From positions 248,001-312,000 of the forward strand of contig JAUICM010000005.1 in assembly GCA_030427885.1 (NCBI GenBank): DNA of 64,000 nt. The letters run 5' to 3'. The translations under genes and the position numbers were made by a program. Under the pieces are notes generated by a model. That model made no database searches. It was not told the origin of the DNA and was given only the letters and a program-made list of their open reading frames with translations. Numbering within the stretch: the stretch's first letter is position 1; the number at the start of each line of letters is the position of its first letter. Origin of the DNA: Rhodothermia bacterium. GTDB lineage: Bacteria; Bacteroidota; Rhodothermia; Balneolales; Balneolaceae. Shown here piece after piece: positions 1-64,000 of this stretch.

Positions 1-31
1 TAGCATTTTGTAAAGACTTTGGTGATATACC

Positions 32-507
32 TTTGCGAGGATGAGCGAATGCGAGTGACGAAGCAATCTCGAGCGTGGAGAGAAGGAATACTGAGACTGC
101 TTCGCGGTGCTCGCAGATGGATGTTTTAGTAAGTGTGGGAAATAATATCTTAATGAGACCTTTTGCGAGGATGAGCGAATGCGAGTGACGAAGCAATCTC
201 GAATTTGGGGAGAAGGAACACTGGGACTGCTTCGCGGTGCTCGCAGATGGATGTTTTAGTAAGTGTGGGAAATAATATCTTAATGAGACCTTTTGCGAGG
301 AGTGAACGAATGTGAAAGACGAAGCAATCTCAAAGTGAGGGAAATGGAATGCAGAGACTGCTTCGCTTAGCTCGCAGATGGATGTTTTAAAAAGAGAGAA
401 CTAATATCGTAATGACACATTTGCGAGGATGAACGAATGTGAAAGACGAAGCAATCTCGAGCGTGGGGAGAAGGAATACTGGGACTGCTTCGCGCGGCTC
501 GCAGATG
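32..507. repeat. Tandem hairpin-forming repeat, four units (left of the GIY-YIG gene)
   Basis: Four copies of an about 88-bp unit begin near 32, 172, 292 and 420, separated by a semi-conserved spacer of about 40 bp. Each unit opens with TTTGCGAG, carries CGAAGCAATCTC, has an AG-rich centre, then GAGACTGCTTCG, and closes with GCTCGCAGATG. The two halves are imperfect complements (TGCGAG with CTCGCA, GAAGCA with TGCTTC), so each unit can form a long stem-loop. Reading frames crossing these units are repeat artefacts. Family identity is not known to me. Confidence 0.85.
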
Positions 508-518
508 AGGGTTATTAA

Positions 519-818
519 TTAAAATTCAAAACTTTCAGACAAATCTTTCCATTCAGGATTAATCGATTCAATTAGTTCAATTTTTTTTCTCCTAGAACCT
601 GATTTTATCTGTTTTTCTCTCAAGGAGGCATCTTCATTACTGGCACAAGTTTCGAAATAAACAAGCTTTGTGATGTTGTATCTTTTAGTGAATCCTTCCA
701 CAACTTTGTTTTTGTGTTCCCAAACCCTGTATAACAGATCAGAAGATTTACCGGTATACAACACCGTATTTCTTCTATTAGTCATAATATAAACATGATG
801 AGTACCTGTTAACTCCAT
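519..818 (-). CDS. Small GIY-YIG nuclease family protein
   Basis: A 99-residue single-domain GIY-YIG protein. The first strand reads VYIM and the second LYTG, standing for the GIY and YIG signatures. An arginine follows in the DLLYRVWEHK helix and a glutamate in REKQIK near residue 68, so the usual catalytic set (Tyr, Arg, Glu) appears intact. Stand-alone proteins of this size are common in Bacteroidota; their function is not established, although the fold is that of DNA endonucleases such as UvrC and homing enzymes. It lies exactly between two groups of four hairpin repeats, which suggests, as inference only, a link between the nuclease and spread of the repeat. Confidence 0.85.
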   Translation of the reverse strand: MELTGTHHVYIMTNRRNTVLYTGKSSDLLYRVWEHKNKVVEGFTKRYNITKLVYFETCASNEDASLREKQIKSGSRRKKIELIESINPEWKDLSESFEF

Positions 819-844
819 TCAGTAAAATAAAATAAATAACCACA

Positions 845-1323
845 TTTGCGAGGAGCGAGCGAATGTGAGTGACGAAGCAATCTCGAATTTGGGGAGAAGG
901 AATACTGGGACTGCCTCGCGTAGCTCGCAGATGGATGTTTTAAAAAGAGAGAACTAATATAGTAACGAGACCTTTTGCGAGGAGCGAGCGAATGCGAGTA
1001 ACGAAGCAATCTCAAGGTGTGGGAAATGGAATACTGAGACTGCTTCGCGTAGCTCGCAGATGGATGTTTTAGTAAGTGTGGGAAATAATATCTTAATGAG
1101 ACCTTTTGCGAGGAGTGAGCGAATGTGAGTGACGAAGCAATCTCGAGCGTGGGGAGAAGGAATATGAGACTGCTTCGCGTAGCTCGCAGATGGATGTTTT
1201 AAAAAAGGAGTTGGTAATAATGTCGTAATGAGACCTTTTGCGAGGATGAGCGAATGCGAGTGACGAAGCAATCTCGAATTTGGGGAGAAGGAATACTGGG
1301 ACTGCCTCACGTAGCTCGCAGAT
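845..1323. repeat. Tandem hairpin-forming repeat, four units (right of the GIY-YIG gene)
   Basis: Four further copies of the same unit start near 845, 974, 1105 and 1237. They keep the same orientation and 120-140 bp period as the left group. The last copy ends about 10 bp from the stop of the VOC-family gene. Several copies differ by small changes (GGATGAGCG or GGAGCGAGCG after TTTGCGA; CTTCGCG or CCTCGCG in the right arm), so the copies are diverged, not recent identical duplicates. Confidence 0.85.
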
Positions 1324-1333
1324 GGTATCAATA

Positions 1334-1825
1334 TTATTCTAACTCAGAAAGCAGGTCTCTCAGATCCAATGACCGGGTATACATGGTAATGGAACCATCT
1401 TCTTCTCTGGGCCATTGCTCCTTCGGTCGGTCCCAATACAACTCAACTCCGTTTTCATCAGGATCATCCAGATAAAGTGCCTCTGAAACCCCATGATCGG
1501 AATAACCAGTAAATGGATAACCTGCTTCGTATACCCGTTTAAATATTTCAGCAAGGTCCTTTCTGGTGGGGTAGAGAATGGCAGTGTGAAACAATCCGGG
1601 AATTCGCTTTGGAGCAGGCGGGGCTCCTTCACTTTGCCAGGTATTCAATCCTATGTGATGGTGATATCCCCCTGCAGATATGAATGCAGCCTGATCACCA
1701 TACATGGTAATTAACTCAAAACCCAACAGACCACAATAGAAATCGAGGGAACGTTGAATATCAGAAACTTTTAAGTGAACATGACCGATCCTGGTTTGAG
1801 AAGGTACTTTATAATCAGAACTCAT
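1334..1825 (-). CDS. VOC family protein (glyoxalase / extradiol dioxygenase-like)
   Basis: 163 residues with the vicinal-oxygen-chelate fold. The N-terminal module starts GHVHLKVSDIQRSLDFY and supplies the first metal histidine. A second histidine is in GLFHTAILYPT, and a C-terminal DPDENGVELYWDRP supplies the glutamate. This pattern resembles CatE/YfiE-type dioxygenases more than simple glyoxalase I. The substrate cannot be read from sequence. It is the last gene of a minus-strand cluster of small accessory enzymes and probably co-transcribed with 1838-2086, which ends 12 bp upstream. It lies directly against the repeat array. Confidence 0.8.
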   Translation of the reverse strand: MSSDYKVPSQTRIGHVHLKVSDIQRSLDFYCGLLGFELITMYGDQAAFISAGGYHHHIGLNTWQSEGAPPAPKRIPGLFHTAILYPTRKDLAEIFKRVYEAGYPFTGYSDHGVSEALYLDDPDENGVELYWDRPKEQWPREEDGSITMYTRSLDLRDLLSELE

Positions 1826-1837
1826 TGATTTTGAGTA

Positions 1838-2086
1838 TTATTTGGGAGTGTATTTCATTTTCATATACACGTCTCCGCGTTCAAGTTCACTAAGCATCTG
1901 GTCCAGTCTTTTCTGGCGGGTACTTTCACGCTTGGCCCGTGTTATCCATCCAATATAATCGTTTTGCTGATATGGAGGGCGGGATTTATAGGCTATTTTC
2001 AGACCGGATTTTTTTAGTGCTTCTTCAATAAAATCGGGCATAGGGTATCTGGGCCTGCTTAAACTTGAGAAATCGTCCTGTATCAT
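1838..2086 (-). CDS. YdeI/OmpD-associated-like small protein
   Basis: 82 residues. The segment YIGWITRAKRESTRQKRLDQML is typical of the C-terminal helical part of the YdeI/OmpD-associated (bacteriocin-protection) family. Full family members are about 190 residues with an extra N-terminal domain, so this is a short form; no truncated remainder is seen upstream. Function of the family is poorly defined. It sits 11 bp downstream of the ABM-like gene and 12 bp before the VOC gene, consistent with one transcript. Confidence 0.6.
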   Translation of the reverse strand: MIQDDFSSLSRPRYPMPDFIEEALKKSGLKIAYKSRPPYQQNDYIGWITRAKRESTRQKRLDQMLSELERGDVYMKMKYTPK

Positions 2087-2097
2087 CGTATAGAATT

Positions 2098-2415
2098 CTA
2101 TTCAAGTTTACTATAGATAGCTCTATCCATAGAGATATTCAATCTGGAAAACATCTCATTCATATTAAAACCTTCTTCTTTGTACGTAGCCTGAACTTTT
2201 ATCTTAGCTTTCTCAAGAACGGATTCATTTTCCCAAACGGCTATAGTAAGGCAGTTAAGATCACCTTCGTTATTCATGTTTGTATATGCTGAGTCTTCAA
2301 TGAATCCCTCCAGAGTTCTCAGAAATTTTCGATTTAAGTTCATGCGTTCCATGAACTCATTGATCCCAGCTTTTGGGATAAAGAATTTATCGATGAATAT
2401 TTTTTGTTCTGTCAT
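2098..2415 (-). CDS. Antibiotic biosynthesis monooxygenase-like (ABM fold) protein
   Basis: 105 residues with the length and pattern of the dimeric alpha-beta barrel family: an N-terminal strand (IFIDKFFIPKAGINEF), a helix with MNLNRKFLRTLEGFIED, then a strand around LTIAVWENESVLEKA. Family members act as small oxygenases or heme-degrading enzymes, but others are structural. No cofactor-binding residue can be assigned. It lies 6 bp downstream of the 79-residue protein in the same operon-like run. Confidence 0.55.
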   Translation of the reverse strand: MTEQKIFIDKFFIPKAGINEFMERMNLNRKFLRTLEGFIEDSAYTNMNNEGDLNCLTIAVWENESVLEKAKIKVQATYKEEGFNMNEMFSRLNISMDRAIYSKLE

Positions 2416-2421
2416 AATGGT

Positions 2422-2661
2422 CTACCAGATAGGCATTTGCTGCGCGTGAATATTAAGTTTTCTGAGTTTTAGTTTGATTTGAAGTGGATTCAGATCCACG
2501 CATTCAACCCGGAGTACTTTTTCCCAGTCCTCAAGGTCAATGCTCCAGTCCTTCACATTTGGCCAGTTATCTAAAGCCCGGGATAAACGACTTAATCCGT
2601 AACGGTCCTGAACAGAGGTTCGGAATACCAGACAATTGATTTGTGTAGCGCTATCATTCAT
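2422..2661 (-). CDS. Hypothetical protein, ferredoxin-like fold suspected
   Basis: 79 residues, not confidently recognised. The pattern (strand CLVFRTSV, helix with LSRLSRALDNW, strands WSIDLEDWEKVLRVE, then LKLRKLNIHAQQM) resembles the beta-alpha-beta arrangement of heavy-metal-associated (HMA) proteins. The metal-binding CxxC is absent. Its start overlaps the 3' end of the DHFR-like gene by 4 bp, indicating translational coupling. A similar small protein occurs at 14999-15220. Confidence 0.5.
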   Translation of the reverse strand: MNDSATQINCLVFRTSVQDRYGLSRLSRALDNWPNVKDWSIDLEDWEKVLRVECVDLNPLQIKLKLRKLNIHAQQMPIW

Positions 2662-3191
2662 GATTCTACCTGATAAATATTCTGGACCAATCCGGTTTGG
2701 TAACTAACAGAAGAAATATGCTTCAGTTTGATATCAGCTTGCAAAGAACCGAAAAGAGGGATACCCTCGCCGATCAGTACCGGGATCAGTGTTATGGTCA
2801 TTTCATTGATAACACCAGCGTTCAAAAATTGCTGGATAGTTACCCCGCCATCGATATACAAATGCCGGTAACCCCGGGATTCCATTTTTTGGAGAATCTC
2901 AGCAACAGTTCCGGAGCAAATGGAAACCTTCTGTGCCAGATAACCGGGAATCTCCAGGGGTCTGGAAGTAAGAACGATCACAGGCTTGGTGTAATGCCAT
3001 TCATCAAAAGTGAGTACTTTTTCAAAGGAGTTTCTACCCATTACGATTGCATCAACGGTGGAAATGTATTTCGAATAACCAAAGTCCTCACCCTCAATAT
3101 CATAATCGGGGTTCATAAGCCAGTCAATATCTCCATCAGGACGGGCTATAAACCCGTCCAGTGAAGTAGCTATAAATACAGATGTTTTAAT
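2658..3191 (-). CDS. Dihydrofolate reductase / RibD C-terminal family protein, no standard start codon
   Basis: The reading frame encodes the conserved N-terminus VFIATSLDGFIARPDGDIDW, then DAIVMGRNSFEKVL and a C-terminal LYIDGGVTIQQFL, all typical of the YyaP/YwjB-like DHFR-family reductases. The first ATG (3114-3116) lies after this conserved N-terminus, so a protein starting there would lack the first strand of the Rossmann-like fold. The frame is open back to the TAA that ends the DinB gene and contains no ATG, GTG or TTG upstream. The best alignment to a normal start is an ATT at 3189-3191 (ATT AAA ACA TCT). It may use ATT, have lost its start, or be read by reinitiation after dinB. Confidence 0.7.
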   Translation of the reverse strand: MKTSVFIATSLDGFIARPDGDIDWLMNPDYDIEGEDFGYSKYISTVDAIVMGRNSFEKVLTFDEWHYTKPVIVLTSRPLEIPGYLAQKVSICSGTVAEILQKMESRGYRHLYIDGGVTIQQFLNAGVINEMTITLIPVLIGEGIPLFGSLQADIKLKHISSVSYQTGLVQNIYQVES

Positions 3192-3203
3192 ATAAAATTG
3201 CTT

Positions 3204-3713
3204 TTAGCGTTCCCAGAAGAAGGGAGGTTCAATACCCAGCGATCTGAGATATACATAACCCTGTCCGCGGTGATGGATCTCATTATCAATAAGATAAAAT
3301 AAATGAGAAATGATAGTGCCCTCATACTGCCCGTAAGCCGTTTCTGTGGTACGTAGTCTTTCGGGAGTTACTTTCTTCCAGGACTCATTTATAGAATCAG
3401 TAGCCCAATCCCAAAGTGCCAGTATGTCTTTTTTGGTTTTAGGCTCAATATTAAGTTCACCAGTTTCCATATCACTGAATTGGAGCCATTTATTCGGCTC
3501 AGCGATACCAGCTGCAGCAGGCGCACCCATAACGAGAAGCTCATTAGCCATCTCTCCGAAAGTTCGCATTCCACCGATGGAATGAGTGAAAAGTTTATCC
3601 TCCGGGAAAGCTTCGATGGCTTTACGGGTTAGTCGGCGATGACCTTGCCAGTGTTCCAGAAGTTCATCAGTGGTAAGGGTTGTTTGTACGGTAATTGTTT
3701 CTTGTTCTTGCAT
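3204..3713 (-). CDS. DinB family protein
   Basis: 169 residues of the DinB four-helix-bundle family. Features include LTTDELLEHWQGHRRLTRKAI in the first helix, a histidine in FTHSIGGMRTFGEMANELL, and the C-terminal NEIHHRGQGYVYLRSLGI with the paired metal-ligand histidines. Family members are putative metal-dependent enzymes, some acting as thiol transferases with bacillithiol or mycothiol. The presence of a YtxJ-like bacillithiol protein in this window makes that plausible, but it is inference. It is the first gene after the WYL regulator in the minus-strand cluster. Confidence 0.85.
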   Translation of the reverse strand: MQEQETITVQTTLTTDELLEHWQGHRRLTRKAIEAFPEDKLFTHSIGGMRTFGEMANELLVMGAPAAAGIAEPNKWLQFSDMETGELNIEPKTKKDILALWDWATDSINESWKKVTPERLRTTETAYGQYEGTIISHLFYLIDNEIHHRGQGYVYLRSLGIEPPFFWER

Positions 3714-3861
3714 CGTTCTATGGTTTAGTTGAAGATTACGATGCCAACTTAAAAGCCGCTACTGACAACCCTATGTCAGAGGGATTGAAATTTTATTAAG
3801 AAGGGAATGAATTATTTCGAATCAGCACTCTGAGCGACTCTCTGAGTACTTAGTGGTTTTC

Positions 3862-4833
3862 TTATTCCGAGTACTCGTTGATGTTATAGTGTCGTACCAG
3901 TTCTTCAGCTATATCCATCATTCGCACTTTAAAAGAATCTGGTTTGACCACAGTTACGGAACTTGTCCAGGTAAGGATCCAGCGGGACAGATATTCAAGG
4001 GAAGCACACAGGAAAGTCATCTCAATAGTATCCCCAACTGGTTTCTCCCAAGCCCAGCCGTGCCAGAACTTTTGATCTCCAATATATCGTGCATGCTCTT
4101 TATTAAATCTGAGAACCACTTCGGTGAGCTCTTTTTCCTCATGAAGGTTCTGTTCGTAATATTTCTGAAGAGTATGCTCTGTTGGCTGTCGAAGTGTGAT
4201 TCCAGTACTTGTATATTTTTTGAACCGATCGATCCTGAACAAGCGATAATCCTCCCGAAGCCGGCACCATGCTGCCAGATACCAGTGCCTTGACATAATA
4301 AGTAAACCAAGAGGCTCCACTTTTCGGTGAGTTACCTCATCGGTATATGGCCGGGAATAGCTTATCTCAATCAATTCTTTTTTGAAGATCGCATTTTGCA
4401 GAAAGCTGAAGATCTTATCGTCAGGAGCTTCAGTGGTGTTATCCATGGGGTGAAGAGTACGTACATGCTCATCCATGCTTTCCATGAACTCCTGTTCTTC
4501 CGGGGGTAGGGTGGAACGGATCTTATCAATAGCTGAAGAATATGCCCGGCCCAGGTCTGTGTTGATCCAGCGTTCCATGAGTCGCTCACCAGCCAGAAGT
4601 GATGCCGCTTCACTCTTGGTAAACATAACAGGAGGGAGGTGATAACCCTGAACAATGAAGTATCCTTTACCGGGTTCTGAACCAAGGGGCACACCGGCTT
4701 CTTCGAGCGCTCTCAGATCTCTGAAAACAGTTCTTTCACTTATATCATATCGTTCTGCAAGCTCATCCACAGAGGTGAACTTTCTGCCTTGCAGGTATAT
4801 GATAATGGCGGTAAGTCGGTCAATGCGGTTCAA
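3862..4833 (-). CDS. YafY family transcriptional regulator (HTH_11 plus WYL domain)
   Basis: 323 residues. An N-terminal helix-turn-helix (residues about 5-60, with the recognition-helix motif ISERTVFRDLRALEEAGVPL) is followed by the GKGYFI wing and a WYL domain (residues about 140-230; here MSRHWYLAAWCRLREDYRLFRIDR). A C-terminal WCX-like region follows. WYL domains sense ligands, and YafY proteins often control adjacent small metabolic genes. It lies upstream of dinB on the same strand with a 148-bp gap that could hold the dinB promoter, so control of the 1334-3713 cluster is likely. Confidence 0.88.
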   Translation of the reverse strand: MNRIDRLTAIIIYLQGRKFTSVDELAERYDISERTVFRDLRALEEAGVPLGSEPGKGYFIVQGYHLPPVMFTKSEAASLLAGERLMERWINTDLGRAYSSAIDKIRSTLPPEEQEFMESMDEHVRTLHPMDNTTEAPDDKIFSFLQNAIFKKELIEISYSRPYTDEVTHRKVEPLGLLIMSRHWYLAAWCRLREDYRLFRIDRFKKYTSTGITLRQPTEHTLQKYYEQNLHEEKELTEVVLRFNKEHARYIGDQKFWHGWAWEKPVGDTIEMTFLCASLEYLSRWILTWTSSVTVVKPDSFKVRMMDIAEELVRHYNINEYSE

Positions 4834-4978
4834 AAGGAAGTGATTTAGGTTCTATAGAACGAAAGGAAAGTATCACAATACCAACAGAAAAAAGAAAGGG
4901 GAGTAATCTGATTAATAATGGACTGGTTTAGAAAAGGTACCTGTTCTTGGTGGATCTTTACCAAACTTTTTTTACGGT

Positions 4979-5616
4979 CTATTTCCATTCATCAGGTCGC
5001 CTGATTTTTGGACCTATTGTATCTGGTAGTTGATGAGAAATCAAATCTTCTGACTTGAATTTTATAACATCAAAACAATATTGACTCAAGGATTTTGCAG
5101 TTCTAACATGTTGAGGCTGAACCAAAATAATAGTTTTTCCTAGTTCAGAAGAGACTATTCGGAATGCTTCACTCATATCAGTGTCATTAGTCAGAACTAA
5201 AGCTACGTCATATTGATCTTGAGTAGCTTCATATACCATGTGAACTGCAAGGTTTACATCAGAACCCTTTTCCTCTGGTAAATAGACTTTAACTAGTTCT
5301 TCCGTATCAACTAATGGCCTGTAAGCTTCATCGATCAAGAACTTTCCATATAAATCTCTAAATTTTCAGAGTGTAGTTCTAAGCCTCTCAGATAAGCGTT
5401 CTGTCTATGCGGCTTTGTTTGATCTTGAGCACCTGATACATGTGCAGTATAGTATTTGGAACATAAAATTTTATTCTTTTTATACTTTTTCTCAAGAATA
5501 CTTTTTGTGAAAGATTCAAGATCAAGCCATTTATACTTACGGTTCTCCTTATTTCTTTCCCCTCGAAATAAGTTGTAATACAAATTGAAGCCATCTATGT
5601 AGACAAATGTTCTCAT
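4979..5616 (-). pseudogene. NYN domain (LabA/DUF88-like) protein, frameshifted
   Basis: Two adjacent frames together spell one NYN/PIN-like RNase-type domain. The upstream frame (5335-5616) has the N-terminal VYIDGFNLYYN with the first acidic residue. The downstream frame (4979-5338) has EEKGSDVNLAVHMV and ALVLTNDTDMSEAF, the remaining acidic motifs. They join near 5340-5375, where the family expects a YGKF-like strand; a one-base indel would restore a 210-residue protein. No methionine or other start is needed for the second half if the frame is restored. It is either a recent pseudogene or a sequence error. Its transcription would begin just past the terminator at 5628-5654. Confidence 0.75.
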
Positions 5617-5627
5617 AAATTATGAAC

Positions 5628-5654
5628 AAAAAAAAACCCATACCGAAGCATGGG
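5628..5654 (-). terminator. Rho-independent terminator at the distal end of the cassette array
   Basis: On the minus strand CCCAT, a loop of about 9 bases, ATGGG and then a run of about nine T form a compact terminator. It would stop transcription coming out of the integron-like cassettes before the NYN gene. Confidence 0.7.
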
Positions 5655-5746
5655 CCTGCCCTGAACAGAGTTCGAGGGTGTATTAATTTCTCTTCAAATA
5701 TAAATATTATATAGACAAATGTCATTTCAGTTTCAACTGTAACTCC

Positions 5747-5857
5747 TAATGAACCGGTGTTTAAGCGGCGAATCTGGAGGTTAAAATTAAAGACACGAAC
5801 CGCGTTATCAGAGCTGTGTCCGACCGCCGGCGGATCCGCTTGAAACGCTTGTTAGGC
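5747..5857 (-). other. attC site 1 (distal, partly decayed)
   Basis: The gene-proximal side is intact: GCCTAAC (R'') and AAGCGTTTCAAGCGG. The far side reads CCGCTTAAACACCGGTTCATTAG, with several changes from the array consensus, including loss of the G of the cleavable GTT. It is the last site of the array, 111 bp long, and may no longer accept insertions. Confidence 0.8.
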
Positions 5858-5877
5858 TAACAGACTTAAAGTCTGAT

Positions 5878-6369
5878 TTACCAATCAGGTTTAAAATCAT
5901 CATTTACTAATTTTCCTTTTCCAAAAATTTTTCTATTAATCACCTTTCCTGTAGAGTCAAAATATGCCCATACTCCATCTTTTTGATGGTTGGATGTCCA
6001 CCCACCACTTTGTTTTACCTGACCATTTTCATAATAAATTGACCAAGCCAAAAATTTTTGACCAAAATTAGTAGAATCAACATCGATGGGGTTATAAATT
6101 TCAAAAGTCTCTTTTAACAATTTTGAAATTTTATTATTGCTTGAGACTAAAACTAATGTGTCACTCAACATTGAATAAGAACCAGCTTGGTATTCATCTG
6201 AAAAAATTTGATCACCGTAAAAAGTTAGAACGCTTAGAGTGTAGTTACCATCTCTCAAATTTAAAGAGACATTGGAATTAGGACTAAAAAGCTCCATGTC
6301 AGAAATATTCTGAGCATTTAATAGTTCTGAGCAAGCTAATACAATCAGTGAAATTAATAAGATTTTCAT
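5878..6369 (-). CDS. Cassette gene: secreted MORN/YwqK-like protein
   Basis: 163 residues with a signal peptide (ILLISLIVLACSELLNAQ). The C-terminal half contains IYYENGQVKQSGGWTSNHQKDG and WAYFDSTGKVINRKIF, which match the repeated YYxNGQxKxxG pattern of MORN-2/YwqK-type proteins. It is probably periplasmic or outer-membrane associated; the role is unknown. The start codon lies about 10 bp inside the cassette start and the stop 20 bp before attC 1. The cassette ends GTTAGGC and GCCTAAC match. A 15-bp palindrome (5861-5875) lies between stop and attC. Confidence 0.75.
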   Translation of the reverse strand: MKILLISLIVLACSELLNAQNISDMELFSPNSNVSLNLRDGNYTLSVLTFYGDQIFSDEYQAGSYSMLSDTLVLVSSNNKISKLLKETFEIYNPIDVDSTNFGQKFLAWSIYYENGQVKQSGGWTSNHQKDGVWAYFDSTGKVINRKIFGKGKLVNDDFKPDW

Positions 6370-6378
6370 TTTCGTTAG

Positions 6379-6499
6379 CCTAACGACCCGGCGTTTAAGC
6401 GGCGCGGGGATTATGATTTCTTTGAAGTAGCGAAATTAATTCCTGGCAATCAAGTTGCATCGCACCTCGTCCGCGTCCGATTTAAAACGCATGTTATAG
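6379..6499 (-). other. attC site 2
   Basis: 121 bp. R'' on the minus strand is CTATAAC and R' is GTTAGGC, each belonging to a different cassette as expected for a filled array. The L boxes are ATGCGTTTTAAATCGGA and CGCCGCTTAAACGCC. The central spacer is unlike the two common spacer types of this array. Confidence 0.85.
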
Positions 6500-6664
6500 G
6501 GCGATTGATGGCAGGATTGGAAATTATTTTAACGCTCTATGTTTGAGTAGTAGCGGATTAGACACACATACATTTCAATAATTAAGATAACCAATAAAAG
6601 ACAAAAGCTTATTAGGTATGCCCTCAAACCACTATTAATTATACACGTTGTTGGCAGTAGTTTT
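6500..6664 (-). other. Spacer with GTTGGC-type boundary, possible second attC family
   Basis: 165 bp without a gene between attC 2 and the last gene of the six-gene block. On the minus strand it begins ACTGCCAACAACGTGTATAA (complement of 6639-6658), five bases after the stop of the 6665-7153 gene. The other end of the block has GTTGGCGGT (complement of 10169-10177), 16 bp before the sigma-factor start, so the two ends are inverted matches (8 of 9). From memory this resembles attC-like intergenic sequences of Flavobacteriia. Confidence 0.45.
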
Positions 6665-7153
6665 TTACTTCTTTCTCATGTTTTTGAACAGTCTGATAAA
6701 AATGTAGATATGACTTAAAAAAGTCGTTAAACCGTAAGTCACAAACATCAACCAAATGAAGCCTAGGTTTTGGTTGTAAAGTTCAAGTCCGAAAAACTGT
6801 GGGAAAGCTGTAATCAAATCTCCAAATCCAACGACGTTGAAAATCCATACTAATGGAAGGGCAAAACTCCATTTATTTTTCAGGCCGATTACAGCAATGA
6901 TTGCTAAGATTGCTGTGGTAAAATCGAGCAGGCCAACGGTGGTTAAAAATTCAACAGGAAATCCATCATAAAACTGCTCTTTTGCCATAAAGGACAATCC
7001 CAAATAGCGAAAGGTGTTGAGGAATACAAAAGGCAGAAGTGCTTCATATATTGGCAGCTTAGAAACACGGGGCTGTATCCAATATCTAAATCCGATTATG
7101 ATTGCAATCGTACCCGTAAGGGCTTGTAAATTGATGATTGTGAAATTGTCCAT
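6665..7153 (-). CDS. Multi-pass membrane protein, unknown function
   Basis: 162 residues with about five hydrophobic segments (around residues 8-23, 38-55, 74-90, 96-118, 128-155) and a basic C-terminus (LFKNMRKK). Not confidently assigned to a family. The start is 2 bp from the stop of the DUF1772-like gene, so it is the last gene of the six-gene cassette operon. Neighbours are also small integral membrane proteins and an SDR enzyme. Confidence 0.7.
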   Translation of the reverse strand: MDNFTIINLQALTGTIAIIIGFRYWIQPRVSKLPIYEALLPFVFLNTFRYLGLSFMAKEQFYDGFPVEFLTTVGLLDFTTAILAIIAVIGLKNKWSFALPLVWIFNVVGFGDLITAFPQFFGLELYNQNLGFIWLMFVTYGLTTFLSHIYIFIRLFKNMRKK

Positions 7154-7155
7154 GA

Positions 7156-7620
7156 TTAATTGTTTTGATTTAGTGAATTTTTATATGCTCTAACCGAAAA
7201 TATTGCTGCCACCATAACGAAAGTTGCCCTTACCCAATGTAGCATAAGCCACATATTGAGCTTGCTTGCGGCTACTTCGGCTGAGTATTTCATATCCATA
7301 AAACCGAAGTTGGTAGGTAAGTGATAGACACTGGTAATGGTGCAGGTGATCATTAATCCCACCAAGGCAATGATCCAATTCTTACGCACAGCTTTTTGAT
7401 CTTTTGTAGTCACTACCATTGCCACAGTGGCGATGAGTGCGGGCAGTAAAATTCCCATAGTAGGAGCTAATAGCAGTGGGAACTGAATCCCGAATTGTTG
7501 CATAAACTCTATCGGGTCTAAGGTCAGCCAATACCCGCCAAAACCAAGACCGATAACCACTAGATTTCCGATAAAGGCAGAAGTGCCAATAATTGCGATA
7601 TAGGGAAGTGCTTTCTTCAT
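7156..7620 (-). CDS. DUF1772-like membrane protein
   Basis: 154 residues with four hydrophobic helices. The C-terminal LNMWLMLHWVRATFVMVAAIFSVRAY, with an invariant-looking W..LHWVR, is the hallmark of the DUF1772 (anthrone oxygenase-like) family. Some fungal relatives act with oxidoreductases in polyketide pathways; in bacteria the role is unknown. It lies 1 bp after the SDR gene stop and is translationally coupled. Confidence 0.6.
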   Translation of the reverse strand: MKKALPYIAIIGTSAFIGNLVVIGLGFGGYWLTLDPIEFMQQFGIQFPLLLAPTMGILLPALIATVAMVVTTKDQKAVRKNWIIALVGLMITCTITSVYHLPTNFGFMDMKYSAEVAASKLNMWLMLHWVRATFVMVAAIFSVRAYKNSLNQNN

Positions 7621-7621
7621 A

Positions 7622-8383
7622 TTATTTTGTTTTAGGGATGGGCTGTTTGTTTAATTGCTTGAAAATGAATTTTGGAGCCAACCTACTCATCAGTTTGAGA
7701 AGCTTGGATATGCCTGGGGTGATTTCATCTTTGCCGTTCATGAAATCCTTCCAAAATATATCGGCCATTTTCTGCGGAGGCATGGGTTTCAGAATATCAT
7801 CTTCAGCAATGTCAGCTCCGTGAGCCAAAGGGGTATCAACAACGGGGGGTAAAAGTTCTACCACTCTAATTTCATGCGGCTTCAGTTGCGGACGAATAGC
7901 CATGGTCCAAAAATGCAATGCTGCTTTAGTTCCTGAATAGGTGGGAGCTTGAGTAAAAGGCACATAGGCTAAACCAGAGGAAGTATTGATTACCGTCCCT
8001 TTCTCGCTTTTCTTGAGTTGCGGAAGAAAGTAGTGCAACATTCGAATGGGCGCATTGAAGTTGATTTCAATTTCAGTAAACTGACGATCTAATTGATTGA
8101 CGTCACTACCTGCATCTATCAAGTTCATGATGCCGGCATTATTGAAGAGCACATCAATGCCACCAAAACTCTGTTCCATTTTCAGGGCTAAAGCTTTTAC
8201 GTCATCTTCATTGGTTACATCGCTATGCTCGATATGAATGGAAGGGAGGTCTGCCTTTACCTTTTCGAGTTTGGATAGATTTCGGCCTGTTACCACTACG
8301 TTATACTTGTATTCGAGGAATTTCTTAGCTATCGCTAATCCAATTCCTGAACTTCCGCCTGTAATTAGAACTGTATTCTTCAT
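7622..8383 (-). CDS. SDR family oxidoreductase (DltE-like)
   Basis: 253 residues of a classical short-chain dehydrogenase. The cofactor motif TGGSSGIGLAIAKKF is at residues 8-22 and NNAGIMN near 86-92. The catalytic serine lies in NTSSGLAYV and the tyrosine-lysine pair in YSGTKAALHF. The GRNLSKL segment after beta-2 contains an arginine typical of NADP(H) preference. The substrate is unknown; DltE-like members are common in Bacteroidota accessory operons. It sits centrally in the six-gene cassette. Confidence 0.9.
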   Translation of the reverse strand: MKNTVLITGGSSGIGLAIAKKFLEYKYNVVVTGRNLSKLEKVKADLPSIHIEHSDVTNEDDVKALALKMEQSFGGIDVLFNNAGIMNLIDAGSDVNQLDRQFTEIEINFNAPIRMLHYFLPQLKKSEKGTVINTSSGLAYVPFTQAPTYSGTKAALHFWTMAIRPQLKPHEIRVVELLPPVVDTPLAHGADIAEDDILKPMPPQKMADIFWKDFMNGKDEITPGISKLLKLMSRLAPKFIFKQLNKQPIPKTK

Positions 8384-8402
8384 TTTAATCCTATGATTAT
8401 TT

Positions 8403-8771
8403 TTAAAGTACGCCTGATTTTAAAAGCTTGGCATGCATCCAAAGCATGATTGCTGGAGGTATCAATTCAAGAAGGATTAGAAAAAGTAGAACAGGAGTTG
8501 CAGGGTAATTGATAAGAGCTACTGCTCTAACTACACCACCAATAATCAAGGCTATCATTACGAAGCGGAATAAGGTAGTCTCAGATGGATTCCAGGCGAC
8601 ATAAAAGAAGGCAAGTGACATGGCAGCCCATATCGCAGCTATGTATCTGTGGTTATTATCATCCATAGCGTTAAAAATCCCTGGATCATAGGCCGATGTC
8701 ATGGCCATAAAGCCAGTGGCGAGTGCAATTATTCCATAAAGGGCGAGAAAAAATCGAATGAATAGTAACAT
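8403..8771 (-). CDS. DUF4345-like membrane protein
   Basis: 122 residues with four hydrophobic helices. The first ends GFMAMTSAYDP; the segment NNHRYIAAIWAAMSLAFFYVAW matches the family pattern of an Asn-His/Tyr-Arg motif before helix 2. Function unknown. It lies between the SDR gene (19 bp) and the 145-residue membrane protein (2 bp) in one transcription unit. Confidence 0.6.
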   Translation of the reverse strand: MLLFIRFFLALYGIIALATGFMAMTSAYDPGIFNAMDDNNHRYIAAIWAAMSLAFFYVAWNPSETTLFRFVMIALIIGGVVRAVALINYPATPVLLFLILLELIPPAIMLWMHAKLLKSGVL

Positions 8772-8773
8772 GA

Positions 8774-9208
8774 TTAATCGTTTTTAGAAGGGTTTTTGAG
8801 AAAAGTGTAGGCTGCAATTACAATGGGTATTGCAAAAGGAATGTGTTGAATAATGTCCAATACAGAAGCATTCGGTACAAAGACACCCCAAACAACCATA
8901 TCAACGAGTATGACCAAGACAAGGGTTACAACATGGAATTGACCTGCTAATTTGAACTGGCCTTGGCGAATAGAGAGAATGACAAATATAGGAGGGAGGA
9001 AATCACAAATAGCTTTGAAAACGGCAACGATCTTTGCAAAACTAATCGCTGCATCTGTGTCTGCTGAAATGGAGAAAGACCCCTCAGCTGCTAATGGAAA
9101 GACTAGCCAAAAAATACCGATACCAATAAGCATAAAGGCTGAAATGTAACTGGCCCATATACCTGTTTTTATTTCCTTAGATAAATCACTGTAGCTGTAA
9201 TTTTTCAT
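8774..9208 (-). CDS. Four-helix integral membrane protein, unknown
   Basis: About 144 residues from the ATG at 9206-9208; a GTG two codons upstream is an alternative. It has four hydrophobic segments (residues about 17-37, 57-77, 86-106, 115-137) and ends in KNPSKND. I do not recognise the family. It is the first gene downstream of the sigma factor, and its start abuts a 12-bp perfect inverted repeat (9211-9257). This suggests control of the membrane/SDR genes separately from the sigma gene. Confidence 0.65.
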   Translation of the reverse strand: MKNYSYSDLSKEIKTGIWASYISAFMLIGIGIFWLVFPLAAEGSFSISADTDAAISFAKIVAVFKAICDFLPPIFVILSIRQGQFKLAGQFHVVTLVLVILVDMVVWGVFVPNASVLDIIQHIPFAIPIVIAAYTFLKNPSKND

Positions 9209-9210
9209 GA

Positions 9211-9257
9211 ACACCTGAGTTTGTTTTATTACTTAGACAAGTAAAAAACTCAGGTGT
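9211..9257. promoter_or_regulatory. 12-bp perfect inverted repeat between sigma factor and downstream operon
   Basis: ACACCTGAGTTT and AAACTCAGGTGT flank an inner TTACTT/AAGTAA pair. The element fills the gap between the sigma-factor stop and the next start. It could be an operator or an RNA structure that hides the ribosome entry site. A terminator is less likely because no T-run follows on the minus strand. Confidence 0.5.
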
Positions 9258-9277
9258 GACCACTTTGAAGAAAAAAC

Positions 9278-10153
9278 TTAATTCAAATTGAGATTGGTAC
9301 GCCAGTTAGGGCTTTCAAGAATGGATTGAAGGAAATTCTTTTTTTCGAATTGGGTTTTAAAACTACTATTTCTGTGTAATTCTGCGTAGAGCTCTTCTGA
9401 TTCTTCTACCAACTGGTTGGCTTGAGGCTCAATTTGATCTTGAAAAGTTGAGTACTCTTTGCGATTAAATAGAAGGTTCTTGGCATCTACCATTCCACTG
9501 TCAAGTGCTATCGTTACTTTCTTATGACATCTGCATGGATTTGATTTGTCTACCAAACCACATTTGTTCTGCATAAAATTATGAAGATGTTTTCTGGCTC
9601 TGCTCAGTTTCTTTCTATATGTAGCTTTTGAAACGGACATGATTTCAGAACCAATGTTATGGTCAGCGTCAAAAATGTCTCCAATTATATAAACGAGTCT
9701 TTGTTCCTTAGTTAAGCACAAAAGCATTCCTGATAGACACTGCAAACGCACTTCTCTTATCTCTTCTTTTTTAGCTTCCTGCTCATCATCAGATATATCA
9801 AAACTTGGAGTGTTGTCTAACGCATTCCCTAAATCATCAAAATTTTCCATGAAAGGACCATTTGGTTTTTTTTGTTGATTTAGAAAATGATTCCACACGA
9901 TGCGATATGCCCAGGTTCTAAATGTACTTTCACCTTTAAAAGAGTTCAGACTAGAAATGATTTTAATTAAAGCTTCTTGGGTTAGGTCTTCGGCTTGTAT
10001 GGGGTCACCAATCGTTTTCCAAGCAATGTTGTAAATGTAGGGTTGGTGTTTTTGGATTAGACTATTTAGAGACTGTTTTTTGCCTTTTAAAACCTCTTCT
10101 ATTAATGATGCGTCAGTCTTGTCTGAGTTGTATGCCGTTGAAAAAGGATTCAT
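9278..10153 (-). CDS. ECF-type RNA polymerase sigma factor with C-terminal extension
   Basis: 291 residues. Sigma region 2 is clear (YNIAWKTIGDPIQAEDLTQEALIKI and TFRTWAYRIVWNHFLNQQKK, residues about 40-110). Region 4 covers about residues 140-200 (LLCLTKEQRLVYIIGDIFD, then SKATYRKKLSRARKHLHNFM). A 90-residue tail begins with CGLVDKSNPCRCHKK, a Cys/His cluster that could bind a metal, as in other Bacteroidota factors of this type. No anti-sigma gene of recognisable type follows; the downstream membrane proteins are candidates. It is the first gene of the six-gene cassette. Confidence 0.88.
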   Translation of the reverse strand: MNPFSTAYNSDKTDASLIEEVLKGKKQSLNSLIQKHQPYIYNIAWKTIGDPIQAEDLTQEALIKIISSLNSFKGESTFRTWAYRIVWNHFLNQQKKPNGPFMENFDDLGNALDNTPSFDISDDEQEAKKEEIREVRLQCLSGMLLCLTKEQRLVYIIGDIFDADHNIGSEIMSVSKATYRKKLSRARKHLHNFMQNKCGLVDKSNPCRCHKKVTIALDSGMVDAKNLLFNRKEYSTFQDQIEPQANQLVEESEELYAELHRNSSFKTQFEKKNFLQSILESPNWRTNLNLN

Positions 10154-10173
10154 AGTTTCTTTTTTTGCACCGC

Positions 10174-10201
10174 CAACATTGGCATATAACCAATGATGTT
10201 G
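10174..10201. promoter_or_regulatory. Inverted repeat upstream of the cassette sigma-factor gene
   Basis: CAACATTGG and CCAATGATGTTG pair with one bulged base around a 7-base AT-rich loop, about 20-48 bp before the sigma start. It could be an operator for the sigma gene or the stem of a GTTGGC-type recombination site, since it overlaps that box. The rest of the 10202-10336 spacer is AT-rich with nothing recognised. Confidence 0.4.
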
Positions 10202-10336
10202 AGGTTATCCTTACTTGTACGAATGTTGAACTAATGCTATTCTTATAAGAATTAGTATAAGCTTAAGAAAGCGTAGATACTAGCATAGTTCGAATATCAT
10301 TTTAGATTCAAGAAATTTCTTGATATCACAACAGCC

Positions 10337-10426
10337 CTATAACGACCCTGCGTTTAAGGTGCGAGGCCGTGAGTTAATATTTTCAACTCGGACAGTAACC
10401 GAGTCACATTGAAACGCTTGTTATAC
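10337..10426 (-). other. attC site 3
   Basis: 90 bp. R'' GTATAAC and R' GTTATAG on the minus strand, with AAGCGTTTCAATGTGACTCGG and CACCTTAAACGCAGGGTC as inner boxes. The right arm of the hairpin carries changes (GCACC for GCCGC). The 10404-10733 coding sequence runs into this site. Confidence 0.85.
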
Positions 10427-10733
10427 CACTTTTTGATTTAAAGTAATTGAAAAGTAATATAAACAGGCTACTGAATAATAAACTATTTAGTAAAGCTGCA
10501 AGAACAACAACTAATACTTTAGGCACAAAATTGATTAATGGAGCAACTATTAAAATTGAAGGATAAATGATATAAGAACCGATCCAAATCATAATATCCA
10601 GAAAAACAGTTGTTGTACTTTCCCAAGCAGATAAAGCCATAACCCAAGCCATAAAATGTAAACCAACACTAACTACAAATAAGATTGTAGTTGAAATAAA
10701 TAGTTGGCGTTTTGTTGGTAAATAGCTTTTCAA
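10404..10733 (-). CDS. Cassette gene: small membrane protein
   Basis: 109 residues with three or four hydrophobic helices (residues about 10-30, 36-58, 64-98); family not recognised. The start lies about 15 bp from the cassette start. The coding sequence continues through the R'' and first L box of attC 3, so its last eight or so residues are encoded by the recombination site. Cassette ends match over GTTATACCACTT/AAGTGGTATAAC. Confidence 0.65.
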   Translation of the reverse strand: MKSYLPTKRQLFISTTILFVVSVGLHFMAWVMALSAWESTTTVFLDIMIWIGSYIIYPSILIVAPLINFVPKVLVVVLAALLNSLLFSSLFILLFNYFKSKSGITSVSM

Positions 10734-10743
10734 AGGTTAAGTG

Positions 10744-10889
10744 GTATAACGACCCGGCGTTTAAGCGGCGCAGGTTTTCGGTTTTTGTTGAAGTAACTGA
10801 ATTAATTTCATGCCCACAAGCTTTCCAGCGAACCCTGCCGGAGCCTGCACTGATGAAGATCAGGGTCCGACTTGAAACGCTTGTTATAC
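10744..10889 (-). other. attC site 4
   Basis: 146 bp, the longest site. R'' GTATAAC, R' GTTATAC. Inner boxes AAGCGTTTCAAGTCGGAC and CGCCGCTTAAACGCCGGGTC. The centre belongs to the long spacer type (GAAGTAACTGAATTAATT ... CACAAGCTTTCCAGCG), with a 22-bp insertion of GATGAAGATCAGGG-type sequence before the CGGAC. Confidence 0.88.
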
Positions 10890-10896
10890 CACTGAT

Positions 10897-11493
10897 TTAA
10901 CTGACAGTAATTTGGTATTCATGTTCCAATTTCCATTTACTTTCTGATTTAGAAAAAAGTAGAAAGTATGTCGCTCCACAAAGAGGACCACAATTTGCGT
11001 TTACAAAGAGTAGTGCTTTGTTCTCTTCACTATTTAATCCAACCCTGGAAAAACTCAATATGGTTTTAATTTCAGGATATTGCTCTGCAATGATTTGCCA
11101 ACTATTTGCTGACTCTATCATTTCTGAATACTCTTTTGAGGAGAAAATTTGGTACTCAAAGTAAGATTCAAACTTATCTAAGATTTCACTTTTCAAGCGG
11201 TTTTTAGAATTAAAATCAGTAATTAGATCTTTTGGAAGTTCAATATTCCATTCAGATTCCAGCTTTGAAATCATTTCATCATTAAGTGATAAATCTGAAC
11301 GTAGATAGGTTGAGTCTAGGATGGCAACATTTATACTATCTGTTTTTATAACACCACTTTCAGAAACATCATCCAAAAGTGCATTTAAAACTGAGTATTC
11401 GGTACTTGGAATGTCAGATTCATGATTTACACAACTAAAAAAACATGAAATTGAAAATGCTATAAGTAGAATATACTTGAATCTGGTTTTCAA
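10897..11493 (-). CDS. Cassette gene: lipoprotein of unknown function
   Basis: 198 residues with a lipoprotein signal (ILLIAFSISCFFSC, Cys21). The body is acidic and helical. The C-terminus, VGLNSEENKALLFVNANCGP followed by LCGATYFLLFSKSESKWKLE, resembles small secreted Bacteroidota proteins that have a paired-cysteine CGxLCG motif and a KWK ending. Probably anchored in the inner or outer membrane facing the periplasm. The stop lies 8 bp before attC 4. Confidence 0.7.
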   Translation of the reverse strand: MKTRFKYILLIAFSISCFFSCVNHESDIPSTEYSVLNALLDDVSESGVIKTDSINVAILDSTYLRSDLSLNDEMISKLESEWNIELPKDLITDFNSKNRLKSEILDKFESYFEYQIFSSKEYSEMIESANSWQIIAEQYPEIKTILSFSRVGLNSEENKALLFVNANCGPLCGATYFLLFSKSESKWKLEHEYQITVS

Positions 11494-11500
11494 TTAAGTG

Positions 11501-11590
11501 GTATAACGACCCGGCGTTTAAACGGCGAGTCTGGGGGTTAAAATTAAAGACCCGAACCACGTTCGAGTCCGCTTGAAACGCTTGTTAGCT
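11501..11590 (-). other. attC site 5
   Basis: 90 bp, short spacer type. R'' AGCTAAC, R' GTTATAC. Inner boxes AAGCGTTTCAAGCGGAC and CGCCGTTTAAACGCCGGGTC. The spacer shares TTAAAATTAAAGACCCGAAC-like sequence with sites 1 and 8. Confidence 0.9.
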
Positions 11591-11592
11591 CT

Positions 11593-12204
11593 CTAGTCAA
11601 GTTTCAACTCTCTTCGCATTTGAAGAATAATTTTCTCTTTAAGTTTATTGGCTTCTTTACCTTTTTCAGTCATTTTTTTAGCAATAGGTGCTTCGAAATC
11701 TGGCTGTGTTAATGAATCATTCATTTCAGAAAGCCAATCTGATGAAAGCTCAAGAATTTCCTGACTAAGAACTTCAAATTCAGTTGTTAACTCAAATAAT
11801 TTTTCTGAACCTAGAATTTTGAGTGTTGTAATCTCTGCAGTCGCTTTTCTATGTGAATCCTGAATTAATTGCGGGAAACTTCCAACAGCATCTTGAAATT
11901 TAATAATTGCTTCTGGAGAATTATCAGATTCAAGAAGTTCTTTAAAAGCATTTTTTAGAGTAACCTTCGAAAAATGTTCATAATCTAATCCCATGCCTTC
12001 AGCAGCTTCCTCATACTTCTTAAAATACTCTGTGTAGACTCGGGTTCTAATCTCCAAAATCTTATTCTCTCTTTCTCTTCTTCCTTTTAAATAATGAAGT
12101 AGTATAGGGACTATCACAGAGGCTAGAATAACACAAATTGCTGGTACAAGTATCTGTGGATCAAACCAATTCATTTCAGAAGCTGTATCAGTTGTTTGTA
12201 TCAT
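11593..12204 (-). CDS. Cassette gene: membrane-anchored coiled-coil protein
   Basis: 203 residues. One N-terminal transmembrane helix (IVPAICVILASVIVPILL type, residues about 17-39) is followed by the basic KGRRERENKI stretch and a long acidic helical domain. Repeated heptad-like leucines suggest a coiled coil. No enzyme motif is seen. Cassette ends GTTAGCTCTCT/AGAGAGCTAAC are perfect over 11 bp. The stop is 2 bp from attC 5. Confidence 0.65.
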   Translation of the reverse strand: MIQTTDTASEMNWFDPQILVPAICVILASVIVPILLHYLKGRRERENKILEIRTRVYTEYFKKYEEAAEGMGLDYEHFSKVTLKNAFKELLESDNSPEAIIKFQDAVGSFPQLIQDSHRKATAEITTLKILGSEKLFELTTEFEVLSQEILELSSDWLSEMNDSLTQPDFEAPIAKKMTEKGKEANKLKEKIILQMRRELKLD

Positions 12205-12214
12205 TTTTAAAGAG

Positions 12215-12338
12215 AGCTAACGACCCGGCGTTTAAGCGGCGCAGGTTCTCGGTTTTTGTTGAAGTAACTGATTTATTTTATTGGCTACAAGCTTTCCGGC
12301 GAACACTACCTGCGTCCGACTTAAAACGCTTGTTATAC
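12215..12338 (-). other. attC site 6
   Basis: 124 bp, long spacer type. R'' GTATAAC, R' GTTAGCT. Inner boxes AAGCGTTTTAAGTCGGAC and CGCCGCTTAAACGCCGGGTC, with an extra unpaired T. GCAGGT and ACCTGC form a further inner stem. Confidence 0.9.
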
Positions 12339-12346
12339 GTTTGGTT

Positions 12347-12826
12347 TTAATAGTCATCTAAATCTCCATCTTCGAGAGGAATCCAACCAGGAGGGTTGTA
12401 ATTTGTTTTGATGATTTCCACAATATTCTCCAAATACTGAAGCTTTTGCTTATTCGTGAAAAGAGATTCATTTCTCGAAAAGAATCCATTTAATACATCT
12501 AAAATATTTTGGACCGAATAATCTTTGATAAATTGAATTTTTTGATCTTCGTAGATTAATAAAAATGGTCTTTGATGAGACCCGGCAATTTCGAACTTAA
12601 AAATTCCAGTCTTTGTCGAATCAAAAGCTGAATAGTCTAAAGCGCTCACCAAAAAAATTGAGGGAGTAAACCGTTCTAATGCCGAAGCGCTAATTTGATT
12701 TTGATCAATGAGAAATGCGAAAAGCTCCTCTTTCAAATCTTCATCTTCAACAAGTTTCGATTGAGCAAAAGAAAAGGAATGAACTCCAACTAATAAGATC
12801 AGCAAAACAAAAATTCGATTTCTCAT
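12347..12826 (-). CDS. Cassette gene: secreted protein of unknown function
   Basis: 159 residues with a signal peptide (RIFVLLILLVGVHSFSFAQ). The mature part is acidic and helical with no family match I can name; the end NYNPPGWIPLEDGDLDDY is distinctive. It ends 9 bp before attC 6. Cassette ends GTTATACGTTT/AAACGTATAAC match over 11 bp. Confidence 0.65.
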   Translation of the reverse strand: MRNRIFVLLILLVGVHSFSFAQSKLVEDEDLKEELFAFLIDQNQISASALERFTPSIFLVSALDYSAFDSTKTGIFKFEIAGSHQRPFLLIYEDQKIQFIKDYSVQNILDVLNGFFSRNESLFTNKQKLQYLENIVEIIKTNYNPPGWIPLEDGDLDDY

Positions 12827-12847
12827 TAGACTAAGATTTAAGAAAAC

Positions 12848-12971
12848 GTATAACGACCCGGCGTTTAAGCGGCGCAGGTGTTCGTTTTTAATTGAAGTAA
12901 CTGAATTAATTTCATGACCACAAGCTTAAGTGCGAACCCTACCTGCGTCCGCCTTGAAACGCTTGTTATAC
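12848..12971 (-). other. attC site 7
   Basis: 124 bp, long spacer type. R'' GTATAAC, R' GTTATAC. Inner boxes AAGCGTTTCAAGGCGGAC and CGCCGCTTAAACGCCGGGTC. R'' supplies the stop codon of the 12966-13256 gene. Confidence 0.9.
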
Positions 12972-13256
12972 TGCCAGCGATTTGAATTTAGTAAGACAGA
13001 ATCCAAAGTCATCATCGTTAGGTTTGAGCGTTGACCAAATTGGTTCCCAAATAGGAAAGCCTCTGATCTTCTTCTTAGTTTTTTCTTGAATACTAAGTTC
13101 GTAGTCTTTTCCATCCCAAACTAACCTGATGTCAGGTTTTCGTTTAACTGAGATTAACCAGCTACCAAAAACCAACGGCTCATACTTTGATTCTAAAACT
13201 TTCAGATTTAACTGCTCAATTTCCTGAAGTGCTATATCAAAGGCTTTTTTATTCAT
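12966..13256 (-). CDS. Cassette gene: small hypothetical protein
   Basis: 96 residues, soluble, basic-acidic mix, with WLISVKRKPDIRLVWDGKDYEL near the middle and many aromatic residues; no family recognised. The ATG lies about 8 bp inside the cassette start, and the TAA stop is formed by the R'' box of attC 7. This gene therefore spans almost the whole cassette. Ends GTTATACTGCCA/TGGCAGTATAAC match over 12 bp. Confidence 0.65.
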   Translation of the reverse strand: MNKKAFDIALQEIEQLNLKVLESKYEPLVFGSWLISVKRKPDIRLVWDGKDYELSIQEKTKKKIRGFPIWEPIWSTLKPNDDDFGFCLTKFKSLAV

Positions 13257-13261
13257 TGGCA

Positions 13262-13351
13262 GTATAACGACCCGGCGTTTAAGCGGCGAGCCTCGAGTTT
13301 AAAATTAAGATTCCGAACCCTAAACGAGTCCGCTTGAAACGCTTGTTATGC
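13262..13351 (-). other. attC site 8
   Basis: 90 bp, short spacer type. R'' GCATAAC, R' GTTATAC. Inner boxes AAGCGTTTCAAGCGGAC and CGCCGCTTAAACGCCGGGTC with one extra unpaired C. The same length and spacer family as site 5. Confidence 0.9.
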
Positions 13352-13356
13352 AACCA

Positions 13357-13905
13357 CTAAAGCTGTTCACTGATTAATAACACGCTATCTTTCTTTGCAT
13401 TGAAAATTACATAATAATCCAAAGGCCAATTATTTAACATATAGACTTCATAAGCATTCAAAGAATCAATTCGTGAAGCAGCTTTTTCTTCTGCCTCTAA
13501 ATATTTCAAATATCTATTCATTTTATCCCTTGAGTTCCCAACGTTTACATAGAAGCCACATTCTTTTTGGTTAAACAGAATTCCGGGTTCACCACTTTCT
13601 GATACCAGATCTTGAAGTTTAAAATTTTCCATATTCAACAAGGAATCTGTTGGAATAGAGGTAGTTTGCCAACAGGATAATTCGGTATCCAGCATAAACC
13701 ATAAATCTTTTGAGTTCTCTATCTCCCGGGATTTAAGTTCATCGATGAATTTCAGTCCGGCATTTTCGGACACCTTTACCAAATCACCTTCTACACCAAA
13801 AATGATAAGTTCCGAATCAATCCAGAAATAGTGACTTTGATTTCTGTCCGCACATCCAAAGGCGAGAAGAAAAAAAAGCAGTGATATTAAGTTCAGCTTG
13901 ACCAT
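13357..13905 (-). CDS. Cassette gene: lipoprotein of unknown function
   Basis: 182 residues with a lipoprotein signal peptide (LISLLFFLLAFGC, Cys18). The mature protein begins ADRNQSHYFWIDSEL and has two further cysteines in the middle region (SCWQTT and KECGFYV). No family recognised. The stop is 5 bp from attC 8. Cassette ends GTTATGCAACC/GGTTGCATAAC match over 11 bp. Confidence 0.68.
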   Translation of the reverse strand: MVKLNLISLLFFLLAFGCADRNQSHYFWIDSELIIFGVEGDLVKVSENAGLKFIDELKSREIENSKDLWFMLDTELSCWQTTSIPTDSLLNMENFKLQDLVSESGEPGILFNQKECGFYVNVGNSRDKMNRYLKYLEAEEKAASRIDSLNAYEVYMLNNWPLDYYVIFNAKKDSVLLISEQL

Positions 13906-13914
13906 TCTTAGGTT

Positions 13915-14038
13915 GCATAACGACCCGGCGTTTAAGCGGCGCAGGTTCTCGTTTTTTGTTGAAGTAACTAATTTATTTTATTGCTCACAAGCTTAAGTGC
14001 GAATTCTACCTGCGTCCGACTTAAAACGCTTGTTATAT
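13915..14038 (-). other. attC site 9
   Basis: 124 bp, long spacer type. R'' ATATAAC, R' GTTATGC. Inner boxes AAGCGTTTTAAGTCGGAC and CGCCGCTTAAACGCCGGGTC. Nearly the same sequence as site 6. Confidence 0.9.
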
Positions 14039-14383
14039 GCCCGAGGGCTTAGCGTACTGTTTATATTTTACTACAAACTTCTTAGCCTCTTCGAGTGTCT
14101 CAGGATATGGTACAGTATCGTGATGACCTGAGCCAACTCGAATTTTCTGAAAATGAAAACCATGATCAACAAGAAATTTCACTTTTGCCCATTGTTTTGC
14201 ATCAGACTTTTTTGGTGGCTTAAAATGACGTCCTAAGTTTGTCGCTGCTTTACCACAATCTGGACAAGGGAGTTCTTTAGGGATTTCCCCAAAAAAGTTA
14301 ACCTGTCTCTTGAAGGACTTGCGACATTCAAAACAAGCAAAAGATATGTGATAAGGAGTAGCCATTTTTAGGGCATATAACAT
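14033..14383 (-). CDS. Cassette gene: zinc-ribbon protein (first cassette)
   Basis: Up to 116 residues; an internal ATG gives 110 residues, starting MATPYHISFACFECRK. Two Cys pairs, CFEC and CPDC, about 22 residues apart, form a probable zinc ribbon. A helical domain with KQWAKVKFLVDHGFHFQKIR follows. The upstream ATG overlaps the recombination box at the cassette start, so the internal ATG is more likely. The stop codon falls in R'' of attC 9. This cassette is closest to the presumed insertion end of the array. Confidence 0.7.
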   Translation of the reverse strand: MLYALKMATPYHISFACFECRKSFKRQVNFFGEIPKELPCPDCGKAATNLGRHFKPPKKSDAKQWAKVKFLVDHGFHFQKIRVGSGHHDTVPYPETLEEAKKFVVKYKQYAKPSGI

Positions 14384-14642
14384 AATATTATACGAACAAG
14401 CAGATGTTATCAGACGTCAGATAATATCCCGGAAACTAACCAGATAACTCATTATGAGTTATTTTGGGATTTTATCAGACGTAATACTTCAGATATCCAC
14501 TTCATATAAAATCCAATCAGTTTACAAGGACTTGTCTGCCCATTCGCCTGACAAGATAATCCATAATTACTTTGTTTCCAGAATTATATAGCTAAGCAGA
14601 ATAGAAAGTACGTAAGGGGTATAAAGCGATGGATTATGAATG
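14384..14642. other. Non-coding region next to the first cassette, possible attI remnant
   Basis: About 260 bp without a gene. It contains an 11-bp direct repeat TTATCAGACGT (14407-14417 and 14472-14482), a palindrome ATAACTCAT-T-ATGAGTTAT (14444-14462), and an inverted repeat CTTGTC/GACAAG (14531-14555). Integron attI sites lie at this position and carry direct repeats bound by the integrase, so this could be a relic attI with the cassette promoter. No integrase gene is present on either side. Confidence 0.35.
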
Positions 14643-14987
14643 CTATTCTTCCATTACAAAGGAGGTCATTGCACTGACCTTTGGATTCTTGAACCCGCTA
14701 AAGGTATACAGATCACAAAAACGATATCTGTTTCCATCCGGGGAGATCATGACACCTGATACCGCCGCTTCTTTTCCATGGGTTATGATCTGGCCGATAT
14801 CGAGGGTATAGTCCTGATCCATGACCATTTTTTTGAGGGTTTCTTCAAATTCTTTGATTCCGGAGATAGACTTGTCCCCAACAATTTCCCACTGGATGGA
14901 ATCGGTTACGTTGTTAAGAATGAAGTCGATGTCGCTTTTGGCATAGGCTTCATTGAATGCTTTAAGGAACTTTGCTTTTTCGGTCAT
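14643..14987 (-). CDS. SnoaL/NTF2-like protein
   Basis: 114 residues of the cone-shaped NTF2-like fold: N-terminal helix with FLKAFNEAYAKSDIDFILNN, strand IQWEIVGDKSISGIKEF, and C-terminal strands around FCDLYTFSG and VSAMTSFVM. Members include small isomerases and ligand-binding proteins; no catalytic residue can be assigned. It lies 11 bp after the stop of the 73-residue gene upstream, so the two may be co-transcribed. Confidence 0.75.
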   Translation of the reverse strand: MTEKAKFLKAFNEAYAKSDIDFILNNVTDSIQWEIVGDKSISGIKEFEETLKKMVMDQDYTLDIGQIITHGKEAAVSGVMISPDGNRYRFCDLYTFSGFKNPKVSAMTSFVMEE

Positions 14988-14998
14988 GGGTAAGAGGC

Positions 14999-15220
14999 TT
15001 AGGGTAGAGGTTCGATCGAATATCCTGAATTTCTGATGATATTCAATATCTCCGGTTCCCGGATGTCCGCAGTTTCATTCACAATCTTCAGAACTTTGTC
15101 ACGATCCTCAAGATCAAAGAAGAGGGTACACTCCGGGAAGTTCCCTTGTATGGTCTCTCGAATAGAGGAAGCCACATTATGGTTCGGGACATTGGTTTTG
15201 TAGATCTTAATATCGCACAT
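14999..15220 (-). CDS. Small ferredoxin-like-fold protein, unknown
   Basis: 73 residues. It shows the same general beta-alpha-beta pattern as the protein at 2422-2661: strand IKIYKTNV, helix VASSIRETIQGNF, strand ECTLFFDLEDRDKVLKI and an ILNIIRNSGYSIEPLP ending that resembles the end of HMA domains. The metal-binding cysteines are missing. Upstream of the NTF2-like gene on the same strand. Confidence 0.6.
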   Translation of the reverse strand: MCDIKIYKTNVPNHNVASSIRETIQGNFPECTLFFDLEDRDKVLKIVNETADIREPEILNIIRNSGYSIEPLP

Positions 15221-15295
15221 ACATGGGATAATAAGATCAGTTAGTGACTTTAGCCCGGTGGAAATCCGACACTTACAAAGGTCGTTTGCGACAAT

Positions 15296-16000
15296 TTAAC
15301 CCAGGAAATTCTCACCGATCTCAGGGATCAGGACTTTGGTCTCTGTAAATTCTTCGAGCACCTCTTTGAATTCGTTGGGATCCACAGAGATGGGGGACCA
15401 TGTTCCATAGTGAACCGGGATAGCCAGATCCGGGTCGATCATCTCAACCGCATAAGCAGCTTCTTCCGGACCCATAGTAAAATGGTCGCCGATCGGTGCA
15501 AGAACCACATGTGGTTCATACAGTTCACCATATAATTCCAGATCAGTGAAGATGTTAGTATCTCCCATATGGTAAATGCAGAGGTCATCCTCAAAAGAGA
15601 GAACGAGTCCGGCAGGATCGCCTGCATACTGTCCGTTATAGGACGAACTGTGATTTGCAGAGACCATGGTCACAGAAAACTCATCAAAGTGAACGGTTCC
15701 TCCTTTGTTGAATCCAATTGCCTGGTCTTCAGCAAGTCCGTCTTTTTTCAACAGATTGATGAGCTCAAGGATCCCGACCACGGTGGCACCTGTGTTCTTA
15801 GCGATCTCGAGGGTATCACCGACATGGTCATCGTGGCCATGAGTAAGTAACACATAATCTGCTTCGGATACTTCTTTGAGCTCATCCGGGGTTGATGGAT
15901 TATCCTTTAGAAATGGGTCAATGTAAATGATCTTACCCTCAGGGCTGATGAGTTTCACTGCTGAATGTCCCAGCCAAAAGGCTTGTACGTTGGTCTCCAT
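15296..16000 (-). CDS. UPF0173-type metal-dependent hydrolase (metallo-beta-lactamase fold)
   Basis: 234 residues. The metal-site motif THGHDDHVGD (residues about 53-62) is the HxHxDH of the fold. Further ligands are in SANHSSS, MGDTNIF and the C-terminal PVHYGTW. The start WLGHSAVKLISPEGKIIYIDPF is typical of the UPF0173 (YtkL-like) family, about 230 residues. Physiological substrate unknown. It diverges from ytxJ, with a 104-bp shared promoter region. Confidence 0.9.
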   Translation of the reverse strand: METNVQAFWLGHSAVKLISPEGKIIYIDPFLKDNPSTPDELKEVSEADYVLLTHGHDDHVGDTLEIAKNTGATVVGILELINLLKKDGLAEDQAIGFNKGGTVHFDEFSVTMVSANHSSSYNGQYAGDPAGLVLSFEDDLCIYHMGDTNIFTDLELYGELYEPHVVLAPIGDHFTMGPEEAAYAVEMIDPDLAIPVHYGTWSPISVDPNEFKEVLEEFTETKVLIPEIGENFLG

Positions 16001-16104
16001 AGTAGTTTTTCTATTTAATTAAACTTCCATTATTATTAATAAACAAAGTGGCACAGAACGTTCCAAGAAATTTGGAAGATCTTTTCGATAATTAATAAAC
16101 AGGC

Positions 16105-16494
16105 ATGGGATTTTTTGACAAACTCTTTAGTGGTACGGGCAGCACTCCAAAGGATATGTGGACTCCACTTCAAAGTAATGAGGAAGTGGAGGAAGTGATC
16201 AAAGCTTCAGGAGAAACGGCTCAGGTAATTCTAAAGCACAGCACAAGCTGTGGAACAAGTTTCTTCGCCAAGCGGCATATTGAAGGATTACAATCAAAGT
16301 ACGCCAACAAGGTTGGTTTCAGTATTATCGATGTGATCCGGAGCCGGTCAGTTTCAGAGTATCTGGCGAAGAAATTCGGGATCAGGCATGAATCGCCCCA
16401 GGTGTTTGTAATAAAGAAAGGGGAAGTGATCTGGAACGGATCTCATTCACATGCCAATTCAGGGAATGTCAGTAAAGCTCTGGATTCAGAATAA
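16105..16494 (+). CDS. ytxJ: YtxJ-like bacillithiol system redox protein
   Basis: 129 residues with a thioredoxin fold. The motif KHSTSCGTSFFAK carries a single active-site cysteine (about residue 49), matching the monothiol YtxJ family. SPQVFVIKKGEVIWNGSHS supplies the cis-proline and the last strands. These proteins are associated with bacillithiol, so the organism probably makes that thiol. It stands alone on the plus strand and converges with xerD, the stops being 8 bp apart. Confidence 0.85.
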   Translation: MGFFDKLFSGTGSTPKDMWTPLQSNEEVEEVIKASGETAQVILKHSTSCGTSFFAKRHIEGLQSKYANKVGFSIIDVIRSRSVSEYLAKKFGIRHESPQVFVIKKGEVIWNGSHSHANSGNVSKALDSE

Positions 16495-16501
16495 GTTACT
16501 C

Positions 16502-17413
16502 TCAACCCCGGGGGTGGAATTGCTTATGGGTTTGCTGAAGCAGAGATCTGTCGACATGGGTATAGATCTCAGTGGTAAGGATGGAGGAATGGCCCAGCAT
16601 TTCCTGTACGGCTCGAAGATCGGCACCACCTTCCAGCAGATGGGTGGCAAAAGAATGCCGGAAGATGTGAGGATATACTTTCTTTTTGATATCCGCATCT
16701 TTGGCTGCTTTCTGAACAATATTCCAGATACTCATTCTGCTCAAAGCCCCGCCACGTTGATTCAGAAAAACTTTATTTTTTGATTTGTGTGCTTTTTCGG
16801 GATTGTAAAACAGGGGACGGGCATGTTCAATGTAATGCTCCAATGCTTCCTGGGCAATCTCACCTACAGGAACCAGTCGTTCCTTACTTCCTTTTCCGAT
16901 CACACGAATGAAACCGATCTCGAAATACATCCTATCCGTTTCCAGGTCTGTGAGTTCACTCACCCGCATTCCGGTTCCGTACAGACATTCAAGGATCGCT
17001 TTGTCGCGTATGCCAGCTGGTTGGCTGATATCCGGGGTGTCGAGCATGGCTTCTATCTCAACAGCATCCAGAATCTCGGGTAGTTTTTTGGCCTTCTTGG
17101 GAAGTTCTATCAATTCAGCCGGATTGGCTGCTGTGATCCCTTCAACTACTGCAAATTCATGGAAGCCACGGATACTGGAAATATTGCGAGCCAGGGAACT
17201 GGCTGATAGAAACTCATGATCAATGAGGTAATCCAGAAAATCCTCAATATGAGTTAAAGTAACTCCGGCCAGATCAGTGATCTTTTTTTCAACATTCAGG
17301 AACAGCAGATAGCGGTTCAGATCGTTTTCATAAGAGACGATAGAATTCTCAGATAAGCCTTTTTCAAGCTTGATGAATTGTAGATAAAGATTCAGTTCCT
17401 GTTTGAATAACAC
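16502..17413 (-). CDS. xerD: Site-specific tyrosine recombinase XerD-like
   Basis: 303 residues. The N-terminal SAM-like domain (LNLYLQFIKLEKGLSENSI) is followed by the catalytic domain with Arg150 (GTGMRVSEL), Lys174 (GKGSKER), His249 and Arg252 (HIFRHSFATHLL), His275 (GHSSILTT) and the nucleophile Tyr284 (IYTHVD). Length and ending are those of chromosome-dimer-resolving XerD. It lacks the extra helix that defines integron integrases, so it should not be taken as the integrase of the nearby cassettes. It lies 2 bp from the PgpH-like gene. Confidence 0.92.
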   Translation of the reverse strand: MLFKQELNLYLQFIKLEKGLSENSIVSYENDLNRYLLFLNVEKKITDLAGVTLTHIEDFLDYLIDHEFLSASSLARNISSIRGFHEFAVVEGITAANPAELIELPKKAKKLPEILDAVEIEAMLDTPDISQPAGIRDKAILECLYGTGMRVSELTDLETDRMYFEIGFIRVIGKGSKERLVPVGEIAQEALEHYIEHARPLFYNPEKAHKSKNKVFLNQRGGALSRMSIWNIVQKAAKDADIKKKVYPHIFRHSFATHLLEGGADLRAVQEMLGHSSILTTEIYTHVDRSLLQQTHKQFHPRG

Positions 17414-17415
17414 GG

Positions 17416-19836
17416 TTAGTTCGCCGGTGACTCTTCCTGTTCTGATTCTGAAGTTCCGTTTTCAGGCTGTTGGTCTGCTGGTGCTTCTGCAGGTTTCGTA
17501 TCTCTGGCTTTCTTCTCCTGCTGCTCTCTTTGTTTTTGTTCTTCCGGATATTCGATCCTGCTGTGATATACACCAACCAGAATATTCAGGAAGGTTTCTT
17601 TGATCACCTGAAGATCCCGGAATGTAAGAGGACAATGGCTGAGCTGACCTTCTGTAACACGATCGTCAACCATTCTGTTTACAAGATTCTCAAGCTTACT
17701 GTAGGTTGGATTTTTCATTGCTCTGGATGCAGCCTCAATTCCATCGGCGAGAAGGAGTATCCCGGTTTCTTTGGTAGTTGGAAGCGGGCCTTCGTATCTG
17801 AACTGATCTTTGTTCAGCATATCCTTGAGATTAGGGTCTTCTTTGGCCTTCTCATAGAAATAACGGATTACCGAAGTACCATGATGAGTTTCAATAAAGT
17901 GCACCAGGATATTTGGTAAGCCATGTTCTCGGGCCATTTTAACGCCTTCACTAACATGAGCTTTGATCACCATAGCACTCATCTGTGGCTTCAGCTTATC
18001 GTGTTCGTTTATGCCGCTGGTCTGATTTTCAACAAAATACTCGGGTTTGATCATTTTACCGATGTCATGATACAGAGCCCCCACCCGACTGAGTAAGGGG
18101 TTAGCTCCTATAGCAGAGGCTGCGGTTTCAGAGAGATTGGCAACCTGAAGGCTGTGATGGAAGGTACCCGGCGCTTTATTCATCAGATCTTTAAGCAATG
18201 GCTGGTTGGTATCACCCAGTTCCAATAAGGTAAAATCAGTAGTTACACCAAACAGTTTTTCAAAAAGAAGAATGATCGGATAGGTAAACAGAATAAATAC
18301 AGAGTTGATGGCAATATGAACATATTGATTCATAACCAGATTCCAGCTTTCCATCTTAGCCAGACTGAATGCGCCAATGGTTACCAGATAGGTGATAAAT
18401 ACAATACCGGGAGTTGTAAAGAAGAACTGAGACCGGTCACGTACATCGCGCACAGAAAACACTCCCATGGAACAGGCAGTGAAAGTACTTATGGTGAACT
18501 CAAAATCATATCCATTCACAAGTCCAATCAGCGAAGCCAGTGTCGCGGCCGCAATAATTCCAACCCGGGAGTCGAAAATGATCGTGAGCATAATAGGAGC
18601 TATAGCAACAGGGATTATAAATGGACTTGCCACATCAAAATAAAGGATCAGGGCTGTTGCAAGGCTGACCAGGCCAAGGGTCAGAAATACCAGGAAGAAT
18701 AAACCATTGTGAGAGCTTATCTTACGGCGATACAAAAACAGGTACATGAAAAATACCATAGAGATCACAATAATAAGGATAACGCCGCCACTGAATCGTA
18801 TCCACCGCTCTGCATTAGACGCATTAAGAGCCCGGGCGGCATCAAGGCTTTGCAGTCTTGTAGCAATATCTTCGGTGACAATATCACCCCGGCGTACAAT
18901 TACCTGACCTTGAGATATTGCGCCTTTAGTGCGCGAGATATTAGCGACGGCTTCCTGGATCCGTTCTTCTCTGCGGGTTTCGTTACGGAGATAATTAGGG
19001 GAGATCACTTTGTTATAGATCTCAATACTTAGTCGTGCAAGTTGCTCGTTGAATAACCTGTTTAGCTGAAACTGAGCATATTCATTTGCTTCTCTGAGAT
19101 CCCGCACCCGGCTTATATTCAATGATTGTTCAGTACTTTGTGTTGGGTTCAGAACAGTGATCTGATCTACATTGAGATTCGTTTTGTTGAGGTCGATTAT
19201 ACCCTGACTTAACATCTGGTCAATCAGATTCTCAAGCTGCATTTTAACCACAACGCCACTGAACTGGTCGTAAGGTAGATTGCTTGACTGAACCTCATGA
19301 TAGCTGTAAAGTAAGGTATTCAGTGAGGTTTCTGTGAGTCCGACGTTTGAAACGGTAAATTCCCGGCTAAACCTCAGACTATCATCCAGCTCGGTTGGGC
19401 TTTCATTCTCTTTAGCCATTTGCCAGTCATGGTAGCTTTCCAAAAGGGGCTGAAAGGCTCTGTAAATTGAATCCAGTTTCGTTTGAATGGCTATGCCGGC
19501 ATTTGCATCCACTACAAAAACGGGTGGGATCTGATTACGCAATAATGATTCTTCAGCTTCGATCTCGGCAGGTGTCTTATTGATCGCGAAGGTAAATGGA
19601 GCGGTTAGATCTTCAGCTCTCCATGGTTGACCAACGGTATAATTAAAACCTGAACGTACTGTTGTTCTTGGAAGAGAAAACACAGAAATAAGGATGAAGC
19701 ACAGAAAAATAAATCCTCTCAGGTAAGGGTTTCTTTTGAGAGAATATCGTTCCTGTTCTTTTTTAAGCTTTTCGCCTAAAAGAGGGATCATTTCCTTCTT
19801 TTTCCGCCCTAAACCAATTTTATCAAGAAAGCTCAT
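17416..19836 (-). CDS. PgpH-type cyclic-di-AMP phosphodiesterase (7TMR-HDED plus HD domain)
   Basis: 806 residues. One N-terminal transmembrane helix (residues about 40-57) precedes a 290-residue extracytoplasmic 7TMR-HDED domain. Seven transmembrane helices follow (about 345-525), then a cytosolic HD domain. The HD signature is His590-Asp591 in ALYHDIGKM, with PGTFHHSLQVANLSE near residue 560 giving other metal ligands. A low-complexity acidic tail ends the protein. PgpH enzymes split cyclic di-AMP, so a role in potassium/osmotic and wall homeostasis is likely by homology. The gene is followed by xerD. Confidence 0.92.
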   Translation of the reverse strand: MSFLDKIGLGRKKKEMIPLLGEKLKKEQERYSLKRNPYLRGFIFLCFILISVFSLPRTTVRSGFNYTVGQPWRAEDLTAPFTFAINKTPAEIEAEESLLRNQIPPVFVVDANAGIAIQTKLDSIYRAFQPLLESYHDWQMAKENESPTELDDSLRFSREFTVSNVGLTETSLNTLLYSYHEVQSSNLPYDQFSGVVVKMQLENLIDQMLSQGIIDLNKTNLNVDQITVLNPTQSTEQSLNISRVRDLREANEYAQFQLNRLFNEQLARLSIEIYNKVISPNYLRNETRREERIQEAVANISRTKGAISQGQVIVRRGDIVTEDIATRLQSLDAARALNASNAERWIRFSGGVILIIVISMVFFMYLFLYRRKISSHNGLFFLVFLTLGLVSLATALILYFDVASPFIIPVAIAPIMLTIIFDSRVGIIAAATLASLIGLVNGYDFEFTISTFTACSMGVFSVRDVRDRSQFFFTTPGIVFITYLVTIGAFSLAKMESWNLVMNQYVHIAINSVFILFTYPIILLFEKLFGVTTDFTLLELGDTNQPLLKDLMNKAPGTFHHSLQVANLSETAASAIGANPLLSRVGALYHDIGKMIKPEYFVENQTSGINEHDKLKPQMSAMVIKAHVSEGVKMAREHGLPNILVHFIETHHGTSVIRYFYEKAKEDPNLKDMLNKDQFRYEGPLPTTKETGILLLADGIEAASRAMKNPTYSKLENLVNRMVDDRVTEGQLSHCPLTFRDLQVIKETFLNILVGVYHSRIEYPEEQKQREQQEKKARDTKPAEAPADQQPENGTSESEQEESPAN

Positions 19837-20000
19837 TGTTTATAGCCGTTTTAAAGTGGTCCGTGAAGTTTACCAACCAGCTGATAATTTACAAATCTAT
19901 TATCAAACGCCTAAGTAGTCGTTTTCTGATTATTAAGAATAGAAACAAAGCTAATGAGACCGGATTTACAGTATAAATTCAAACAAAGCTTTCTAAAGAA

Positions 20001-20582
20001 ATGAAAAATTTAAAACTAACTCTAGGAATGGCATTAGCCTTATTTACGATGCCAACATTAGTAAATGCTCAGGACGGATTTTTTTCGAATGCCCAAACAT
20101 TAAAGAAGGGAGCATTCGCCCTTTCTGTTCAGCCGGTTTTTTTAACAGAACAGGATGATTTTATACTGATGTTCAGAGGTGCATATGGCTTGACTTATGG
20201 ACTGACCGGTCATGCAAAGCTGGGTGTATTTGACGACGACATTTATGTTGGAGCACATCTGGAAGCCAATATTGCTTCAGAACCAAGTTCAGGACTGTCG
20301 GTAGCGGTACTGGGTGGAATTTATTCACAGGGAGAAATTGGACTCAAAACAGGATTAAATATCAGCAAGGACCTTGATCCGGTCTCGATCTACAGCGGGG
20401 TAAATTACCAGCCTTATTTTCTGGATGGAAATACCTTGCATAGTGTCCTTATTCCGGTTGGAGTAGATATACACCTGAGAAACTCAGATAAAGTAGACTT
20501 GGTACTTGAGGGAGATATTCCTGTAAACGATGATGGAGAATATCTTCAGGCTATTACCTTCGGTGCAAGATTCTATCTCTGA
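20001..20582 (+). CDS. Outer-membrane beta-barrel-like protein
   Basis: 193 residues with a signal peptide (LTLGMALALFTMPTLVNAQ). Alternating hydrophobic/polar strands with glycine and aromatic ends (FRGAYGLTYGLTGHAKLGVF and the C-terminal AITFGARFYL) indicate a small outer-membrane barrel ending in an aromatic-hydrophobic residue. No enzyme motif. Monocistronic, with a good terminator downstream. Confidence 0.75.
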   Translation: MKNLKLTLGMALALFTMPTLVNAQDGFFSNAQTLKKGAFALSVQPVFLTEQDDFILMFRGAYGLTYGLTGHAKLGVFDDDIYVGAHLEANIASEPSSGLSVAVLGGIYSQGEIGLKTGLNISKDLDPVSIYSGVNYQPYFLDGNTLHSVLIPVGVDIHLRNSDKVDLVLEGDIPVNDDGEYLQAITFGARFYL

Positions 20583-20600
20583 AAAAAAAGATCAAAATTC

Positions 20601-20632
20601 AGCCCCGGTCATATTTGAAGCGGGGCTTTTTT
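20601..20632 (+). terminator. Rho-independent terminator after the outer-membrane protein gene
   Basis: AGCCCCG and CGGGGCT form a 7-bp GC-rich stem with a 13-base loop, followed by six T. Confidence 0.9.
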
Positions 20633-20688
20633 ATTGCCTGTGAATTTTCTACAATTCGGAAGTTAGAAATAAAATTAAGAGGCAAGAG

Positions 20689-21936
20689 ATGAAGAAACTG
20701 AATACCCCTTTCTCAGTATTTACGCTGTTGATCATAACGATCGCATCACTTTCATGTACAGTTAATAACAGTGATGAAGAATCAGGCGGACCTGTCGAGT
20801 TAAATACATCAGCTCAGAAGATCGTTGATGCAGAAAATCAGTTTAGTTTGAAAGTGTTTAAAGAAGTAGTGGCTAACGACCGTAAAGAAAACACTTTTAT
20901 ATCTCCGCTGAGTATATCAATGGCATTGGGAATGACCATGAATGGAGCACGTGGAGAGACTTTTAATGAAATGAGGGAGGTTCTTGGATTTTCGAAGCTG
21001 GAGCAGCAGGAGATCAATGAAGGGTATAAGAATTTGGCCGAAGGACTTACATCTGCAGACAAAAAAGTACAGTTGAATCTCGCTAATTCTGTCTGGAATC
21101 GGGAAGGGTTTAGTGTAAAAGAAGAATTTTCTTCAGCACTTAAGGAATATTTCAATGCTAAGGCTACCGAACTCGATTTCTCAAATACTTCTGCAAAAGA
21201 CGAGATCAATGATTGGGTATCGGATAATACCAATGGCAAGATCAATAAGATAATTGATACAATTCCACCGGGAATGGTAATGTATCTGATCAATGCGGTG
21301 TATTTCAAAGGAAGCTGGAGTTCAGAGTTTGACCCGGACGATACTTCTGAAAGAAGTTTCAAACTAGAGGATGGTGAAGTTGTACAAACGGAGATGATGA
21401 ATCAGGAGAATAAATTTCCAAGATACTTCTCTGAAGATGTTCACATGATCGATCTGCCATATGGAGATAGCCTGTTTTCAATGACGCTCATGATGCCAGC
21501 TGACCCTGAAACAGGTATAAATGATTTTATTGAAAACACACTTACTACTTCAAATCTGAATGAATGGATAAATGAGTTTAGCACTGGTAAGATCAGGGTA
21601 ATTCTGCCAAAGCTGGAGCTGGAATATGAATTTAAACTTAATCAAGTATTGATGGACATGGGGATGCCGATCGCTTTTAGTGATCTTGCAGACCTCAGCG
21701 GAATCAATGGCGGAGGGCTGAAGATCTCAGAGGTTAAGCATAAAACCTATCTGAAAATGGATGAAGAAGGCACAGAAGCCGCAGCCGTTACATCAGTTGG
21801 AGCAGTGGTGACTTCAGTTCCGCCAAATTCTTATATAGTGTTTGACCGTCCATTTGTGATGATCATCCGGGAGCGTTCAACGGGTTCAATACTGTTTGTA
21901 GGTAAAGTGAAAAATCCGAACCTGAATGATTCCTAA
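20689..21936 (+). CDS. Serpin family lipoprotein (serine protease inhibitor)
   Basis: 415 residues. A lipoprotein signal ends in SLSC (Cys23), so the inhibitor is probably membrane-anchored. The full serpin fold is present: FISPLSISMALGMTMNGARG, then VMYLINAVYFKGSW, and the C-terminal FDRPFVMIIRERSTGSILFVGKV. The reactive-centre hinge is EEGTEAAAVTS, with small residues as in inhibitory serpins, followed by VGAVVTSVPP. This predicts inhibition of a serine or cysteine protease in the periplasm or outside the cell. Its 3' end overlaps hisA by 4 bp, convergently. Confidence 0.93.
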   Translation: MKKLNTPFSVFTLLIITIASLSCTVNNSDEESGGPVELNTSAQKIVDAENQFSLKVFKEVVANDRKENTFISPLSISMALGMTMNGARGETFNEMREVLGFSKLEQQEINEGYKNLAEGLTSADKKVQLNLANSVWNREGFSVKEEFSSALKEYFNAKATELDFSNTSAKDEINDWVSDNTNGKINKIIDTIPPGMVMYLINAVYFKGSWSSEFDPDDTSERSFKLEDGEVVQTEMMNQENKFPRYFSEDVHMIDLPYGDSLFSMTLMMPADPETGINDFIENTLTTSNLNEWINEFSTGKIRVILPKLELEYEFKLNQVLMDMGMPIAFSDLADLSGINGGGLKISEVKHKTYLKMDEEGTEAAAVTSVGAVVTSVPPNSYIVFDRPFVMIIRERSTGSILFVGKVKNPNLNDS

Positions 21937-22649
21937 TTACTGATGGATCTCATTTCTTCGAGAGTGATTCGGTTCTCATAATAGGCTTTACCGACTACCA
22001 CGGCATCAATACCTGCTGCATCCAGTTTCTGGAGGTCTTCTAAAGAAGAAACTCCTCCCGAGGCAATTAATCTGATTTCAGGGAATCTGGATTTGAGCTC
22101 TTCGTATAGTTTCTGGTTAGGTCCGGCCAGAGTTCCGTCTTTTGAGATGTCAGTACAGAGGATCTCGGAAAGACCTTTTTCAAGCATCCGGGTAACGAAT
22201 GAATCAACCGATTCTTCGGCTGTTTCAAGCCAGCCGGCATAAGCAATTTGTCCATCTTTGAGATCCATACCTAAAATGGCTTGTTCAGGAAAGTGCTCCA
22301 GCAGTTTGATCCAGTCCGGTTCATTCTTAATGGCCATAGAACTGCAGATCACTTTTGAAAGTCCTTGCTTCAGTAAAAACTCAGCATCCTCAAAAGTGCG
22401 GATACCACCACCGGTTTGTACTGAAATTCCAAGTTCAGTTATGATCTGTTTGATGTGGGGAAGGTTTACAAAGCGACCTTCCTTTGCACCATTCAGGTCT
22501 ACGATATGAATATGATCGAACCCTGCTTCTTTAAATGATCTTGCCTGTTCAAGCGGAGATTCATGGTACACGGTTACTTCTTGATAAGAGCCTTTATGAA
22601 GACGAACACACTGTCCGTTAAGCAGGTCTATTGCGGGAATTACTTTCAT
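21933..22649 (-). CDS. hisA: HisA, ProFAR isomerase
   Basis: 238 residues of the (beta/alpha)8 barrel. It catalyses the fourth step of histidine synthesis, converting ProFAR to PRFAR. The catalytic Asp8 is in IPAIDLLNGQCVRLHKG and the second in LGMDLKDGQIAYAGW near residue 130. Phosphate-binding glycines are in TGGGIRTFEDAEFLL and IASGGVSSLEDL. It lies over 6 kb from hisH, separated by an unrelated export operon. No hisF or hisIE follows; the next gene is the convergent serpin. Confidence 0.95.
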   Translation of the reverse strand: MKVIPAIDLLNGQCVRLHKGSYQEVTVYHESPLEQARSFKEAGFDHIHIVDLNGAKEGRFVNLPHIKQIITELGISVQTGGGIRTFEDAEFLLKQGLSKVICSSMAIKNEPDWIKLLEHFPEQAILGMDLKDGQIAYAGWLETAEESVDSFVTRMLEKGLSEILCTDISKDGTLAGPNQKLYEELKSRFPEIRLIASGGVSSLEDLQKLDAAGIDAVVVGKAYYENRITLEEMRSISN

Positions 22650-22696
22650 GATCTAAAGATAGGAAGGGGAGACCAGAATTGTAGGATCAGATATAA

Positions 22697-23848
22697 TTAA
22701 AATGACCATTTCAGACGGAAGAAAAGAACGTTGGGAGTATTAGTGGCTTCCTGCAGGGCATTTCCTTTGAGGAGCTGAGATAGTACAAGGAAATCCAGAT
22801 TCTCGGTAACGGAATAACTTACCTGTGGAATAAATACAAAAACCGACTCAGTAAAGCTGCCCATCACCCCAAAGCTCAGGTTTGTCAATGCTGTGAGCGG
22901 ATAATTACTGTTCACAAAGAAAACTGTTTTCGAGATAAAGAGATTGTCGGCAGTAGGGGGCTGAGAAAGCTGAGCTAAGGCATTTGCCGAACTATTATAT
23001 CCTCCGTTATAGAGTAATTCACCACTCAGGTACATAGAATTGGGTAGCATGTAGTCGCTACCAAGGGTGGCAGTGAAATGTCCGGATTCATCAAAGAAAT
23101 TATCACGGGGATGGAAATAGGAGACTTCACCATTGAATCCGGCATTACCCAGATATCCGGTCCAGCCGGCGCCAAGGATAAGTTTGTCCAGATAATTACC
23201 GGTTATGAGCTGAATGTCATAATCACCAAGGTTTCCACGTGCCATGAAAGCGATCACAGATTCATCAAGCGATCTTCCGAACTTGTATCCTAACTGCAGA
23301 CTGGACGCATAACTCCAGCTGTACTGTACAGTCAGGGCATCGGTACCGGGACGTTCTTCGTAATCAAAATCCAGGTAGGAATAGGCATTGAAAAGGTCAT
23401 TTGGATTCCAAACCATGCTCTTTCCCCAATTCACTCTTTGACGGCCAAGAACTACATCCCATTTTTCACTGTAATAGGATAATTGAAGTCGGTCAATTGC
23501 GGTGTGTACAATCGTTTTTTCCTTATCAACAAGAATGAGGCTCATATCAACAAATCCAGGATCGTCATCGAGTATATCAGCGTAACCGGGTACGTTTTCA
23601 ACAGTGTATCCATTGATTACCCGGGTACGGAGATCAGCCCGGATCTCGAAACCACTTTCAAAAGAAAAGCGGCTTTCAAGACGGTTATGAATGATATTAT
23701 CATAGTGAACGGTCTTGAGGTCATTACTCAGACTTAAGCTGCCCAATTCTTTCAAATATCCTTTGTAGTAAGGGGTCACTGTCTGAGCTGCAAGGGTGTC
23801 CGGAAGGGCAAAAAGGAATAGGAGAATGAGTGATGTGTACTTCTTCAT
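22697..23848 (-). CDS. Outer-membrane beta-barrel protein of the export operon
   Basis: 383 residues with a signal peptide (LILLFLFALPDTLAAQ). The sequence is strand-rich and ends in FFRLKWSF, a typical barrel ending. The block VVLGRQRVNWGKSMVWNPND resembles DUF1302-like or porin-like proteins found next to LolA-like and FtsX-type genes. Its ATG overlaps the last base of the ATPase stop, so it is translated as part of the same operon. It probably forms or assists the outer-membrane end of the exporter. Confidence 0.75.
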   Translation of the reverse strand: MKKYTSLILLFLFALPDTLAAQTVTPYYKGYLKELGSLSLSNDLKTVHYDNIIHNRLESRFSFESGFEIRADLRTRVINGYTVENVPGYADILDDDPGFVDMSLILVDKEKTIVHTAIDRLQLSYYSEKWDVVLGRQRVNWGKSMVWNPNDLFNAYSYLDFDYEERPGTDALTVQYSWSYASSLQLGYKFGRSLDESVIAFMARGNLGDYDIQLITGNYLDKLILGAGWTGYLGNAGFNGEVSYFHPRDNFFDESGHFTATLGSDYMLPNSMYLSGELLYNGGYNSSANALAQLSQPPTADNLFISKTVFFVNSNYPLTALTNLSFGVMGSFTESVFVFIPQVSYSVTENLDFLVLSQLLKGNALQEATNTPNVLFFRLKWSF

Positions 23849-24531
23849 TATTGCTTGGTATCACTTTCTATTTTACCGTCAACAAGGGTTACCACTCTTT
23901 TAGCGCGTTCAACAACCCGCTGGTCATGGGTCGAAAAAACAAAAGTTGTGCCTACAGATTCGTTCAGCTGGTGCATCATATCCAACAGATCAGAAGTTGA
24001 TTTAGAATCCAGATTTGCAGTAGGTTCATCGGCAAGTACATAATCCGGTTTTGAGGCCAGTGCCCGTGCAACGGCAACTCTCTGTTGCTGCCCACCCGAT
24101 AACTCCGAAGGGCGTTTATTTATTTTGTCCCCGAGGCCTACGGATTCGAGTAATTCCTTACCAGTTGCAATGCATTCATTATGTGGACGACCCTGCATTT
24201 GAAGGATGAAGATCACATTTTCCAGAGCAGTTAAAACCGGAATCAGGTTATAGGCCTGAAAAACAAATCCAATATGATGCAGGCGGAAATCGATGATCTG
24301 CTTTTCAGTAAGATCGTCCAGGTTTGAGCCATTGATCGTGATAGAGCCTTCTGTTGGTTTGTCCAATCCACCGATGATATTGAGTAGGGTAGTTTTACCG
24401 CAGCCTGAAGGTCCGACAATTGCTGTGAATTCTCCTGCTCCGATATCAAGATCGATGCCGTTAAGGGCGTGAACAGGAACCTGTTTCTCGTTATAGGTCT
24501 TGGTGATATTTTTAACTTCAATGATAGCCAT
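23848..24531 (-). CDS. ABC transporter ATPase (LolD/MacB type)
   Basis: 227 residues. Walker A is GPSGCGKTTLL (residues about 39-49), the signature LSGGQQQRVAVARAL, and Walker B YVLADEPTANLDSK. The length and sequence are those of the LolD/FtsE/MacB group that pairs with FtsX-type permeases without pumping substrate through the membrane. It acts in the cytoplasm with the two permeases encoded just upstream and is followed by the barrel gene. Confidence 0.95.
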   Translation of the reverse strand: MAIIEVKNITKTYNEKQVPVHALNGIDLDIGAGEFTAIVGPSGCGKTTLLNIIGGLDKPTEGSITINGSNLDDLTEKQIIDFRLHHIGFVFQAYNLIPVLTALENVIFILQMQGRPHNECIATGKELLESVGLGDKINKRPSELSGGQQQRVAVARALASKPDYVLADEPTANLDSKSTSDLLDMMHQLNESVGTTFVFSTHDQRVVERAKRVVTLVDGKIESDTKQ

Positions 24532-24542
24532 AAAACATTGGA

Positions 24543-25766
24543 TTAGATTTTTCGGATCGCTTCAACGGGATTGAGTTTGAGTGCTTTGAATGAAGGGTAA
24601 AGCGAAGCAATTAGTGTAGTCAGAATGATCAGGAAACCGATATTCAGATAATAGTCAGGCTGAAGTTCCGGGTAGATCACGGTGCCAAGTCCGTACATTT
24701 CGAATCCCTGGGAAAAGGCACTTACATCCACACCGGTTTCCGAGAGTACTGAAATTCCCACCCAGGCTAAGAAGATGCCAACAGGAGCCCCAAAGATGGC
24801 AAGGAAGAAGGTTTCGAACAGTATCATCGTAAAAATTCGAACCTTATTAACTCCTACAGACATAAGCATACCCAGTTCCTGCTGTCGTTCCAGCACTGCC
24901 ATTAACATTGTATTAATGATGCCGAAGGTGAGTGCAATCAGAATGATCACCATCACGATATAGAGCGTAGTTCCAACCGTGGCATCGGTATAGCGCAAAG
25001 AAGGAGAGAGGTCTCCCCAGCTTTCTACTATCAGATCAGGTGAGTCAGACAATGTTTCTTTGTATTGATCTGCCATTTTAAAATTATCTACCAGTATTGC
25101 GATCTCATGAACTGCTCCAGGTTTACCGATCAGTCGGTTCAGGTCCTCAGCTTTTATAAATACATTCGCTTCATCAAACTGGGAGTTCGGAGATTTAAAG
25201 ATCCCGGAAACCCGGAATGCACCGGCTGAGATATTTCCGTTCACATCCTGAAAATTCAACACCATCTTAGACCGGATCTTCAATCCAAGACGTTCGGCAA
25301 GCTTTTGTCCTATTAAAACCAGGTTTCGGCGGTCACCTTCAAGATAATCTCCATCAATTACATGTGTGTGGATCAGGGAAACATTTTTTTCAATTTCCGG
25401 ATCGATACCTGTTATGGTTACACCAAAAGAGCTGGAGCTACTTGCTGCCAAACCAGTGATCACGGTACGGGCACTTAAGGCGGTTACAAAATCTTTTTGT
25501 TTCAATTCCTGCATCAATGAATCAGCGTCTGGGATATACGCCTCAGGAACTTCTTCCTGTTCAAATGCTTTGGTATGGATTTGCAAGTGAGAAGTGAAAT
25601 TCTGCAGTTGGATCTTCACATACCCCATACTTAAACCATACATGAATGCCGTCATGAAGACACCGGCACAGGTTCCGAGGAGAACCGAGATGATGACAAC
25701 ACCACTGCGAACTTTATTTCGCCAGATGTTTTTCCAACTTAGTTTTATGATGGGCCACACATTCAT
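24543..25766 (-). CDS. FtsX/LolE-type ABC permease (second)
   Basis: 407 residues. An N-terminal helix (SGVVIISVLLGTCAGVFMTAF) is followed by a large periplasmic MacB-like domain (residues about 45-275). Three C-terminal helices (about 280-300, 325-350, 372-392) come next, with the conserved LNPVEAIRKI end. It forms a pair with the preceding permease, from which it is separated by 1 bp. By homology these proteins move lipids or lipoproteins out of the inner membrane using mechanical force from the ATPase. Confidence 0.9.
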   Translation of the reverse strand: MNVWPIIKLSWKNIWRNKVRSGVVIISVLLGTCAGVFMTAFMYGLSMGYVKIQLQNFTSHLQIHTKAFEQEEVPEAYIPDADSLMQELKQKDFVTALSARTVITGLAASSSSSFGVTITGIDPEIEKNVSLIHTHVIDGDYLEGDRRNLVLIGQKLAERLGLKIRSKMVLNFQDVNGNISAGAFRVSGIFKSPNSQFDEANVFIKAEDLNRLIGKPGAVHEIAILVDNFKMADQYKETLSDSPDLIVESWGDLSPSLRYTDATVGTTLYIVMVIILIALTFGIINTMLMAVLERQQELGMLMSVGVNKVRIFTMILFETFFLAIFGAPVGIFLAWVGISVLSETGVDVSAFSQGFEMYGLGTVIYPELQPDYYLNIGFLIILTTLIASLYPSFKALKLNPVEAIRKI

Positions 25767-25767
25767 T

Positions 25768-26988
25768 TTAATGTCTCATCGCCTCCACGGGGTTTAATTT
25801 TTTGGAGTGTATAACAGGGTAGATACTTATCAGCAATGAGATGATGAGTATGATCCCAGCCTGGATCAAAAGTAGTTCGGGATCTGTTGAAAACCGGATG
25901 AAAGGTTCCATTCCATATTCTTCAATGGCTGCGGCAGCCTCACCAGTAAAATGCATCGGGTTGATATTGAAATAGAAAATGAAAGGCAGGCTCGCCACTA
26001 TTCCTATGATGGTACCCAAAACTGTTATGGTGGTCATCTCAAGGATCAGCATAAAAGCCATCCTCGAACGAGAAGTTCCAATTGCGAGCATGACTCCGAA
26101 TTCATATTTGCGTTCAGCCGTCATCATCAGAACCGTTCCAAGAATTCCAAAACCAACGATCATGTAGAGTACAAGTAAGATAATATAACCGCTTCCCCGA
26201 TCAGCCTGAATAGCCTGCACTAGTTCAGGCATCAGTTCCTGCCAGCCATACACCTTATATTGTTCATCAAGATCTGTTGAGATCTCGTTTACAATTTGAC
26301 CAATATCCTTTGGACTCCGGGCCAAAATGGCAATATCAGTAAGCCTGCCATATGCACCATAAAAACTCTGGGCAGTTTCGATAGGGAGGTAAGTGATTGA
26401 ATTATTGAGATCCTGGATCCCGAATTTTACAATGCCTTTTATTGGGATAAGATCTGCTGCACTTACTCCATGATATCCGCTGCTTATAAGCACCAGTGAA
26501 TCCCCGACTGAAAGATCTAAGTAATCAGCGAGACCCTGCCCGATAAGTACAGCGTGTTCATTATTACTGGTGAAATATTCACCGTCTATGATCTTTCGAT
26601 CCGGTTTACTCAAAAACTTTTCAGCGTTAATATCGGTTCCGATTACCATACCGGCCTTGGTTTTTTTGGGGCCACCAGCCAGCGCAAACGACTCTATCCT
26701 AGGAACAACAGCTTCTATTTCGTCATTTTCATTGAGTTTTCTGAGTAAGGTCGAGTCCACTGCAAGACTGTGATCCAGAATGGGTTCATCATGATAGCCC
26801 GGAGCCTGAATCTGAATATGTCCCATAAAAGATCCCACACTGTTATCAATCATTTGATCGTATTGACCCTGCTGCATGGAGCTCATAACTCCAGATAACA
26901 ATACCGCCATTACCACCGATGACATCGTGATCAGTGTTCGGCGCTTATTCCTCCAGATATTTCTCCAGGCTAATTTTAGATAAAGCAT
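25768..26988 (-). CDS. FtsX/LolC-type ABC permease (first)
   Basis: 406 residues with the same layout as the following permease: N-terminal helix after WRNIWRNKRRTL, periplasmic domain, three C-terminal helices, LNPVEAMRH end. The four-helix-bundle gene on the opposite strand has been placed directly upstream, only about 15 bp from this start. Transcription from the LolA-like gene must therefore cross it, or a separate promoter is used. Confidence 0.9.
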   Translation of the reverse strand: MLYLKLAWRNIWRNKRRTLITMSSVVMAVLLSGVMSSMQQGQYDQMIDNSVGSFMGHIQIQAPGYHDEPILDHSLAVDSTLLRKLNENDEIEAVVPRIESFALAGGPKKTKAGMVIGTDINAEKFLSKPDRKIIDGEYFTSNNEHAVLIGQGLADYLDLSVGDSLVLISSGYHGVSAADLIPIKGIVKFGIQDLNNSITYLPIETAQSFYGAYGRLTDIAILARSPKDIGQIVNEISTDLDEQYKVYGWQELMPELVQAIQADRGSGYIILLVLYMIVGFGILGTVLMMTAERKYEFGVMLAIGTSRSRMAFMLILEMTTITVLGTIIGIVASLPFIFYFNINPMHFTGEAAAAIEEYGMEPFIRFSTDPELLLIQAGIILIISLLISIYPVIHSKKLNPVEAMRH

Positions 26989-27004
26989 GATTGGGGACAG
27001 TTTT

Positions 27005-27447
27005 CAGTGAACGGTAAACAATGATTAATCTCATTTTTGTAAGGTTTCCGAATTAGATCGGTCTTACTTGAAAATTTATAGGGCAAAAAGATGAAGAATA
27101 ATTTATATGACAAAGCATACTTATTTGCAGTCAGAGTAGTAAAAGTGTACCAGTTCCTGAGTAATGACAAGAAGGAATTTATTCTTTCTAAGCAATTACT
27201 AAGAAGTGGAACAAGTGTTGGAGCAAAGATTTCAATTGCATATAAGGAGTCCCTTGAAACAAAATATTGGTTGAATCTTCTCAAGGACACTGCGTTTATC
27301 AGTGAAAAAGCATTTGAGAGTTTATTCAAAGACGCTGATGAAATAGCTAAAATTCTTTTCTCCATTCTCAAAACAACCCGAATAAATCCTAACAAGCTAA
27401 AATAGTTCACTTTAAACTGATTAATGATCACTGATAACTGTTCACTG
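27005..27447 (+). mobile_element. Four-helix-bundle gene with imperfect terminal inverted repeats
   Basis: The plus-strand gene 27091-27405 is flanked by an imperfect inverted pair. The left end starts CAGTGAACGGTAAACAATGA (27005-27030). The complement of the right end starts CAGTGAACAGTTATCAGTGA (27419-27447). Both arms finish with ATTAATC. The element splits an operon read in the other direction. No transposase is encoded. Confidence 0.55.
27091..27405 (+). CDS. Four-helix bundle protein (23S rRNA intervening-sequence type)
   Basis: 104 residues. DKAYLFAVRVVKVYQFLSN, LLRSGTSVGAKISIAYKES and KYWLNLLKDTAFISEKAFE are the characteristic helices of the S23/IVS-type four-helix-bundle family. Relatives occur inside 23S rRNA intervening sequences in spirochaetes and as stand-alone genes in Bacteroidota; the function is unknown. 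It is oriented against the surrounding export operon and lies within a likely inserted unit. Confidence 0.88.
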   Translation: MKNNLYDKAYLFAVRVVKVYQFLSNDKKEFILSKQLLRSGTSVGAKISIAYKESLETKYWLNLLKDTAFISEKAFESLFKDADEIAKILFSILKTTRINPNKLK

Positions 27448-27463
27448 TGTACTATAAACTGAT

Positions 27464-28213
27464 TCATTTCAACCTTCTCATGTTTTGAACGCTGAAAAAA
27501 CTCTCAGGAATACCCTGATCGAATTTCAATGATTTGTATTCCAATACCGTTTTGTTTCCGGGTTCGTCTAAAGGGATCATTTCCATTCTGGACGGCAACA
27601 ATCTGCCGCCAAGTTCTTTTACATCCATGCCCTGCATGATATTAACCGGATAGCCATCCTCATCATAAAAAACTGTTTTAAACTGAATGAATTCTGTTTT
27701 GGCAACCCATATCACCACTTTACCCCAAACAACGGCCGCTTCGGGTTTCGGAGTAAGTACAATTTTGTAGCAATCATATCCGGCAATGGTTGAATCGCCA
27801 TCAAATTCATGCTTATAATCATAAACGATGGATGATTCACGAACCAGATCATCATTGGTAAAATCGGAACCCATCCATGATTGCATCATCATAGAGGGAG
27901 GGAGCTTTACTGTTCGTCCGATATTGGGAACCCAGTTCCAGATTTCATTTTTTCTTTTCAGGGTGGCAGTACCTTCATCCCGTGCGGGAGCGGTAACCAA
28001 AACCATAGAGTAATCAATACCACGGCTCCAGGCTTTCATGCTTATCGAACGTTCCCAGGTAGGCCGGATAATGGTCATGGTCATTTCTGCAATTGATGAT
28101 TCGCCCCGTGCTTTTTCATCCATTTTCCTGATAATATCCGTAGCTGTCTGAGCCTGGATGTCATTTAAGAGAACGAGTGAGATCAGTGCGAGTAAAAGAT
28201 TAATGCGATACAT
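27464..28213 (-). CDS. LolA-like outer-membrane lipoprotein-sorting protein
   Basis: 249 residues with a signal peptide (INLLLALISLVLLNDIQAQ). The sequence TATDIIRKMDEKARGESSIA, then MSIAEMT-like strands and a long antiparallel sheet (WSRGIDYSMVLVTAPARDEG, FKTVFYDEDGYPVNIMQGMD), match the LolA-like family commonly annotated as outer membrane lipoprotein-sorting protein. It probably carries a lipid or lipid-modified substrate across the periplasm for the ABC system. The start overlaps the TetR gene end by 14 bp. Confidence 0.85.
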   Translation of the reverse strand: MYRINLLLALISLVLLNDIQAQTATDIIRKMDEKARGESSIAEMTMTIIRPTWERSISMKAWSRGIDYSMVLVTAPARDEGTATLKRKNEIWNWVPNIGRTVKLPPSMMMQSWMGSDFTNDDLVRESSIVYDYKHEFDGDSTIAGYDCYKIVLTPKPEAAVVWGKVVIWVAKTEFIQFKTVFYDEDGYPVNIMQGMDVKELGGRLLPSRMEMIPLDEPGNKTVLEYKSLKFDQGIPESFFSVQNMRRLK

Positions 28214-28778
28214 ATTGCTTCAGTATTTTTTGTTTCAATTCCTCCAGTGGGTAATCATCACCCAAAGAAACTCTTCCTAACAGAAAACCATCCATTAATG
28301 CACCCAGTTCATAGGCCTGTAACATTGGTTGTTCGTACCCAAGTTCTTCCATTACTGCAGAGAACATTTTCATTTGCTCCCTTTGGATCAGATCCAGTTT
28401 AGGTTTGAGTGTTTCAAATGCATCCTTTTGCATTGCCAGACTCAGCATGAGTTTCCCAACCCCACTCTGATGTTCAAAAAAAGCAAAGGTCTGCTCAATA
28501 ACCTGTTCTATTTTTTGAGCAGGGGTGAAATCTTCAGGGAACCGGGTCATTTGGTCTCCCATGTCTACAAGTTGATCAAAGATAGCTTCAAGGATGTCCT
28601 GCTTACTGGAGAAGTAGTGATAAATGAGTCCCTTGGAGACCTTCGCATTTCTGGCAACCGCAGCAATACTTGTTTTAGAATATCCCTCATTGGCAAACAG
28701 TTCGAATGAAGCATCAATGATCTGCTTTCTGGTTTGCTCCCGGATCTCCTGGTTTTGCTCTTTTGTTCTTGGGCTCAT
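28200..28778 (-). CDS. TetR/AcrR family regulator of the export operon
   Basis: 192 residues. The N-terminal helix-turn-helix (residues about 12-58) includes IIDASFELFANEGYSKTSIA and SKGLIYHYFSSKQDIL, the family hallmark. The C-terminal ligand domain is helical and variable. As the first gene of the operon it probably represses itself and the LolA-like, permease, ATPase and barrel genes. A 20-bp near-palindrome at 28785-28804 directly before its start is the likely operator. Confidence 0.92.
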   Translation of the reverse strand: MSPRTKEQNQEIREQTRKQIIDASFELFANEGYSKTSIAAVARNAKVSKGLIYHYFSSKQDILEAIFDQLVDMGDQMTRFPEDFTPAQKIEQVIEQTFAFFEHQSGVGKLMLSLAMQKDAFETLKPKLDLIQREQMKMFSAVMEELGYEQPMLQAYELGALMDGFLLGRVSLGDDYPLEELKQKILKQYVSH

Positions 28779-28784
28779 TTTATA

Positions 28785-28804
28785 TTGACTAACCGTTCAG
28801 TCAA
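28785..28804. promoter_or_regulatory. Probable TetR operator
   Basis: TTGACTAACCGTTCAGTCAA: the arms TTGACT and AGTCAA are perfect complements and the centre AACCGTTC is nearly so. It lies 7 bp before the TetR start, where binding would block the operon promoter. Confidence 0.65.
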
Positions 28805-28864
28805 AAAGTAAATGTAATTTTCCCCATATACAACATTTATTATCAAATTAATCAAAGTATGGAC

Positions 28865-29455
28865 TTAGTACACTGAATCCAGGAAGTTCTTAAGAACTTT
28901 AGCCCCGGCTTCCCCGGATTTTTCGGGATGGAACTGAACTCCCAGGTAATTATCTCTGGCTGTTACCGCGATGAAATCAGTTATATAATTACAGTTTGCG
29001 AGTGCGTATTCACTGGAAGGAGCATAGTAGCTATGAACGAAGTAGAAGTGTTCATCTTCATCGATTCCATCAAATAGAAAGTGATCTGTTCGATCGGAGA
29101 GTGTGTTCCAGCCCATATGAGGTACTTTTTCGACAGAAGAATCAAATTTTTGAAGCGCACCGGGTATTACCCCGAGCCCTTGCGTATTTCCTTCGGTAGA
29201 TGATTCAAACAAAAGCTGCATTCCCACACATATACCAAGCACGGGCTTATTTGTATTGATGAGCCATTCATCGATGCCATTTTCTTTGAGTGATTCCATT
29301 GCAGACCCTGCATGGCCTACTCCCGGAAAAATGATACCATCAGCTTTATCCAGTTGTTCTGGAGTTTCGGCGAGAAAGTATTCTGCTCCCAGTCGGTCAA
29401 GGGCATTGGAAACAGAAGCGATATTGCCTGCCCGGTATTTAATGAGTGCGATCAT
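28865..29455 (-). CDS. hisH: HisH, imidazole glycerol phosphate synthase glutaminase subunit
   Basis: 196 residues from the ATG giving MIALIKYRAGNIASVSNAL; an upstream in-frame ATG would add 19 non-conserved residues. Class I amidotransferase residues are visible: nucleophile Cys in GICVGMQLLF, and His-Glu in VQFHPEKSGEAG. It makes ammonia for HisF, which is not in this window. It lies downstream of hisB with a 223-bp repeat-bearing gap. Confidence 0.94.
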   Translation of the reverse strand: MIALIKYRAGNIASVSNALDRLGAEYFLAETPEQLDKADGIIFPGVGHAGSAMESLKENGIDEWLINTNKPVLGICVGMQLLFESSTEGNTQGLGVIPGALQKFDSSVEKVPHMGWNTLSDRTDHFLFDGIDEDEHFYFVHSYYAPSSEYALANCNYITDFIAVTARDNYLGVQFHPEKSGEAGAKVLKNFLDSVY

Positions 29456-29475
29456 GCGGTTGTCCAAATTAATTT

Positions 29476-29560
29476 TGTCATTTCGAATGAACATGAGACA
29501 TCTGAAGAACATCGGGAAGACTCAAAACTCATTAGATTTCTGCCTATGGTCGAAATGACA
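29476..29560. repeat. REP/MITE-like inverted repeat between hisB and hisH
   Basis: Perfect 11-bp arms TGTCATTTCGA and TCGAAATGACA enclose 63 bp. The form (GTCATTTCGA...TCGAAATGAC) resembles dispersed intergenic repeats in this lineage. A second hairpin, CTTCCCCTT/AAGGGGAAG, follows at 29637-29657. Confidence 0.65.
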
Positions 29561-29636
29561 GGGTCTGAACCCTGGAGATCAGTTGGAGTATGTGAAAACC
29601 ATTCCTTTATCCTATTTGAAAAGTGATCATAAAGTC

Positions 29637-29657
29637 CTTCCCCTTGAGAAGGGGAAG
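29637..29657. repeat. Short perfect hairpin CTTCCCCTT-GAG-AAGGGGAAG
   Basis: Nine-base-pair arms with a three-base loop, 22 bp downstream of the hisB stop. There is no T-run, so it is more likely a repeat or mRNA-processing/stability structure than a terminator. A related C/G-rich hairpin is at 57158-57181. Confidence 0.6.
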
Positions 29658-29678
29658 ACAGAAGGTGTTGAACAATAA

Positions 29679-30572
29679 TCATAAAGCCCCCTTTGAACTT
29701 GGGATCTGGTTTTTGATCCGGGGATTCTTCTCAACAGCCGTTTTGAGAACCCGGGCAAATCCTTTAAAGATGGCCTCAATTTTGTGATGATCATTTTCTC
29801 CTTTGAACTCGATCTGGAGTGTTGCCTTCAGATTCATGGCCAGACTGTAAAAGAAATGTTTAACCATTTCAGTAGGAAGATCACCCACATACTCACGATT
29901 GAATTCCCCTTCAAAAACAAGGTAGGGACGTCCGGATAGATCAAGTGCAACAGTTGCCTGTGCTTCATCCATTGGAAGGACGAAAGCGTATCGTTCTATT
30001 CCTTTTTTATCACCAAGTGCTTTGGTGATGGCTTCACCCAGGGCAATGGCCACGTCTTCTATCGTATGATGTTCATCTACTTTCAGATCACCGTCACAGC
30101 TCAGGTCCAGGTCAACAAAGCCATGCCTGGCGATCTGCTCCAGCATGTGATCAAAGAAATTCAATCCTGTATTGATGTTCGATTTTCCGGTTCCATCCAG
30201 ATTCAGGTTGATTGAGATATCCGTTTCGTTAGTAGTTCTCTGGATGCTGGCTTTTCGGTCGTTTCCACTCTCGTAGGACTCAAATAATTCAGTAAGATCA
30301 TAACCAGATGCAACAGGTTCATCAGCGATCCAAAGAAACAGTTTCCCTTCGCTTTTATCGTAATTGATCTGAGCCTGAGCTTTTTCAGCATCTTTGAATG
30401 AGATGAGCTCTTCATTATCTAAAATACGTTTTTGGGCTTTTTCAAAACCATCAGTTGCAGTTCCTATCTCGAACCCATCTTTAGTAAGTAGAGTAAGAAC
30501 ATGGATTGCACCTTTAGTGAGAAGTTTATCATTGGTGCCGGCCAGGATTTCTGATTCTATCCAGAGTTTCAT
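29679..30572 (-). CDS. hisB: HisB, imidazoleglycerol-phosphate dehydratase with degenerate N-terminal HAD-like domain
   Basis: About 297 residues from the ATG giving MKLWIESEILAG; an upstream ATG (30594-30596) adds eight. The C-terminal IGPD domain (residues about 105-290) is complete, with metal-binding EHHTIED and NDHHKIEAIF motifs. The N-terminal 100 residues align in outline with the histidinol-phosphatase half of bifunctional HisB (GAIHVLTLLTKDGFEIGTAT for the motif II region). However, the catalytic DxDGT is IESEIL, and the cysteine-rich zinc loop is missing. Dehydratase activity is expected; phosphatase activity is not. Confidence 0.92.
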   Translation of the reverse strand: MKLWIESEILAGTNDKLLTKGAIHVLTLLTKDGFEIGTATDGFEKAQKRILDNEELISFKDAEKAQAQINYDKSEGKLFLWIADEPVASGYDLTELFESYESGNDRKASIQRTTNETDISINLNLDGTGKSNINTGLNFFDHMLEQIARHGFVDLDLSCDGDLKVDEHHTIEDVAIALGEAITKALGDKKGIERYAFVLPMDEAQATVALDLSGRPYLVFEGEFNREYVGDLPTEMVKHFFYSLAMNLKATLQIEFKGENDHHKIEAIFKGFARVLKTAVEKNPRIKNQIPSSKGAL

Positions 30573-30677
30573 GAGTCTGTAATTTATGTTGTGCAAAGGT
30601 TTTAAATGTTATTCATTTGTGATGAATAGAAAACGGGTTGTCTGTATTCTTTTCTTAACCAATAAGATATACGCCTT

Positions 30678-31088
30678 ATGAATTCAAAAATAAACATTCT
30701 GAGCTGGATCTTACGCATTGTAGCGGCTGCCATCATGTTGCAAACCCTGTATTTCAAATTTACCGGAGCACCGGAAAGCATATACATATTCGAAAAGATA
30801 GGTTTAGAACCTTTTGGGCGATATGCTTCGGGTGTGGCAGAGTTAGTTGCCTCGATCCTGTTATTGATTCCCAGAACCACCTGGCTTGGAGCCTTCATCG
30901 GATTGGGTGTAATTGCTGGTGCGATCATGAGCCATTTAACCGTGTTAGGAATTGTGGTACAGGATGATGGAGGTTTGCTTTTTGCACTGGCAGTAGTGGT
31001 ATTTATCTGCTGCGGTGTATTGCTATTTCTGAATCGTAAAGACATTCCGGTTATTGGTCCAAAGTTAGTTAAGAACGATCTTTCTTAA
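30678..31088 (+). CDS. DoxX-like membrane protein
   Basis: 136 residues with four hydrophobic helices. SWILRIVAAAIMLQTLYFKF and YASGVAELVASILLLIPRTT followed by the AGAIMSHL helix match the DoxX/DoxD superfamily. Function unknown. It lies on the opposite strand between hisB and hisC, and its last 20 bp overlap the 3' end of hisC. It therefore interrupts the histidine operon without breaking a gene. Confidence 0.82.
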   Translation: MNSKINILSWILRIVAAAIMLQTLYFKFTGAPESIYIFEKIGLEPFGRYASGVAELVASILLLIPRTTWLGAFIGLGVIAGAIMSHLTVLGIVVQDDGGLLFALAVVVFICCGVLLFLNRKDIPVIGPKLVKNDLS

Positions 31089-32139
31089 GTACCGAATTCA
31101 GCGCTTCAAAAAACTGCTCGTTTTCCTGGGGGGTGCCTATGGTTAAACGTAGACAATCCTCACAATGTGGTTCGTTGCCCCGGTAGCGAACCACCACTCC
31201 TTTGGCAGCTACTTCTTCATATATCCTGAGCGCATTTTCAATTCTGAAAAGAAGGAAATTGGCATCGGTATGAAATACTTTTTGAACCTCCGGAATGGTT
31301 TCCAGTTTTTGGATCACCTTTTTGCGTTCTGACAGAATCTGATCCACTTTAGCTTTCATGGCATTAATAAAAGAAAGCCCGCGAATGGCAGCCTTTGATG
31401 TAAGTTTATTCACATTATAAGGTGCCTTAACCTTCATCATCAGGTCGATAACAGCCGGATCTGCCAGAGCAATACCCAGCCGTATGCCAGCCAGACCAAA
31501 CGATTTTGACATAGTCTGAAGAACAACCAGATTATTATAGTCTTTGAGCCTGGTTGCAAAACTTTGCTGTTCACTAAAGTCGATATATGCTTCGTCTACC
31601 ACCACTATTCCATCAAAAGCTTCAATGATCTTCAAAATATCATCAGTATTCAGGCTGTTTGCTGTGGGGTTATTGGGTGAACAAAGAAAGATAATTTTTG
31701 TATCAGGAGTGACTGCAGCCAGGGTTTCCTTAACCTGAAGTTGAAAATCAGGGGTGAGCAACACCTTATCCACAGCTACATCATTTATATTGGCAGATAC
31801 TTTATACATCCCGTAGGTAGGAGGGGTGATCAAAACACGATCCTTTCCGGGCACACAAAAAATTCTGTAAAGAAGATCTATAGCTTCATCACTTCCGACG
31901 CCAACAAATACATTTTCGGCCTGTATCTCACGGAACTCAGCGATCCTTGCACGCAGTTCTTCCTGATAAGGCATTGGGTAACGATTCAGTTCCAGGTCGT
32001 CTTCAAATGGTGCACCCAGAGCGTTCTCGTTGGCATCAAGCAGAATACCTGAGTCGAAATCGTCCCGGGCACTTCGGTATGGGCTGAGTTCGAGAATATT
32101 TTTCCGAACCAGTTTTAGCAGGTCTGTTTTTTTACTCAT
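31069..32139 (-). CDS. hisC: HisC, histidinol-phosphate aminotransferase
   Basis: 356 residues, fold-type I PLP enzyme. The lysine that binds PLP is in [28 protein letters not shown] gives the asparagine, VVDEAYIDF the aspartate, and the C-terminal [14 protein letters not shown] the substrate arginine. It converts imidazole-acetol phosphate to histidinol phosphate. The start overlaps the hisD stop by 4 bp, typical of a coupled operon. Confidence 0.95.
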
Positions 32140-33422
32140 TTCAAGTCCTTTAAACGTATGCTCACTGCATTTTTATGAGCTTGTAGTCCTTCCAGTTCTG
32201 CGAGGGTCTCGACTGTTGGACCAATGTTTCTAATTCCTTCTTCTGTAAGAGTTTGCATGGTCACTGATTTCATAAAAGAAGCCAGGTTTACACCACTGTA
32301 CATTTTAGCATATCCATAAGTTGGAAGTGTATGGTTGGTGCCTGAGGCATAATCACCTACACTTTCGGGAGTAAACTGACCAAAGAAAACCGATCCGGCA
32401 TTGATGATCTGCTCAACATAGTTTTCGGCGTTCTCAATATTTACGATCAGGTGTTCCGGCGCATACTCGTTCGAAAACCAGAATGCATCGCCGAGTGTAT
32501 TTACAATAAGGGTGAAACTGTGATCGAGCGCTTTTTTAGCAAACTCAGCCCGGGGGAGTTTTGCCAGCTGTTCTGAAAGTTCCTGCTCCAGTTGTTCCAG
32601 ATCAAAATCAGAGGTTACTACAAGTACTACCTGACTATCAGCACCGTGTTCTGCCTGGGATAACAGATCAGCAGCAACGTATGCAGGCTTTGCATTTCCA
32701 TCAGCGATAACTAAAACTTCGGATGGTCCCGCAGGCATGTCGATACTAATCAGTGCTTCGCTGTTTTGCAGAATCATCTTCGCTGCAGTCACGTACTGAT
32801 TTCCCGGTCCGAATATCTTATCAACTTTGGGAACCGATTCTGTTCCGTAAGCAAGTGCTGCAACAGCCTGTGCTCCGCCGGCCAGTAGGATCGTTTTGAT
32901 ACCGGCTTTCTGGGCGATGTAAAGGATCTCATCAGAAATACTACCATCTTTTTTTGGAGGGGTTGCCATCACAATTTCGTCACAACCAGCGATCATAGCC
33001 GGGATGGCGAGCATCATGGCCGTGGAGGGTAACACCGCTGTTCCACCAGGAACATACAATCCGATTTTACGGATAGGTCGGTTTACCCTTTTGCACACCA
33101 CACCTGGCATCGTTTCCACTTCAAGGGAAGGTTGTTTCTGGGCTTCATGAAATGTATAGATGTTATCAAAAGCTGTATCAATGGCTTTGATCACTTCAAC
33201 ATCTAACGCCACAGGGAAATTATTGGGATCGATTGTTACAGTATCAAGATCGACGCCATCAAATTGTCTGGTAAGCTCAACTATAGCAGCGTCCCCGTAT
33301 TCTTCAACTTGTTTTAGAATGGGTTCCACCGTACCAAAGATAGAGTTGAAATCCAGCTTTGGACGTTTTGTGAGGGCTAGTATATCAGAAGCTGTCAATT
33401 GATTGTAGTGGTATGTCTTCAT
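32136..33422 (-). CDS. hisD: HisD, histidinol dehydrogenase
   Basis: 428 residues from the ATG giving MKTYHYNQL; an upstream ATG would add eight. Conserved blocks include [51 protein letters not shown], the catalytic EYAPEHL and [15 protein letters not shown]. It catalyses the last two NAD-dependent oxidations to histidine. It lies 99 bp downstream of hisG. Confidence 0.96.
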
Positions 33423-33521
33423 AGTCCACATCCCGCTTGTTCCCAACTCAGGATGGGAAATGCTGTTAATTTAATTTTTCGAATTTCGCAGTTCATCATT
33501 CGTTGATCAATGTTCGTAATT

Positions 33522-34403
33522 CTACAGGATCATACTTTCGATGGGGAGCATTACAATATCAGAAGCTCCGGCATCTTTAAGTTCTTCCATCACTTCCCAG
33601 AATTTTCCATAGGGTATTACCGTATGAATGGCTACCATAGTCGTTTCTGCTAATGGTACAATGGTTGGGCTTTTCATGGATGGAATGATTGATTTGATCA
33701 TTTCAACTTTATCCTGGGGAGCATTCATCATAATGTACCGGCTCTTGGATGCCTGTTGATATCCATCAATTCTGACCATGAATTTATCGATCAACTGCTG
33801 TTTGCCAGGCGAAAGTTCCTTATTCGTTTGGATCAGCTTTGTTTCAGATTCAATGATCGTGAATAATTCCTGAAGGCCATTAGCACGAAGGGTGCCTCCG
33901 GTAGACACAAGGTCGGAGATAGCGTCGGCTACTTCCAGCTGGGGAGTGATCTCGACCGCACCTGATATCTCAACAATATCAATAGTAACCCCCTGTTCCT
34001 TGAAGAATTTTTGTGTCAGGTAAGGGTAGCTTGTGGCAATGGTTTTACCTTCAAAATCCTTAGCCTGTTTAAGCTTTCCATTTTTTGGTGCTGCAACGGA
34101 GAGTCGGCAATTCCCATAATTCAGGCCACGAAGAATACTTACATTGGCATTTTGCTCAAGCACTTCGTTGGCTCCTACAAATCCAAGATCACACACTCCA
34201 TCCTGTACATACTCAGGGATATCATCATCTCTGAGAAGCAGTAACTCCACATCAAAATTGCGGGTTTTAACCATCAGGTTACGTTTGTAGTTATCAAATT
34301 CCACACCAATGCCATGTAGCAGATCGATGGTTTTATCGGTAAGACGGCCGCTTTTTTGAATAGCGATGCGTAATGATGTCGAAGAATCTTTCGTTCGGTT
34401 CAT
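33522..34403 (-). CDS. hisG: HisG, ATP phosphoribosyltransferase (long form)
   Basis: 293 residues, the long form with a C-terminal ACT-like regulatory domain (from about residue 220). The N-terminal LRIAIQKSGRLTDKTIDLL and the PRPP-binding DLVSTGGTLRANGLQEL are clear. This is the committed step of histidine synthesis and is usually inhibited by histidine. As a long form it does not need HisZ. It is the first structural gene after the predicted leader peptide. Confidence 0.96.
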   Translation of the reverse strand: MNRTKDSSTSLRIAIQKSGRLTDKTIDLLHGIGVEFDNYKRNLMVKTRNFDVELLLLRDDDIPEYVQDGVCDLGFVGANEVLEQNANVSILRGLNYGNCRLSVAAPKNGKLKQAKDFEGKTIATSYPYLTQKFFKEQGVTIDIVEISGAVEITPQLEVADAISDLVSTGGTLRANGLQELFTIIESETKLIQTNKELSPGKQQLIDKFMVRIDGYQQASKSRYIMMNAPQDKVEMIKSIIPSMKSPTIVPLAETTMVAIHTVIPYGKFWEVMEELKDAGASDIVMLPIESMIL

Positions 34404-34472
34404 GAGTTCAGTAAATAAAAAAGTGTATTAAAAAGAAGAGTTATAGGTGTACTTAGAGGGATGTGCAGAAAA

Positions 34473-34547
34473 TTAGTGCACACGATGGTGTCCGTGATGG
34501 ATACCATGATGGGGGTGATGGGCTGTATGTAAATTATCTAAGTTCAC
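34473..34547 (-). CDS. hisL: Predicted histidine operon leader peptide (GTG start)
   Basis: A 24-codon minus-strand frame, GTG to TAA, with ten histidine codons, nine of them in the last 15 residues (AHHPHHGIHHGHHRVH ending). It ends 69 bp before the hisG start. This concentration at this position is the classical arrangement for attenuation: ribosomes stall on His codons when charged tRNA is scarce. The stretch also contains a possible stem (GGTATCC with GGACACC, one mismatch). A strong downstream terminator is not obvious; the leader then runs into T-rich sequence. Confidence 0.75.
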   Translation of the reverse strand: MNLDNLHTAHHPHHGIHHGHHRVH

Positions 34548-34551
34548 GCCT

Positions 34552-34559
34552 CAAATATA
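34552..34559 (-). promoter_or_regulatory. Candidate -7 box of the his operon promoter
   Basis: On the minus strand TATATTTG matches the TAnnTTTG box of the Bacteroidota primary sigma factor. A TTTTTTG lies 16 bp upstream as a -33 candidate. It ends only 4 bp before the GTG of the leader, which would make that message almost leaderless. Confidence 0.45.
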
Positions 34560-34690
34560 GGTATAGATTCATTATCAAAAAACCGTTTTTTAAATGATTT
34601 AAAATTACTGAGTTTTAATAGAAGAGCATTTCTGGTGGTTACACCATATTTTGATGAGGAATAAATCGAAACTGACATATTATTATCAGA

Positions 34691-34933
34691 ATGAAAACTA
34701 TTGCACAATTAACATATATCCCGCTTGCTACTCATAATCCAACCGAACAGGTTCAGGAGCTGATCGAACATCTGGCACAGTATGATCTGCAAATCGAGAT
34801 CGGATACCTTTCGTCAACGGTGATCGGAGAAACGGAAGTTGTGTTTGATATGATCAAAGATGTATATGAAACAATGGCCTTAGAACAGGAACGCTTCAGG
34901 TTTCATATTGAGCTTCTGAGTCCCGAAAAATAG
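34691..34933 (+). CDS. Thiamine-binding (MTH1187/YkoF-like) protein
   Basis: 80 residues of the MTH1187/YkoF family (DUF77): IAQLTYIPLATHNPTEQVQE, LIEHLAQYDLQIEIGYLSST and RFRFHIELLSPEK correspond to the single ferredoxin-like repeat. Members bind thiamine or related pyrimidines and are cytosolic carriers or sensors. Here it is monocistronic and divergent from the his operon. Confidence 0.8.
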   Translation: MKTIAQLTYIPLATHNPTEQVQELIEHLAQYDLQIEIGYLSSTVIGETEVVFDMIKDVYETMALEQERFRFHIELLSPEK

Positions 34934-35078
34934 CTAACACAATAAGTTGTAAATAAGCTCTGACTTATTAATAAAGAAAGACTCATAAATATTTGTAATT
35001 ATTTAAATCGAGCGTACTCTTATTATCGGCTAAAGGGGTTTTCTTAGGGAATTAAAATTAGATTCATGTTCATGAGGT

Positions 35079-37937
35079 ATGCTCATGTTGTTTAGATTAG
35101 TTGGCTGTATTCTGATACTCTGGGTGGTAACGGGTACTGCTTATACTGTCGAGATATATGCTCAGAGTCAGGAATATCCGCCTGAGTTTATTGATAGTGA
35201 TTTCCTATACCAGAACTGGTCTATAAGAGATGGATTGCCGGTTAATTCCATTTCTTCGATCGTGCAGGGTGAAGATGGTTATATCTGGATGGGAACGGCA
35301 GATGGCCTGGTTAGATTCGATGGGGTCAGATTCTATATTTATTCTACTGCTGATCACCCCGGTTTAAGGTATAACAGATTAAGAGGGGTTGTAAATTACA
35401 AAAACGGCCTGCTGATCCTTAATTCAAGAAGCGAACTGGTTTACATGGAAAACGGGTGGTTTGAGCAACTGGAAATACCAGAGAGATTAAAGTCTGAGAA
35501 TTTTGGAGCATTAATTTCTGAGGGAGCAAATGTATCAATAAAAGGGAGGGAAAATACATACAGCATTGACTCAGAGGGTAATTTCAGAATGGAAAGAAGT
35601 ACAGGCCAGGTCTCAGCAAAAAGGGTACTGAACGGACAGTTTGAATGGACTCCCTTTTCCAAACGAATGAATTATGAAGGGCGATTGGCAATTGATTTCG
35701 GGGATCAAATAAACGACGCCATCATTGATCATGAGGGAACTTTGTGGGTAGTTACATACAGTCAGGGTTTATATAAGATCAAACGAAACCTATTTGATAT
35801 CTACAGTGAAGCTGAGGGAGTCCCGAACAGAAATATATATCCGGTTCTCGAATCAAATGATGGAACGATTTGGGTGGGGACTCACGGTGGCGGAATTGCT
35901 TCAATAAAAGAAGGGAAGGTCACCAATGGGTACCTTTTGCAGGGAGTAGGTAAAGAGGCATTCATCCGTAGCATAGCACAAAGAAAGAACGGTGAGGTCA
36001 TCATTGCCGCTTTAGGAAGAGGTTTATTCAGGTATTCCGGGGAGAAGATATTTTTGAAAATGGAAACTCCTGATCTTGGTGGTGTGAATGTTATTTTTGA
36101 AGATTCCGATGAGATTTTATGGGTTGGGACCAATTCAGGGGTCTACTATCTGGAAGGTAAGAACTGGATATATGTTGATGATCCATTGGTACAACAAAGC
36201 TCAGTGATCGACATAGCAGAAGCTCCCGATGGAAGTCTTTGGTTCGGCACCAATGGGAATGGGTTATTGCATATTAGGAATGCATCCTTCAAACCATTTG
36301 TGAAAGAAGATGGGCTTTCCAGTGATATTATTCGAAGCCTTTGGATTCCCAAAGGAAGTTCAGCGGAGAATTATCAGGTCTGGGTTGGGACAGAAGACCG
36401 GGGAATAAATCAGATACTTATACGGCAGGGAATGGCAGTTCCATTTGAGGTGACAAGGATAGAAAAAGAAGATGGTCTATTTGATGAAGTAATTCATAAA
36501 ATCATTCCCGATGATCAGGGCCGGATCTGGATGAGTTCGAACCGGGGGATTTTCTGGGTATTCCACAACGACCTTCTTGAATTCGCAGAAGGACAGAAAT
36601 CAGAGATCATTTCAACCAGATATACCGAACAGGATGGACTCAGATCCAGAGAGGCAAATGGAGGAATACAACCTGCAGGATATAAATCGGCAAATGGCTC
36701 GATCTGGTTTCCAACACAGGATGGGGTGGTACATGTACAGCCCTCCATCATTAGTAGAAATACAAATATTCCCCAAATACATATAGAAGAGATCCGGTCC
36801 GGAAATCAACTCTATTCACCCGTACCCGAAAAATTTGAACTGGAACAAGGAGATCGGAATATCGAAATGAGGTTCACTGCCTTAAGTTTTCTTTCTCCAG
36901 AAAAGATCAGATTCAGATACCGGCTTTTTGGTTTTGATGAAGACTGGATCGAGGCTGGTGATAATAGAATTACCAGATATACTAATCTGCCGCCTGGTAG
37001 CTATACTTTTAAAGTAATTGCGAGTAATAACGATGGGGTCTGGAATCAGCAGGGAGCGGTTGTAAGCCTGAATGTTCCTTCATATTTCTATGAAGCAACC
37101 TGGTTCTATGTACTTCTTATCTTATTCTTTTTGAGTCAAATGGTAATCGTATTTATTATTTTAAGAAACAGAGCAAGGAAATCTTCATCCCTCAAAAAAG
37201 TACAGATTAATAAACTGGAGGATCAGATTTCAGATCTTAAAGAAAGGATCCTCAATCAAACAGAACTCAAGCAGGCTTTCTTATTTAATCTGAAAAAAGA
37301 GCTCAGAGATCCGGTTATTCATTTGAAAGAGCAGATAGCTCTTGGGAGAGAGAGTGTTGAAAAGGTGGTTGAGAGAGAAATAGCTCAACTATTATTACAT
37401 GTAGATCAGCTATTGTTGCTTTCCCAGATAGAGCTTGATGGGATGAAAGTAAATCCGGATCTGGAGGATATTGTATCTATTGTAAAACAGGCAATAACAG
37501 AACACAAGAACGAAGCTGGTAATGAAGATCCGGTAATAGAATTCTCCAGTAACTCAGAATGTGTCAATATATATGTGGATAGAGCATTGGCGTCCATCAT
37601 ATTTAAAAGCCTGATCAAGTACAGTTGCGGGAAGCCAAAAGTATCTAAGTTAAGAGTGCAGATCATAGAAGAAAGTTCGTTGTGTACTGTTAAATTTACA
37701 GATGATGGCGAAGCACTGGACCACAAAGAATTACATTCTATTTTTTCATTATTCAAGAATATGGCTCAGAATGCAGAAGGCCGCAATAAGCTTGGAATTA
37801 CTCTTCCACTGGTCGCAAAACTGGTTGAGCTTCATAAGGCAACCATTGTTGTGCATTCTATTCCGGAGCAGGGAAATACATTCTCAGTGGCATTCAAAAA
37901 AGGCAGCCTCCATTTTGAAATGGAAAAGTTTGATTAA
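35079..37937 (+). CDS. Two-component propeller sensor with degenerate histidine kinase module
   Basis: 952 residues. A signal peptide is followed by at least eight Reg_prop blades (WMGTADGLV, WVGTHGGGI, WVGTNSGVY, WFGTNGNGL, WVGTEDRGI, WFPTQDGVV). A Y_Y_Y domain (about 590-665), one transmembrane helix (about 674-697) and a coiled coil follow. The kinase part is unusual. Where HisKA proteins have NISHEFRTPL this one has NLKKELRDPV, so the phospho-accepting His is Lys740. The N-box asparagine is absent (IIFKSLIKYS), and the G1 motif is DDGEAL. It is probably a pseudokinase signalling by partner binding. No receiver or DNA-binding domain is attached. Confidence 0.88.
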   Translation: MLMLFRLVGCILILWVVTGTAYTVEIYAQSQEYPPEFIDSDFLYQNWSIRDGLPVNSISSIVQGEDGYIWMGTADGLVRFDGVRFYIYSTADHPGLRYNRLRGVVNYKNGLLILNSRSELVYMENGWFEQLEIPERLKSENFGALISEGANVSIKGRENTYSIDSEGNFRMERSTGQVSAKRVLNGQFEWTPFSKRMNYEGRLAIDFGDQINDAIIDHEGTLWVVTYSQGLYKIKRNLFDIYSEAEGVPNRNIYPVLESNDGTIWVGTHGGGIASIKEGKVTNGYLLQGVGKEAFIRSIAQRKNGEVIIAALGRGLFRYSGEKIFLKMETPDLGGVNVIFEDSDEILWVGTNSGVYYLEGKNWIYVDDPLVQQSSVIDIAEAPDGSLWFGTNGNGLLHIRNASFKPFVKEDGLSSDIIRSLWIPKGSSAENYQVWVGTEDRGINQILIRQGMAVPFEVTRIEKEDGLFDEVIHKIIPDDQGRIWMSSNRGIFWVFHNDLLEFAEGQKSEIISTRYTEQDGLRSREANGGIQPAGYKSANGSIWFPTQDGVVHVQPSIISRNTNIPQIHIEEIRSGNQLYSPVPEKFELEQGDRNIEMRFTALSFLSPEKIRFRYRLFGFDEDWIEAGDNRITRYTNLPPGSYTFKVIASNNDGVWNQQGAVVSLNVPSYFYEATWFYVLLILFFLSQMVIVFIILRNRARKSSSLKKVQINKLEDQISDLKERILNQTELKQAFLFNLKKELRDPVIHLKEQIALGRESVEKVVEREIAQLLLHVDQLLLLSQIELDGMKVNPDLEDIVSIVKQAITEHKNEAGNEDPVIEFSSNSECVNIYVDRALASIIFKSLIKYSCGKPKVSKLRVQIIEESSLCTVKFTDDGEALDHKELHSIFSLFKNMAQNAEGRNKLGITLPLVAKLVELHKATIVVHSIPEQGNTFSVAFKKGSLHFEMEKFD

Positions 37938-38017
37938 AGGCTGAAATTTACGCTTATTGAAAAAAGTTTGTAAGGAGTTGCTTCTGCTTCGGTCATACCT
38001 GGAAAAGGAAAGATTAT

Positions 38018-38335
38018 ATGGCCCGATATTATATTTACATGATGTCAAATCCCTCCCGGAACCTCTATGTTGGTTTAACCACTGATCTGGAGAATATTAT
38101 TGCCAAGCACCGGGAAAAGAGGATGTCTAATTTTAAGGCAAATTTTGCCTTCGAGAAATTAGTGTATGTGGAAGAAACCACAGACGTGGATTATGCTATA
38201 AACCGCGAAAAATTTTTAAAAAGCACTCCTAACTACAAGAAATGTGATCTGCTCAACATCACTAATCCAAAATGGGAGTGCATTAGTGAATACTGGGCTG
38301 AAAAGGCGATATCGGGGTTTAAAAACGGGCTGTGA
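38018..38335 (+). CDS. GIY-YIG family protein, catalytic arginine apparently missing
   Basis: 105 residues. YIYMMSNPSRNLYVGLTTD holds the GIY and YIG equivalents. Compared with the protein at 519-818, the helix DLENIIAKHRE has Ile where the catalytic Arg is expected; the later Glu (NREKFLK) is kept. It may be inactive or use another residue. No hairpin repeat flanks this copy. Confidence 0.8.
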   Translation: MARYYIYMMSNPSRNLYVGLTTDLENIIAKHREKRMSNFKANFAFEKLVYVEETTDVDYAINREKFLKSTPNYKKCDLLNITNPKWECISEYWAEKAISGFKNGL

Positions 38336-38372
38336 TCGCAAACATTAGTTTTAGTAGCTCCCGCCTTATTCG

Positions 38373-38380
38373 TATCTTTG
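38373..38380 (+). promoter_or_regulatory. Candidate -7 box (TATCTTTG) of the lepA promoter
   Basis: Matches TAnnTTTG exactly, 34 bp before the lepA ATG. TTTA is found 19 bp upstream as a weak -33 element. Confidence 0.6.
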
Positions 38381-38413
38381 CTGTCTTAAAAAAGAGACGC
38401 ACGATCACAGTAC

Positions 38414-40216
38414 ATGAACAACATCCGCAACTTTTGCATTATTGCTCACATCGACCACGGTAAATCTACCCTGGCTGACCGACTTTTACAGATGACAGGC
38501 ACCATCAGCGAACGCGAAATGCAGGAGCAGGTTCTTGATGATATGGATCTGGAACGTGAAAGAGGAATCACAATAAAGAGCCACGCCATCAAGATCGATT
38601 ATAAACGTCCCAATGGGGAAGTGTATAATTTCAATCTGATCGACACCCCGGGCCACGTGGATTTTGCTTACGAAGTTTCCCGCGCACTAAAAGCTTGTGA
38701 AGGTGCTATTCTTGTGGTTGATGCAACACAGGGAATCGAAGCACAAACTATTTCAAACCTGTACCAGGCGATAGAGCAAAATCTGGAGATCATTCCTGTT
38801 CTGAATAAGATCGACCTGCCAAGTTCTGACCCGGAAGGCGTGGGCCAGCAAATCGTAGATCTGATTGGTTGCGAATTTGAAGAAATCCTGACTGTATCGG
38901 GTAAAACAGGAGAAGGAGTTCCGGAACTTCTTGAAGCCATCGTTGAGCGGGTACCCGGGCCGGCTCAGGAAGTAGACAAGCCATTAAGGGCACTTATTTT
39001 TGATTCGGTTTTCAATACCTATCGCGGTTCAGTGGCATATGTTAGGGTGATGCAAGGGGTACTCAGGAAAGGAGACCTCTTCAAATTCATGGCTAACAAA
39101 GAAGAGTATAATGCAGAAGAGATCGGCTATCTGAGGATGAACTATCAGCCCACGAAAGAACTTAAAGCAGGTGAAGTAGGATACGTGATCGGTAGTGTAA
39201 AATCGCTGCAGGATGTTCGTGTAGGTGATACTATTACAACAGTTAAAGACGGAGCTACAACCCCGATTCCTGGGTATCAGGAAGCAAAGCCCATGGTATT
39301 CAGTGGGATTTACCCAACCAGTTCTGAGGATTTTGAAGACCTTCGTTCGGCACTTGAGAAATTACAGTTGAACGATGCATCCCTTACCTATGAACCGGAG
39401 ACGTCAAAAGCTCTGGGCTTTGGATTCAGAGCGGGTTTCCTCGGACTTTTGCACATGGAGATCGTTCAGGAGCGATTGGATCGTGAATTCGATATTGACA
39501 TCATTACCACCGTTCCCAACGTTAAGTATGAGGTTAAACTTGAAGAGGGTAAAACCATCTCGGTTGATAACCCAAGCCAGATGCCTGATGTAGGTAAGAT
39601 CGATACCATTTTTGAGCCATATATCAAGGCGAGTATTATTACACCAGCTGATTTCATCGGTCCTATCATGAAATTATGCCAGGAACGCAGAGGGATCTAT
39701 ATCAATCAGATGTTCATGCAAAATAATCGGGTTGAGATCACGTATGAGTTACCAATGGCAGAAGTGGTGTTCGATTTTTATGATAAGTTGAAGTCTGGCA
39801 CCCGCGGATATGCATCGCTGGATTATGAATTTATTGAATACCGAAAAGGTGATCTTGTACGTTTAGATATTTTGTTGAATGCGGAACAGGTGGATGCTTT
39901 ATCGAGTATCACACACCGGGAGAAAGCGTATTATCAGGGACGCAGGGTATGTGCCAAACTGAAAGAACTCATTCCGCGGCAACAATTTGAGGTGGCTGTA
40001 CAGGCGGCTATCGGAAGCAGGATCATAGCTCGTGACTCGATCAGGGCACTGCGTAAAGATGTGACGGCAAAATGTTACGGTGGTGATATTTCCCGTAAAC
40101 GCAAACTTCTGGAAAAACAGAAAGAAGGTAAAAAACGAATGAAACAGGTTGGTGCAGTTGAGATTCCGCAGGAAGCGTTCCTGGCTGTACTTTCCATGGA
40201 TGAAGACGACAGATAA
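38414..40216 (+). CDS. lepA: LepA, elongation factor 4
   Basis: 600 residues. The G-domain motifs are [10 protein letters not shown] (G1), DTPGHVDF (G3) and NKIDLP (G4). The C-terminal LepA-specific domain ([20 protein letters not shown]) is complete. EF4 back-translocates or remodels ribosomes under stress. The following gene starts directly after the TAA (TAAATG), and lepB comes next, as in the common lepA-lepB arrangement. Confidence 0.97.
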
Positions 40217-40798
40217 ATGAGAGACTCTAAAAAAAATCTATTTTTCTTTTTTGTACTAATGATCTTACTCACAACGAGTGTCAATGCACAATTTGAAGAG
40301 CTCAAGATCGTAAAGGTCTCTACTCCTGAAGCCGAGAAATTTGAAGAGCGGTTCGCCGATATCAAATGGACGGGTCAGGGATTCAACTACAACAGTCTTG
40401 ACAGAATTCCGGCGATAGAAATACGTTCAAAATTACAACGACTCTATGGTGATCCTACCAAAACCATCGAAAATATTGTTGAAGATGGGAAGATGAGAGC
40501 AGGTAAAGCCATTCAGTTTGAATATTGGTTTATTATTGATGGACAAATTCCTCTGATGGTGCTAGATTTGGATGGTCCTTTTGCGGATGGCCTGGTTTAC
40601 GTGGGTGCCAGCAGATATATTGACCGAATGCCGGAGGTGAAACGAAAGCTAACCCGTGACGTAGCGGAGGCGCAGGCTCAGGAATTTACGGATTATTTTT
40701 TCTCACCTGAACGCCAGCAGTGGTTCAAAGTTTCCTATGTAAATGGGGAATACAAGAAGGAAAAAATAGAACAGCCTTCTCATATAAAATTAAAATAG
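40217..40798 (+). CDS. Secreted protein of unknown function between lepA and lepB
   Basis: 193 residues with a signal peptide (LFFFFVLMILLTTSVNAQ). The mature part starts FEELKIVKVSTPEAEKFEER and contains PLMVLDLDGPFADGLVYVGA; I do not recognise a family. It starts on the base after the lepA stop and ends 12 bp before lepB, so it is surely co-transcribed with them. Confidence 0.75.
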   Translation: MRDSKKNLFFFFVLMILLTTSVNAQFEELKIVKVSTPEAEKFEERFADIKWTGQGFNYNSLDRIPAIEIRSKLQRLYGDPTKTIENIVEDGKMRAGKAIQFEYWFIIDGQIPLMVLDLDGPFADGLVYVGASRYIDRMPEVKRKLTRDVAEAQAQEFTDYFFSPERQQWFKVSYVNGEYKKEKIEQPSHIKLK

Positions 40799-40810
40799 AC
40801 AAACAAAGAA

Positions 40811-41932
40811 TTGGAAGACAACAAGGCATCAGAAGATCAGAAAAAAGATCCTTTCTGGAAGCGTAAGAAGGACGCTGAGGAAGAAGAAAAGAAAGCAAAA
40901 TCATGGCTTCGTGAGTGGGTTGACGCTATTGTTTTTGCCTTCATCGCGGCAGCAATACTTCGTTCATTACTTTTTGGTTCATATAAGATACCGACCGGTT
41001 CCATGGAAAAGGATCTGCTTATAGGTGATTTCCTGATCGTATCGAATGTGACCTATGGACCTAGAACACCAATGGCTATATGTGTGCCATTTACGGATGC
41101 ATGTATTCCAGGTGTTAAATTGCCATGGTTCAGAATTCCCGGTTACAGGGATGTGGAAAGGAATGACATCTTTGTGTTCAATGTGCCTTGGGAAGTGAAA
41201 CCGATATCACAGAAAACAAATTATATCAAACGTGCGGTAGGAGTTGCTGGTGATACCCTTGAGTTGCGCGATAAGATCCTGTATGTGAACGGCGATAGAG
41301 AAGAATACCATGAAGGTGTTCAACGATTTTACACCATTCACCTGAGAGACAGGGTTCGTCTTAGTGATGCTAAAATGGAATCTATCGGAGCCGGAACCAT
41401 TGGCGGGGGTAACTCCTACGTACGCCAGACCCGGGACGCTAATACTTACATCGTGAATATGACAGCAGATGTGGCTAAACAGGTTCAAAGCTGGCCGGAA
41501 GTTGATTCACTCAGCTATTTCATGTTTGGAGAAGATGAAGTAGTGTATCAGTACCAAAGAAGTTATGGTTCATTTTCACAGGCATTCAAAAACCATGATC
41601 ACTTTACTCCTATTGTAGTTCCTTTTGAGGGACAGGAAGTGGAGTTAACAACTCAGAACTGGTATATCTATAAAGATCTTATTGAGCGCTACGAACATAA
41701 TGATGTAAAGATCAATGGGGAAACTTTTGTGATCAATGGGGTAGAGACCAACAAATATACCATCAAGCAGAACTACTACTTTGCAATGGGAGATAACCGC
41801 GACAGTTCTGAAGACAGTCGTTTCTGGGGCTTTGTTCCCAAGGATCACGTAATAGGAAAAGCTGTGATCGTATGGATGTCACTGGATGGAATGGTCCCGA
41901 GATTCAACAGGATCTTCCACGTTATTGACTAA
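40811..41932 (+). CDS. lepB: Signal peptidase I
   Basis: 373 residues, starting at TTG. After a charged N-terminus and one transmembrane helix (VDAIVFAFIAAAILRSLLFG), the catalytic Ser lies in IPTGSMEKDLLIGDFL and the Lys in NYIKRAVGVAGDTLEL. The late box is MGDNRDSSEDSRFWGFV. The enzyme removes signal peptides at the outer face of the inner membrane. A 190-residue insertion between the Lys box and the MGDNRD box is usual for Bacteroidota-type enzymes. Confidence 0.95.
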   Translation: MEDNKASEDQKKDPFWKRKKDAEEEEKKAKSWLREWVDAIVFAFIAAAILRSLLFGSYKIPTGSMEKDLLIGDFLIVSNVTYGPRTPMAICVPFTDACIPGVKLPWFRIPGYRDVERNDIFVFNVPWEVKPISQKTNYIKRAVGVAGDTLELRDKILYVNGDREEYHEGVQRFYTIHLRDRVRLSDAKMESIGAGTIGGGNSYVRQTRDANTYIVNMTADVAKQVQSWPEVDSLSYFMFGEDEVVYQYQRSYGSFSQAFKNHDHFTPIVVPFEGQEVELTTQNWYIYKDLIERYEHNDVKINGETFVINGVETNKYTIKQNYYFAMGDNRDSSEDSRFWGFVPKDHVIGKAVIVWMSLDGMVPRFNRIFHVID

Positions 41933-41947
41933 TGAAAGGTCAGAGGT

Positions 41948-41993
41948 GAAAGGGGAAAAGTGGAAGGTTTATTTTCCCTTTACTACCCCTTTC
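41948..41993. terminator. Bidirectional terminator-like hairpin between lepB and rlmN
   Basis: GAAAGGGG and CCCCTTTC form the outer stem, with AAGGTTTATTTTCC-type inner pairing. It lies between convergent genes and is followed by TTTT on the plus strand. Confidence 0.6.
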
Positions 41994-42001
41994 TTTTACA
42001 A

Positions 42002-43111
42002 TTACTTAGCGATCGTTTTACCTTTGGGAGCTCCTTCGCGAATAGCTAGCTGACCACAACCTGCATCAATATCATCACCACGGCTGCGCCGAACGGTGGC
42101 ACGAACCCCTTGTCTGATGAGTGCTTTCAGAAAGTTATCCAGCCGTTCTTCTCTTGCCCGGTGAAGAGCAACGCCTGCCACATTGTTGTACATGATGATG
42201 TTAACCTTGCTTGGAGCCCAGTTCACGATCTTAGCAAGATTTCGTGCATCCTCAGGTGTATCGTTGAACTCATCAAAAAGCAGATATTCATAAGTAACAG
42301 GACGCTCTGTCTTACGGTGATAATATCTGACAGCCTCTTCCAGGCTTTCCAGGTTCATGGAGCTATTGATAGGCATGATCTCATCGCGTTTGGTATCGCT
42401 TGGAGCGTGCAGGGAAATAGCCAGATTGAACGGCTCTTCATCATCAGCCAGTTGTTTGATCTGCTTTGTGAGGCCTACAGTGGAAACCGTAATTCTTTTT
42501 GGAGAGAGATCAATTCCCAGAGGATCAGCTATGATAGAGGCTGAATTCACCACGGTTTTATAATTATGAAGAGGCTCGCCCATCCCCATATACACGATAT
42601 TGGTGATCTTTTTACCATAGGCTTCTTCAGAAACAGAATTGATATACTGAACCTGATCCACTACTTCTCCGTGCGTCAGATTTCTGAAGAAACCCATTTT
42701 TCCGGTTGCGCAGAATGAGCATCCGAATACACAACCAACCTGTGATGAAACACAAACAGTAAGGCGTTTGGCTACGCCATCAGGGTAGAAATCCGGGATC
42801 AATACCGCCTCAACTTTATAATCCTTGTCGGTATCATTCAGCTTAAAAAGAAATTTTATGGTTCCATCGCTCGATTGCTGCTGAGCTGCTACAGAGATAC
42901 GGTTTAATGTGGCTACTTCCTCTAATTTAGCTCTCAGGTCTTTGGAAAGGTTTGTCATTTCCTCAAAGCTGGAAACACCTTTCTGATAGAGCCATTGGAA
43001 TATCTGGTCGGTTCTGAAACGTGGAAGTCCCAGTTCTTTACAGAAAGCCTGAAGTTCTTCCTTGGTGAGGGATTTAAGATCGGTTTTTTGTTGCGTAGTA
43101 AGAATGCTCAT
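42002..43111 (-). CDS. rlmN: RlmN, 23S rRNA (adenine2503-C2)-methyltransferase
   Basis: 369 residues, radical SAM. The cluster motif is CVFGCSFCATGKMGF (CxxxCxxC), the GEVVD and MGMGEPL motifs follow, and the C-terminal catalytic Cys lies in DDIDAGCGQL. RlmN also methylates adenosine 37 of some tRNAs. Stand-alone on the minus strand, convergent with lepB. Confidence 0.96.
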   Translation of the reverse strand: MSILTTQQKTDLKSLTKEELQAFCKELGLPRFRTDQIFQWLYQKGVSSFEEMTNLSKDLRAKLEEVATLNRISVAAQQQSSDGTIKFLFKLNDTDKDYKVEAVLIPDFYPDGVAKRLTVCVSSQVGCVFGCSFCATGKMGFFRNLTHGEVVDQVQYINSVSEEAYGKKITNIVYMGMGEPLHNYKTVVNSASIIADPLGIDLSPKRITVSTVGLTKQIKQLADDEEPFNLAISLHAPSDTKRDEIMPINSSMNLESLEEAVRYYHRKTERPVTYEYLLFDEFNDTPEDARNLAKIVNWAPSKVNIIMYNNVAGVALHRAREERLDNFLKALIRQGVRATVRRSRGDDIDAGCGQLAIREGAPKGKTIAK

Positions 43112-43153
43112 AAGTGCTTAAAGATACGCAAGAATGCAACAAACGACCACCGA

Positions 43154-44404
43154 TCAGAATCGGGTGTTCACCACATTATTATAGATCGAGCCGAAGGAGA
43201 CAGAAAATCCAACCGAACCGCTGTACGAATACGAAGTAGCCTGTTGTTTGGTGTTCGTAAGCTTTTCTTCTTCAGTAAGTCCTGCACCGGACAAAGAAAG
43301 CTGATCATTAATGATCGAATAATAACTGTTAAAGAACACAGAGAATCCCCTTACTATCCTGGCGCTGATTCGGAAATTCATATTAAGCCTGTTTTTTGAA
43401 AAATCATGCAGATAGTGTCGCCCGTTCACTCCGGCTCTGATGGAACCCCATGGTTTAGTAAGATCCATGGAGAAAGCGAGTTCCTGACGAACCAGGAATT
43501 CAGTGTCTTTATTGTAGATCGTTTGTTCGGTATAATCATAGAAAGAAGCGAAAACACCATATCTCAGGATCACCTCACGGCGGGCATATTCACGGTATGG
43601 GAAAAAACTATATTCAATGGAAGGAGTACCTCCGAATCGCAGATCAATATTATCTCTGGAAGAAGAACCACCACTCATATAAGAACCTATCGACCAATGG
43701 TCGCTGATACTATATCCGACTAAACCCCATACACCTTGTGAGGAGGTGGAATAAATAGATTTGGTCACCTCGCCAGTGGAGTCATCAGTATTCTTATAGA
43801 CCTCACGCCTGTTATTCTGGTCGTAATTAACCTGAATTTTCCACTGATCAGTGATCCTTCTGGCTCTCAGATACCCATTGATATTGGTATTGGTCTTGCT
43901 TTCTTCCCCTGAAACATAGGTATTACCACCGATCTCGAAGGTCCAGCTTTTCCATTTGTCATTATTCTGAACTTTTGGACCTGAGTTCTTGGCTCCGGAA
44001 AAAGTAACATCGAAATTACTCAAAGCTTCTTTTTCAGTTAGAAAAGGAATGAGTCCAAGTTTGATGTATCGTACCAACCCATTCCTCCGCTCTTCTCCGG
44101 TATCGGAATCATAGGAATTATAGATAAGCTGGTTTGATAGCGTTTCGAGTGCATTTAGTCCGATATAATTCAATGTATACTGAACTCCGCCACTACCGGT
44201 ACCTTGTGCGGTAACGATCAGATGTACTTCCGATACAGACTGATCACTTACAAAATTAATAAAATTGATCTCGCTTCTGATGAAACCACTGTCACAATTG
44301 CGGCAATCTAAATATACCGTAAGCAGATTTCCCTGATCCTGCTGAGCAAAGATATCCTTAAAAGGAATAAGTAAAAGAGCGACGAAGAGTACTTTTTTGA
44401 CCAA
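43154..44404 (-). CDS. Outer-membrane beta-barrel protein, unknown
   Basis: 416 residues with a signal peptide (LFVALLLIPFKDIFAQ). An N-terminal domain with the Cys pair YLDCRNCDSGFIRSEI and GTGSGGVQYTL precedes a beta-barrel of about 12 or more strands ending IYNNVVNTRF. The role is unknown. The signal peptide, Cys motif and barrel suggest a cell-surface protein. It is 42 bp upstream of rlmN on the same strand. Confidence 0.72.
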   Translation of the reverse strand: MVKKVLFVALLLIPFKDIFAQQDQGNLLTVYLDCRNCDSGFIRSEINFINFVSDQSVSEVHLIVTAQGTGSGGVQYTLNYIGLNALETLSNQLIYNSYDSDTGEERRNGLVRYIKLGLIPFLTEKEALSNFDVTFSGAKNSGPKVQNNDKWKSWTFEIGGNTYVSGEESKTNTNINGYLRARRITDQWKIQVNYDQNNRREVYKNTDDSTGEVTKSIYSTSSQGVWGLVGYSISDHWSIGSYMSGGSSSRDNIDLRFGGTPSIEYSFFPYREYARREVILRYGVFASFYDYTEQTIYNKDTEFLVRQELAFSMDLTKPWGSIRAGVNGRHYLHDFSKNRLNMNFRISARIVRGFSVFFNSYYSIINDQLSLSGAGLTEEEKLTNTKQQATSYSYSGSVGFSVSFGSIYNNVVNTRF

Positions 44405-44492
44405 TGAATAAACCTAAAACAATAGATGACACTTACAGCTCAGGAAGTTAAGCTTTTGAATCCTTTTCTACTGAAAAAAATTTTAAATGAAT

Positions 44493-45239
44493 TTAATTGA
44501 TCAATATCTGAAATGCGGTCATTCCCATTATTGCTATGGTTACCCATAAACCAACTTTGTGAGGCTCACTTTTTTCAAGAGCTTCAGGTATCAGTTCAGC
44601 AAAAACCATCCATATCATTGCTCCTGCGGCAAGTCCGAGCCCGAAAGGCAGGTACTCTTTGAAGGTATCTACAAAGATAAATGCGGGTACGGCCATCAGG
44701 GGTTGAGGCAGACTGGAAAAAATACTCCACCCGACCGCTTTCATAGGAGAGGTTCCCTGTGGCACCATAACCAGGCTTATGGCAAGACCCTCAGGTATAT
44801 TATGAACAGCAATAGCGATGGCAATGAAGATCCCAAACTCCATAGTACTGGCGAAAGATACGCCCACACTTACGCCTTCAGCAAAAGAATGAACCGTCAT
44901 AATACCCAGGAAAAGAAGCATTTTCTTACTCCCGGCCCCGGCCAGATCTTTCACATCCAGATCAAATTTTCGGTTCATCCAGCTTTCAGAGAAAACCACC
45001 AGAGCCACCCCTGCAGCCATGCCGGCAAGCGTCATCCATTCGTCTTCCTTATACCCTTCAAAGATCAGATTATAGCTGGCTGAGAGCATGAGTCCCGCTG
45101 CAAGAGCATTCGATTTACCCAAAAAAGATTCCGATATATTCTTCATGAAGAAGAAAGGAATTGCACCCAAGCCTGTAGCTACAGCAGTGAGTAGTGCATA
45201 CAGGAAAACCTGAATAAGAATGTCGTTTGAAAACTCCAT
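44493..45239 (-). CDS. ZIP family metal transporter
   Basis: 248 residues, eight predicted transmembrane helices. The signature histidine motifs are HSFAEGVSVGV in helix 4 and HNIPEGLAISL in helix 5, both typical of zinc-importing ZIP proteins (ZupT-like). Metal specificity is inferred from the family. Divergent from pcm with a 156-bp shared region. Confidence 0.93.
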   Translation of the reverse strand: MEFSNDILIQVFLYALLTAVATGLGAIPFFFMKNISESFLGKSNALAAGLMLSASYNLIFEGYKEDEWMTLAGMAAGVALVVFSESWMNRKFDLDVKDLAGAGSKKMLLFLGIMTVHSFAEGVSVGVSFASTMEFGIFIAIAIAVHNIPEGLAISLVMVPQGTSPMKAVGWSIFSSLPQPLMAVPAFIFVDTFKEYLPFGLGLAAGAMIWMVFAELIPEALEKSEPHKVGLWVTIAIMGMTAFQILIN

Positions 45240-45395
45240 AGAATTAGTTTGGAGGAATATAGCAGGGTTACTCAGTACAATCTATCCGGGACAATAATTT
45301 AGAACCTCGCTAAATAGTTAAAATCCAATTCAAATTTTTTTGAGGTAATTAGCTATACTTGGGCAGTCAACAACTCGAATTTTGAAAGGGAACAA

Positions 45396-46043
45396 TTGGT
45401 AGAACGCAGATTTTCCAGGCCAAGGACCAAACTTGTGGAGTTACTCCGGGAAAAAGGAGTTAAGGATCACAGGGTTCTTGCAGCGATTGGGAAAATACCC
45501 CGACACACACTTATAGATACAGCGCTTCATCACAAGGCATATGAAGATACCGCACTGCCGATAGGGATGGGGCAGACGATCTCACAACCGTATACAGTAG
45601 CGGTTCAGTCTGAACTTTTGGAGATCAATCCTGGTGATAAGATCCTTGAAGTTGGTACAGGATCCGGATACCAATGTATGGTACTGTGTGAGCTTGGAGC
45701 AGAAGTGTATAGCGTGGAGCGACATAATGAATTATATCACCGTGCAAAAGAAGCGTTGAGAAAGCAAGGATACAAAGCGATGCTTAAATCAGGAGATGGG
45801 ACACTTGGTTGGTCTACCTACGCCCCTTATGATGGAATTGTAGTGACAGCTGGTGCCCCGGTAGTTCCCGAAGATCTGATACGGCAGCTGAATATCGGTG
45901 GGAAATTGGTGATACCGGTAGGAGACAGCAAGAAGCAAATGATGTTACGGATCACCAGGGTTTCGGAAACAGAATACCATCAGGAAGAACTGGACGATTT
46001 TAAATTTGTACCACTGATCGGTGAAAAAGGCTGGGACGGTTAA
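45396..46043 (+). CDS. pcm: Protein-L-isoaspartate O-methyltransferase
   Basis: 215 residues, starting at TTG after a weak AGGGAA. The SAM-binding motif is ILEVGTGSGYQ, and the isoaspartyl-binding loop MGQTISQPYTVA is intact. It repairs age-damaged proteins in the cytosol. The next gene starts on the base after its TAA. Confidence 0.95.
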   Translation: MVERRFSRPRTKLVELLREKGVKDHRVLAAIGKIPRHTLIDTALHHKAYEDTALPIGMGQTISQPYTVAVQSELLEINPGDKILEVGTGSGYQCMVLCELGAEVYSVERHNELYHRAKEALRKQGYKAMLKSGDGTLGWSTYAPYDGIVVTAGAPVVPEDLIRQLNIGGKLVIPVGDSKKQMMLRITRVSETEYHQEELDDFKFVPLIGEKGWDG

Positions 46044-47165
46044 TTGAGTACAGAAAAAGATCCAACACAAAAAGACAGTACCACCTTAAAAGAAGCTCCT
46101 TTACTTGCGATTAAAGGGTTTTTGATGGGCTCAGCTGATATTGTCCCGGGGGTAAGTGGAGGGACCATGGCCCTTATTCTGGATATCTATGAGCGATTAC
46201 TGAATGCTATTAAAAGTGTAAACGGGCCATTTCTGAAGGCACTTTTCACTTTTCGTTTCAAAGAAGCTTTTGCAGAAATACACCTGATGTTTCTGGTTTT
46301 CCTGTTCGGTGGGATATTTACAGCGCTCGGTTTTTTTACAAAAGTAGTACCGCTGCAAGTGTATATGTTTACAGATCCGGAGATCGTATTCGGGTTATTT
46401 TTCGGGTTGATATTGGGATCGATCTACATCCTGATCAAAACATTGAAAGGGTTCGGACTTAAAGAGACCTTCTCATTGATTACAGGAATAGCTTTTGGTT
46501 TGTGGATCGTAAATCTGGTGCCGGCTGATACCCCCGAAAACCCAGCTTTCGTTTTTCTGAGTGGGAGCATTGCCATCTGTGCAATGATCCTGCCCGGAAT
46601 ATCAGGATCCTATCTGTTGCTGATCATGAGGAAATATGATTACCTGCTTTCCCAGATCGGGATGATAGGGGGAGATGATACGATGTCCGGGATTCTAGGA
46701 CTTCTTCCTTTTATGCTGGGAGCGGTGGTTGGACTGGTTTTGTTTTCCCGGTTTTTATCATGGCTGCTTTCAAAATATCATGCACAGACGATTTCTGTAC
46801 TTATCGGTTTTTTGATCGGTTCATTATTTGTGATCTGGCCCTATCAGCACAGAGAATTTGTTGAACAGGTTCGTGATTCGGAGTGGGTTTCTGTTACTGA
46901 TCCAAGAGTAACTGAGCTGAAATCAAACCCTAACGAGAATCTCCCTGAATTTGAGCGGCTTGGAACAACGAACAGGGGAGGAGAAATAGAAATTCAGACC
47001 ATTAAAAAGAAATTGATCCACTCAGAGCCCTTTATTCCCGAAAGTATTGGATCAACCGGAAATGAGGATTCCAATGTTTGGGGTGGGGTTTTGGGAATTA
47101 TTATTGGAGTGGTATTAGTAGGAGGATTAGACCAGCTGAGAAAGGTCAAGATAGATTCTGATTGA
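46044..47165 (+). CDS. DUF368 membrane protein
   Basis: 373 residues, starting at TTG. KGFLMGSADIVPGVSGGTMAL is the diagnostic N-terminal motif of DUF368, and a second such loop, AMILPGISGSYLLLIMRKYD, lies in the middle, as expected for a duplicated fold. Family members have been linked to polyprenyl-phosphate recycling. A hydrophilic segment of about 75 residues (around 275-350) lies before the last helix. Confidence 0.92.
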   Translation: MSTEKDPTQKDSTTLKEAPLLAIKGFLMGSADIVPGVSGGTMALILDIYERLLNAIKSVNGPFLKALFTFRFKEAFAEIHLMFLVFLFGGIFTALGFFTKVVPLQVYMFTDPEIVFGLFFGLILGSIYILIKTLKGFGLKETFSLITGIAFGLWIVNLVPADTPENPAFVFLSGSIAICAMILPGISGSYLLLIMRKYDYLLSQIGMIGGDDTMSGILGLLPFMLGAVVGLVLFSRFLSWLLSKYHAQTISVLIGFLIGSLFVIWPYQHREFVEQVRDSEWVSVTDPRVTELKSNPNENLPEFERLGTTNRGGEIEIQTIKKKLIHSEPFIPESIGSTGNEDSNVWGGVLGIIIGVVLVGGLDQLRKVKIDSD

Positions 47166-47167
47166 GT

Positions 47168-47713
47168 ATGAAGGATCAAGGTTCATTGAAATATGGAGTT
47201 CTCATTTTCTGTGTGTTCTTAGGAACGGGCCTTATGGTCTTTTCTCCCCAGACTAGAGCCCAGGAAAATAGTTTCAATGTAGTTTTGATGGGCGGCCTCC
47301 CAATAAGGGCGGAGGGGACGGGAGGGGGTAAAGAAAAAAAGGGGATAAGCACACAGATCGGATTAGAGTATATGTCTGGATCTGCAATCTTTAAACTCAG
47401 GTATGTAACACTAAATCGCGGGTATTCCGATTTTCCCAAATCTCCGAATGACAAAGTAAGCGACCTGTCTTTGATGTTGGGTGCTGCGTTTCCGAAGCGG
47501 TCAACAACTGAGCAGCTATTCTTGTCTTTACTGGGTGGTCCGGGGTATGTGTACTCCAGCAGCAATGGCGATGAAAATCTTGGCCTTTCTTTTGATCTGA
47601 ATCTGAATCAACCGTTACATTTTGGAGGTATCAGGCTTTCATTACTTGGTAATTATAATGAAAGTGAGCCTTATCTCGCCGTTAACGCAGGTATTTGGAT
47701 TGCAGTTCATTAG
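47168..47713 (+). CDS. Secreted outer-membrane-like protein, unknown
   Basis: About 181 residues from the ATG; a TTG 6 bp upstream overlaps the DUF368 stop and could be used. A signal peptide (LIFCVFLGTGLMVFSPQTRAQ) precedes a strand-rich barrel-like body (FKLRYVTLNRGYSDF, LFLSLLGGPGYVY, LSFDLNLNQPLHFGGIRLSL). Probably an eight-stranded outer-membrane protein. Coupled to DUF368. Confidence 0.65.
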   Translation: MKDQGSLKYGVLIFCVFLGTGLMVFSPQTRAQENSFNVVLMGGLPIRAEGTGGGKEKKGISTQIGLEYMSGSAIFKLRYVTLNRGYSDFPKSPNDKVSDLSLMLGAAFPKRSTTEQLFLSLLGGPGYVYSSSNGDENLGLSFDLNLNQPLHFGGIRLSLLGNYNESEPYLAVNAGIWIAVH

Positions 47714-47786
47714 GTCAACGAACCAGGGGATACACCTTTTTCAATACCAGGTTATAAAAAGGAACATCAAAAGAAGCGAGTAGTTC

Positions 47787-47817
47787 ATACTCCTAAAGGA
47801 CAATAAATCAGGAGTAT
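47787..47817 (+). promoter_or_regulatory. Inverted repeat masking the ribosome-binding site of the first usp gene
   Basis: ATACTCCT (47787-47794) and AGGAGTAT (47810-47817) are perfect complements with a 15-base loop. The AGGAG is the Shine-Dalgarno sequence, 4 bp before the ATG, so the hairpin would block translation. Confidence 0.55.
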
Positions 47818-47818
47818 T

Positions 47819-48832
47819 ATGAAAGTAGAGAAAGTTCTTATCCCCACCGATTTCTCTGAAAATTCGCACATCGCAATTGATACTGCCAAGGTATTTGTAG
47901 AATTGTTTGGTTGTAAAGTAGATTTGATCCACGTAGTACCTGTTTCATCTTATCTGGGAGAAAGTATCAGTAATCTTGGAATTCCTATTGATATGAACAG
48001 TGATATCTATCCCAAAATTATTGATGAGGCTAATAAGAAACTGCTGAACTTCTCAGAAGAACATTTCGAACCCGGGGTGGTTCAGGAACTACTATTACCT
48101 GTTGACCGGAAACCTTATAAATCAATTATTGATCATGCGAACAAAGGTGATTATGACCTGATCATTATGAGTGCGAAAGGTGAAGACAATACCGATTTCT
48201 TACACGGATCAGTTACTGAGAAGGTAATCAGGCATTCTGAAATTCCTGTACTGGCTCTGGATAGTAAAATCCATCATGAGAAAATAAAAACAGTGTCGGT
48301 CCCAACTGATCTTTCAGAGTTTTCTTTAGAGGTATTGCCCATGGCATTTCAGGTAGCACGGAAGTTCGGGGCTAATTTACAGCTTCTTCATGTAATAGAG
48401 CCTTATTCTCTTGGTATGGAGATTCCTGTTGACGGTCATCAGCCAATTGGTGAAAATATCTCCCCGATTGATGAAGAGGAAACCTATGCAGCTCTCCAAA
48501 ACAAGATTGAGGAACACTTCGACGGGTATCATGTTGAACATCTGTCTTTGAAAAGAAATGAGCAACCATATTACGATGAGATAGTACTGACATCTGGTTC
48601 TGTCAGTGAATCCACTCCTGTCAGAACAGTGATTAAAAAAGGAGTTAATGCTCATCACGAAATACTGGATTATGCAAATGATAATGCAGATCTGTTGGTA
48701 ATGGCTACTCATGGAAGAACCGGACTGAAGCGGATGCTAATGGGATCAACAACTGAACAAGTAGTCCAACATCTTCAACTTCCTTTATTAACAGTAAAAT
48801 CTGTCTCAGAATCAGTTTTTGAATCTTCATGA
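47819..48832 (+). CDS. Universal stress protein, tandem UspA domains
   Basis: 337 residues with two Usp domains (about 1-145 and 150-330). Domain one has VEKVLIPTDFSENSHIAIDTAK and ends HGSVTEKVIRHSEIPVL. Domain two has VSVPTDLSEFSLEVLPMAF and ends in the ATP-binding ATHGRTGLKRMLMGSTTEQV. Tandem forms bind nucleotides as intramolecular dimers. It is followed by a paralogue after 63 bp. Confidence 0.93.
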   Translation: MKVEKVLIPTDFSENSHIAIDTAKVFVELFGCKVDLIHVVPVSSYLGESISNLGIPIDMNSDIYPKIIDEANKKLLNFSEEHFEPGVVQELLLPVDRKPYKSIIDHANKGDYDLIIMSAKGEDNTDFLHGSVTEKVIRHSEIPVLALDSKIHHEKIKTVSVPTDLSEFSLEVLPMAFQVARKFGANLQLLHVIEPYSLGMEIPVDGHQPIGENISPIDEEETYAALQNKIEEHFDGYHVEHLSLKRNEQPYYDEIVLTSGSVSESTPVRTVIKKGVNAHHEILDYANDNADLLVMATHGRTGLKRMLMGSTTEQVVQHLQLPLLTVKSVSESVFESS

Positions 48833-48895
48833 ATACTTCATGAAATAAATACACCTTTCAGGTGTTAGCTACATAAACATACAAGGAGGATCGTC

Positions 48896-49888
48896 ATGAA
48901 AGTGCAGCATATTCTCGTCCCAACCGATTTTTCAGCACGTTCTGAAAAAGCCATTGAAATGGCAGGTGCATTTGTTGACTTCTTTGGCTGTACCGTTGAT
49001 CTGATCCATACTGTTCCTCTGCTGAAGTATTTCCACGAAAGTATGGATCCTCTCGGTGTTCCATTTTCATTGGAGAAGCATCTGTACCCGCATTGTCTTG
49101 AAATAGCTCAGAAAAAGCTCGAAGATCTGGCTGAGAAATATATCAAGAAAGAATACAGAGGAAACATGATCACTCACGTGGAACGCAAGGCCTCTGAGAT
49201 GATCGCAGAACAAGCTAATAAAGGAAAATACGACCTGGTATTAATGTCTGCCAAAGGCGAACATGATACCGTTCATGTGATGGGAGGTACTACTGAAAAA
49301 GTGATCCGTCACAGTCATGTTCCGGTTTTGGCTATTGATGATGACCACGAACTCGATGAAATAAAAAATATCGTTGTTCCCGTTGATTTCTCTGACAGTT
49401 CGTTCTTTGCTGTGGTACCTGCGTTTGAATTAGCCAGAGAACTTAATGCCAAGCTCACCTTACTTCATGTGGTAGAATTGTACTCTGCTGGTAGTGATAT
49501 GATACCTTACGTTCCAACTACCGTTGATGAACAACCGGTGTACGAAAATATCATTGCCAAATTGAGTGATTATCTGCTAAAGCATGAGCAATACAAACTC
49601 TATCTGCAACGCACAGGTGTTATATTTGAAGATGTATTGATCAGCAGTGATGGCGCAAACACTAATTCTGTAGATGTCGAAACAAAGGTCATTAAAGGTA
49701 TCTCAGCTCATTATGAGATCGCAGACTATGCAAATGACCATGCCGATATGGTGGTAATGAGTACCCACGGAAGAACCGGTCTTGCACGTGTATTCATTGG
49801 ATCAACTACTGAACAGGTTTCCAGACAAATAAGCAAACCGTTGTTAACGGTGCGCCCCCAGTTCTATGAAGAGCCAGTAGAAAACTGA
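48896..49888 (+). CDS. Universal stress protein, tandem UspA domains (paralogue)
   Basis: 330 residues, the same two-domain layout as the preceding gene. The C-terminal domain carries STHGRTGLARVFIGSTTEQV, the G-2x-G-9x-G(S/T) nucleotide motif. An AAGGAGG Shine-Dalgarno sequence lies 7 bp upstream of the ATG, with no masking hairpin. The two genes are an old duplication and may form one transcript. Confidence 0.93.
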   Translation: MKVQHILVPTDFSARSEKAIEMAGAFVDFFGCTVDLIHTVPLLKYFHESMDPLGVPFSLEKHLYPHCLEIAQKKLEDLAEKYIKKEYRGNMITHVERKASEMIAEQANKGKYDLVLMSAKGEHDTVHVMGGTTEKVIRHSHVPVLAIDDDHELDEIKNIVVPVDFSDSSFFAVVPAFELARELNAKLTLLHVVELYSAGSDMIPYVPTTVDEQPVYENIIAKLSDYLLKHEQYKLYLQRTGVIFEDVLISSDGANTNSVDVETKVIKGISAHYEIADYANDHADMVVMSTHGRTGLARVFIGSTTEQVSRQISKPLLTVRPQFYEEPVEN

Positions 49889-49923
49889 CATTCAATCGTA
49901 GTTGATTTGGTGTGTTGTTGGTT

Positions 49924-49953
49924 GAGTCATCCCGCAAATATGTGGGATGACTC
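49924..49953 (+). terminator. Strong hairpin after the usp genes
   Basis: GAGTCATCCC and GGGATGACTC are 10-bp perfect arms with a 10-base loop. The T-run after it is weak. Confidence 0.6.
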
Positions 49954-50004
49954 ACTTTAAAACTATACGTACATTGCCTGCCCTTTTCATGAAAGAATAA
50001 CAAT

Positions 50005-50769
50005 TTGAGTTTCAAGACCAAGAAAAGCCTTGGGCAGCATTTTCTTACCGATAATAATATCATTGCCAAGATACTGAAGTCGGTTAAGGCAGAGCCGGGA
50101 GACCGGGTTATCGAGATCGGACCAGGTACCGGCGCACTTACAAAATGGCTGGTTCAGAGTTATGAGGATGTCCATGCAATCGAAGTAGATCAACGGGCAG
50201 TGGAAATATTAAACCAGGAACTTCCATCCCTGACCGTTCATGAAAAGGATGTCCTGAAAGTTCAGTGGACAGATCTGATCTCTTCAACAGGTAAAACCAT
50301 TGTGATCGGAAATCTTCCATACTATATCACAAGCCCCATTCTTTTTAGCCTGCTTGAGTCGAGACAATTTTTCAGTGAAGCAATTCTCATGATGCAGAAA
50401 GAAGTAGCTGAACGACTGGTCGCTTCCCCATCAACGAAAACATATGGTATTCTTAGCGTTCAAACCCAGCTTATGAGTTCACCGGAATTACTATTTGATG
50501 TCTCTCCCAACTCATTCAGCCCTCCTCCCAAAGTAATGAGTTCAGTAATACGGTTACGATTCGACAAACCAGCGATGAATTGTTCTGATAAAATGCTCAA
50601 AAGTGTAGTCCGTACTGCATTCAACCAACGGAGGAAAAAACTAAGCAACGCATTAAAACCAGTGCTTGGTGATAGAAAGCCTGACGGATTTAACTTCGAT
50701 GAGCGGGCTGAGGACTGGACGCCTGACAGATATGCAGACTTAGCAGAGTTGCTTGAAAAAGAATCCTGA
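50005..50769 (+). CDS. rsmA: RsmA/KsgA, 16S rRNA (adenine1518/1519-N6) dimethyltransferase
   Basis: 254 residues from TTG (SFKTKKSLGQHFLTDNNI). SAM-binding motifs IEIGPGTGALTK and the catalytic NLPYYITSPI are intact. It dimethylates two adjacent adenines in helix 45 late in 30S assembly. Alone on the strand between usp and groES. Confidence 0.96.
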   Translation: MSFKTKKSLGQHFLTDNNIIAKILKSVKAEPGDRVIEIGPGTGALTKWLVQSYEDVHAIEVDQRAVEILNQELPSLTVHEKDVLKVQWTDLISSTGKTIVIGNLPYYITSPILFSLLESRQFFSEAILMMQKEVAERLVASPSTKTYGILSVQTQLMSSPELLFDVSPNSFSPPPKVMSSVIRLRFDKPAMNCSDKMLKSVVRTAFNQRRKKLSNALKPVLGDRKPDGFNFDERAEDWTPDRYADLAELLEKES

Positions 50770-50777
50770 CGAATCGA

Positions 50778-50807
50778 TTTGGTACGGTACTTGCTTACAT
50801 AGTTTCA
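50778..50807 (+). promoter_or_regulatory. Candidate groESL promoter
   Basis: TTTG (50778-50781) and TAGTTTCA (50800-50807) are spaced by 18 bp, a fair match to the TTTG / TAnnTTTG pattern. No CIRCE element was found. Confidence 0.35.
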
Positions 50808-50875
50808 AATTGACGGGCATTGCCCAAAAGAACTTAAACACTAACTAACAACAAAAATCAAAAGGAGTCATTCAT

Positions 50876-51163
50876 ATGGCTAGTATTAAACCTTTAGGCG
50901 ACCGCGTATTGGTTAAAGCGGACGTAGCTGAGGAAGTAACCAGCTCTGGTCTGTACATTCCTGATACAGCTAAAGAGAAACCACAACAAGGTACAGTTGT
51001 TGCGGTAGGTCCGGGAAAAGTAGAAAACGGAAATAAAATTGATCTTACTGTTAAAGAAGGCGATAAAGTTCTTTACGGTAAGTACTCAGGTACTGAAGTA
51101 ACTCTGGATGGAGAAGAGTACCTCATCATGCGTGAATCTGATATTGTGGGAATTCTCGCATAA
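50876..51163 (+). CDS. groES: GroES co-chaperonin
   Basis: 95 residues. [20 protein letters not shown], the mobile loop [15 protein letters not shown] and the C-terminal [14 protein letters not shown] are typical. It forms the heptameric lid of GroEL. AGGAG is 8 bp before the ATG. Followed by groEL after 49 bp. Confidence 0.97.
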
Positions 51164-51212
51164 TCACATCTCAAACGAATTAATCAATAAACCTAAAAAC
51201 TGAAGAAAGACT

Positions 51213-52871
51213 ATGTCAAAGTTAGTTCACTACGATATGGAAGCTCGTGACGCACTGAAACGTGGAGTCGACAAGCTAGCCGACGCAGTAAAAGTAACGC
51301 TCGGCCCTCGTGGACGTAATGTTGTAATTGAAAAATCATTTGGAGCACCTAACGTAACAAAAGACGGTGTTACTGTAGCTAAAGAGATCGAGCTCTCCGA
51401 TAAAGTGGAGAATATGGGAGCTCAGATGGTGAAAGAAGTAGCGTCAAGAACCAGCGACAATGCCGGTGATGGTACTACTACTGCAACCGTTCTTGCTCAG
51501 GCAATTGTAAGTGCGGGTCTTAAAAACGTAACTGCCGGTGCTAATCCAATGGATCTTAAACGAGGTATCGACAAAGCTGTTGATGCTATTGTTGCTTCTC
51601 TGAAAGAGCTTAGCAAAGAGATCGACGACCGTAACGAGATCGCTCAGGTTGGTACTATTTCTGCCAATAACGATGAGTTCATCGGAAACCTGATCGCTGA
51701 CGCGATGGAGAAAGTTGGAAAAGACGGTGTGATCACTGTTGAGGAAGCCAAAGGAACCGATACTTACCTGGAAACAGTAGAAGGTATGCAGTTCGACCGT
51801 GGTTACCTTTCTCCGTACTTCGTTACTGATTCAGAGAAAATGACTACTGAACTTGAGAATCCTTACATCCTGATCTTCGACAAAAAGATCTCTAACATGA
51901 AGGATCTTCTACCGGTACTGGAACAAGTTGTTCAGTCTGGCAAACCATTACTTATCATTGCTGAAGATATTGAAGGCGAAGCTCTTGCTACCTTGGTAGT
52001 AAACAAACTTCGTGGTTCACTCAAGATCGCTGCTGTTAAAGCTCCTGGTTTTGGTGATCGTCGTAAAGCAATGCTGGAAGACATCGCTATCCTTACGGGT
52101 GGAACTGTGATCTCTGAAGAGCGCGGCTTTACCCTTGAAAAAGCGACCATTAATGAATTAGGTCAGGCTGCAAGTGTAACTATCGACAAAGACAATACTA
52201 CTATTGTGGATGGTTCAGGAAGTGCTGATAATATCAAAGCACGTGTAAACCAGATCAAATCACAGATCGAAAGCACAACATCCGACTACGACCGTGAGAA
52301 GCTCCAGGAGCGTCTTGCTAAATTAAGTGGTGGTGTTGCTGTACTTTACATCGGTGCTGCTTCTGAAGTTGAAATGAAAGAGAAGAAAGCCCGTGTGGAA
52401 GATGCACTGCATGCTACCCGTGCTGCCGTTGAAGAAGGTATCGTACCTGGTGGTGGAGTTGCTCTGCTCAGAACAATCTCAGCTCTTGATGGCTTAACTG
52501 GCGACAACCCAGATGAGAAAGTTGGTTTCGATATTGTAAGAAGAGCTATTGAAGCTCCGCTTCGCACTATTGCTAACAACGCTGGTGTTGAAGGTGCTAT
52601 CGTGATCCAGAGAGTACTCGAAGGCAAAGGAGCTTTCGGATACAACGCACGTACAGAAGTGTATGAAGATCTGATCAAAGCTGGTGTTATTGACCCAACT
52701 AAAGTAACCAGAAACGCACTTCAAAATGCGGCTTCTGTTGCGGGTCTGCTTCTAACCACTGAAGCTGTTATCTCTGAAAAACCAAGTGATGACAACGATG
52801 GTGGCGGAATGCCAGCCGGTGGAATGGGCGGCGGAATGCCAGGAATGGGAGGCATGGGCGGAATGATGTAA
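51213..52871 (+). CDS. groL: GroEL chaperonin
   Basis: 552 residues. ATP-binding [14 protein letters not shown], the catalytic aspartate in [13 protein letters not shown] region and the C-terminal GGMGG-type repeats ending GGMGGMM are all present. Full-length, single chain. Terminator follows. Confidence 0.98.
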
Positions 52872-52903
52872 GATCATCCCTCATAATCTCTGAAAAGATT
52901 AAA

Positions 52904-52936
52904 ACCCTCGTTCATTTAGTTGAGCGAGGGTTTTTT
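52904..52936 (+). terminator. Rho-independent terminator after groEL
   Basis: ACCCTCG and CGAGGGT enclose 14 bases and lead into six T. Confidence 0.9.
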
Positions 52937-53076
52937 ATTAACAGAAATGAATCGTGAATAGAATAAAGTGATATTGTCTATAAGGAAAGTTTAGTTTTTT
53001 TCAAGTATTATCAGGCTCTTTGGTTATCAAAATAAAAGATAATGCCATACAACATGTCTGAGGTACTAAACATTCT

Positions 53077-56000
53077 GTGAAAAAGGGCTGTTTTCTTTTT
53101 TTTCTTCTCTTCTTTTGCCCATCAGGCTCAGAACTTCTTAGGGCACAAACCTCTGAGCCAACAGGATTCCCATTTATAGAGACCTATCAGCGTGGACAAT
53201 TTCCGGGTGCCCGGCAAACATGGGGAATCACTCGAGCTGAAGATGGCTTACTTTATTTTGGGAATACCAGATATGGGATTCAGGAGTCGGATGGGCTTTC
53301 GTGGCGGAGTATTGGTATGGAAAATGGTTCGGCAGCGTTATCCTTCGCGAAGTCAGAGGATGGAACTATTTTTGTCGGAGGACAGAGCGACTTTGGGTAT
53401 CTGAAACGTGATTCTCTGCTACGGCGCTCATATTATTCCCTGGCATATCTTTTACCCGATTCGGTATCCTATATACGGGATATAGAATTTACTTTTCTGG
53501 AGGGTGATCAGGTACATTTCATCTCCAGGGATGTATGGTATGTATATTCGGATGACAAAATAGTCTGGCATAAAAACGAGGTTCCAATCTATTCTGCTGC
53601 ACAATGGAATAATTCTATTATCACGTTGGATTCTGAAGGTCGGATCATGCGTATGAAAGAAGGGATGCTTTCTTGGATCTCAATTCCTGATACCAAAACC
53701 AAACCCATTAAGCTCTCAGCAGCTCAAAATCGGTTATATATGATGGATGAGGACTTCGTGATATGGGAGTTGAACGAATCCAATACCTGGTCAAAACTTT
53801 TTAATCTTTCAAAGGATATTTCAGAAGCATCTGTTTTTGTCAAAGATTTTTTATGGTCAAAAGCCGGATATGTACATGTGGCAACTTCGAACGGATTGTT
53901 TACCTACGATCAGGTGGGAGAGTACATTCACACCATTTATGCAGCCGACGGATTATGTGACAATGATCTGGGTAAACTCTATGAAGATGATGCCCGGAAT
54001 ATTTGGGTAAGCAGCGCATTCGGAGTGAGTGTGCTGGAGTACGGTCGAGCCATGCGTGAATTTTTGCCATCAGCTCATAATTTTCCGGAAAATTCTGCTA
54101 CTCTTAAAAAATTCAATGGGTCTTTGTATGCAGGAGGGCATCAGGGGTTATTTGTTTGGGAAAATGGGAAATTCAAACAGATCTACAACGACAGACGTAT
54201 TTATGCGTTCGAACTGACGGGGTATGGTCTTCTGATAGGAACGGAAAAAGGAATGGATCTGCTGGATACAAAAGGGCGGTTTCATACCCTGTTTTCGGAA
54301 GGAAGAGTTGACCTGATGCTTGCTGATCGCGAGAACCCCAATGTGGTGTATTTTTCTCATGATACGAAAGCGCTTCATAAAATAGAGTTAAGGTCCGAAA
54401 CCCAGTTTGTTGATACAAAGCTGGTGGATTTTAAAGAAGGAGGGTATACGATAACAGAAGATAAAAACGGCGATCTTTGGGTGGGAACAGGGCGTTATGG
54501 TGATTTTCATTTTCAGGCTGTTCAGGAAAATAATGTGATCATGTCCATTTCTAATGTCAGGCAGTTTACTATGGAGAATGGTCTACCCAGTAATGGCTTT
54601 AATTATACCATGTCAGTGGGGAATGACGTGGGTTTCATCACATCGAATGGGTTTTACAGACTGACTCCAGACCGTGATTCAATCATTATAGATCAACGTT
54701 TTGATAAGGTGTTCTACGGACAGGATCGTGCGGTTTGGCCAGTAGTTCAGGATGCTGACGGTGGAGTCTGGCTTGCCTGGGCTGCTGCACATATTGGAAA
54801 AGCGGTATACAATCCTGAAAAGGATATATTTGACTGGATCGATGGGGAATACACCCGAACGGCTCCTTATTGGGATATCGATTTTATCTATCCGGAATCG
54901 AAAGACCGTGTTTATTTCCAAACTATGGCTCAAAATCTAGCCTACTTCGATTCTTCTCTATATCACCAGTCACGGCCTGTTATAAATGCCCATATCACTT
55001 CGGTAGTCCTGAACTCTGATTCCTCACTGTTCGAACCAAGAGGTATTTCTAACTCGACTCTGGAAACACCTATTTCCTATAAGGATAACAACAGAGTCCG
55101 TATCAACTATGGAATGATTGCTTTTTTACCAGAAGACCGTCTGTTTTATGAAATAAAACTAGAAGGCCTTGAAGATGAGTGGTCTGCTAATACCAATGAA
55201 CGGTATCGTGATTACACCAATTTGAGGGAAGGTACATATACATTCAGGGTGCGGGGCTTCTCATTATATCCGGAAGAGGCTCAGCAGGCTTCGTTTACTT
55301 TTGTGGTGCTTCCTCCCTGGTACCGTAGCTGGTGGGCCTATATGTTGTATGCATTTTTTGGTTTGGGGGGGATCTTCGTATTAGTGAAAGTCCGTGAAAG
55401 AAATCTTTTGGAACGCCAACATGAATTGGAGGAAGAGGTTTCAACCCGGACCGAAGAAATCCGTAGCCAAAAGGAGCAACTTGAAGAACTGGATCACATG
55501 AAGACCAGATTCTTTGCCAATATCTCTCATGAATTCAGGACACCTCTGACAATCAGCGAAGGCCTGATTAACAAAATGATCAGCCTTAAAGAATACGACC
55601 GGCCCAAAGTACAGCACGATCTTTCAGTGGCAAAACGTAACATGGTCCGTCTTCATGATATGGTTGATCAGATCATTGATCTGACTAAATCAGATCAGGA
55701 TCATCTTACTCTCCATAAAAAATACTACAAAGTCGATACACTGGCTTCCATATCAGTGGAATCGTTTCGGTCGCTGGCAGAATACTATGGGCACCGCTTT
55801 AAATTCAAACCCGGTGCAGCTGGAGCGGTGTTACACGCAGACCGTTCTAAGGTTGAGGTTATTATTAATAATCTGATTTCCAATGCTATCAAATTTACTC
55901 CCGATGGCGGCTCGATCGTAGTAAGCACCCGAATTTCCGGAACGATGATAGAACTCATTGTTCAGGATTCCGGGTCCGGGATTCCACCTGGAGAAGAAGA

Positions 56001-56991
56001 AGCGATCTTCGAACGCTTTCACCGCATCAAACGTGATGAATCCGATTATGTGGAAGGAATGGGAGTGGGTCTGGAACTGAGCCGCACGCTGGCGCGGCTG
56101 CATTCCGGAGATATAGTAGTAGATGCCAGTTATGAAGGGGGGGCGTGTTTCATTCTTTCTCTTCCAATTGTCGAGATCAATGAAAGTGATATTTCGCCCA
56201 TATTGGATTCACTGGACGAGGACCTGCTTTACGTTCAAAAAGAGCTTGAGACTGTTAACACAAATGAAAGTTTCGATATCCTTTTAGTGGAAGATAATCC
56301 CGATATGATGGAGTATGTGAGTGAAATTCTCGGAGGTCTGGGAAATATCAAAAAAGCCGGAAATGGTAAAGAAGCCTTGGAGACCCTTAAAACGTACACC
56401 CCGGATATTATCGTAACCGACCTGATGATGCCGGTGATGGGTGGTCTGGAGTTGGTGGAAGCTCTCAAAGCTCATGAGGCATGGAATATCATCCCGGTGA
56501 TGGTGCTTACAGCGAAGGCTCTGGAAGAAGATAAACTTCATCTTATGAGAATTGGCGTAGTGGATTACATCACAAAGCCATTCCTGCCAGAGCAGCTGGT
56601 GCTGAAAGTGAAGAACCTGTTGGATTACTATGCGAGAAGAAAAGCGATCCGGGTGAAACTGACAGCAGAAGAAGTTCCAAAAGACACCTCTCTGTCGGAG
56701 AAAGCGGCGGCATACATTTCCAAAAACCTGAGCAACACCAATCTTTCTGTGGATCTGCTGGCGGATGAATTTTCCCAAAGCCGGCGCTCGTTCTATCGTA
56801 ACCTTCAGGTAGAGACGGGGATGAATCCCGGGGAATTTATCCGGGAGGTTCGTCTTACCTCTGCAAGGGCTATGATCGCATCAAACAAAAATCTGCGCCT
56901 CGAAGAACTTGCAACTGCGGTAGGCTACAAAAGTGCTACCAGCTTCCGTAAGGTTTATGAGGAGCGGTTTGGAGAACACCCGCTTGGGTGA
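53077..56991 (+). CDS. Hybrid two-component system protein (propeller, Y_Y_Y, kinase, receiver, AraC)
   Basis: 1304 residues from GTG. A signal peptide leads to a long periplasmic propeller region, a Y_Y_Y domain (about 660-745) and one transmembrane helix (about 750-775). HisKA carries His818 in NISHEFRTPLT. The HATPase has the N-box NLISNAIKFTPDGG and DSGSGIPPGEE. A receiver follows with Asp1115 in IIVTDLMMPVMGG, then a C-terminal AraC helix-turn-helix (about 1208-1303). This one-piece design senses outside ligands and controls nearby genes, often polysaccharide use. It could control the large surface protein encoded next. Confidence 0.95.
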   Translation: MKKGCFLFFLLFFCPSGSELLRAQTSEPTGFPFIETYQRGQFPGARQTWGITRAEDGLLYFGNTRYGIQESDGLSWRSIGMENGSAALSFAKSEDGTIFVGGQSDFGYLKRDSLLRRSYYSLAYLLPDSVSYIRDIEFTFLEGDQVHFISRDVWYVYSDDKIVWHKNEVPIYSAAQWNNSIITLDSEGRIMRMKEGMLSWISIPDTKTKPIKLSAAQNRLYMMDEDFVIWELNESNTWSKLFNLSKDISEASVFVKDFLWSKAGYVHVATSNGLFTYDQVGEYIHTIYAADGLCDNDLGKLYEDDARNIWVSSAFGVSVLEYGRAMREFLPSAHNFPENSATLKKFNGSLYAGGHQGLFVWENGKFKQIYNDRRIYAFELTGYGLLIGTEKGMDLLDTKGRFHTLFSEGRVDLMLADRENPNVVYFSHDTKALHKIELRSETQFVDTKLVDFKEGGYTITEDKNGDLWVGTGRYGDFHFQAVQENNVIMSISNVRQFTMENGLPSNGFNYTMSVGNDVGFITSNGFYRLTPDRDSIIIDQRFDKVFYGQDRAVWPVVQDADGGVWLAWAAAHIGKAVYNPEKDIFDWIDGEYTRTAPYWDIDFIYPESKDRVYFQTMAQNLAYFDSSLYHQSRPVINAHITSVVLNSDSSLFEPRGISNSTLETPISYKDNNRVRINYGMIAFLPEDRLFYEIKLEGLEDEWSANTNERYRDYTNLREGTYTFRVRGFSLYPEEAQQASFTFVVLPPWYRSWWAYMLYAFFGLGGIFVLVKVRERNLLERQHELEEEVSTRTEEIRSQKEQLEELDHMKTRFFANISHEFRTPLTISEGLINKMISLKEYDRPKVQHDLSVAKRNMVRLHDMVDQIIDLTKSDQDHLTLHKKYYKVDTLASISVESFRSLAEYYGHRFKFKPGAAGAVLHADRSKVEVIINNLISNAIKFTPDGGSIVVSTRISGTMIELIVQDSGSGIPPGEEEAIFERFHRIKRDESDYVEGMGVGLELSRTLARLHSGDIVVDASYEGGACFILSLPIVEINESDISPILDSLDEDLLYVQKELETVNTNESFDILLVEDNPDMMEYVSEILGGLGNIKKAGNGKEALETLKTYTPDIIVTDLMMPVMGGLELVEALKAHEAWNIIPVMVLTAKALEEDKLHLMRIGVVDYITKPFLPEQLVLKVKNLLDYYARRKAIRVKLTAEEVPKDTSLSEKAAAYISKNLSNTNLSVDLLADEFSQSRRSFYRNLQVETGMNPGEFIREVRLTSARAMIASNKNLRLEELATAVGYKSATSFRKVYEERFGEHPLG

Positions 56992-57392
56992 AATCTTTCT
57001 GTGAGCAGGGCGAAGCAGTCTCGGAAAAATAGCCCCAAACTCAGGGTCTCCACGTCGCATACGCTCCTCGCGAAGAGGAGGGTATATAAATCCCTCTGTC
57101 TCCCCCTTGGATAAGAAAAAGAACTCGTTGATATAATTTCAAATTTGTTAAGGCACTCCCTCCCCTAAAGTTAGGGGAGGGTCGGGGTGGGGTCTGAAGA
57201 ACTGAGGGTGTTGTACCGAGCGCCCCCATGGAAGGGAATTTCTATTTATGCCAAAAAAACACTTCTCAGGCTCTTTAAACTGCAATTTGGCACGTTCACA
57301 CAGAAAATTGGCACACCTGCACAGATGCTTTGTGATAGATTTTAATTGAAATTTTTCGTCAATCATTCACATAATCACAAGGGTTCGGGACA
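56992..57392. other. 401-bp intergenic region with several hairpins
   Basis: No gene seen. It contains a partial copy of the left-end repeat core (CGAAGCAGTCTCGG, near 57010), a CTCCTC/GAGGAG hairpin near 57062-57080 and a GAGGG/CCCTC hairpin just after. The perfect CCCTCCCCTAA/TTAGGGGAGGG hairpin is at 57158-57181. The 120 bp before the next ATG are AT-rich and should hold its promoter, but no clear box was found. Confidence 0.6.
57158..57181. repeat. Perfect 11-bp hairpin CCCTCCCCTAA / TTAGGGGAGGG
   Basis: Two-base loop, followed by TCGGGGTGGGG. This looks like a dispersed intergenic repeat, related in style to the hairpin at 29637-29657. Confidence 0.65.
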
Positions 57393-60300
57393 ATGAAAAA
57401 GCTCATTATTCCATTTTTCGCCATCGCACTTATCACAGGATTTTCACACACCATTCTGGCACAAGTCCCGACATCGGGGTTGCGTCTTCATCTGAAAGCT
57501 GATGCAGGAACTTCAACAACGGTATCAGGACAAAAAGTATCTACCTGGACTGACCAAAGCGGTAATGGGTTTCAGGCCTTTGAAAATAATACAAACTGGC
57601 AGCCTACCTATATCGTTGAAAACGGAATCTCAATGCTGAGGTTTAATTCAGCTGCTCCTACTTCCATGAACCTACCTAAACCATCGGATATGGGATTTTA
57701 CGATACGGATTATGAGATGTTTGTGGTGACAAGATCCTCTTCCCAAAGTGTCCAATTTGTGGTTGCAGGAGGTATAAACTACAATGAGATTCAGTTGAAC
57801 GGGGCTAGTGGTGTACGCTTTATTCCAATTCTGGGTAATCCTGTTGATAACACCAACAGAGCTGATGATGGTGAGTTCCATATCATCAATTCAAAAGGAA
57901 CCACCACTGAAGCAACCCTTGGGATCGACGGTAATTATGTAAGTAATAGCATTGATGCTACTACAACAATTGATGTAGCTTTTAACCTGGGAACCAGATC
58001 AGATGGTAATTATCGCCTCGATGGGGATATCGCCGAGGTGATCATATATAACAGGAAACTAAGCAGCGCTGAAAGCATGCAGGTTTCTGAGTATTTGAAG
58101 AATAAATACTCTACAGACTTCACTGCCTATGCCGCTCCGGGTACCTCTGCCAGCAGCCTTGGGTTTTCATCGGTTACTCAAAACTCAATGACCTTTTCAT
58201 TAACGAAAGGTCAGGGTTCACACCGCATCATTGTAGCAAGAAAAGGTGGGGCCGTAAATGCTGCTCCTGTTGATGGTGTTGAATATACAGGCAATGCCAG
58301 TTTCGGAAGCGGATCCCAGATTGGAACAGGAAACTATGTAGTTTATGCCGGTACCGAAGGCGCCTCCACAGCGATCAGTAATCTAGCCTTCAATTCCAGT
58401 TATCACTTTGCTGTGTACGAATACAATTATGTGAGCGGTTCTACGGCTTATGGTGCAGCTACAACGGCAAGCCAGACTACCTCAGATCTGACCCAGGCCA
58501 ACAGCCTTTCGATCTCATCCAGAACAGGAAGCACCTTCAGCGGCAGTCTCACAAAAGGAAGCGGAACCTATCGTTTGATCGTTGCCCGCCAGGGCAGTGC
58601 AGTAAACCAGGGACCCACTGATGGAGTAGAATACACCGGAAATGCGGCCTTTGGAAGCGGCTCCCAGATCGGAACCGGTAACTATGTGATCTATACCGGC
58701 ACGGAAGGAACTTCCTATTCTATGAGTTCCCTGTCCGGCAGCACGGTGTACCATTTGGCCGCGTTCGAATATGTATATGTGGACGGGGTACCCTTGTACA
58801 GAACTTCGAGCCCGCCAACGGCATCGGATATCACTTTTCCTAGTACACCAGCGAGTAGTATGGGGTTTTCAAGTATTGGCCTGAATGGAATGACAGCATC
58901 ATTCACCCCTGGAAATGGAAACAAGCGGATCGTAGTAGCGCGGGAAGGTGCGGCCGTTTCAGTGGCACCAACCAATGGGCAGACCTATTCAGCCAGTACC
59001 AGCTTTGGAAGTGGGAGCGACCTTGGATCGGGCAATTATGTTGTCTATGACGGAACTGGAACCACTGTAGCACTTACTGGTTTAAGTAATTCTACCACCT
59101 ACCATTTTGCTGTGTATGAATACAGTGAGTATGGAGGAACAACTTCCTATTTAACTTCCAGCCCGGCAACAGGATCACAAAGTACCACAGTGGTTCCTTA
59201 TCCAACCATAAGTGGAGCAACTTTTGGAACCGGAACGTCCACCTCGCGGGTGATTTCGGGATGGGTAAATCCGAATGGCTATGAAACTACGGTGGACATC
59301 ATCTATGGCACCGATCCCGGGAATCTGAACAGTAGCACCACACCACAAAACCTGGGATCCGGTAGTGTGGCTGATTCGGTAGGAATAGAACTAGCTGGGC
59401 TTACAACCGGGCAGGTATACTACGCAAAATTGAGAGCTGTCAACATTCGGGGAACGGTTGAGTCGGCCACAGTAACTCTGGTTCCGTTAACGCTTACCTC
59501 GTTACAAGGGTGGTATCGAGGGGATATTGTGGGGCTTAAAGGGGACGCAGAAATTGATGATTGGTGGGATTTATCCGGTTTGGGGAATGATCTTGGCGGC
59601 TATGAACTTTCACCAATTCCGCACCAAATCTCAAATGGTATTAATGGTAAACCGGTTGCTTCGTTTACCGGAGGCGGTTATGGGATTTATCAGAAAGCAT
59701 TTGGAATTACCAAAACGGATATAGAGATATTTATCGTTTTTAAATCGTCGAGTTCATCCAAACAGTTTCTTATTAATTATTCTAATGATTATGCACCTAA
59801 GATTGTCCTGAATGATGGCTCCGGAGTAAACGTGGCTTTTAGCTCCAAAGATTTACCTAATAATTACGGATCAGATAATCAGTTCACTGATGGGAATGCA
59901 CATATACTCCACTACAAGGGGAATGGCAGCAAATCTATAGTTAGGATGGACGATGGGATTGAGTTGATCAATAATAATCCGGGAAGGATCATAAATGAAA
60001 ATAATTATATAGAATTAGGTAAAGGTGGAAACCCTTTTGACGGGCAAATAGCCGAAATATTCTTTTTTAATGCCGAACTCCCTTTCGAACAGCGCCAGGA
60101 AATTGCTCAGTACCTTTCAGACCGGTATTCCGTTTCTATGTTCATTCCCTCTGTACCGGAAACTCCGGCAAGTGCACTTCAGTTCAGTAATGTAGGGGCC
60201 AACAGTTTTGATGTAAGCTTAACCAAAGGGAATGGTGAACGCCGTATTGTGGTTGCCCGTTTGAGCGGATCAGCGAAAACAGCACCTTCATCTAATAGTG

Positions 60301-63300
60301 TATATTCTGCCAACGCCAACTTCGGCAGCGGTTCAGATCTGGGCAATAACAACTATGTGGTGTATGATGGTACCGATAGCACCGTAACCGTAACAGGTCT
60401 GTCAATAAGTTCAGAATACACCATCGATGTGTATGAATACAACAACATGGAGCTTGATCCGCAGTACTCAACAAGCTCCCCGAATTCATCATCACAGACG
60501 ACACTGGATGTAACGCCGCCGATAGTCGAATTGACCGGAGTAACCGATCTGACAGGTACTTCAGCTACTATCAACTCACTTGTCAACCCAAATAGTGATC
60601 AGACGTCCATCCAGGTGTTTTATGGAACAGATGAATCAAACCTTAGTTCCTCTACTTCTGCACAGAGTGTAGGAAGTCAATCTACAGCACAGGCAATAGC
60701 TGCATCACTTACCGGTTTGAGTGAAGAAACACTCTATTATTATAAGATTTCGGCTACAAACCAGGGTGGCACAACTGATTCTGAGATTGCCAGTTTTGTG
60801 TACAACGGAGATATCAGCTTAGCATCACTGCAGTTTTGGGTATCTGGTGATGGAGCTACTTTTACTACAAATTCGGGTGATGCGGTCAGTAATTGGGGGA
60901 ACCAGGCAGGAAAGGCTACTAAAGCATACCAATCAAACGGGGCTGACAGTCCGTTAAGAATTACTGATTCAGGAGTTTCTTTCCTTCGGTTTGATGGGGA
61001 TTCTGACTTCTTAGAATTACCGGTTTCAGATTCACTTGAGCTCACCAATAACGACTATGAGATATTTATTGTAGCTAAAAGCAGCAGTACAGATATCGGA
61101 TTTTTGATGGGGGGAAGCGTTGGAAATTTCGAAATGCATACCCGTCCTGCCGGTGGGGTAGGCACCCGGTTTATTCCAAGATCAGGCATATTACTGGACA
61201 ACCCAGCGAATACTACCGATGGAAACTTCCACATATTTAATGCCAAGGCAACCTCAGAAGAGGCTATGTTGAGGATTGATGGAAACAGCAGTACGGTCAG
61301 TCAGAATGCCAGGTCAGGGGTGGCTTCAAATTTGATTCTGGGTGTTCGGAGAGATGGCTCTTATTATTTTGATGGAGATATCGCGGAAGTACTTATTTAT
61401 AATTCCGGATTAACAGATACAGAGCGTATTCTTGTAGAGCAGTATTTAGCTGAAAAATATAGCGTCTCACTACCTTATTACTTTGTTAACAGTACCTCTG
61501 ACGAAAATACCGGATCGGGGAAATCCGGGACATTACGCTATGTGTTAAATGCTATAAATACAGAAGCTCCGGGTTCTGATGTAACTGTCGATATGACTAC
61601 GATCACAGGAACCATCACATTAACTGATGAACTTCCGCCGATAAACTATAACACTACTATTTTTGGTCCGGGAAAAGAAGACCTGACGATCAGTGGTGAT
61701 AACTCATACCGGCCATTTTTTATTGGTGCTGGTATATCGCCATTCAGCGCTGAATCTCCCGCTGAACCAGTGGTTACTCTTAAAGATTTTACCATTGCAA
61801 ACGGACTGGGTAAAGGCGGTGATGGAGTCGGCGGTGCAGGTGGCGGTGCAGGAATGGGAGGTGCTGTTTTTGTAAATGCCGGATATATTACCATTAACTC
61901 TTTGGCATTTATTAATAATTCTGCAGTAGGAGGATATGGTGATGGTTCTTCAAGTGGTGGCGGCGGCGGGGGTGCATTTGGATCATCAGGATCGGGTAGT
62001 CAAGGAGGCTCAGGTGGCTTAATAGGCAGTATAGCAAATGGAGGTTCTTCAGGTTCACCAGGAGGAACCGGAGGTTTTGGCGGCGGCGGGGGAGCTGGTG
62101 CAAGCGCCACTATATCGAATGGGGGTTCAGGTGGCTTCGGCGGCGGAGGTGGATCAGGAGCATATCTCTATAATGGTCTAGGTATTGGGGGGAGTGGTGG
62201 ATTTGGTGCTGGTTCCGGAGGTAATTTTTACAGCGGAGGAGGAGGAGGAGCCGGTTTTGGAGGAGCCATTTTTAACAGACTTGGTGAAATCGTGGTGACT
62301 AATTCAGAGTTTACGGGAAATTCTGCAATCGGAGGCGTACACAATGGTTCGGGGGGTACAAACGGTAGCAGTTATGGCGGGGCTATTTTTAATTATGGTG
62401 GAAAAATTTTAGAGTTAAATGTAAGCTATGGCACGGGAGGAAATGCTAATTCTTCAATTAATGAAGTTAATCACTATAGTTACGACCCCGAAAATTCGGG
62501 CTTAGAAATAATTGAGGTATTACCGGTTTCAAATCTCTCAGGTTCTTCAGTTACTATTAATGGTACTGTTACCACGCTCGGTTTTTCGGGAACATATCAT
62601 ATTGAGTATGGCACTGACATTACCAATCTAACAAACTCATCCAGTAGTGTTAGTTATACTGGGGTAAATTCAATGGAGAATATTTCAACGACTCTTTCAG
62701 CACTTACATTAAGTGATATGTACTACTATAAGATTGTAGTGGTGAATGAATTAGAAACTTTTGAGTCTGGTATAAACAGCGTAGTGTACGACACTTCACT
62801 GCCTTCAGATAGTCTTCAGCTATGGATCTCGGCAGACCGAGGTCTCCAGCTATCCGAAGATAAACTGGTAAACTGGCTTGATGCCTCAAACCAGTTAAAC
62901 AATGCCAGGCAGCCGTTAGCAACAAATCAACCGGTTTTGGTAGACAGTGTTATAAACAACAAGCCGGTTATAAGGTTCAACGGAAGCAGTTCCTATCTGA
63001 CATTACCAGAAGCCGATGAACTTGGAATTCAAAATTCCGATTATGAGCTGTTTATCGTGACAAGATCGACAAGCAGCGAATTGCAGTTTTTATATAGCGG
63101 GGCATCGGAAGCCTATGAACTACATTTAAACGGTGGATTAGGTGCAAGGGTGATTCCAAGATCAGGGGTATATATTGATTCGGGTTCTCCATCAGATTAT
63201 ACAAATGGTCAGGCATATATTATTAATTCACAGATAAGTTCAACCAGTGGTGGATTAAGAATTGATGACGAACTTGTGGCTTTAGTAAACAGTAATTCAC

Positions 63301-64000
63301 AAAACTCTTCGAATGTCGCTATTAATCTGGGAAGAAGATTCAACGGTTCATATTATTTGAATGGCGATGTTGCCGAAATGATCATATACAATAAGGCGCT
63401 TTCTGCAAATGACCGGGAATCAGTTGTTAGTTATTTGTCTAACAAATATGATATTGAAACATACATACCTTCAACACCAGACGTGAATGCTTCAGAACCA
63501 GAGATCACGAGTTTGTCTACCAATTCAATAAGTGGACTTGTAACTAAGGGTAATGGGGTGAAGAGATTGATCCTGGCCAAAAAGGGAAGTGCCGTGGATG
63601 CTTCCCCTGCAGATGATCAGGTTTACACCGCGAATACAACTTTTGGTTCTGGTACACAAATCGGAACAGGAAACCATGTAGTATATAATGGTAGTGATTC
63701 AGTATTTACTTTGACCGGGTTGGAAGCCGGGAATAAGTATCACTTCTCGGTGTTTGAATACAATGGGACGCAAGAACCAAAGTACCTGACAAGTTCTGTA
63801 TTAAGCTTTTCAGAGAGCACAATAGGAAGCATTCCGGAAGGACTTCCGGGTTCTGCGATTACCTTTGGTGGCGATGATGAAGACATCATGGTTCCTCATA
63901 GTTCAGAGTTCAATACAAGTGCAGTCACTATGGAGCTCTGGTTCAAATCGGATGATTCTGGCAGTGATTTAGACTTCCTGACGAGCAAGGCGAGCGAGGA
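57393..64000 (+). CDS. Very large secreted multidomain surface protein (runs past the window)
   Basis: The frame stays open from the ATG at 57393 to the window end: more than 2200 residues, incomplete. A signal peptide (LIIPFFAIALITGFSHTILAQ) is followed by about four LamG/concanavalin-like modules near 57480-58110, 59505-60130, 60820-61470 and 62810-63450, with a fifth beginning near 63835. At least five repeats of a module with RIIVARKGGAV and GSQIGTGNYVVY lie near 58140, 58495, 58845, 60165 and 63470. Fibronectin-III-like modules lie near 59205, 60520 and 62520. The part at 61480-62500 is a beta-helix with a very glycine-rich insert. Likely a surface adhesin or carbohydrate-binding protein; any sorting domain lies outside the window. 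Confidence 0.88.
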   Translation, partial: MKKLIIPFFAIALITGFSHTILAQVPTSGLRLHLKADAGTSTTVSGQKVSTWTDQSGNGFQAFENNTNWQPTYIVENGISMLRFNSAAPTSMNLPKPSDMGFYDTDYEMFVVTRSSSQSVQFVVAGGINYNEIQLNGASGVRFIPILGNPVDNTNRADDGEFHIINSKGTTTEATLGIDGNYVSNSIDATTTIDVAFNLGTRSDGNYRLDGDIAEVIIYNRKLSSAESMQVSEYLKNKYSTDFTAYAAPGTSASSLGFSSVTQNSMTFSLTKGQGSHRIIVARKGGAVNAAPVDGVEYTGNASFGSGSQIGTGNYVVYAGTEGASTAISNLAFNSSYHFAVYEYNYVSGSTAYGAATTASQTTSDLTQANSLSISSRTGSTFSGSLTKGSGTYRLIVARQGSAVNQGPTDGVEYTGNAAFGSGSQIGTGNYVIYTGTEGTSYSMSSLSGSTVYHLAAFEYVYVDGVPLYRTSSPPTASDITFPSTPASSMGFSSIGLNGMTASFTPGNGNKRIVVAREGAAVSVAPTNGQTYSASTSFGSGSDLGSGNYVVYDGTGTTVALTGLSNSTTYHFAVYEYSEYGGTTSYLTSSPATGSQSTTVVPYPTISGATFGTGTSTSRVISGWVNPNGYETTVDIIYGTDPGNLNSSTTPQNLGSGSVADSVGIELAGLTTGQVYYAKLRAVNIRGTVESATVTLVPLTLTSLQGWYRGDIVGLKGDAEIDDWWDLSGLGNDLGGYELSPIPHQISNGINGKPVASFTGGGYGIYQKAFGITKTDIEIFIVFKSSSSSKQFLINYSNDYAPKIVLNDGSGVNVAFSSKDLPNNYGSDNQFTDGNAHILHYKGNGSKSIVRMDDGIELINNNPGRIINENNYIELGKGGNPFDGQIAEIFFFNAELPFEQRQEIAQYLSDRYSVSMFIPSVPETPASALQFSNVGANSFDVSLTKGNGERRIVVARLSGSAKTAPSSNSVYSANANFGSGSDLGNNNYVVYDGTDSTVTVTGLSISSEYTIDVYEYNNMELDPQYSTSSPNSSSQTTLDVTPPIVELTGVTDLTGTSATINSLVNPNSDQTSIQVFYGTDESNLSSSTSAQSVGSQSTAQAIAASLTGLSEETLYYYKISATNQGGTTDSEIASFVYNGDISLASLQFWVSGDGATFTTNSGDAVSNWGNQAGKATKAYQSNGADSPLRITDSGVSFLRFDGDSDFLELPVSDSLELTNNDYEIFIVAKSSSTDIGFLMGGSVGNFEMHTRPAGGVGTRFIPRSGILLDNPANTTDGNFHIFNAKATSEEAMLRIDGNSSTVSQNARSGVASNLILGVRRDGSYYFDGDIAEVLIYNSGLTDTERILVEQYLAEKYSVSLPYYFVNSTSDENTGSGKSGTLRYVLNAINTEAPGSDVTVDMTTITGTITLTDELPPINYNTTIFGPGKEDLTISGDNSYRPFFIGAGISPFSAESPAEPVVTLKDFTIANGLGKGGDGVGGAGGGAGMGGAVFVNAGYITINSLAFINNSAVGGYGDGSSSGGGGGGAFGSSGSGSQGGSGGLIGSIANGGSSGSPGGTGGFGGGGGAGASATISNGGSGGFGGGGGSGAYLYNGLGIGGSGGFGAGSGGNFYSGGGGGAGFGGAIFNRLGEIVVTNSEFTGNSAIGGVHNGSGGTNGSSYGGAIFNYGGKILELNVSYGTGGNANSSINEVNHYSYDPENSGLEIIEVLPVSNLSGSSVTINGTVTTLGFSGTYHIEYGTDITNLTNSSSSVSYTGVNSMENISTTLSALTLSDMYYYKIVVVNELETFESGINSVVYDTSLPSDSLQLWISADRGLQLSEDKLVNWLDASNQLNNARQPLATNQPVLVDSVINNKPVIRFNGSSSYLTLPEADELGIQNSDYELFIVTRSTSSELQFLYSGASEAYELHLNGGLGARVIPRSGVYIDSGSPSDYTNGQAYIINSQISSTSGGLRIDDELVALVNSNSQNSSNVAINLGRRFNGSYYLNGDVAEMIIYNKALSANDRESVVSYLSNKYDIETYIPSTPDVNASEPEITSLSTNSISGLVTKGNGVKRLILAKKGSAVDASPADDQVYTANTTFGSGTQIGTGNHVVYNGSDSVFTLTGLEAGNKYHFSVFEYNGTQEPKYLTSSVLSFSESTIGSIPEGLPGSAITFGGDDEDIMVPHSSEFNTSAVTMELWFKSDDSGSDLDFLTSKASE

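Follow-up and report, generated by a model that had tools for sequence, protein, structure and literature searches.

A gene cassette array of a Balneolaceae genome begins at an attI-like site and is probably served by an integron integrase on another contig

How can an integron-type cassette array stand in a chromosome with no integrase beside it? The question is raised by positions 5750–14380 of the window, the 64,000-nucleotide stretch analyzed here (C10:248001–312000 of genome G000, which comprises 4.15 Mb in 13 contigs). The initial annotation had read this segment as nine sites in one orientation that share R and L boxes, an extrahelical base and a spacer, and that separate small genes read the same way. 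In agreement with it, nine attC sites span 5743–14039, all in a single orientation on the minus strand, and the L-box pattern matches nine times in the window, compared with 0.15 matches expected by shuffling. On the plus strand the sites share TAAC-GACCCGGCGTTTAAGC as their left-hand pattern and TTGAAACGCnTGTTA as their right-hand one. The genes lie on the minus strand, and in that reading the order within each site is R''-L''-loop-L'-R', an additional C being present in L''. Given this extra L-box base (GCGTTTCAAGC versus GCTTAAACGC), the minus strand is the attC 'top' strand and the extrahelical G lies on the recombining bottom strand, the polarity of known attC sites.

A covariance model built from these nine sites (R1, a small model) retrieved at E ≤ 10 exactly the same nine from the window, on the minus strand only, with E values from 7e-40 to 2e-16. 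Running it on the whole genome, as the initial annotation had proposed, yielded 26 further, out-of-sample sites at E ≤ 0.01 (35 in total), 15 of which directly adjoin an integron integrase, and the integron-type reading of the array is supported. At E ≤ 0.001, R1 had no match in 14 of the 39 genomes searched. Counted from the array end, the sites lie at 5743–5858 (site 1, with a degraded R' box, GTTCATTAG; 63.6 bits), 6377–6500 (site 2; 116.1 bits), 10336–10427 (site 3; 77.2 bits), 10743–10890 (site 4, a long form with an additional loop segment; 130.6 bits), 11500–11591 (site 5, short form; 87.1 bits), 12214–12339 (site 6; 138.4 bits), 12847–12972 (site 7; 142.5 bits), 13261–13352 (site 8, short form; 92.1 bits) and 13914–14039 (site 9, of cassette 1; 140.6 bits). 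In the predicted fold of its bottom strand (the plus strand), site 7 has its R box paired, with a z score of −5.4; the fold of site 8 reaches −2.2, and that of site 5 (−0.6) is no better than shuffles at the junction R boxes. Throughout G000 the attC sites take forms of 92, 126 and 148 nt, the last having an additional CCCTGATCTTCATCAGTGCAGG segment, of which C5:569046 shows a partial doubling. The G+C content of the array is 37% against 43% in the flanks, and Rfam and tRNA searches of the window gave no match. Past the array end, an NYN-domain gene (4979–5616) is present as two overlapping ORFs, a probable frameshift.

The array holds nine cassettes, all on the minus strand, as are their genes. 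In an integron, complementarity is expected between both ends of one cassette, and not between the halves of one integrated site. Accordingly, in all eight between-site cassettes the two ends agree with their own partner over 10–12 nt and meet at G|TT, whereas within a single integrated site the two R boxes match over 4–7 nt, with the exception of site 4 (11 nt). The earlier statement that each gene is bounded by its own matched ends holds for eight cassettes, with the corrections that one of them contains six genes and that the R' box of site 1 is degraded. From the head, the cassettes encode a zinc-ribbon-like protein (cassette 1, 13921–14380; ORF 14033–14383), a lipoprotein-like protein of no family (cassette 2, 13268–13920; ORF 13357–13905), a 96-aa protein of no family (cassette 3, 12854–13267; ORF 12966–13256), a secreted-like protein of no family (cassette 4, 12221–12853; ORF 12347–12826), a membrane-anchored protein of no family (cassette 5, 11507–12220; ORF 11593–12204), a lipoprotein-like protein (cassette 6, 10750–11506; ORF 10897–11493) and a membrane protein (cassette 7, 10343–10749; ORF 10404–10733). 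Cassette 8 (6384–10342, 3,959 bp) contains, by Pfam, genes for a sigma-70 factor (9278–10153), a protein with a weak DUF4267 match (8774–9214), a DUF4345 protein (8403–8771), a short-chain dehydrogenase (7622–8383), an anthrone-oxygenase-like protein (7156–7620) and a membrane protein (6665–7153). Because its own outer ends match (GTTATAGGGC / GCCCTATAAC) and R1 finds no internal attC in 6384–10342, this 3.96-kb sigma factor/dehydrogenase block is one cassette. Cassette 9 (5750–6383; ORF 5878–6369) encodes a 163-aa secreted protein with a weak MORN-like repeat. Most of the cassette genes have no Pfam family, as the description of them as mostly unrecognised had implied.

That no integrase is visible proved correct for the window, where the sole tyrosine recombinase near the array is XerD, but not for the genome. 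The XerD gene (16502–17413) is ruled out as the responsible integrase, since it scores as housekeeping XerD and not as IntI. A search for an IntI-type recombinase, likewise proposed earlier, identified a full-length IntI of 320 aa on contig C5 (C5:529082–530026; TIGR02249, 436.6 bits against a cut-off of 265). It aligns with the Vibrio cholerae IntI structure 2a3v over 316 residues, and in this alignment the catalytic R, HxxR, H and Y as well as the IntI-specific insertion are present. The gene adjoins metK and is divergent from a 15-site attC array, with attI between them. The C5 locus, with its IntI, adjacent attI and array, is a complete integron, and the same layout occurs in Gracilimonas, Balneola and other Balneolaceae relatives. 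SOS (LexA) control is not an obligatory feature of complete integrons. Upstream of the C5 intI, no LexA site with the Balneolaeota motif (consensus from PMC7739468) was found. One C5 integron cassette harbors a Septu defence pair (C5:538412–540306; L010:8312–10206), with PADLOC scores of 538 bits for PtuA and 241 bits for PtuB. Because the IntI with its own attI and array sits on this other contig, the window array is a CALIN in an integron-bearing genome, a CALIN being defined as at least two attC sites in one orientation with no intI nearby (Cury et al., IntegronFinder, PMC9024848). An array in an FCB-type chromosome, which the initial annotation deemed noteworthy, is not new in itself, as integrons of this group are known but rare, with complete ones in Chlorobi, Ignavibacteriae and Salinibacter ruber (PMC9024848); the noteworthy feature is that the array starts at an attI-like site that lacks intI.

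At this head, the cassette junction lies between 14380 and 14381, adjoining the sequence TTATctGACGTCTgATAA-N10-TTCGTATAATATTATG|TTA (14381–14429, minus strand). Neither intI nor an intI remnant was found near this or the other own-genome heads, and given the absence of an adjacent intI we call the site an orphan attI. Profile R2, a small model derived from seven intI-linked attI sites of relatives with the own genome left out, gave four matches in G000, among which the window head ranks first (27.4 bits, E = 1.5e-5), level with the true attI in second place (27.3 bits). The core TTCGTATAATATTATG|TTA of the window head is common to the true C5 attI and the attI sites of relatives. Within G000, the motif TTCGnATAnTAnTATGTTA occurs at the true attI, at the window head and at the heads of the C5:568, C2:233, C2:670 and C3:12903 arrays, and additionally at C3:117 (a contig end) and C12:248, where attC was not found. 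Allowing up to one mismatch, eight attI-core matches were counted in the genome, against zero for the reversed control pattern. A second head class comprises three heads that share 82 bp at 87%–90% identity, a stretch absent elsewhere in the genome. An orphan head of the relative G060 shares 90% identity with the window head over 52 nt. The strong attI likeness of the window head covers about 50 nt and is weak beyond, where co-linear similarity to two intI-bearing attI regions continues to about 14566 (186 nt, E 0.002–0.006). Judged by similarity that includes sequence upstream of the core, the window head is attI-like. The orphan attI-like site on C12 (C12:248270–248319), without detectable attC, is followed by a gene pair (L093:2026–3229) matching the PADLOC candidates PDC-M34A and PDC-M34B at 255 and 233 bits.

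Such sites recur across the family. A search of 92 Balneolaceae genomes with R2 listed 56 sites from 19 genomes, with four genera accounting for nearly all; the genome set consists of draft contigs, has metagenome assemblies among the relatives and includes no genome congeneric with G000. Classification of the 53 attI-like sites with flanking sequence, which are not independent since loci recur between species, gave 11 intI-linked and 42 orphan sites. Eight of the intI-linked sites have a full-length intI at −204 to −219, and the other three, all in G017, have fragments. These three (on C74, C77 and C5 of G017) retain intI pieces of residues 1–200, 1–33 and 1–35, and two further G017 heads share 259 bp that include the first intI codons. 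The G017 sites with intI pieces are integrons in the course of losing their integrase, so that some orphans are decayed integrons. Downstream of 31 of the 42 orphans, attC sites lie within 4 kb, all co-directional, and in 3 cases attC is found upstream. The nearest upstream gene is co-oriented with the orphan attI in 36 of 41 cases, its 3' end 86–640 bp away, an arrangement that would permit read-through transcription of the cassettes. Many orphans align with intI-linked attI sites over 90–260 bp, frequently ending just short of the intI start; within one genome the identity reaches 98.9% over 180 bp (G064) and 97% over 133 bp (G057). In 54 heads, counts of the box CGnATAA/TTATnCG in successive 50-nt bins upstream of the crossover are 48, 47, 54, 3 and 0, with the second and third bins mostly outside the portion used for site selection.

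Comparison of shared loci suggests turnover of the cassettes. One orphan locus is common to G061 and G059: as far as the crossover their flanks share 96.9% identity over 1.5 kb, different cassettes follow, and common sequence returns at G|TTAGCAACC, behind two distinct attC sites. At a second locus of this pair the flanks are 89% identical before and 95.3% identical over 1.6 kb after the first cassette, which itself differs, and the rejoining is not clearly at G|TT. Cassettes likewise change at the head between G057 and G062 (90.8%), between G064 and G059 (82.9%) and among four genomes behind tatD. The alignments show cassette exchange exactly at G|TT at orphan attI sites of sister genomes. 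In the own genome, C3:1–120 is identical over 120 nt to a C5-integron cassette, from exactly G|TT, with an orphan attI at C3:117, and the other end of this cassette copy is the start of contig C8. Since C3 and C8 each terminate within a second copy of that cassette, these contigs are probably neighbors that form one array; one cassette stands at both the C5 integron and another own-genome orphan attI. As for the window locus, G017 lacks the array: there, 609 bp separate the two flanking genes, for a hydrolase and a WYL regulator. A search of the 92 family genomes with 912 bp of the window flank gave short matches only, two of which are orphan attI heads.

These observations enable us to propose a putative model, which we consider likely, in which an orphan attI anchors the window array, a CALIN, which is filled by the C5 IntI in trans. 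In such a system, IntI joins a circular cassette through its single-strand-folded attC to attI at G|TT, and cassettes stack behind attI, the newest nearest to it. For the window array, the integrase would be supplied in trans from the C5 integron. The orphan attI would be a copy of the attI region, with the core TTCGnATAATATTATG|TTA and upstream CGnATAA/TTATnCG boxes to about −150 nt. Such copies sit away from intI at many loci, in most cases behind a co-oriented gene, and would act as chromosomal landing pads with cassette turnover. The attC sites, the cassette logic, the IntI gene and the attI homology are each evident from sequence, as are the exchange of cassettes at G|TT in sister genomes and the cassette common to the C5 integron and another orphan attI; we infer both that the C5 IntI acts on the window site, and still does, and the manner in which the attI copies spread.

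The main rival, a process that is real in G017, is the decay of a complete integron, whereby the window array would have lost its own intI beside attI and its cassettes would now be frozen. In favor of decay, the window head is of the true attI type; G017 offers the precedent of three attI sites with intI pieces and two heads with intI codons in their shared 259 bp, and intI loss is a proposed route to CALINs (PMC8618304). Against it, no intI remnant lies near the window head or the other own-genome heads, the window array has the same kind of attC site as the live C5 integron, and up to seven attI sites per genome would require many separate losses. Several orphans match the intI-linked attI of their own genome at 97%–99% identity and are therefore recent copies. 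We regard decay as possible for the window array, yet clearly the less probable course. A second rival, in which IntI placed the cassettes at a chance site in the chromosome (attG) and the attI likeness reflects target preference or later selection, seems to us rather unlikely, though insertion of this kind is experimentally established (Loot et al. 2024, as presented in PMC12444791 and PMC12901181). The length of the copied stretch makes it less likely: orphans share 90–260 bp with attI, well past a short target consensus, and their accessory boxes reach −150 nt. Besides, an attG target should differ greatly from attI and attC, whereas the window head is attI-like; the eight core matches in G000 have no counterpart in the reversed control, and at one locus the pads are retained from species to species. 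An account by a few bases around G|TT is contradicted for many heads, and less firmly for the window head. That the repeats are not of integron origin but belong to another family or a Xer-type element is very improbable. The XerD gene 2 kb away and the somewhat dif-like attI core might suggest it, but that gene is the housekeeping XerD, IntI-type attC features are present, and the same repeats stand, out of sample, beside true IntI in G000 and related genomes.

The arrangement that we favor, a CALIN on an orphan attI served from C5, resembles known systems in part. CALINs have been described as degraded, rearranged or off-target arrays (PMC9024848). The window array is like them in its single orientation without a near intI, with an intI elsewhere in the genome that could act in trans; it differs in that, like most other G000 arrays, it begins at an attI copy. 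The C5 locus, with intI divergent from the array, an attI, 15 closely similar attC sites and cassette genes mostly of unknown kind, is reminiscent of the sedentary chromosomal integrons of the Vibrio and Xanthomonas type, but those have one array, whereas G000 has several attI sites and short arrays over many loci. Insertion at attG likewise brings cassettes in at G|TT away from the integron's own site (Loot et al. 2024, via the same two papers); there the target is short and divergent, and here it is a 90–260-bp attI copy whose position is conserved between species. Several species of Xanthomonas carry CALINs at shared chromosomal positions, as is seen for the loci described here, but the portions of PMC12444791 consulted report no attI copy at those positions.

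In summary, Balneolaceae join the groups that are rich in chromosomal integrons, and their cassettes include a Septu defence system. We lean, if only modestly, toward a 'distributed integron', in which one integrase serves dispersed attI copies at fixed loci that are kept through speciation, and in which most CALINs here would be working satellite platforms rather than wrecks. In the open-licence literature, to which our search was confined, we found no earlier description of orphan, multiple or attI-like sites. CALINs are common and usually regarded as debris or off-target insertions. The pads can be found by profile, so that their content can be compared between strains as a direct test. If attI itself has been copied, one integrase would feed many loci, each with its own neighboring transcription, which would change the understanding of cassette capture, expression and stability.

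Follow-up and report, generated by a model that had tools for sequence, protein, structure and literature searches.

Gene cassettes of integrons are, in the usual description, single genes that lack a promoter and are read from one in the integron platform. For the early and late messages of the T4 lysozyme gene e and the fold-back inhibition of IS10, a longer read-through RNA hides the ribosome-binding site, and a shorter RNA made from the proper promoter leaves that site open. Integron cassettes with a promoter of their own are known, cmlA1 and others among them, in the portions of PMC8876359 available to us, as are cassettes that carry a promoter and no ORF (PMC11014356, available portions). 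ECF41 sigma factors, as far as the available text of PMC3426412 describes them, carry a fused C-terminal domain, lack an anti-sigma factor and act only on a neighbouring gene through TGTCACA-type promoters. In the open literature that we searched, we found no description of a sigma factor borne on a cassette.

The window, which is the whole stretch of 64,000 nucleotides analysed here, contains an array of nine attC sites (5.74-14.04 kb), one cassette of which holds six ORFs, all on the minus strand with an ECF sigma gene first. We consider it fairly likely that this cassette is a captured operon whose sigma factor would act from an internal motif, under the control of its own cysteine-bearing extension and together with a lock against read-through. 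The features on which this reading draws are as follows.

10336-10427, minus strand: attC of the preceding cassette, fused to the first bases of the six-gene cassette (77.9 bits, covariance model)
6384-10342, minus strand: complete integron cassette of 3,959 bp, from the junction of G and TTATAGGGC at 10342 to the end of its own attC
9278-10153, minus strand: ECF sigma factor of 291 aa with a C-terminal extension of about 95 residues (Pfam Sigma70_r2)
9233-9259, minus strand: putative sigma-dependent promoter TCACAC-N13-TTGTCTAA, matched exactly nowhere else in the 4.15-Mb genome
9213-9255, minus strand: putative read-through hairpin, left arm ACCTGAGTTT (9255-9246) in the promoter spacer, right arm AAACTCAGGT (9222-9213)
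8774-9208, minus strand: gene 2, small membrane protein, DUF4267 below the Pfam cut-off (alternative start GTG at 9214)
8403-8771, minus strand: gene 3, DUF4345 membrane protein (Pfam, above cut-off)
7622-8383, minus strand: gene 4, short-chain dehydrogenase/reductase (SDR; Pfam adh_short)
7156-7620, minus strand: gene 5, anthrone-oxygenase-like membrane protein (Pfam Anthrone_oxy PF08592, 29.3 bits, cut-off 27.3)
6665-7153, minus strand: gene 6, predicted five-helix membrane protein
6377-6500, minus strand: the cassette's own attC, with R'' CCCTATAAC, L'' GCGTTTTAAATCGG, L' CGCCGCTTAAACGC and R' from the next cassette (77.2 bits, covariance model)

The bounds of the cassette rest on a covariance model trained on 22 attC sites of the genome's own attC type, which scored the nine sites in the window at 76-100 bits; a home-made stem scan (stem cut-off 9) recovered 5 of these 9 and was neither sensitive nor specific, and motif search and the covariance model were used in its place. 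The sites have TAAC/GTTA boxes, GCGTTT[C/T]AAGCGG paired with CCGCTTAAACGC with one base unpaired, and spacers AA and CGGGTC; each of the 16 designated pairs is kept in at least 19 of the 22 aligned sites, and the 6384-10342 block is bounded by this standard R''/L''/L'/R' integron architecture. Within 6520-10330 the model, run with its filters off, found no internal attC, the best match being 14.2 bits over 51 bases. With attC at both ends and none inside, 6384-10342 is one cassette, as the preliminary description had proposed when it spoke of a single cassette of nearly 4 kb with six genes, here co-directional, and named intact internal attC sites as the finding that would count against it.

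That description had also singled out the paired terminal sequences of the block. They do pair (GTTATAGGGC/GCCCTATAAC, 10 bp), but the trait is not distinctive: pairing of 10-12 bp occurs in 8 of 8 complete cassettes of the window array, and in the integrase-linked array of the same genome it spans 9-13 bp in 11 of 13 intervals and 4 bp in the remaining two, an extra attC (L017:7012-7142) lying in one of them. In an excised circle, the first bases of a cassette and its own R'' box join into one site, and terminal complementarity is therefore expected of any attC-bounded cassette. We rejected the idea that the paired ends mark the block as special; their pairing is the normal R'/R'' complementarity of attC, which supports cassette status and is not peculiar to the six-gene block.

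The seven other complete cassettes of the array are 407-757 bp long and each hold one main ORF, in keeping with their earlier portrayal as single-gene cassettes, although not with the 0.3-0.6 kb then given, and the six-gene cassette is about six times the size of these neighbours. No integrase lies beside the array. Only one IntI in the genome scores above the family cut-off (436 bits, cut-off 265); it lies on a different contig (C5:529082-530026), where its uninterrupted open frame of 328 aa adjoins an array of its own with the same attC type. With nine attC sites and the genome's IntI elsewhere, the window array is a CALIN, which PMC9024848, in the portion available to us, defines as a cluster of at least two attC sites without IntI nearby. 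The distant integrase on C5 could nevertheless act on it.

All six reading frames of the cassette are intact, and their content, as the preliminary description had it, is an ECF sigma factor, four small membrane proteins and an SDR enzyme, with Pfam matches to Sigma70_r2, adh_short, DUF4345 and Anthrone_oxy and a sub-cut-off match to DUF4267. Gene 6 has no Pfam match and, in a fold search, no PDB match at E ≤ 0.001. The putative targets of the sigma factor are thus the SDR enzyme and the four membrane proteins; as a guess, they might serve detoxification or membrane stress. Pfam found no anti-sigma gene among the genes of the cassette.

The sigma protein combines regions 2 and 4 and lacks region 3, the arrangement of ECF factors (region 4 scores slightly below the Pfam cut-off), and a fold search put ordinary ECF factors on top. 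Its C-terminal extension was modelled as helical with low confidence. Five cysteines (C139, C146, C198, C207 and C209) are conserved without exception among 29 aligned sequences and in 31 of 31 sequences of another set, which by analogy with CorE (PMC8999054, available portions) suggests metal or redox sensing. The CorE-like factors described there (ECF44/ECF238) likewise have cysteines in the C-terminal extension; the CorE-like arrangement itself was not found, C139 and C146 lying before the extension and not forming CXC, and the extension holding only C198 and PCRC.

Searching the sigma protein against 84,980 species genomes yielded 45 loci. The closest sigma factors, 84, 81 and 79% identical, come from Bacteroidota metagenome-assembled genomes (MAGs) labelled Marinoscillum, Winogradskyella and Flavobacteriales, whereas in the window's own phylum a relative at E ≤ 1e-25 occurs in 10 of 394 genomes, the window's genome among them, and the top match outside the window's genome is 44% identical. 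Plasmids gave only distant relatives (<60% identity) and IMG/VR gave none. All six genes in the order of the cassette, for which the preliminary description had advised a search, are present and attC-free in Cyclobacterium (L060), Neolewinella (L061), a Leptospiraceae MAG (L064) and Algoriphagus locisalis (L092); among these, L092 alone is without insertions and is as tightly spaced as the window. A further locus (L133) keeps the order with a fragmented gene 6, and the remaining loci have gene subsets or other orders. At L055 the upstream gene is, judged by eye, what we take to be a malate dehydrogenase. No attC was detected at the 21 relative loci searched (E ≤ 1) with a model of the window genome's attC type, which could miss other types. 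The same order elsewhere without attC argues for capture of a whole operon rather than fusion of cassettes, and the simplest reading of these sequences is that a foreign operon of Bacteroidota type was captured entire as one cassette. An ordinary chromosomal operon had been expected to speak against the cassette; the block does occur outside attC arrays in other genomes, and here the attC ends are present.

The 63-bp gap between the sigma gene and gene 2 contains TCACAC-N13-TTGTCTAA, and the same element is present in most of the loci that carry target genes when the region after the sigma gene is viewed in the 45 relatives. TNACAC-N13-TTGTCTAA, rigid in its spacing, follows the sigma stop by no more than 120 nt in 20 of 22 loci, and a matrix made from 14 sites finds at least one site in all 22 module loci (the window counted in both cases); the nine loci outside its training all have the motif in the module, one of them (L067) being a near-duplicate of a training locus. 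At L058 and L065 the motif precedes another module gene instead. Across 19 genomes the exact pattern has 15 sites, 14 of them in the module and one of the sites in the window's genome, and the reversed pattern gives 13 chance matches in the same genomes, so that genome-wide rarity is modest evidence and position is the stronger. Near-exact matches occur in 7 of 394 genomes drawn from the phylum of L092, and tblastn at the seven matching loci that lie apart from the known module (L114-L120) found no module gene nearby. Sigma relatives of the Aquimarina type have a different -10 box. We infer that the cassette sigma recognises TCACAC-N13-TTGTCTAA, which is probably its own target promoter, and the putative promoter at 9259-9233 supports the view that the sigma factor drives the five other genes. 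At L132 a motif site also precedes the sigma gene, hinting at autoregulation there; the window has no such site, and an E. coli-type scan of 10154-10342 found no promoter for the sigma gene. The earlier proposal that a cassette with its own transcription factor would not depend on an array promoter is thereby half supported: the putative target promoter is internal, but no promoter was found for the sigma gene.

In the window, the spacer sequence ACCTGAGTTT is exactly complementary to AAACTCAGGT, which spans most of the AGGTG ribosome site of gene 2 (start ATG at 9208). At L134, GGGAAAAGCGCT pairs with AGCGCTTTTCC, letters unlike those of the window with the pairing kept, and at L092 ATTCC and TCTCTT pair with GGAAT(G) and AAGAGA. 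Pairing was scored between a 17-nt left arm and a 38-nt right arm after dropping the near-duplicates L057 and L067 (28 to 26 sites) and including the L058 site at 3712; the sites of L070 and L085, loci without the five target genes, were excluded (neither showed pairing), as were the Aquimarina-type relatives. Mean self-pairing across the 26 sites was -9.73 kcal/mol versus -6.34 with mismatched partners (0 of 20,000 permutations), and across 11 further sites not in the first set, which had been looked at by eye beforehand but were scored with arms and scoring already fixed in the first run, -8.36 versus -5.14 kcal/mol (2 of 20,000); 13 shifted-arm controls gave differences of at most 1.03, yet 3 of the 13 reached ≤154 of 5,000, so the nominal permutation values are liberal. 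Eighteen of the 26 sites lie at -9 kcal/mol or below and, by computation, show covarying pairing of an upstream segment with the translation start, as in a gene e-type lock; eight are weaker than -6 kcal/mol, both L132 sites among them. In five folded segments the read-through RNA reached -10 to -22.6 kcal/mol and an RNA starting 6 nt past TCTAA 0 to -2.7, with the right arm extending to the ribosome-binding site or start codon. Conservation of the complementarity between spacer and start is well supported, and suggests a translational lock in which the start would be hidden on read-through RNA and exposed on sigma-initiated RNA.

Set against the systems described above, what is new here is the motif after the sigma gene and the complementarity between spacer and start. 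As with T4 gene e and IS10, a read-through RNA is predicted to hide the ribosome-binding site; unlike in those cases, one arm is the promoter spacer itself and covaries across many Bacteroidota. The cassette shares with own-promoter cassettes (PMC8876359 and PMC11014356, available portions) its flanking attC sites and a transcription start, here putative, inside the cassette, and differs from those described there in that a sigma factor on the same cassette accompanies its promoter, which is predicted to serve five more genes. The likeness to ECF41, as presented in the available text of PMC3426412, lies in a fused C-terminal domain, the lack of an anti-sigma gene, putative neighbouring targets with an oxidoreductase among them, and a -35 element related to TGTCACA. 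Compared with the ECF41 promoter TGTCACA-n16-CGTC given there, the logic is similar and the -10 box, TTGTCTAA, is different. The extension also departs from ECF41 in its NPCRC cysteines, and a SnoaL-like domain, such as the ECF41 extension has, was not found in it (no Pfam match at E ≤ 0.1).

In the mechanism that we favour, the sigma factor would be produced at a low level and held or released by its cysteine-bearing C-terminal extension, control being assigned to the extension because the cassette has no anti-sigma gene; the cysteines would have the sensing role. Active sigma would initiate at TCACAC-N13-TTGTCTAA and give a five-gene message. On messages entering from the sigma gene or the array, the promoter spacer would fold onto the ribosome-binding site and start of gene 2 and hide both, whereas messages begun at the sigma promoter would lack the left arm and be translated. 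The package may thus control itself instead of relying on the platform that captured it.

Three other explanations bear on this mechanism. The block could be a set of one-gene cassettes fused through loss of internal attC sites, as its size relative to its neighbours might suggest; we regard this as highly improbable and rejected it, since the same gene order occurs outside attC arrays, at L092 with equally tight spacing, and no attC remnant lies inside the block. Quite unlikely, although less so, is that the link between sigma factor and promoter is right and the dyad around the -10 box acts as DNA, either as a cruciform exposing the -10 element or as an operator, with no RNA lock. The -10 box does sit in the loop of the dyad, and ECF factors recognise their -10 element in single-stranded form (compare the title of 4lup); against this, the arm letters vary among loci with the pairing kept, unlike an operator, and in the folded segments the right arm extends as far as the ribosome-binding site or start codon.

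The cassette might instead be a silent passenger of a decaying array, transcribed by read-through if at all, its motif and dyad being relics of chromosomal life. An array without an adjoining integrase, an outermost attC (5743-5858) degenerate at its R' side and a sigma gene for which the E. coli-type scan gave no promoter all fit such decay; six intact frames, an intact motif and hairpin in the window and, on C5, an intact IntI beside attC sites of the same type do not, and we hold this explanation to be unlikely, if the weightiest of the three. Returning to the captured operon with internal sigma control, a target promoter together with the inferred lock would probably make a private, insulated control circuit. 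That the cassette is such a circuit, comprising a sigma factor, the sole promoter that it targets and a lock that rejects array read-through, and that a multi-gene function is thereby movable and insulated, is a tentative proposal about which we are somewhat more doubtful than convinced.

If these readings are true, integrons would move whole regulated operons, and such cargo could be expressed in an array without an adjacent integrase or platform promoter. The use of a promoter spacer as an anti-ribosome-site lock would then be a recurrent control device of Bacteroidota that is not tied to integrons, and the covarying hairpin makes the general prediction that the targets of this sigma family are kept silent until the sigma factor acts.

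In L132, a locus from another genome that encodes a relative of the cassette sigma factor, the target motif (TNACAC-N13 followed by a -10 box) stands both 5' (L132:3797) and 3' of the sigma gene. Because the factor's own putative target motif precedes its gene, the sequence suggests positive autoregulation at this locus. Among the Aquimarina-type and other flavobacterial sigma relatives (L072, L076, L077, L079-L083 and L086), sites resembling TCACAC-N13-GCATCTAA lie 3' of the sigma stop codon, often preceded by a terminator-like stem; compared with the window motif, these sites have a similar -35 element and spacing but an altered -10 box. A member of this sigma family, 38% identical to the cassette sigma factor, is encoded on Leptospira plasmids (L131 and further plasmid matches), and none of the five target genes (genes 2-6 of the cassette) is annotated beside it in the one stretch inspected. 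Separately, gene 6 on the MAG contig L056 (L056:2341-2826) contains a single in-frame stop.

Two features were located in L017, the integrase-linked array in the same genome as the window:

L017:12379-14415 (C5:538378-540414 of G000), 2,037-bp cassette with a PtuA-PtuB pair (Septu-type defence), PADLOC
L017:7012-7142, additional divergent attC, 42 bits with the attC covariance model

The PADLOC matches to PtuA and PtuB had E values of 3.5e-162 and 4.1e-72, respectively, and the divergent attC lies within what otherwise looks like one cassette of 1,244 bp and splits it in two. In the window, an NYN-domain gene (4979-5616, minus strand) appears broken into two overlapping frames and is perhaps frameshifted.

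Further attC sites of the same type are scattered singly or in small clusters over contigs C2, C3, C5 and C8 (L018-L023), distant from the integrase. In most cassettes of the window array and L017, the two ends pair over 9-13 bp, exceeding the 7-bp core boxes, a property that may bear on how new cassettes originate.
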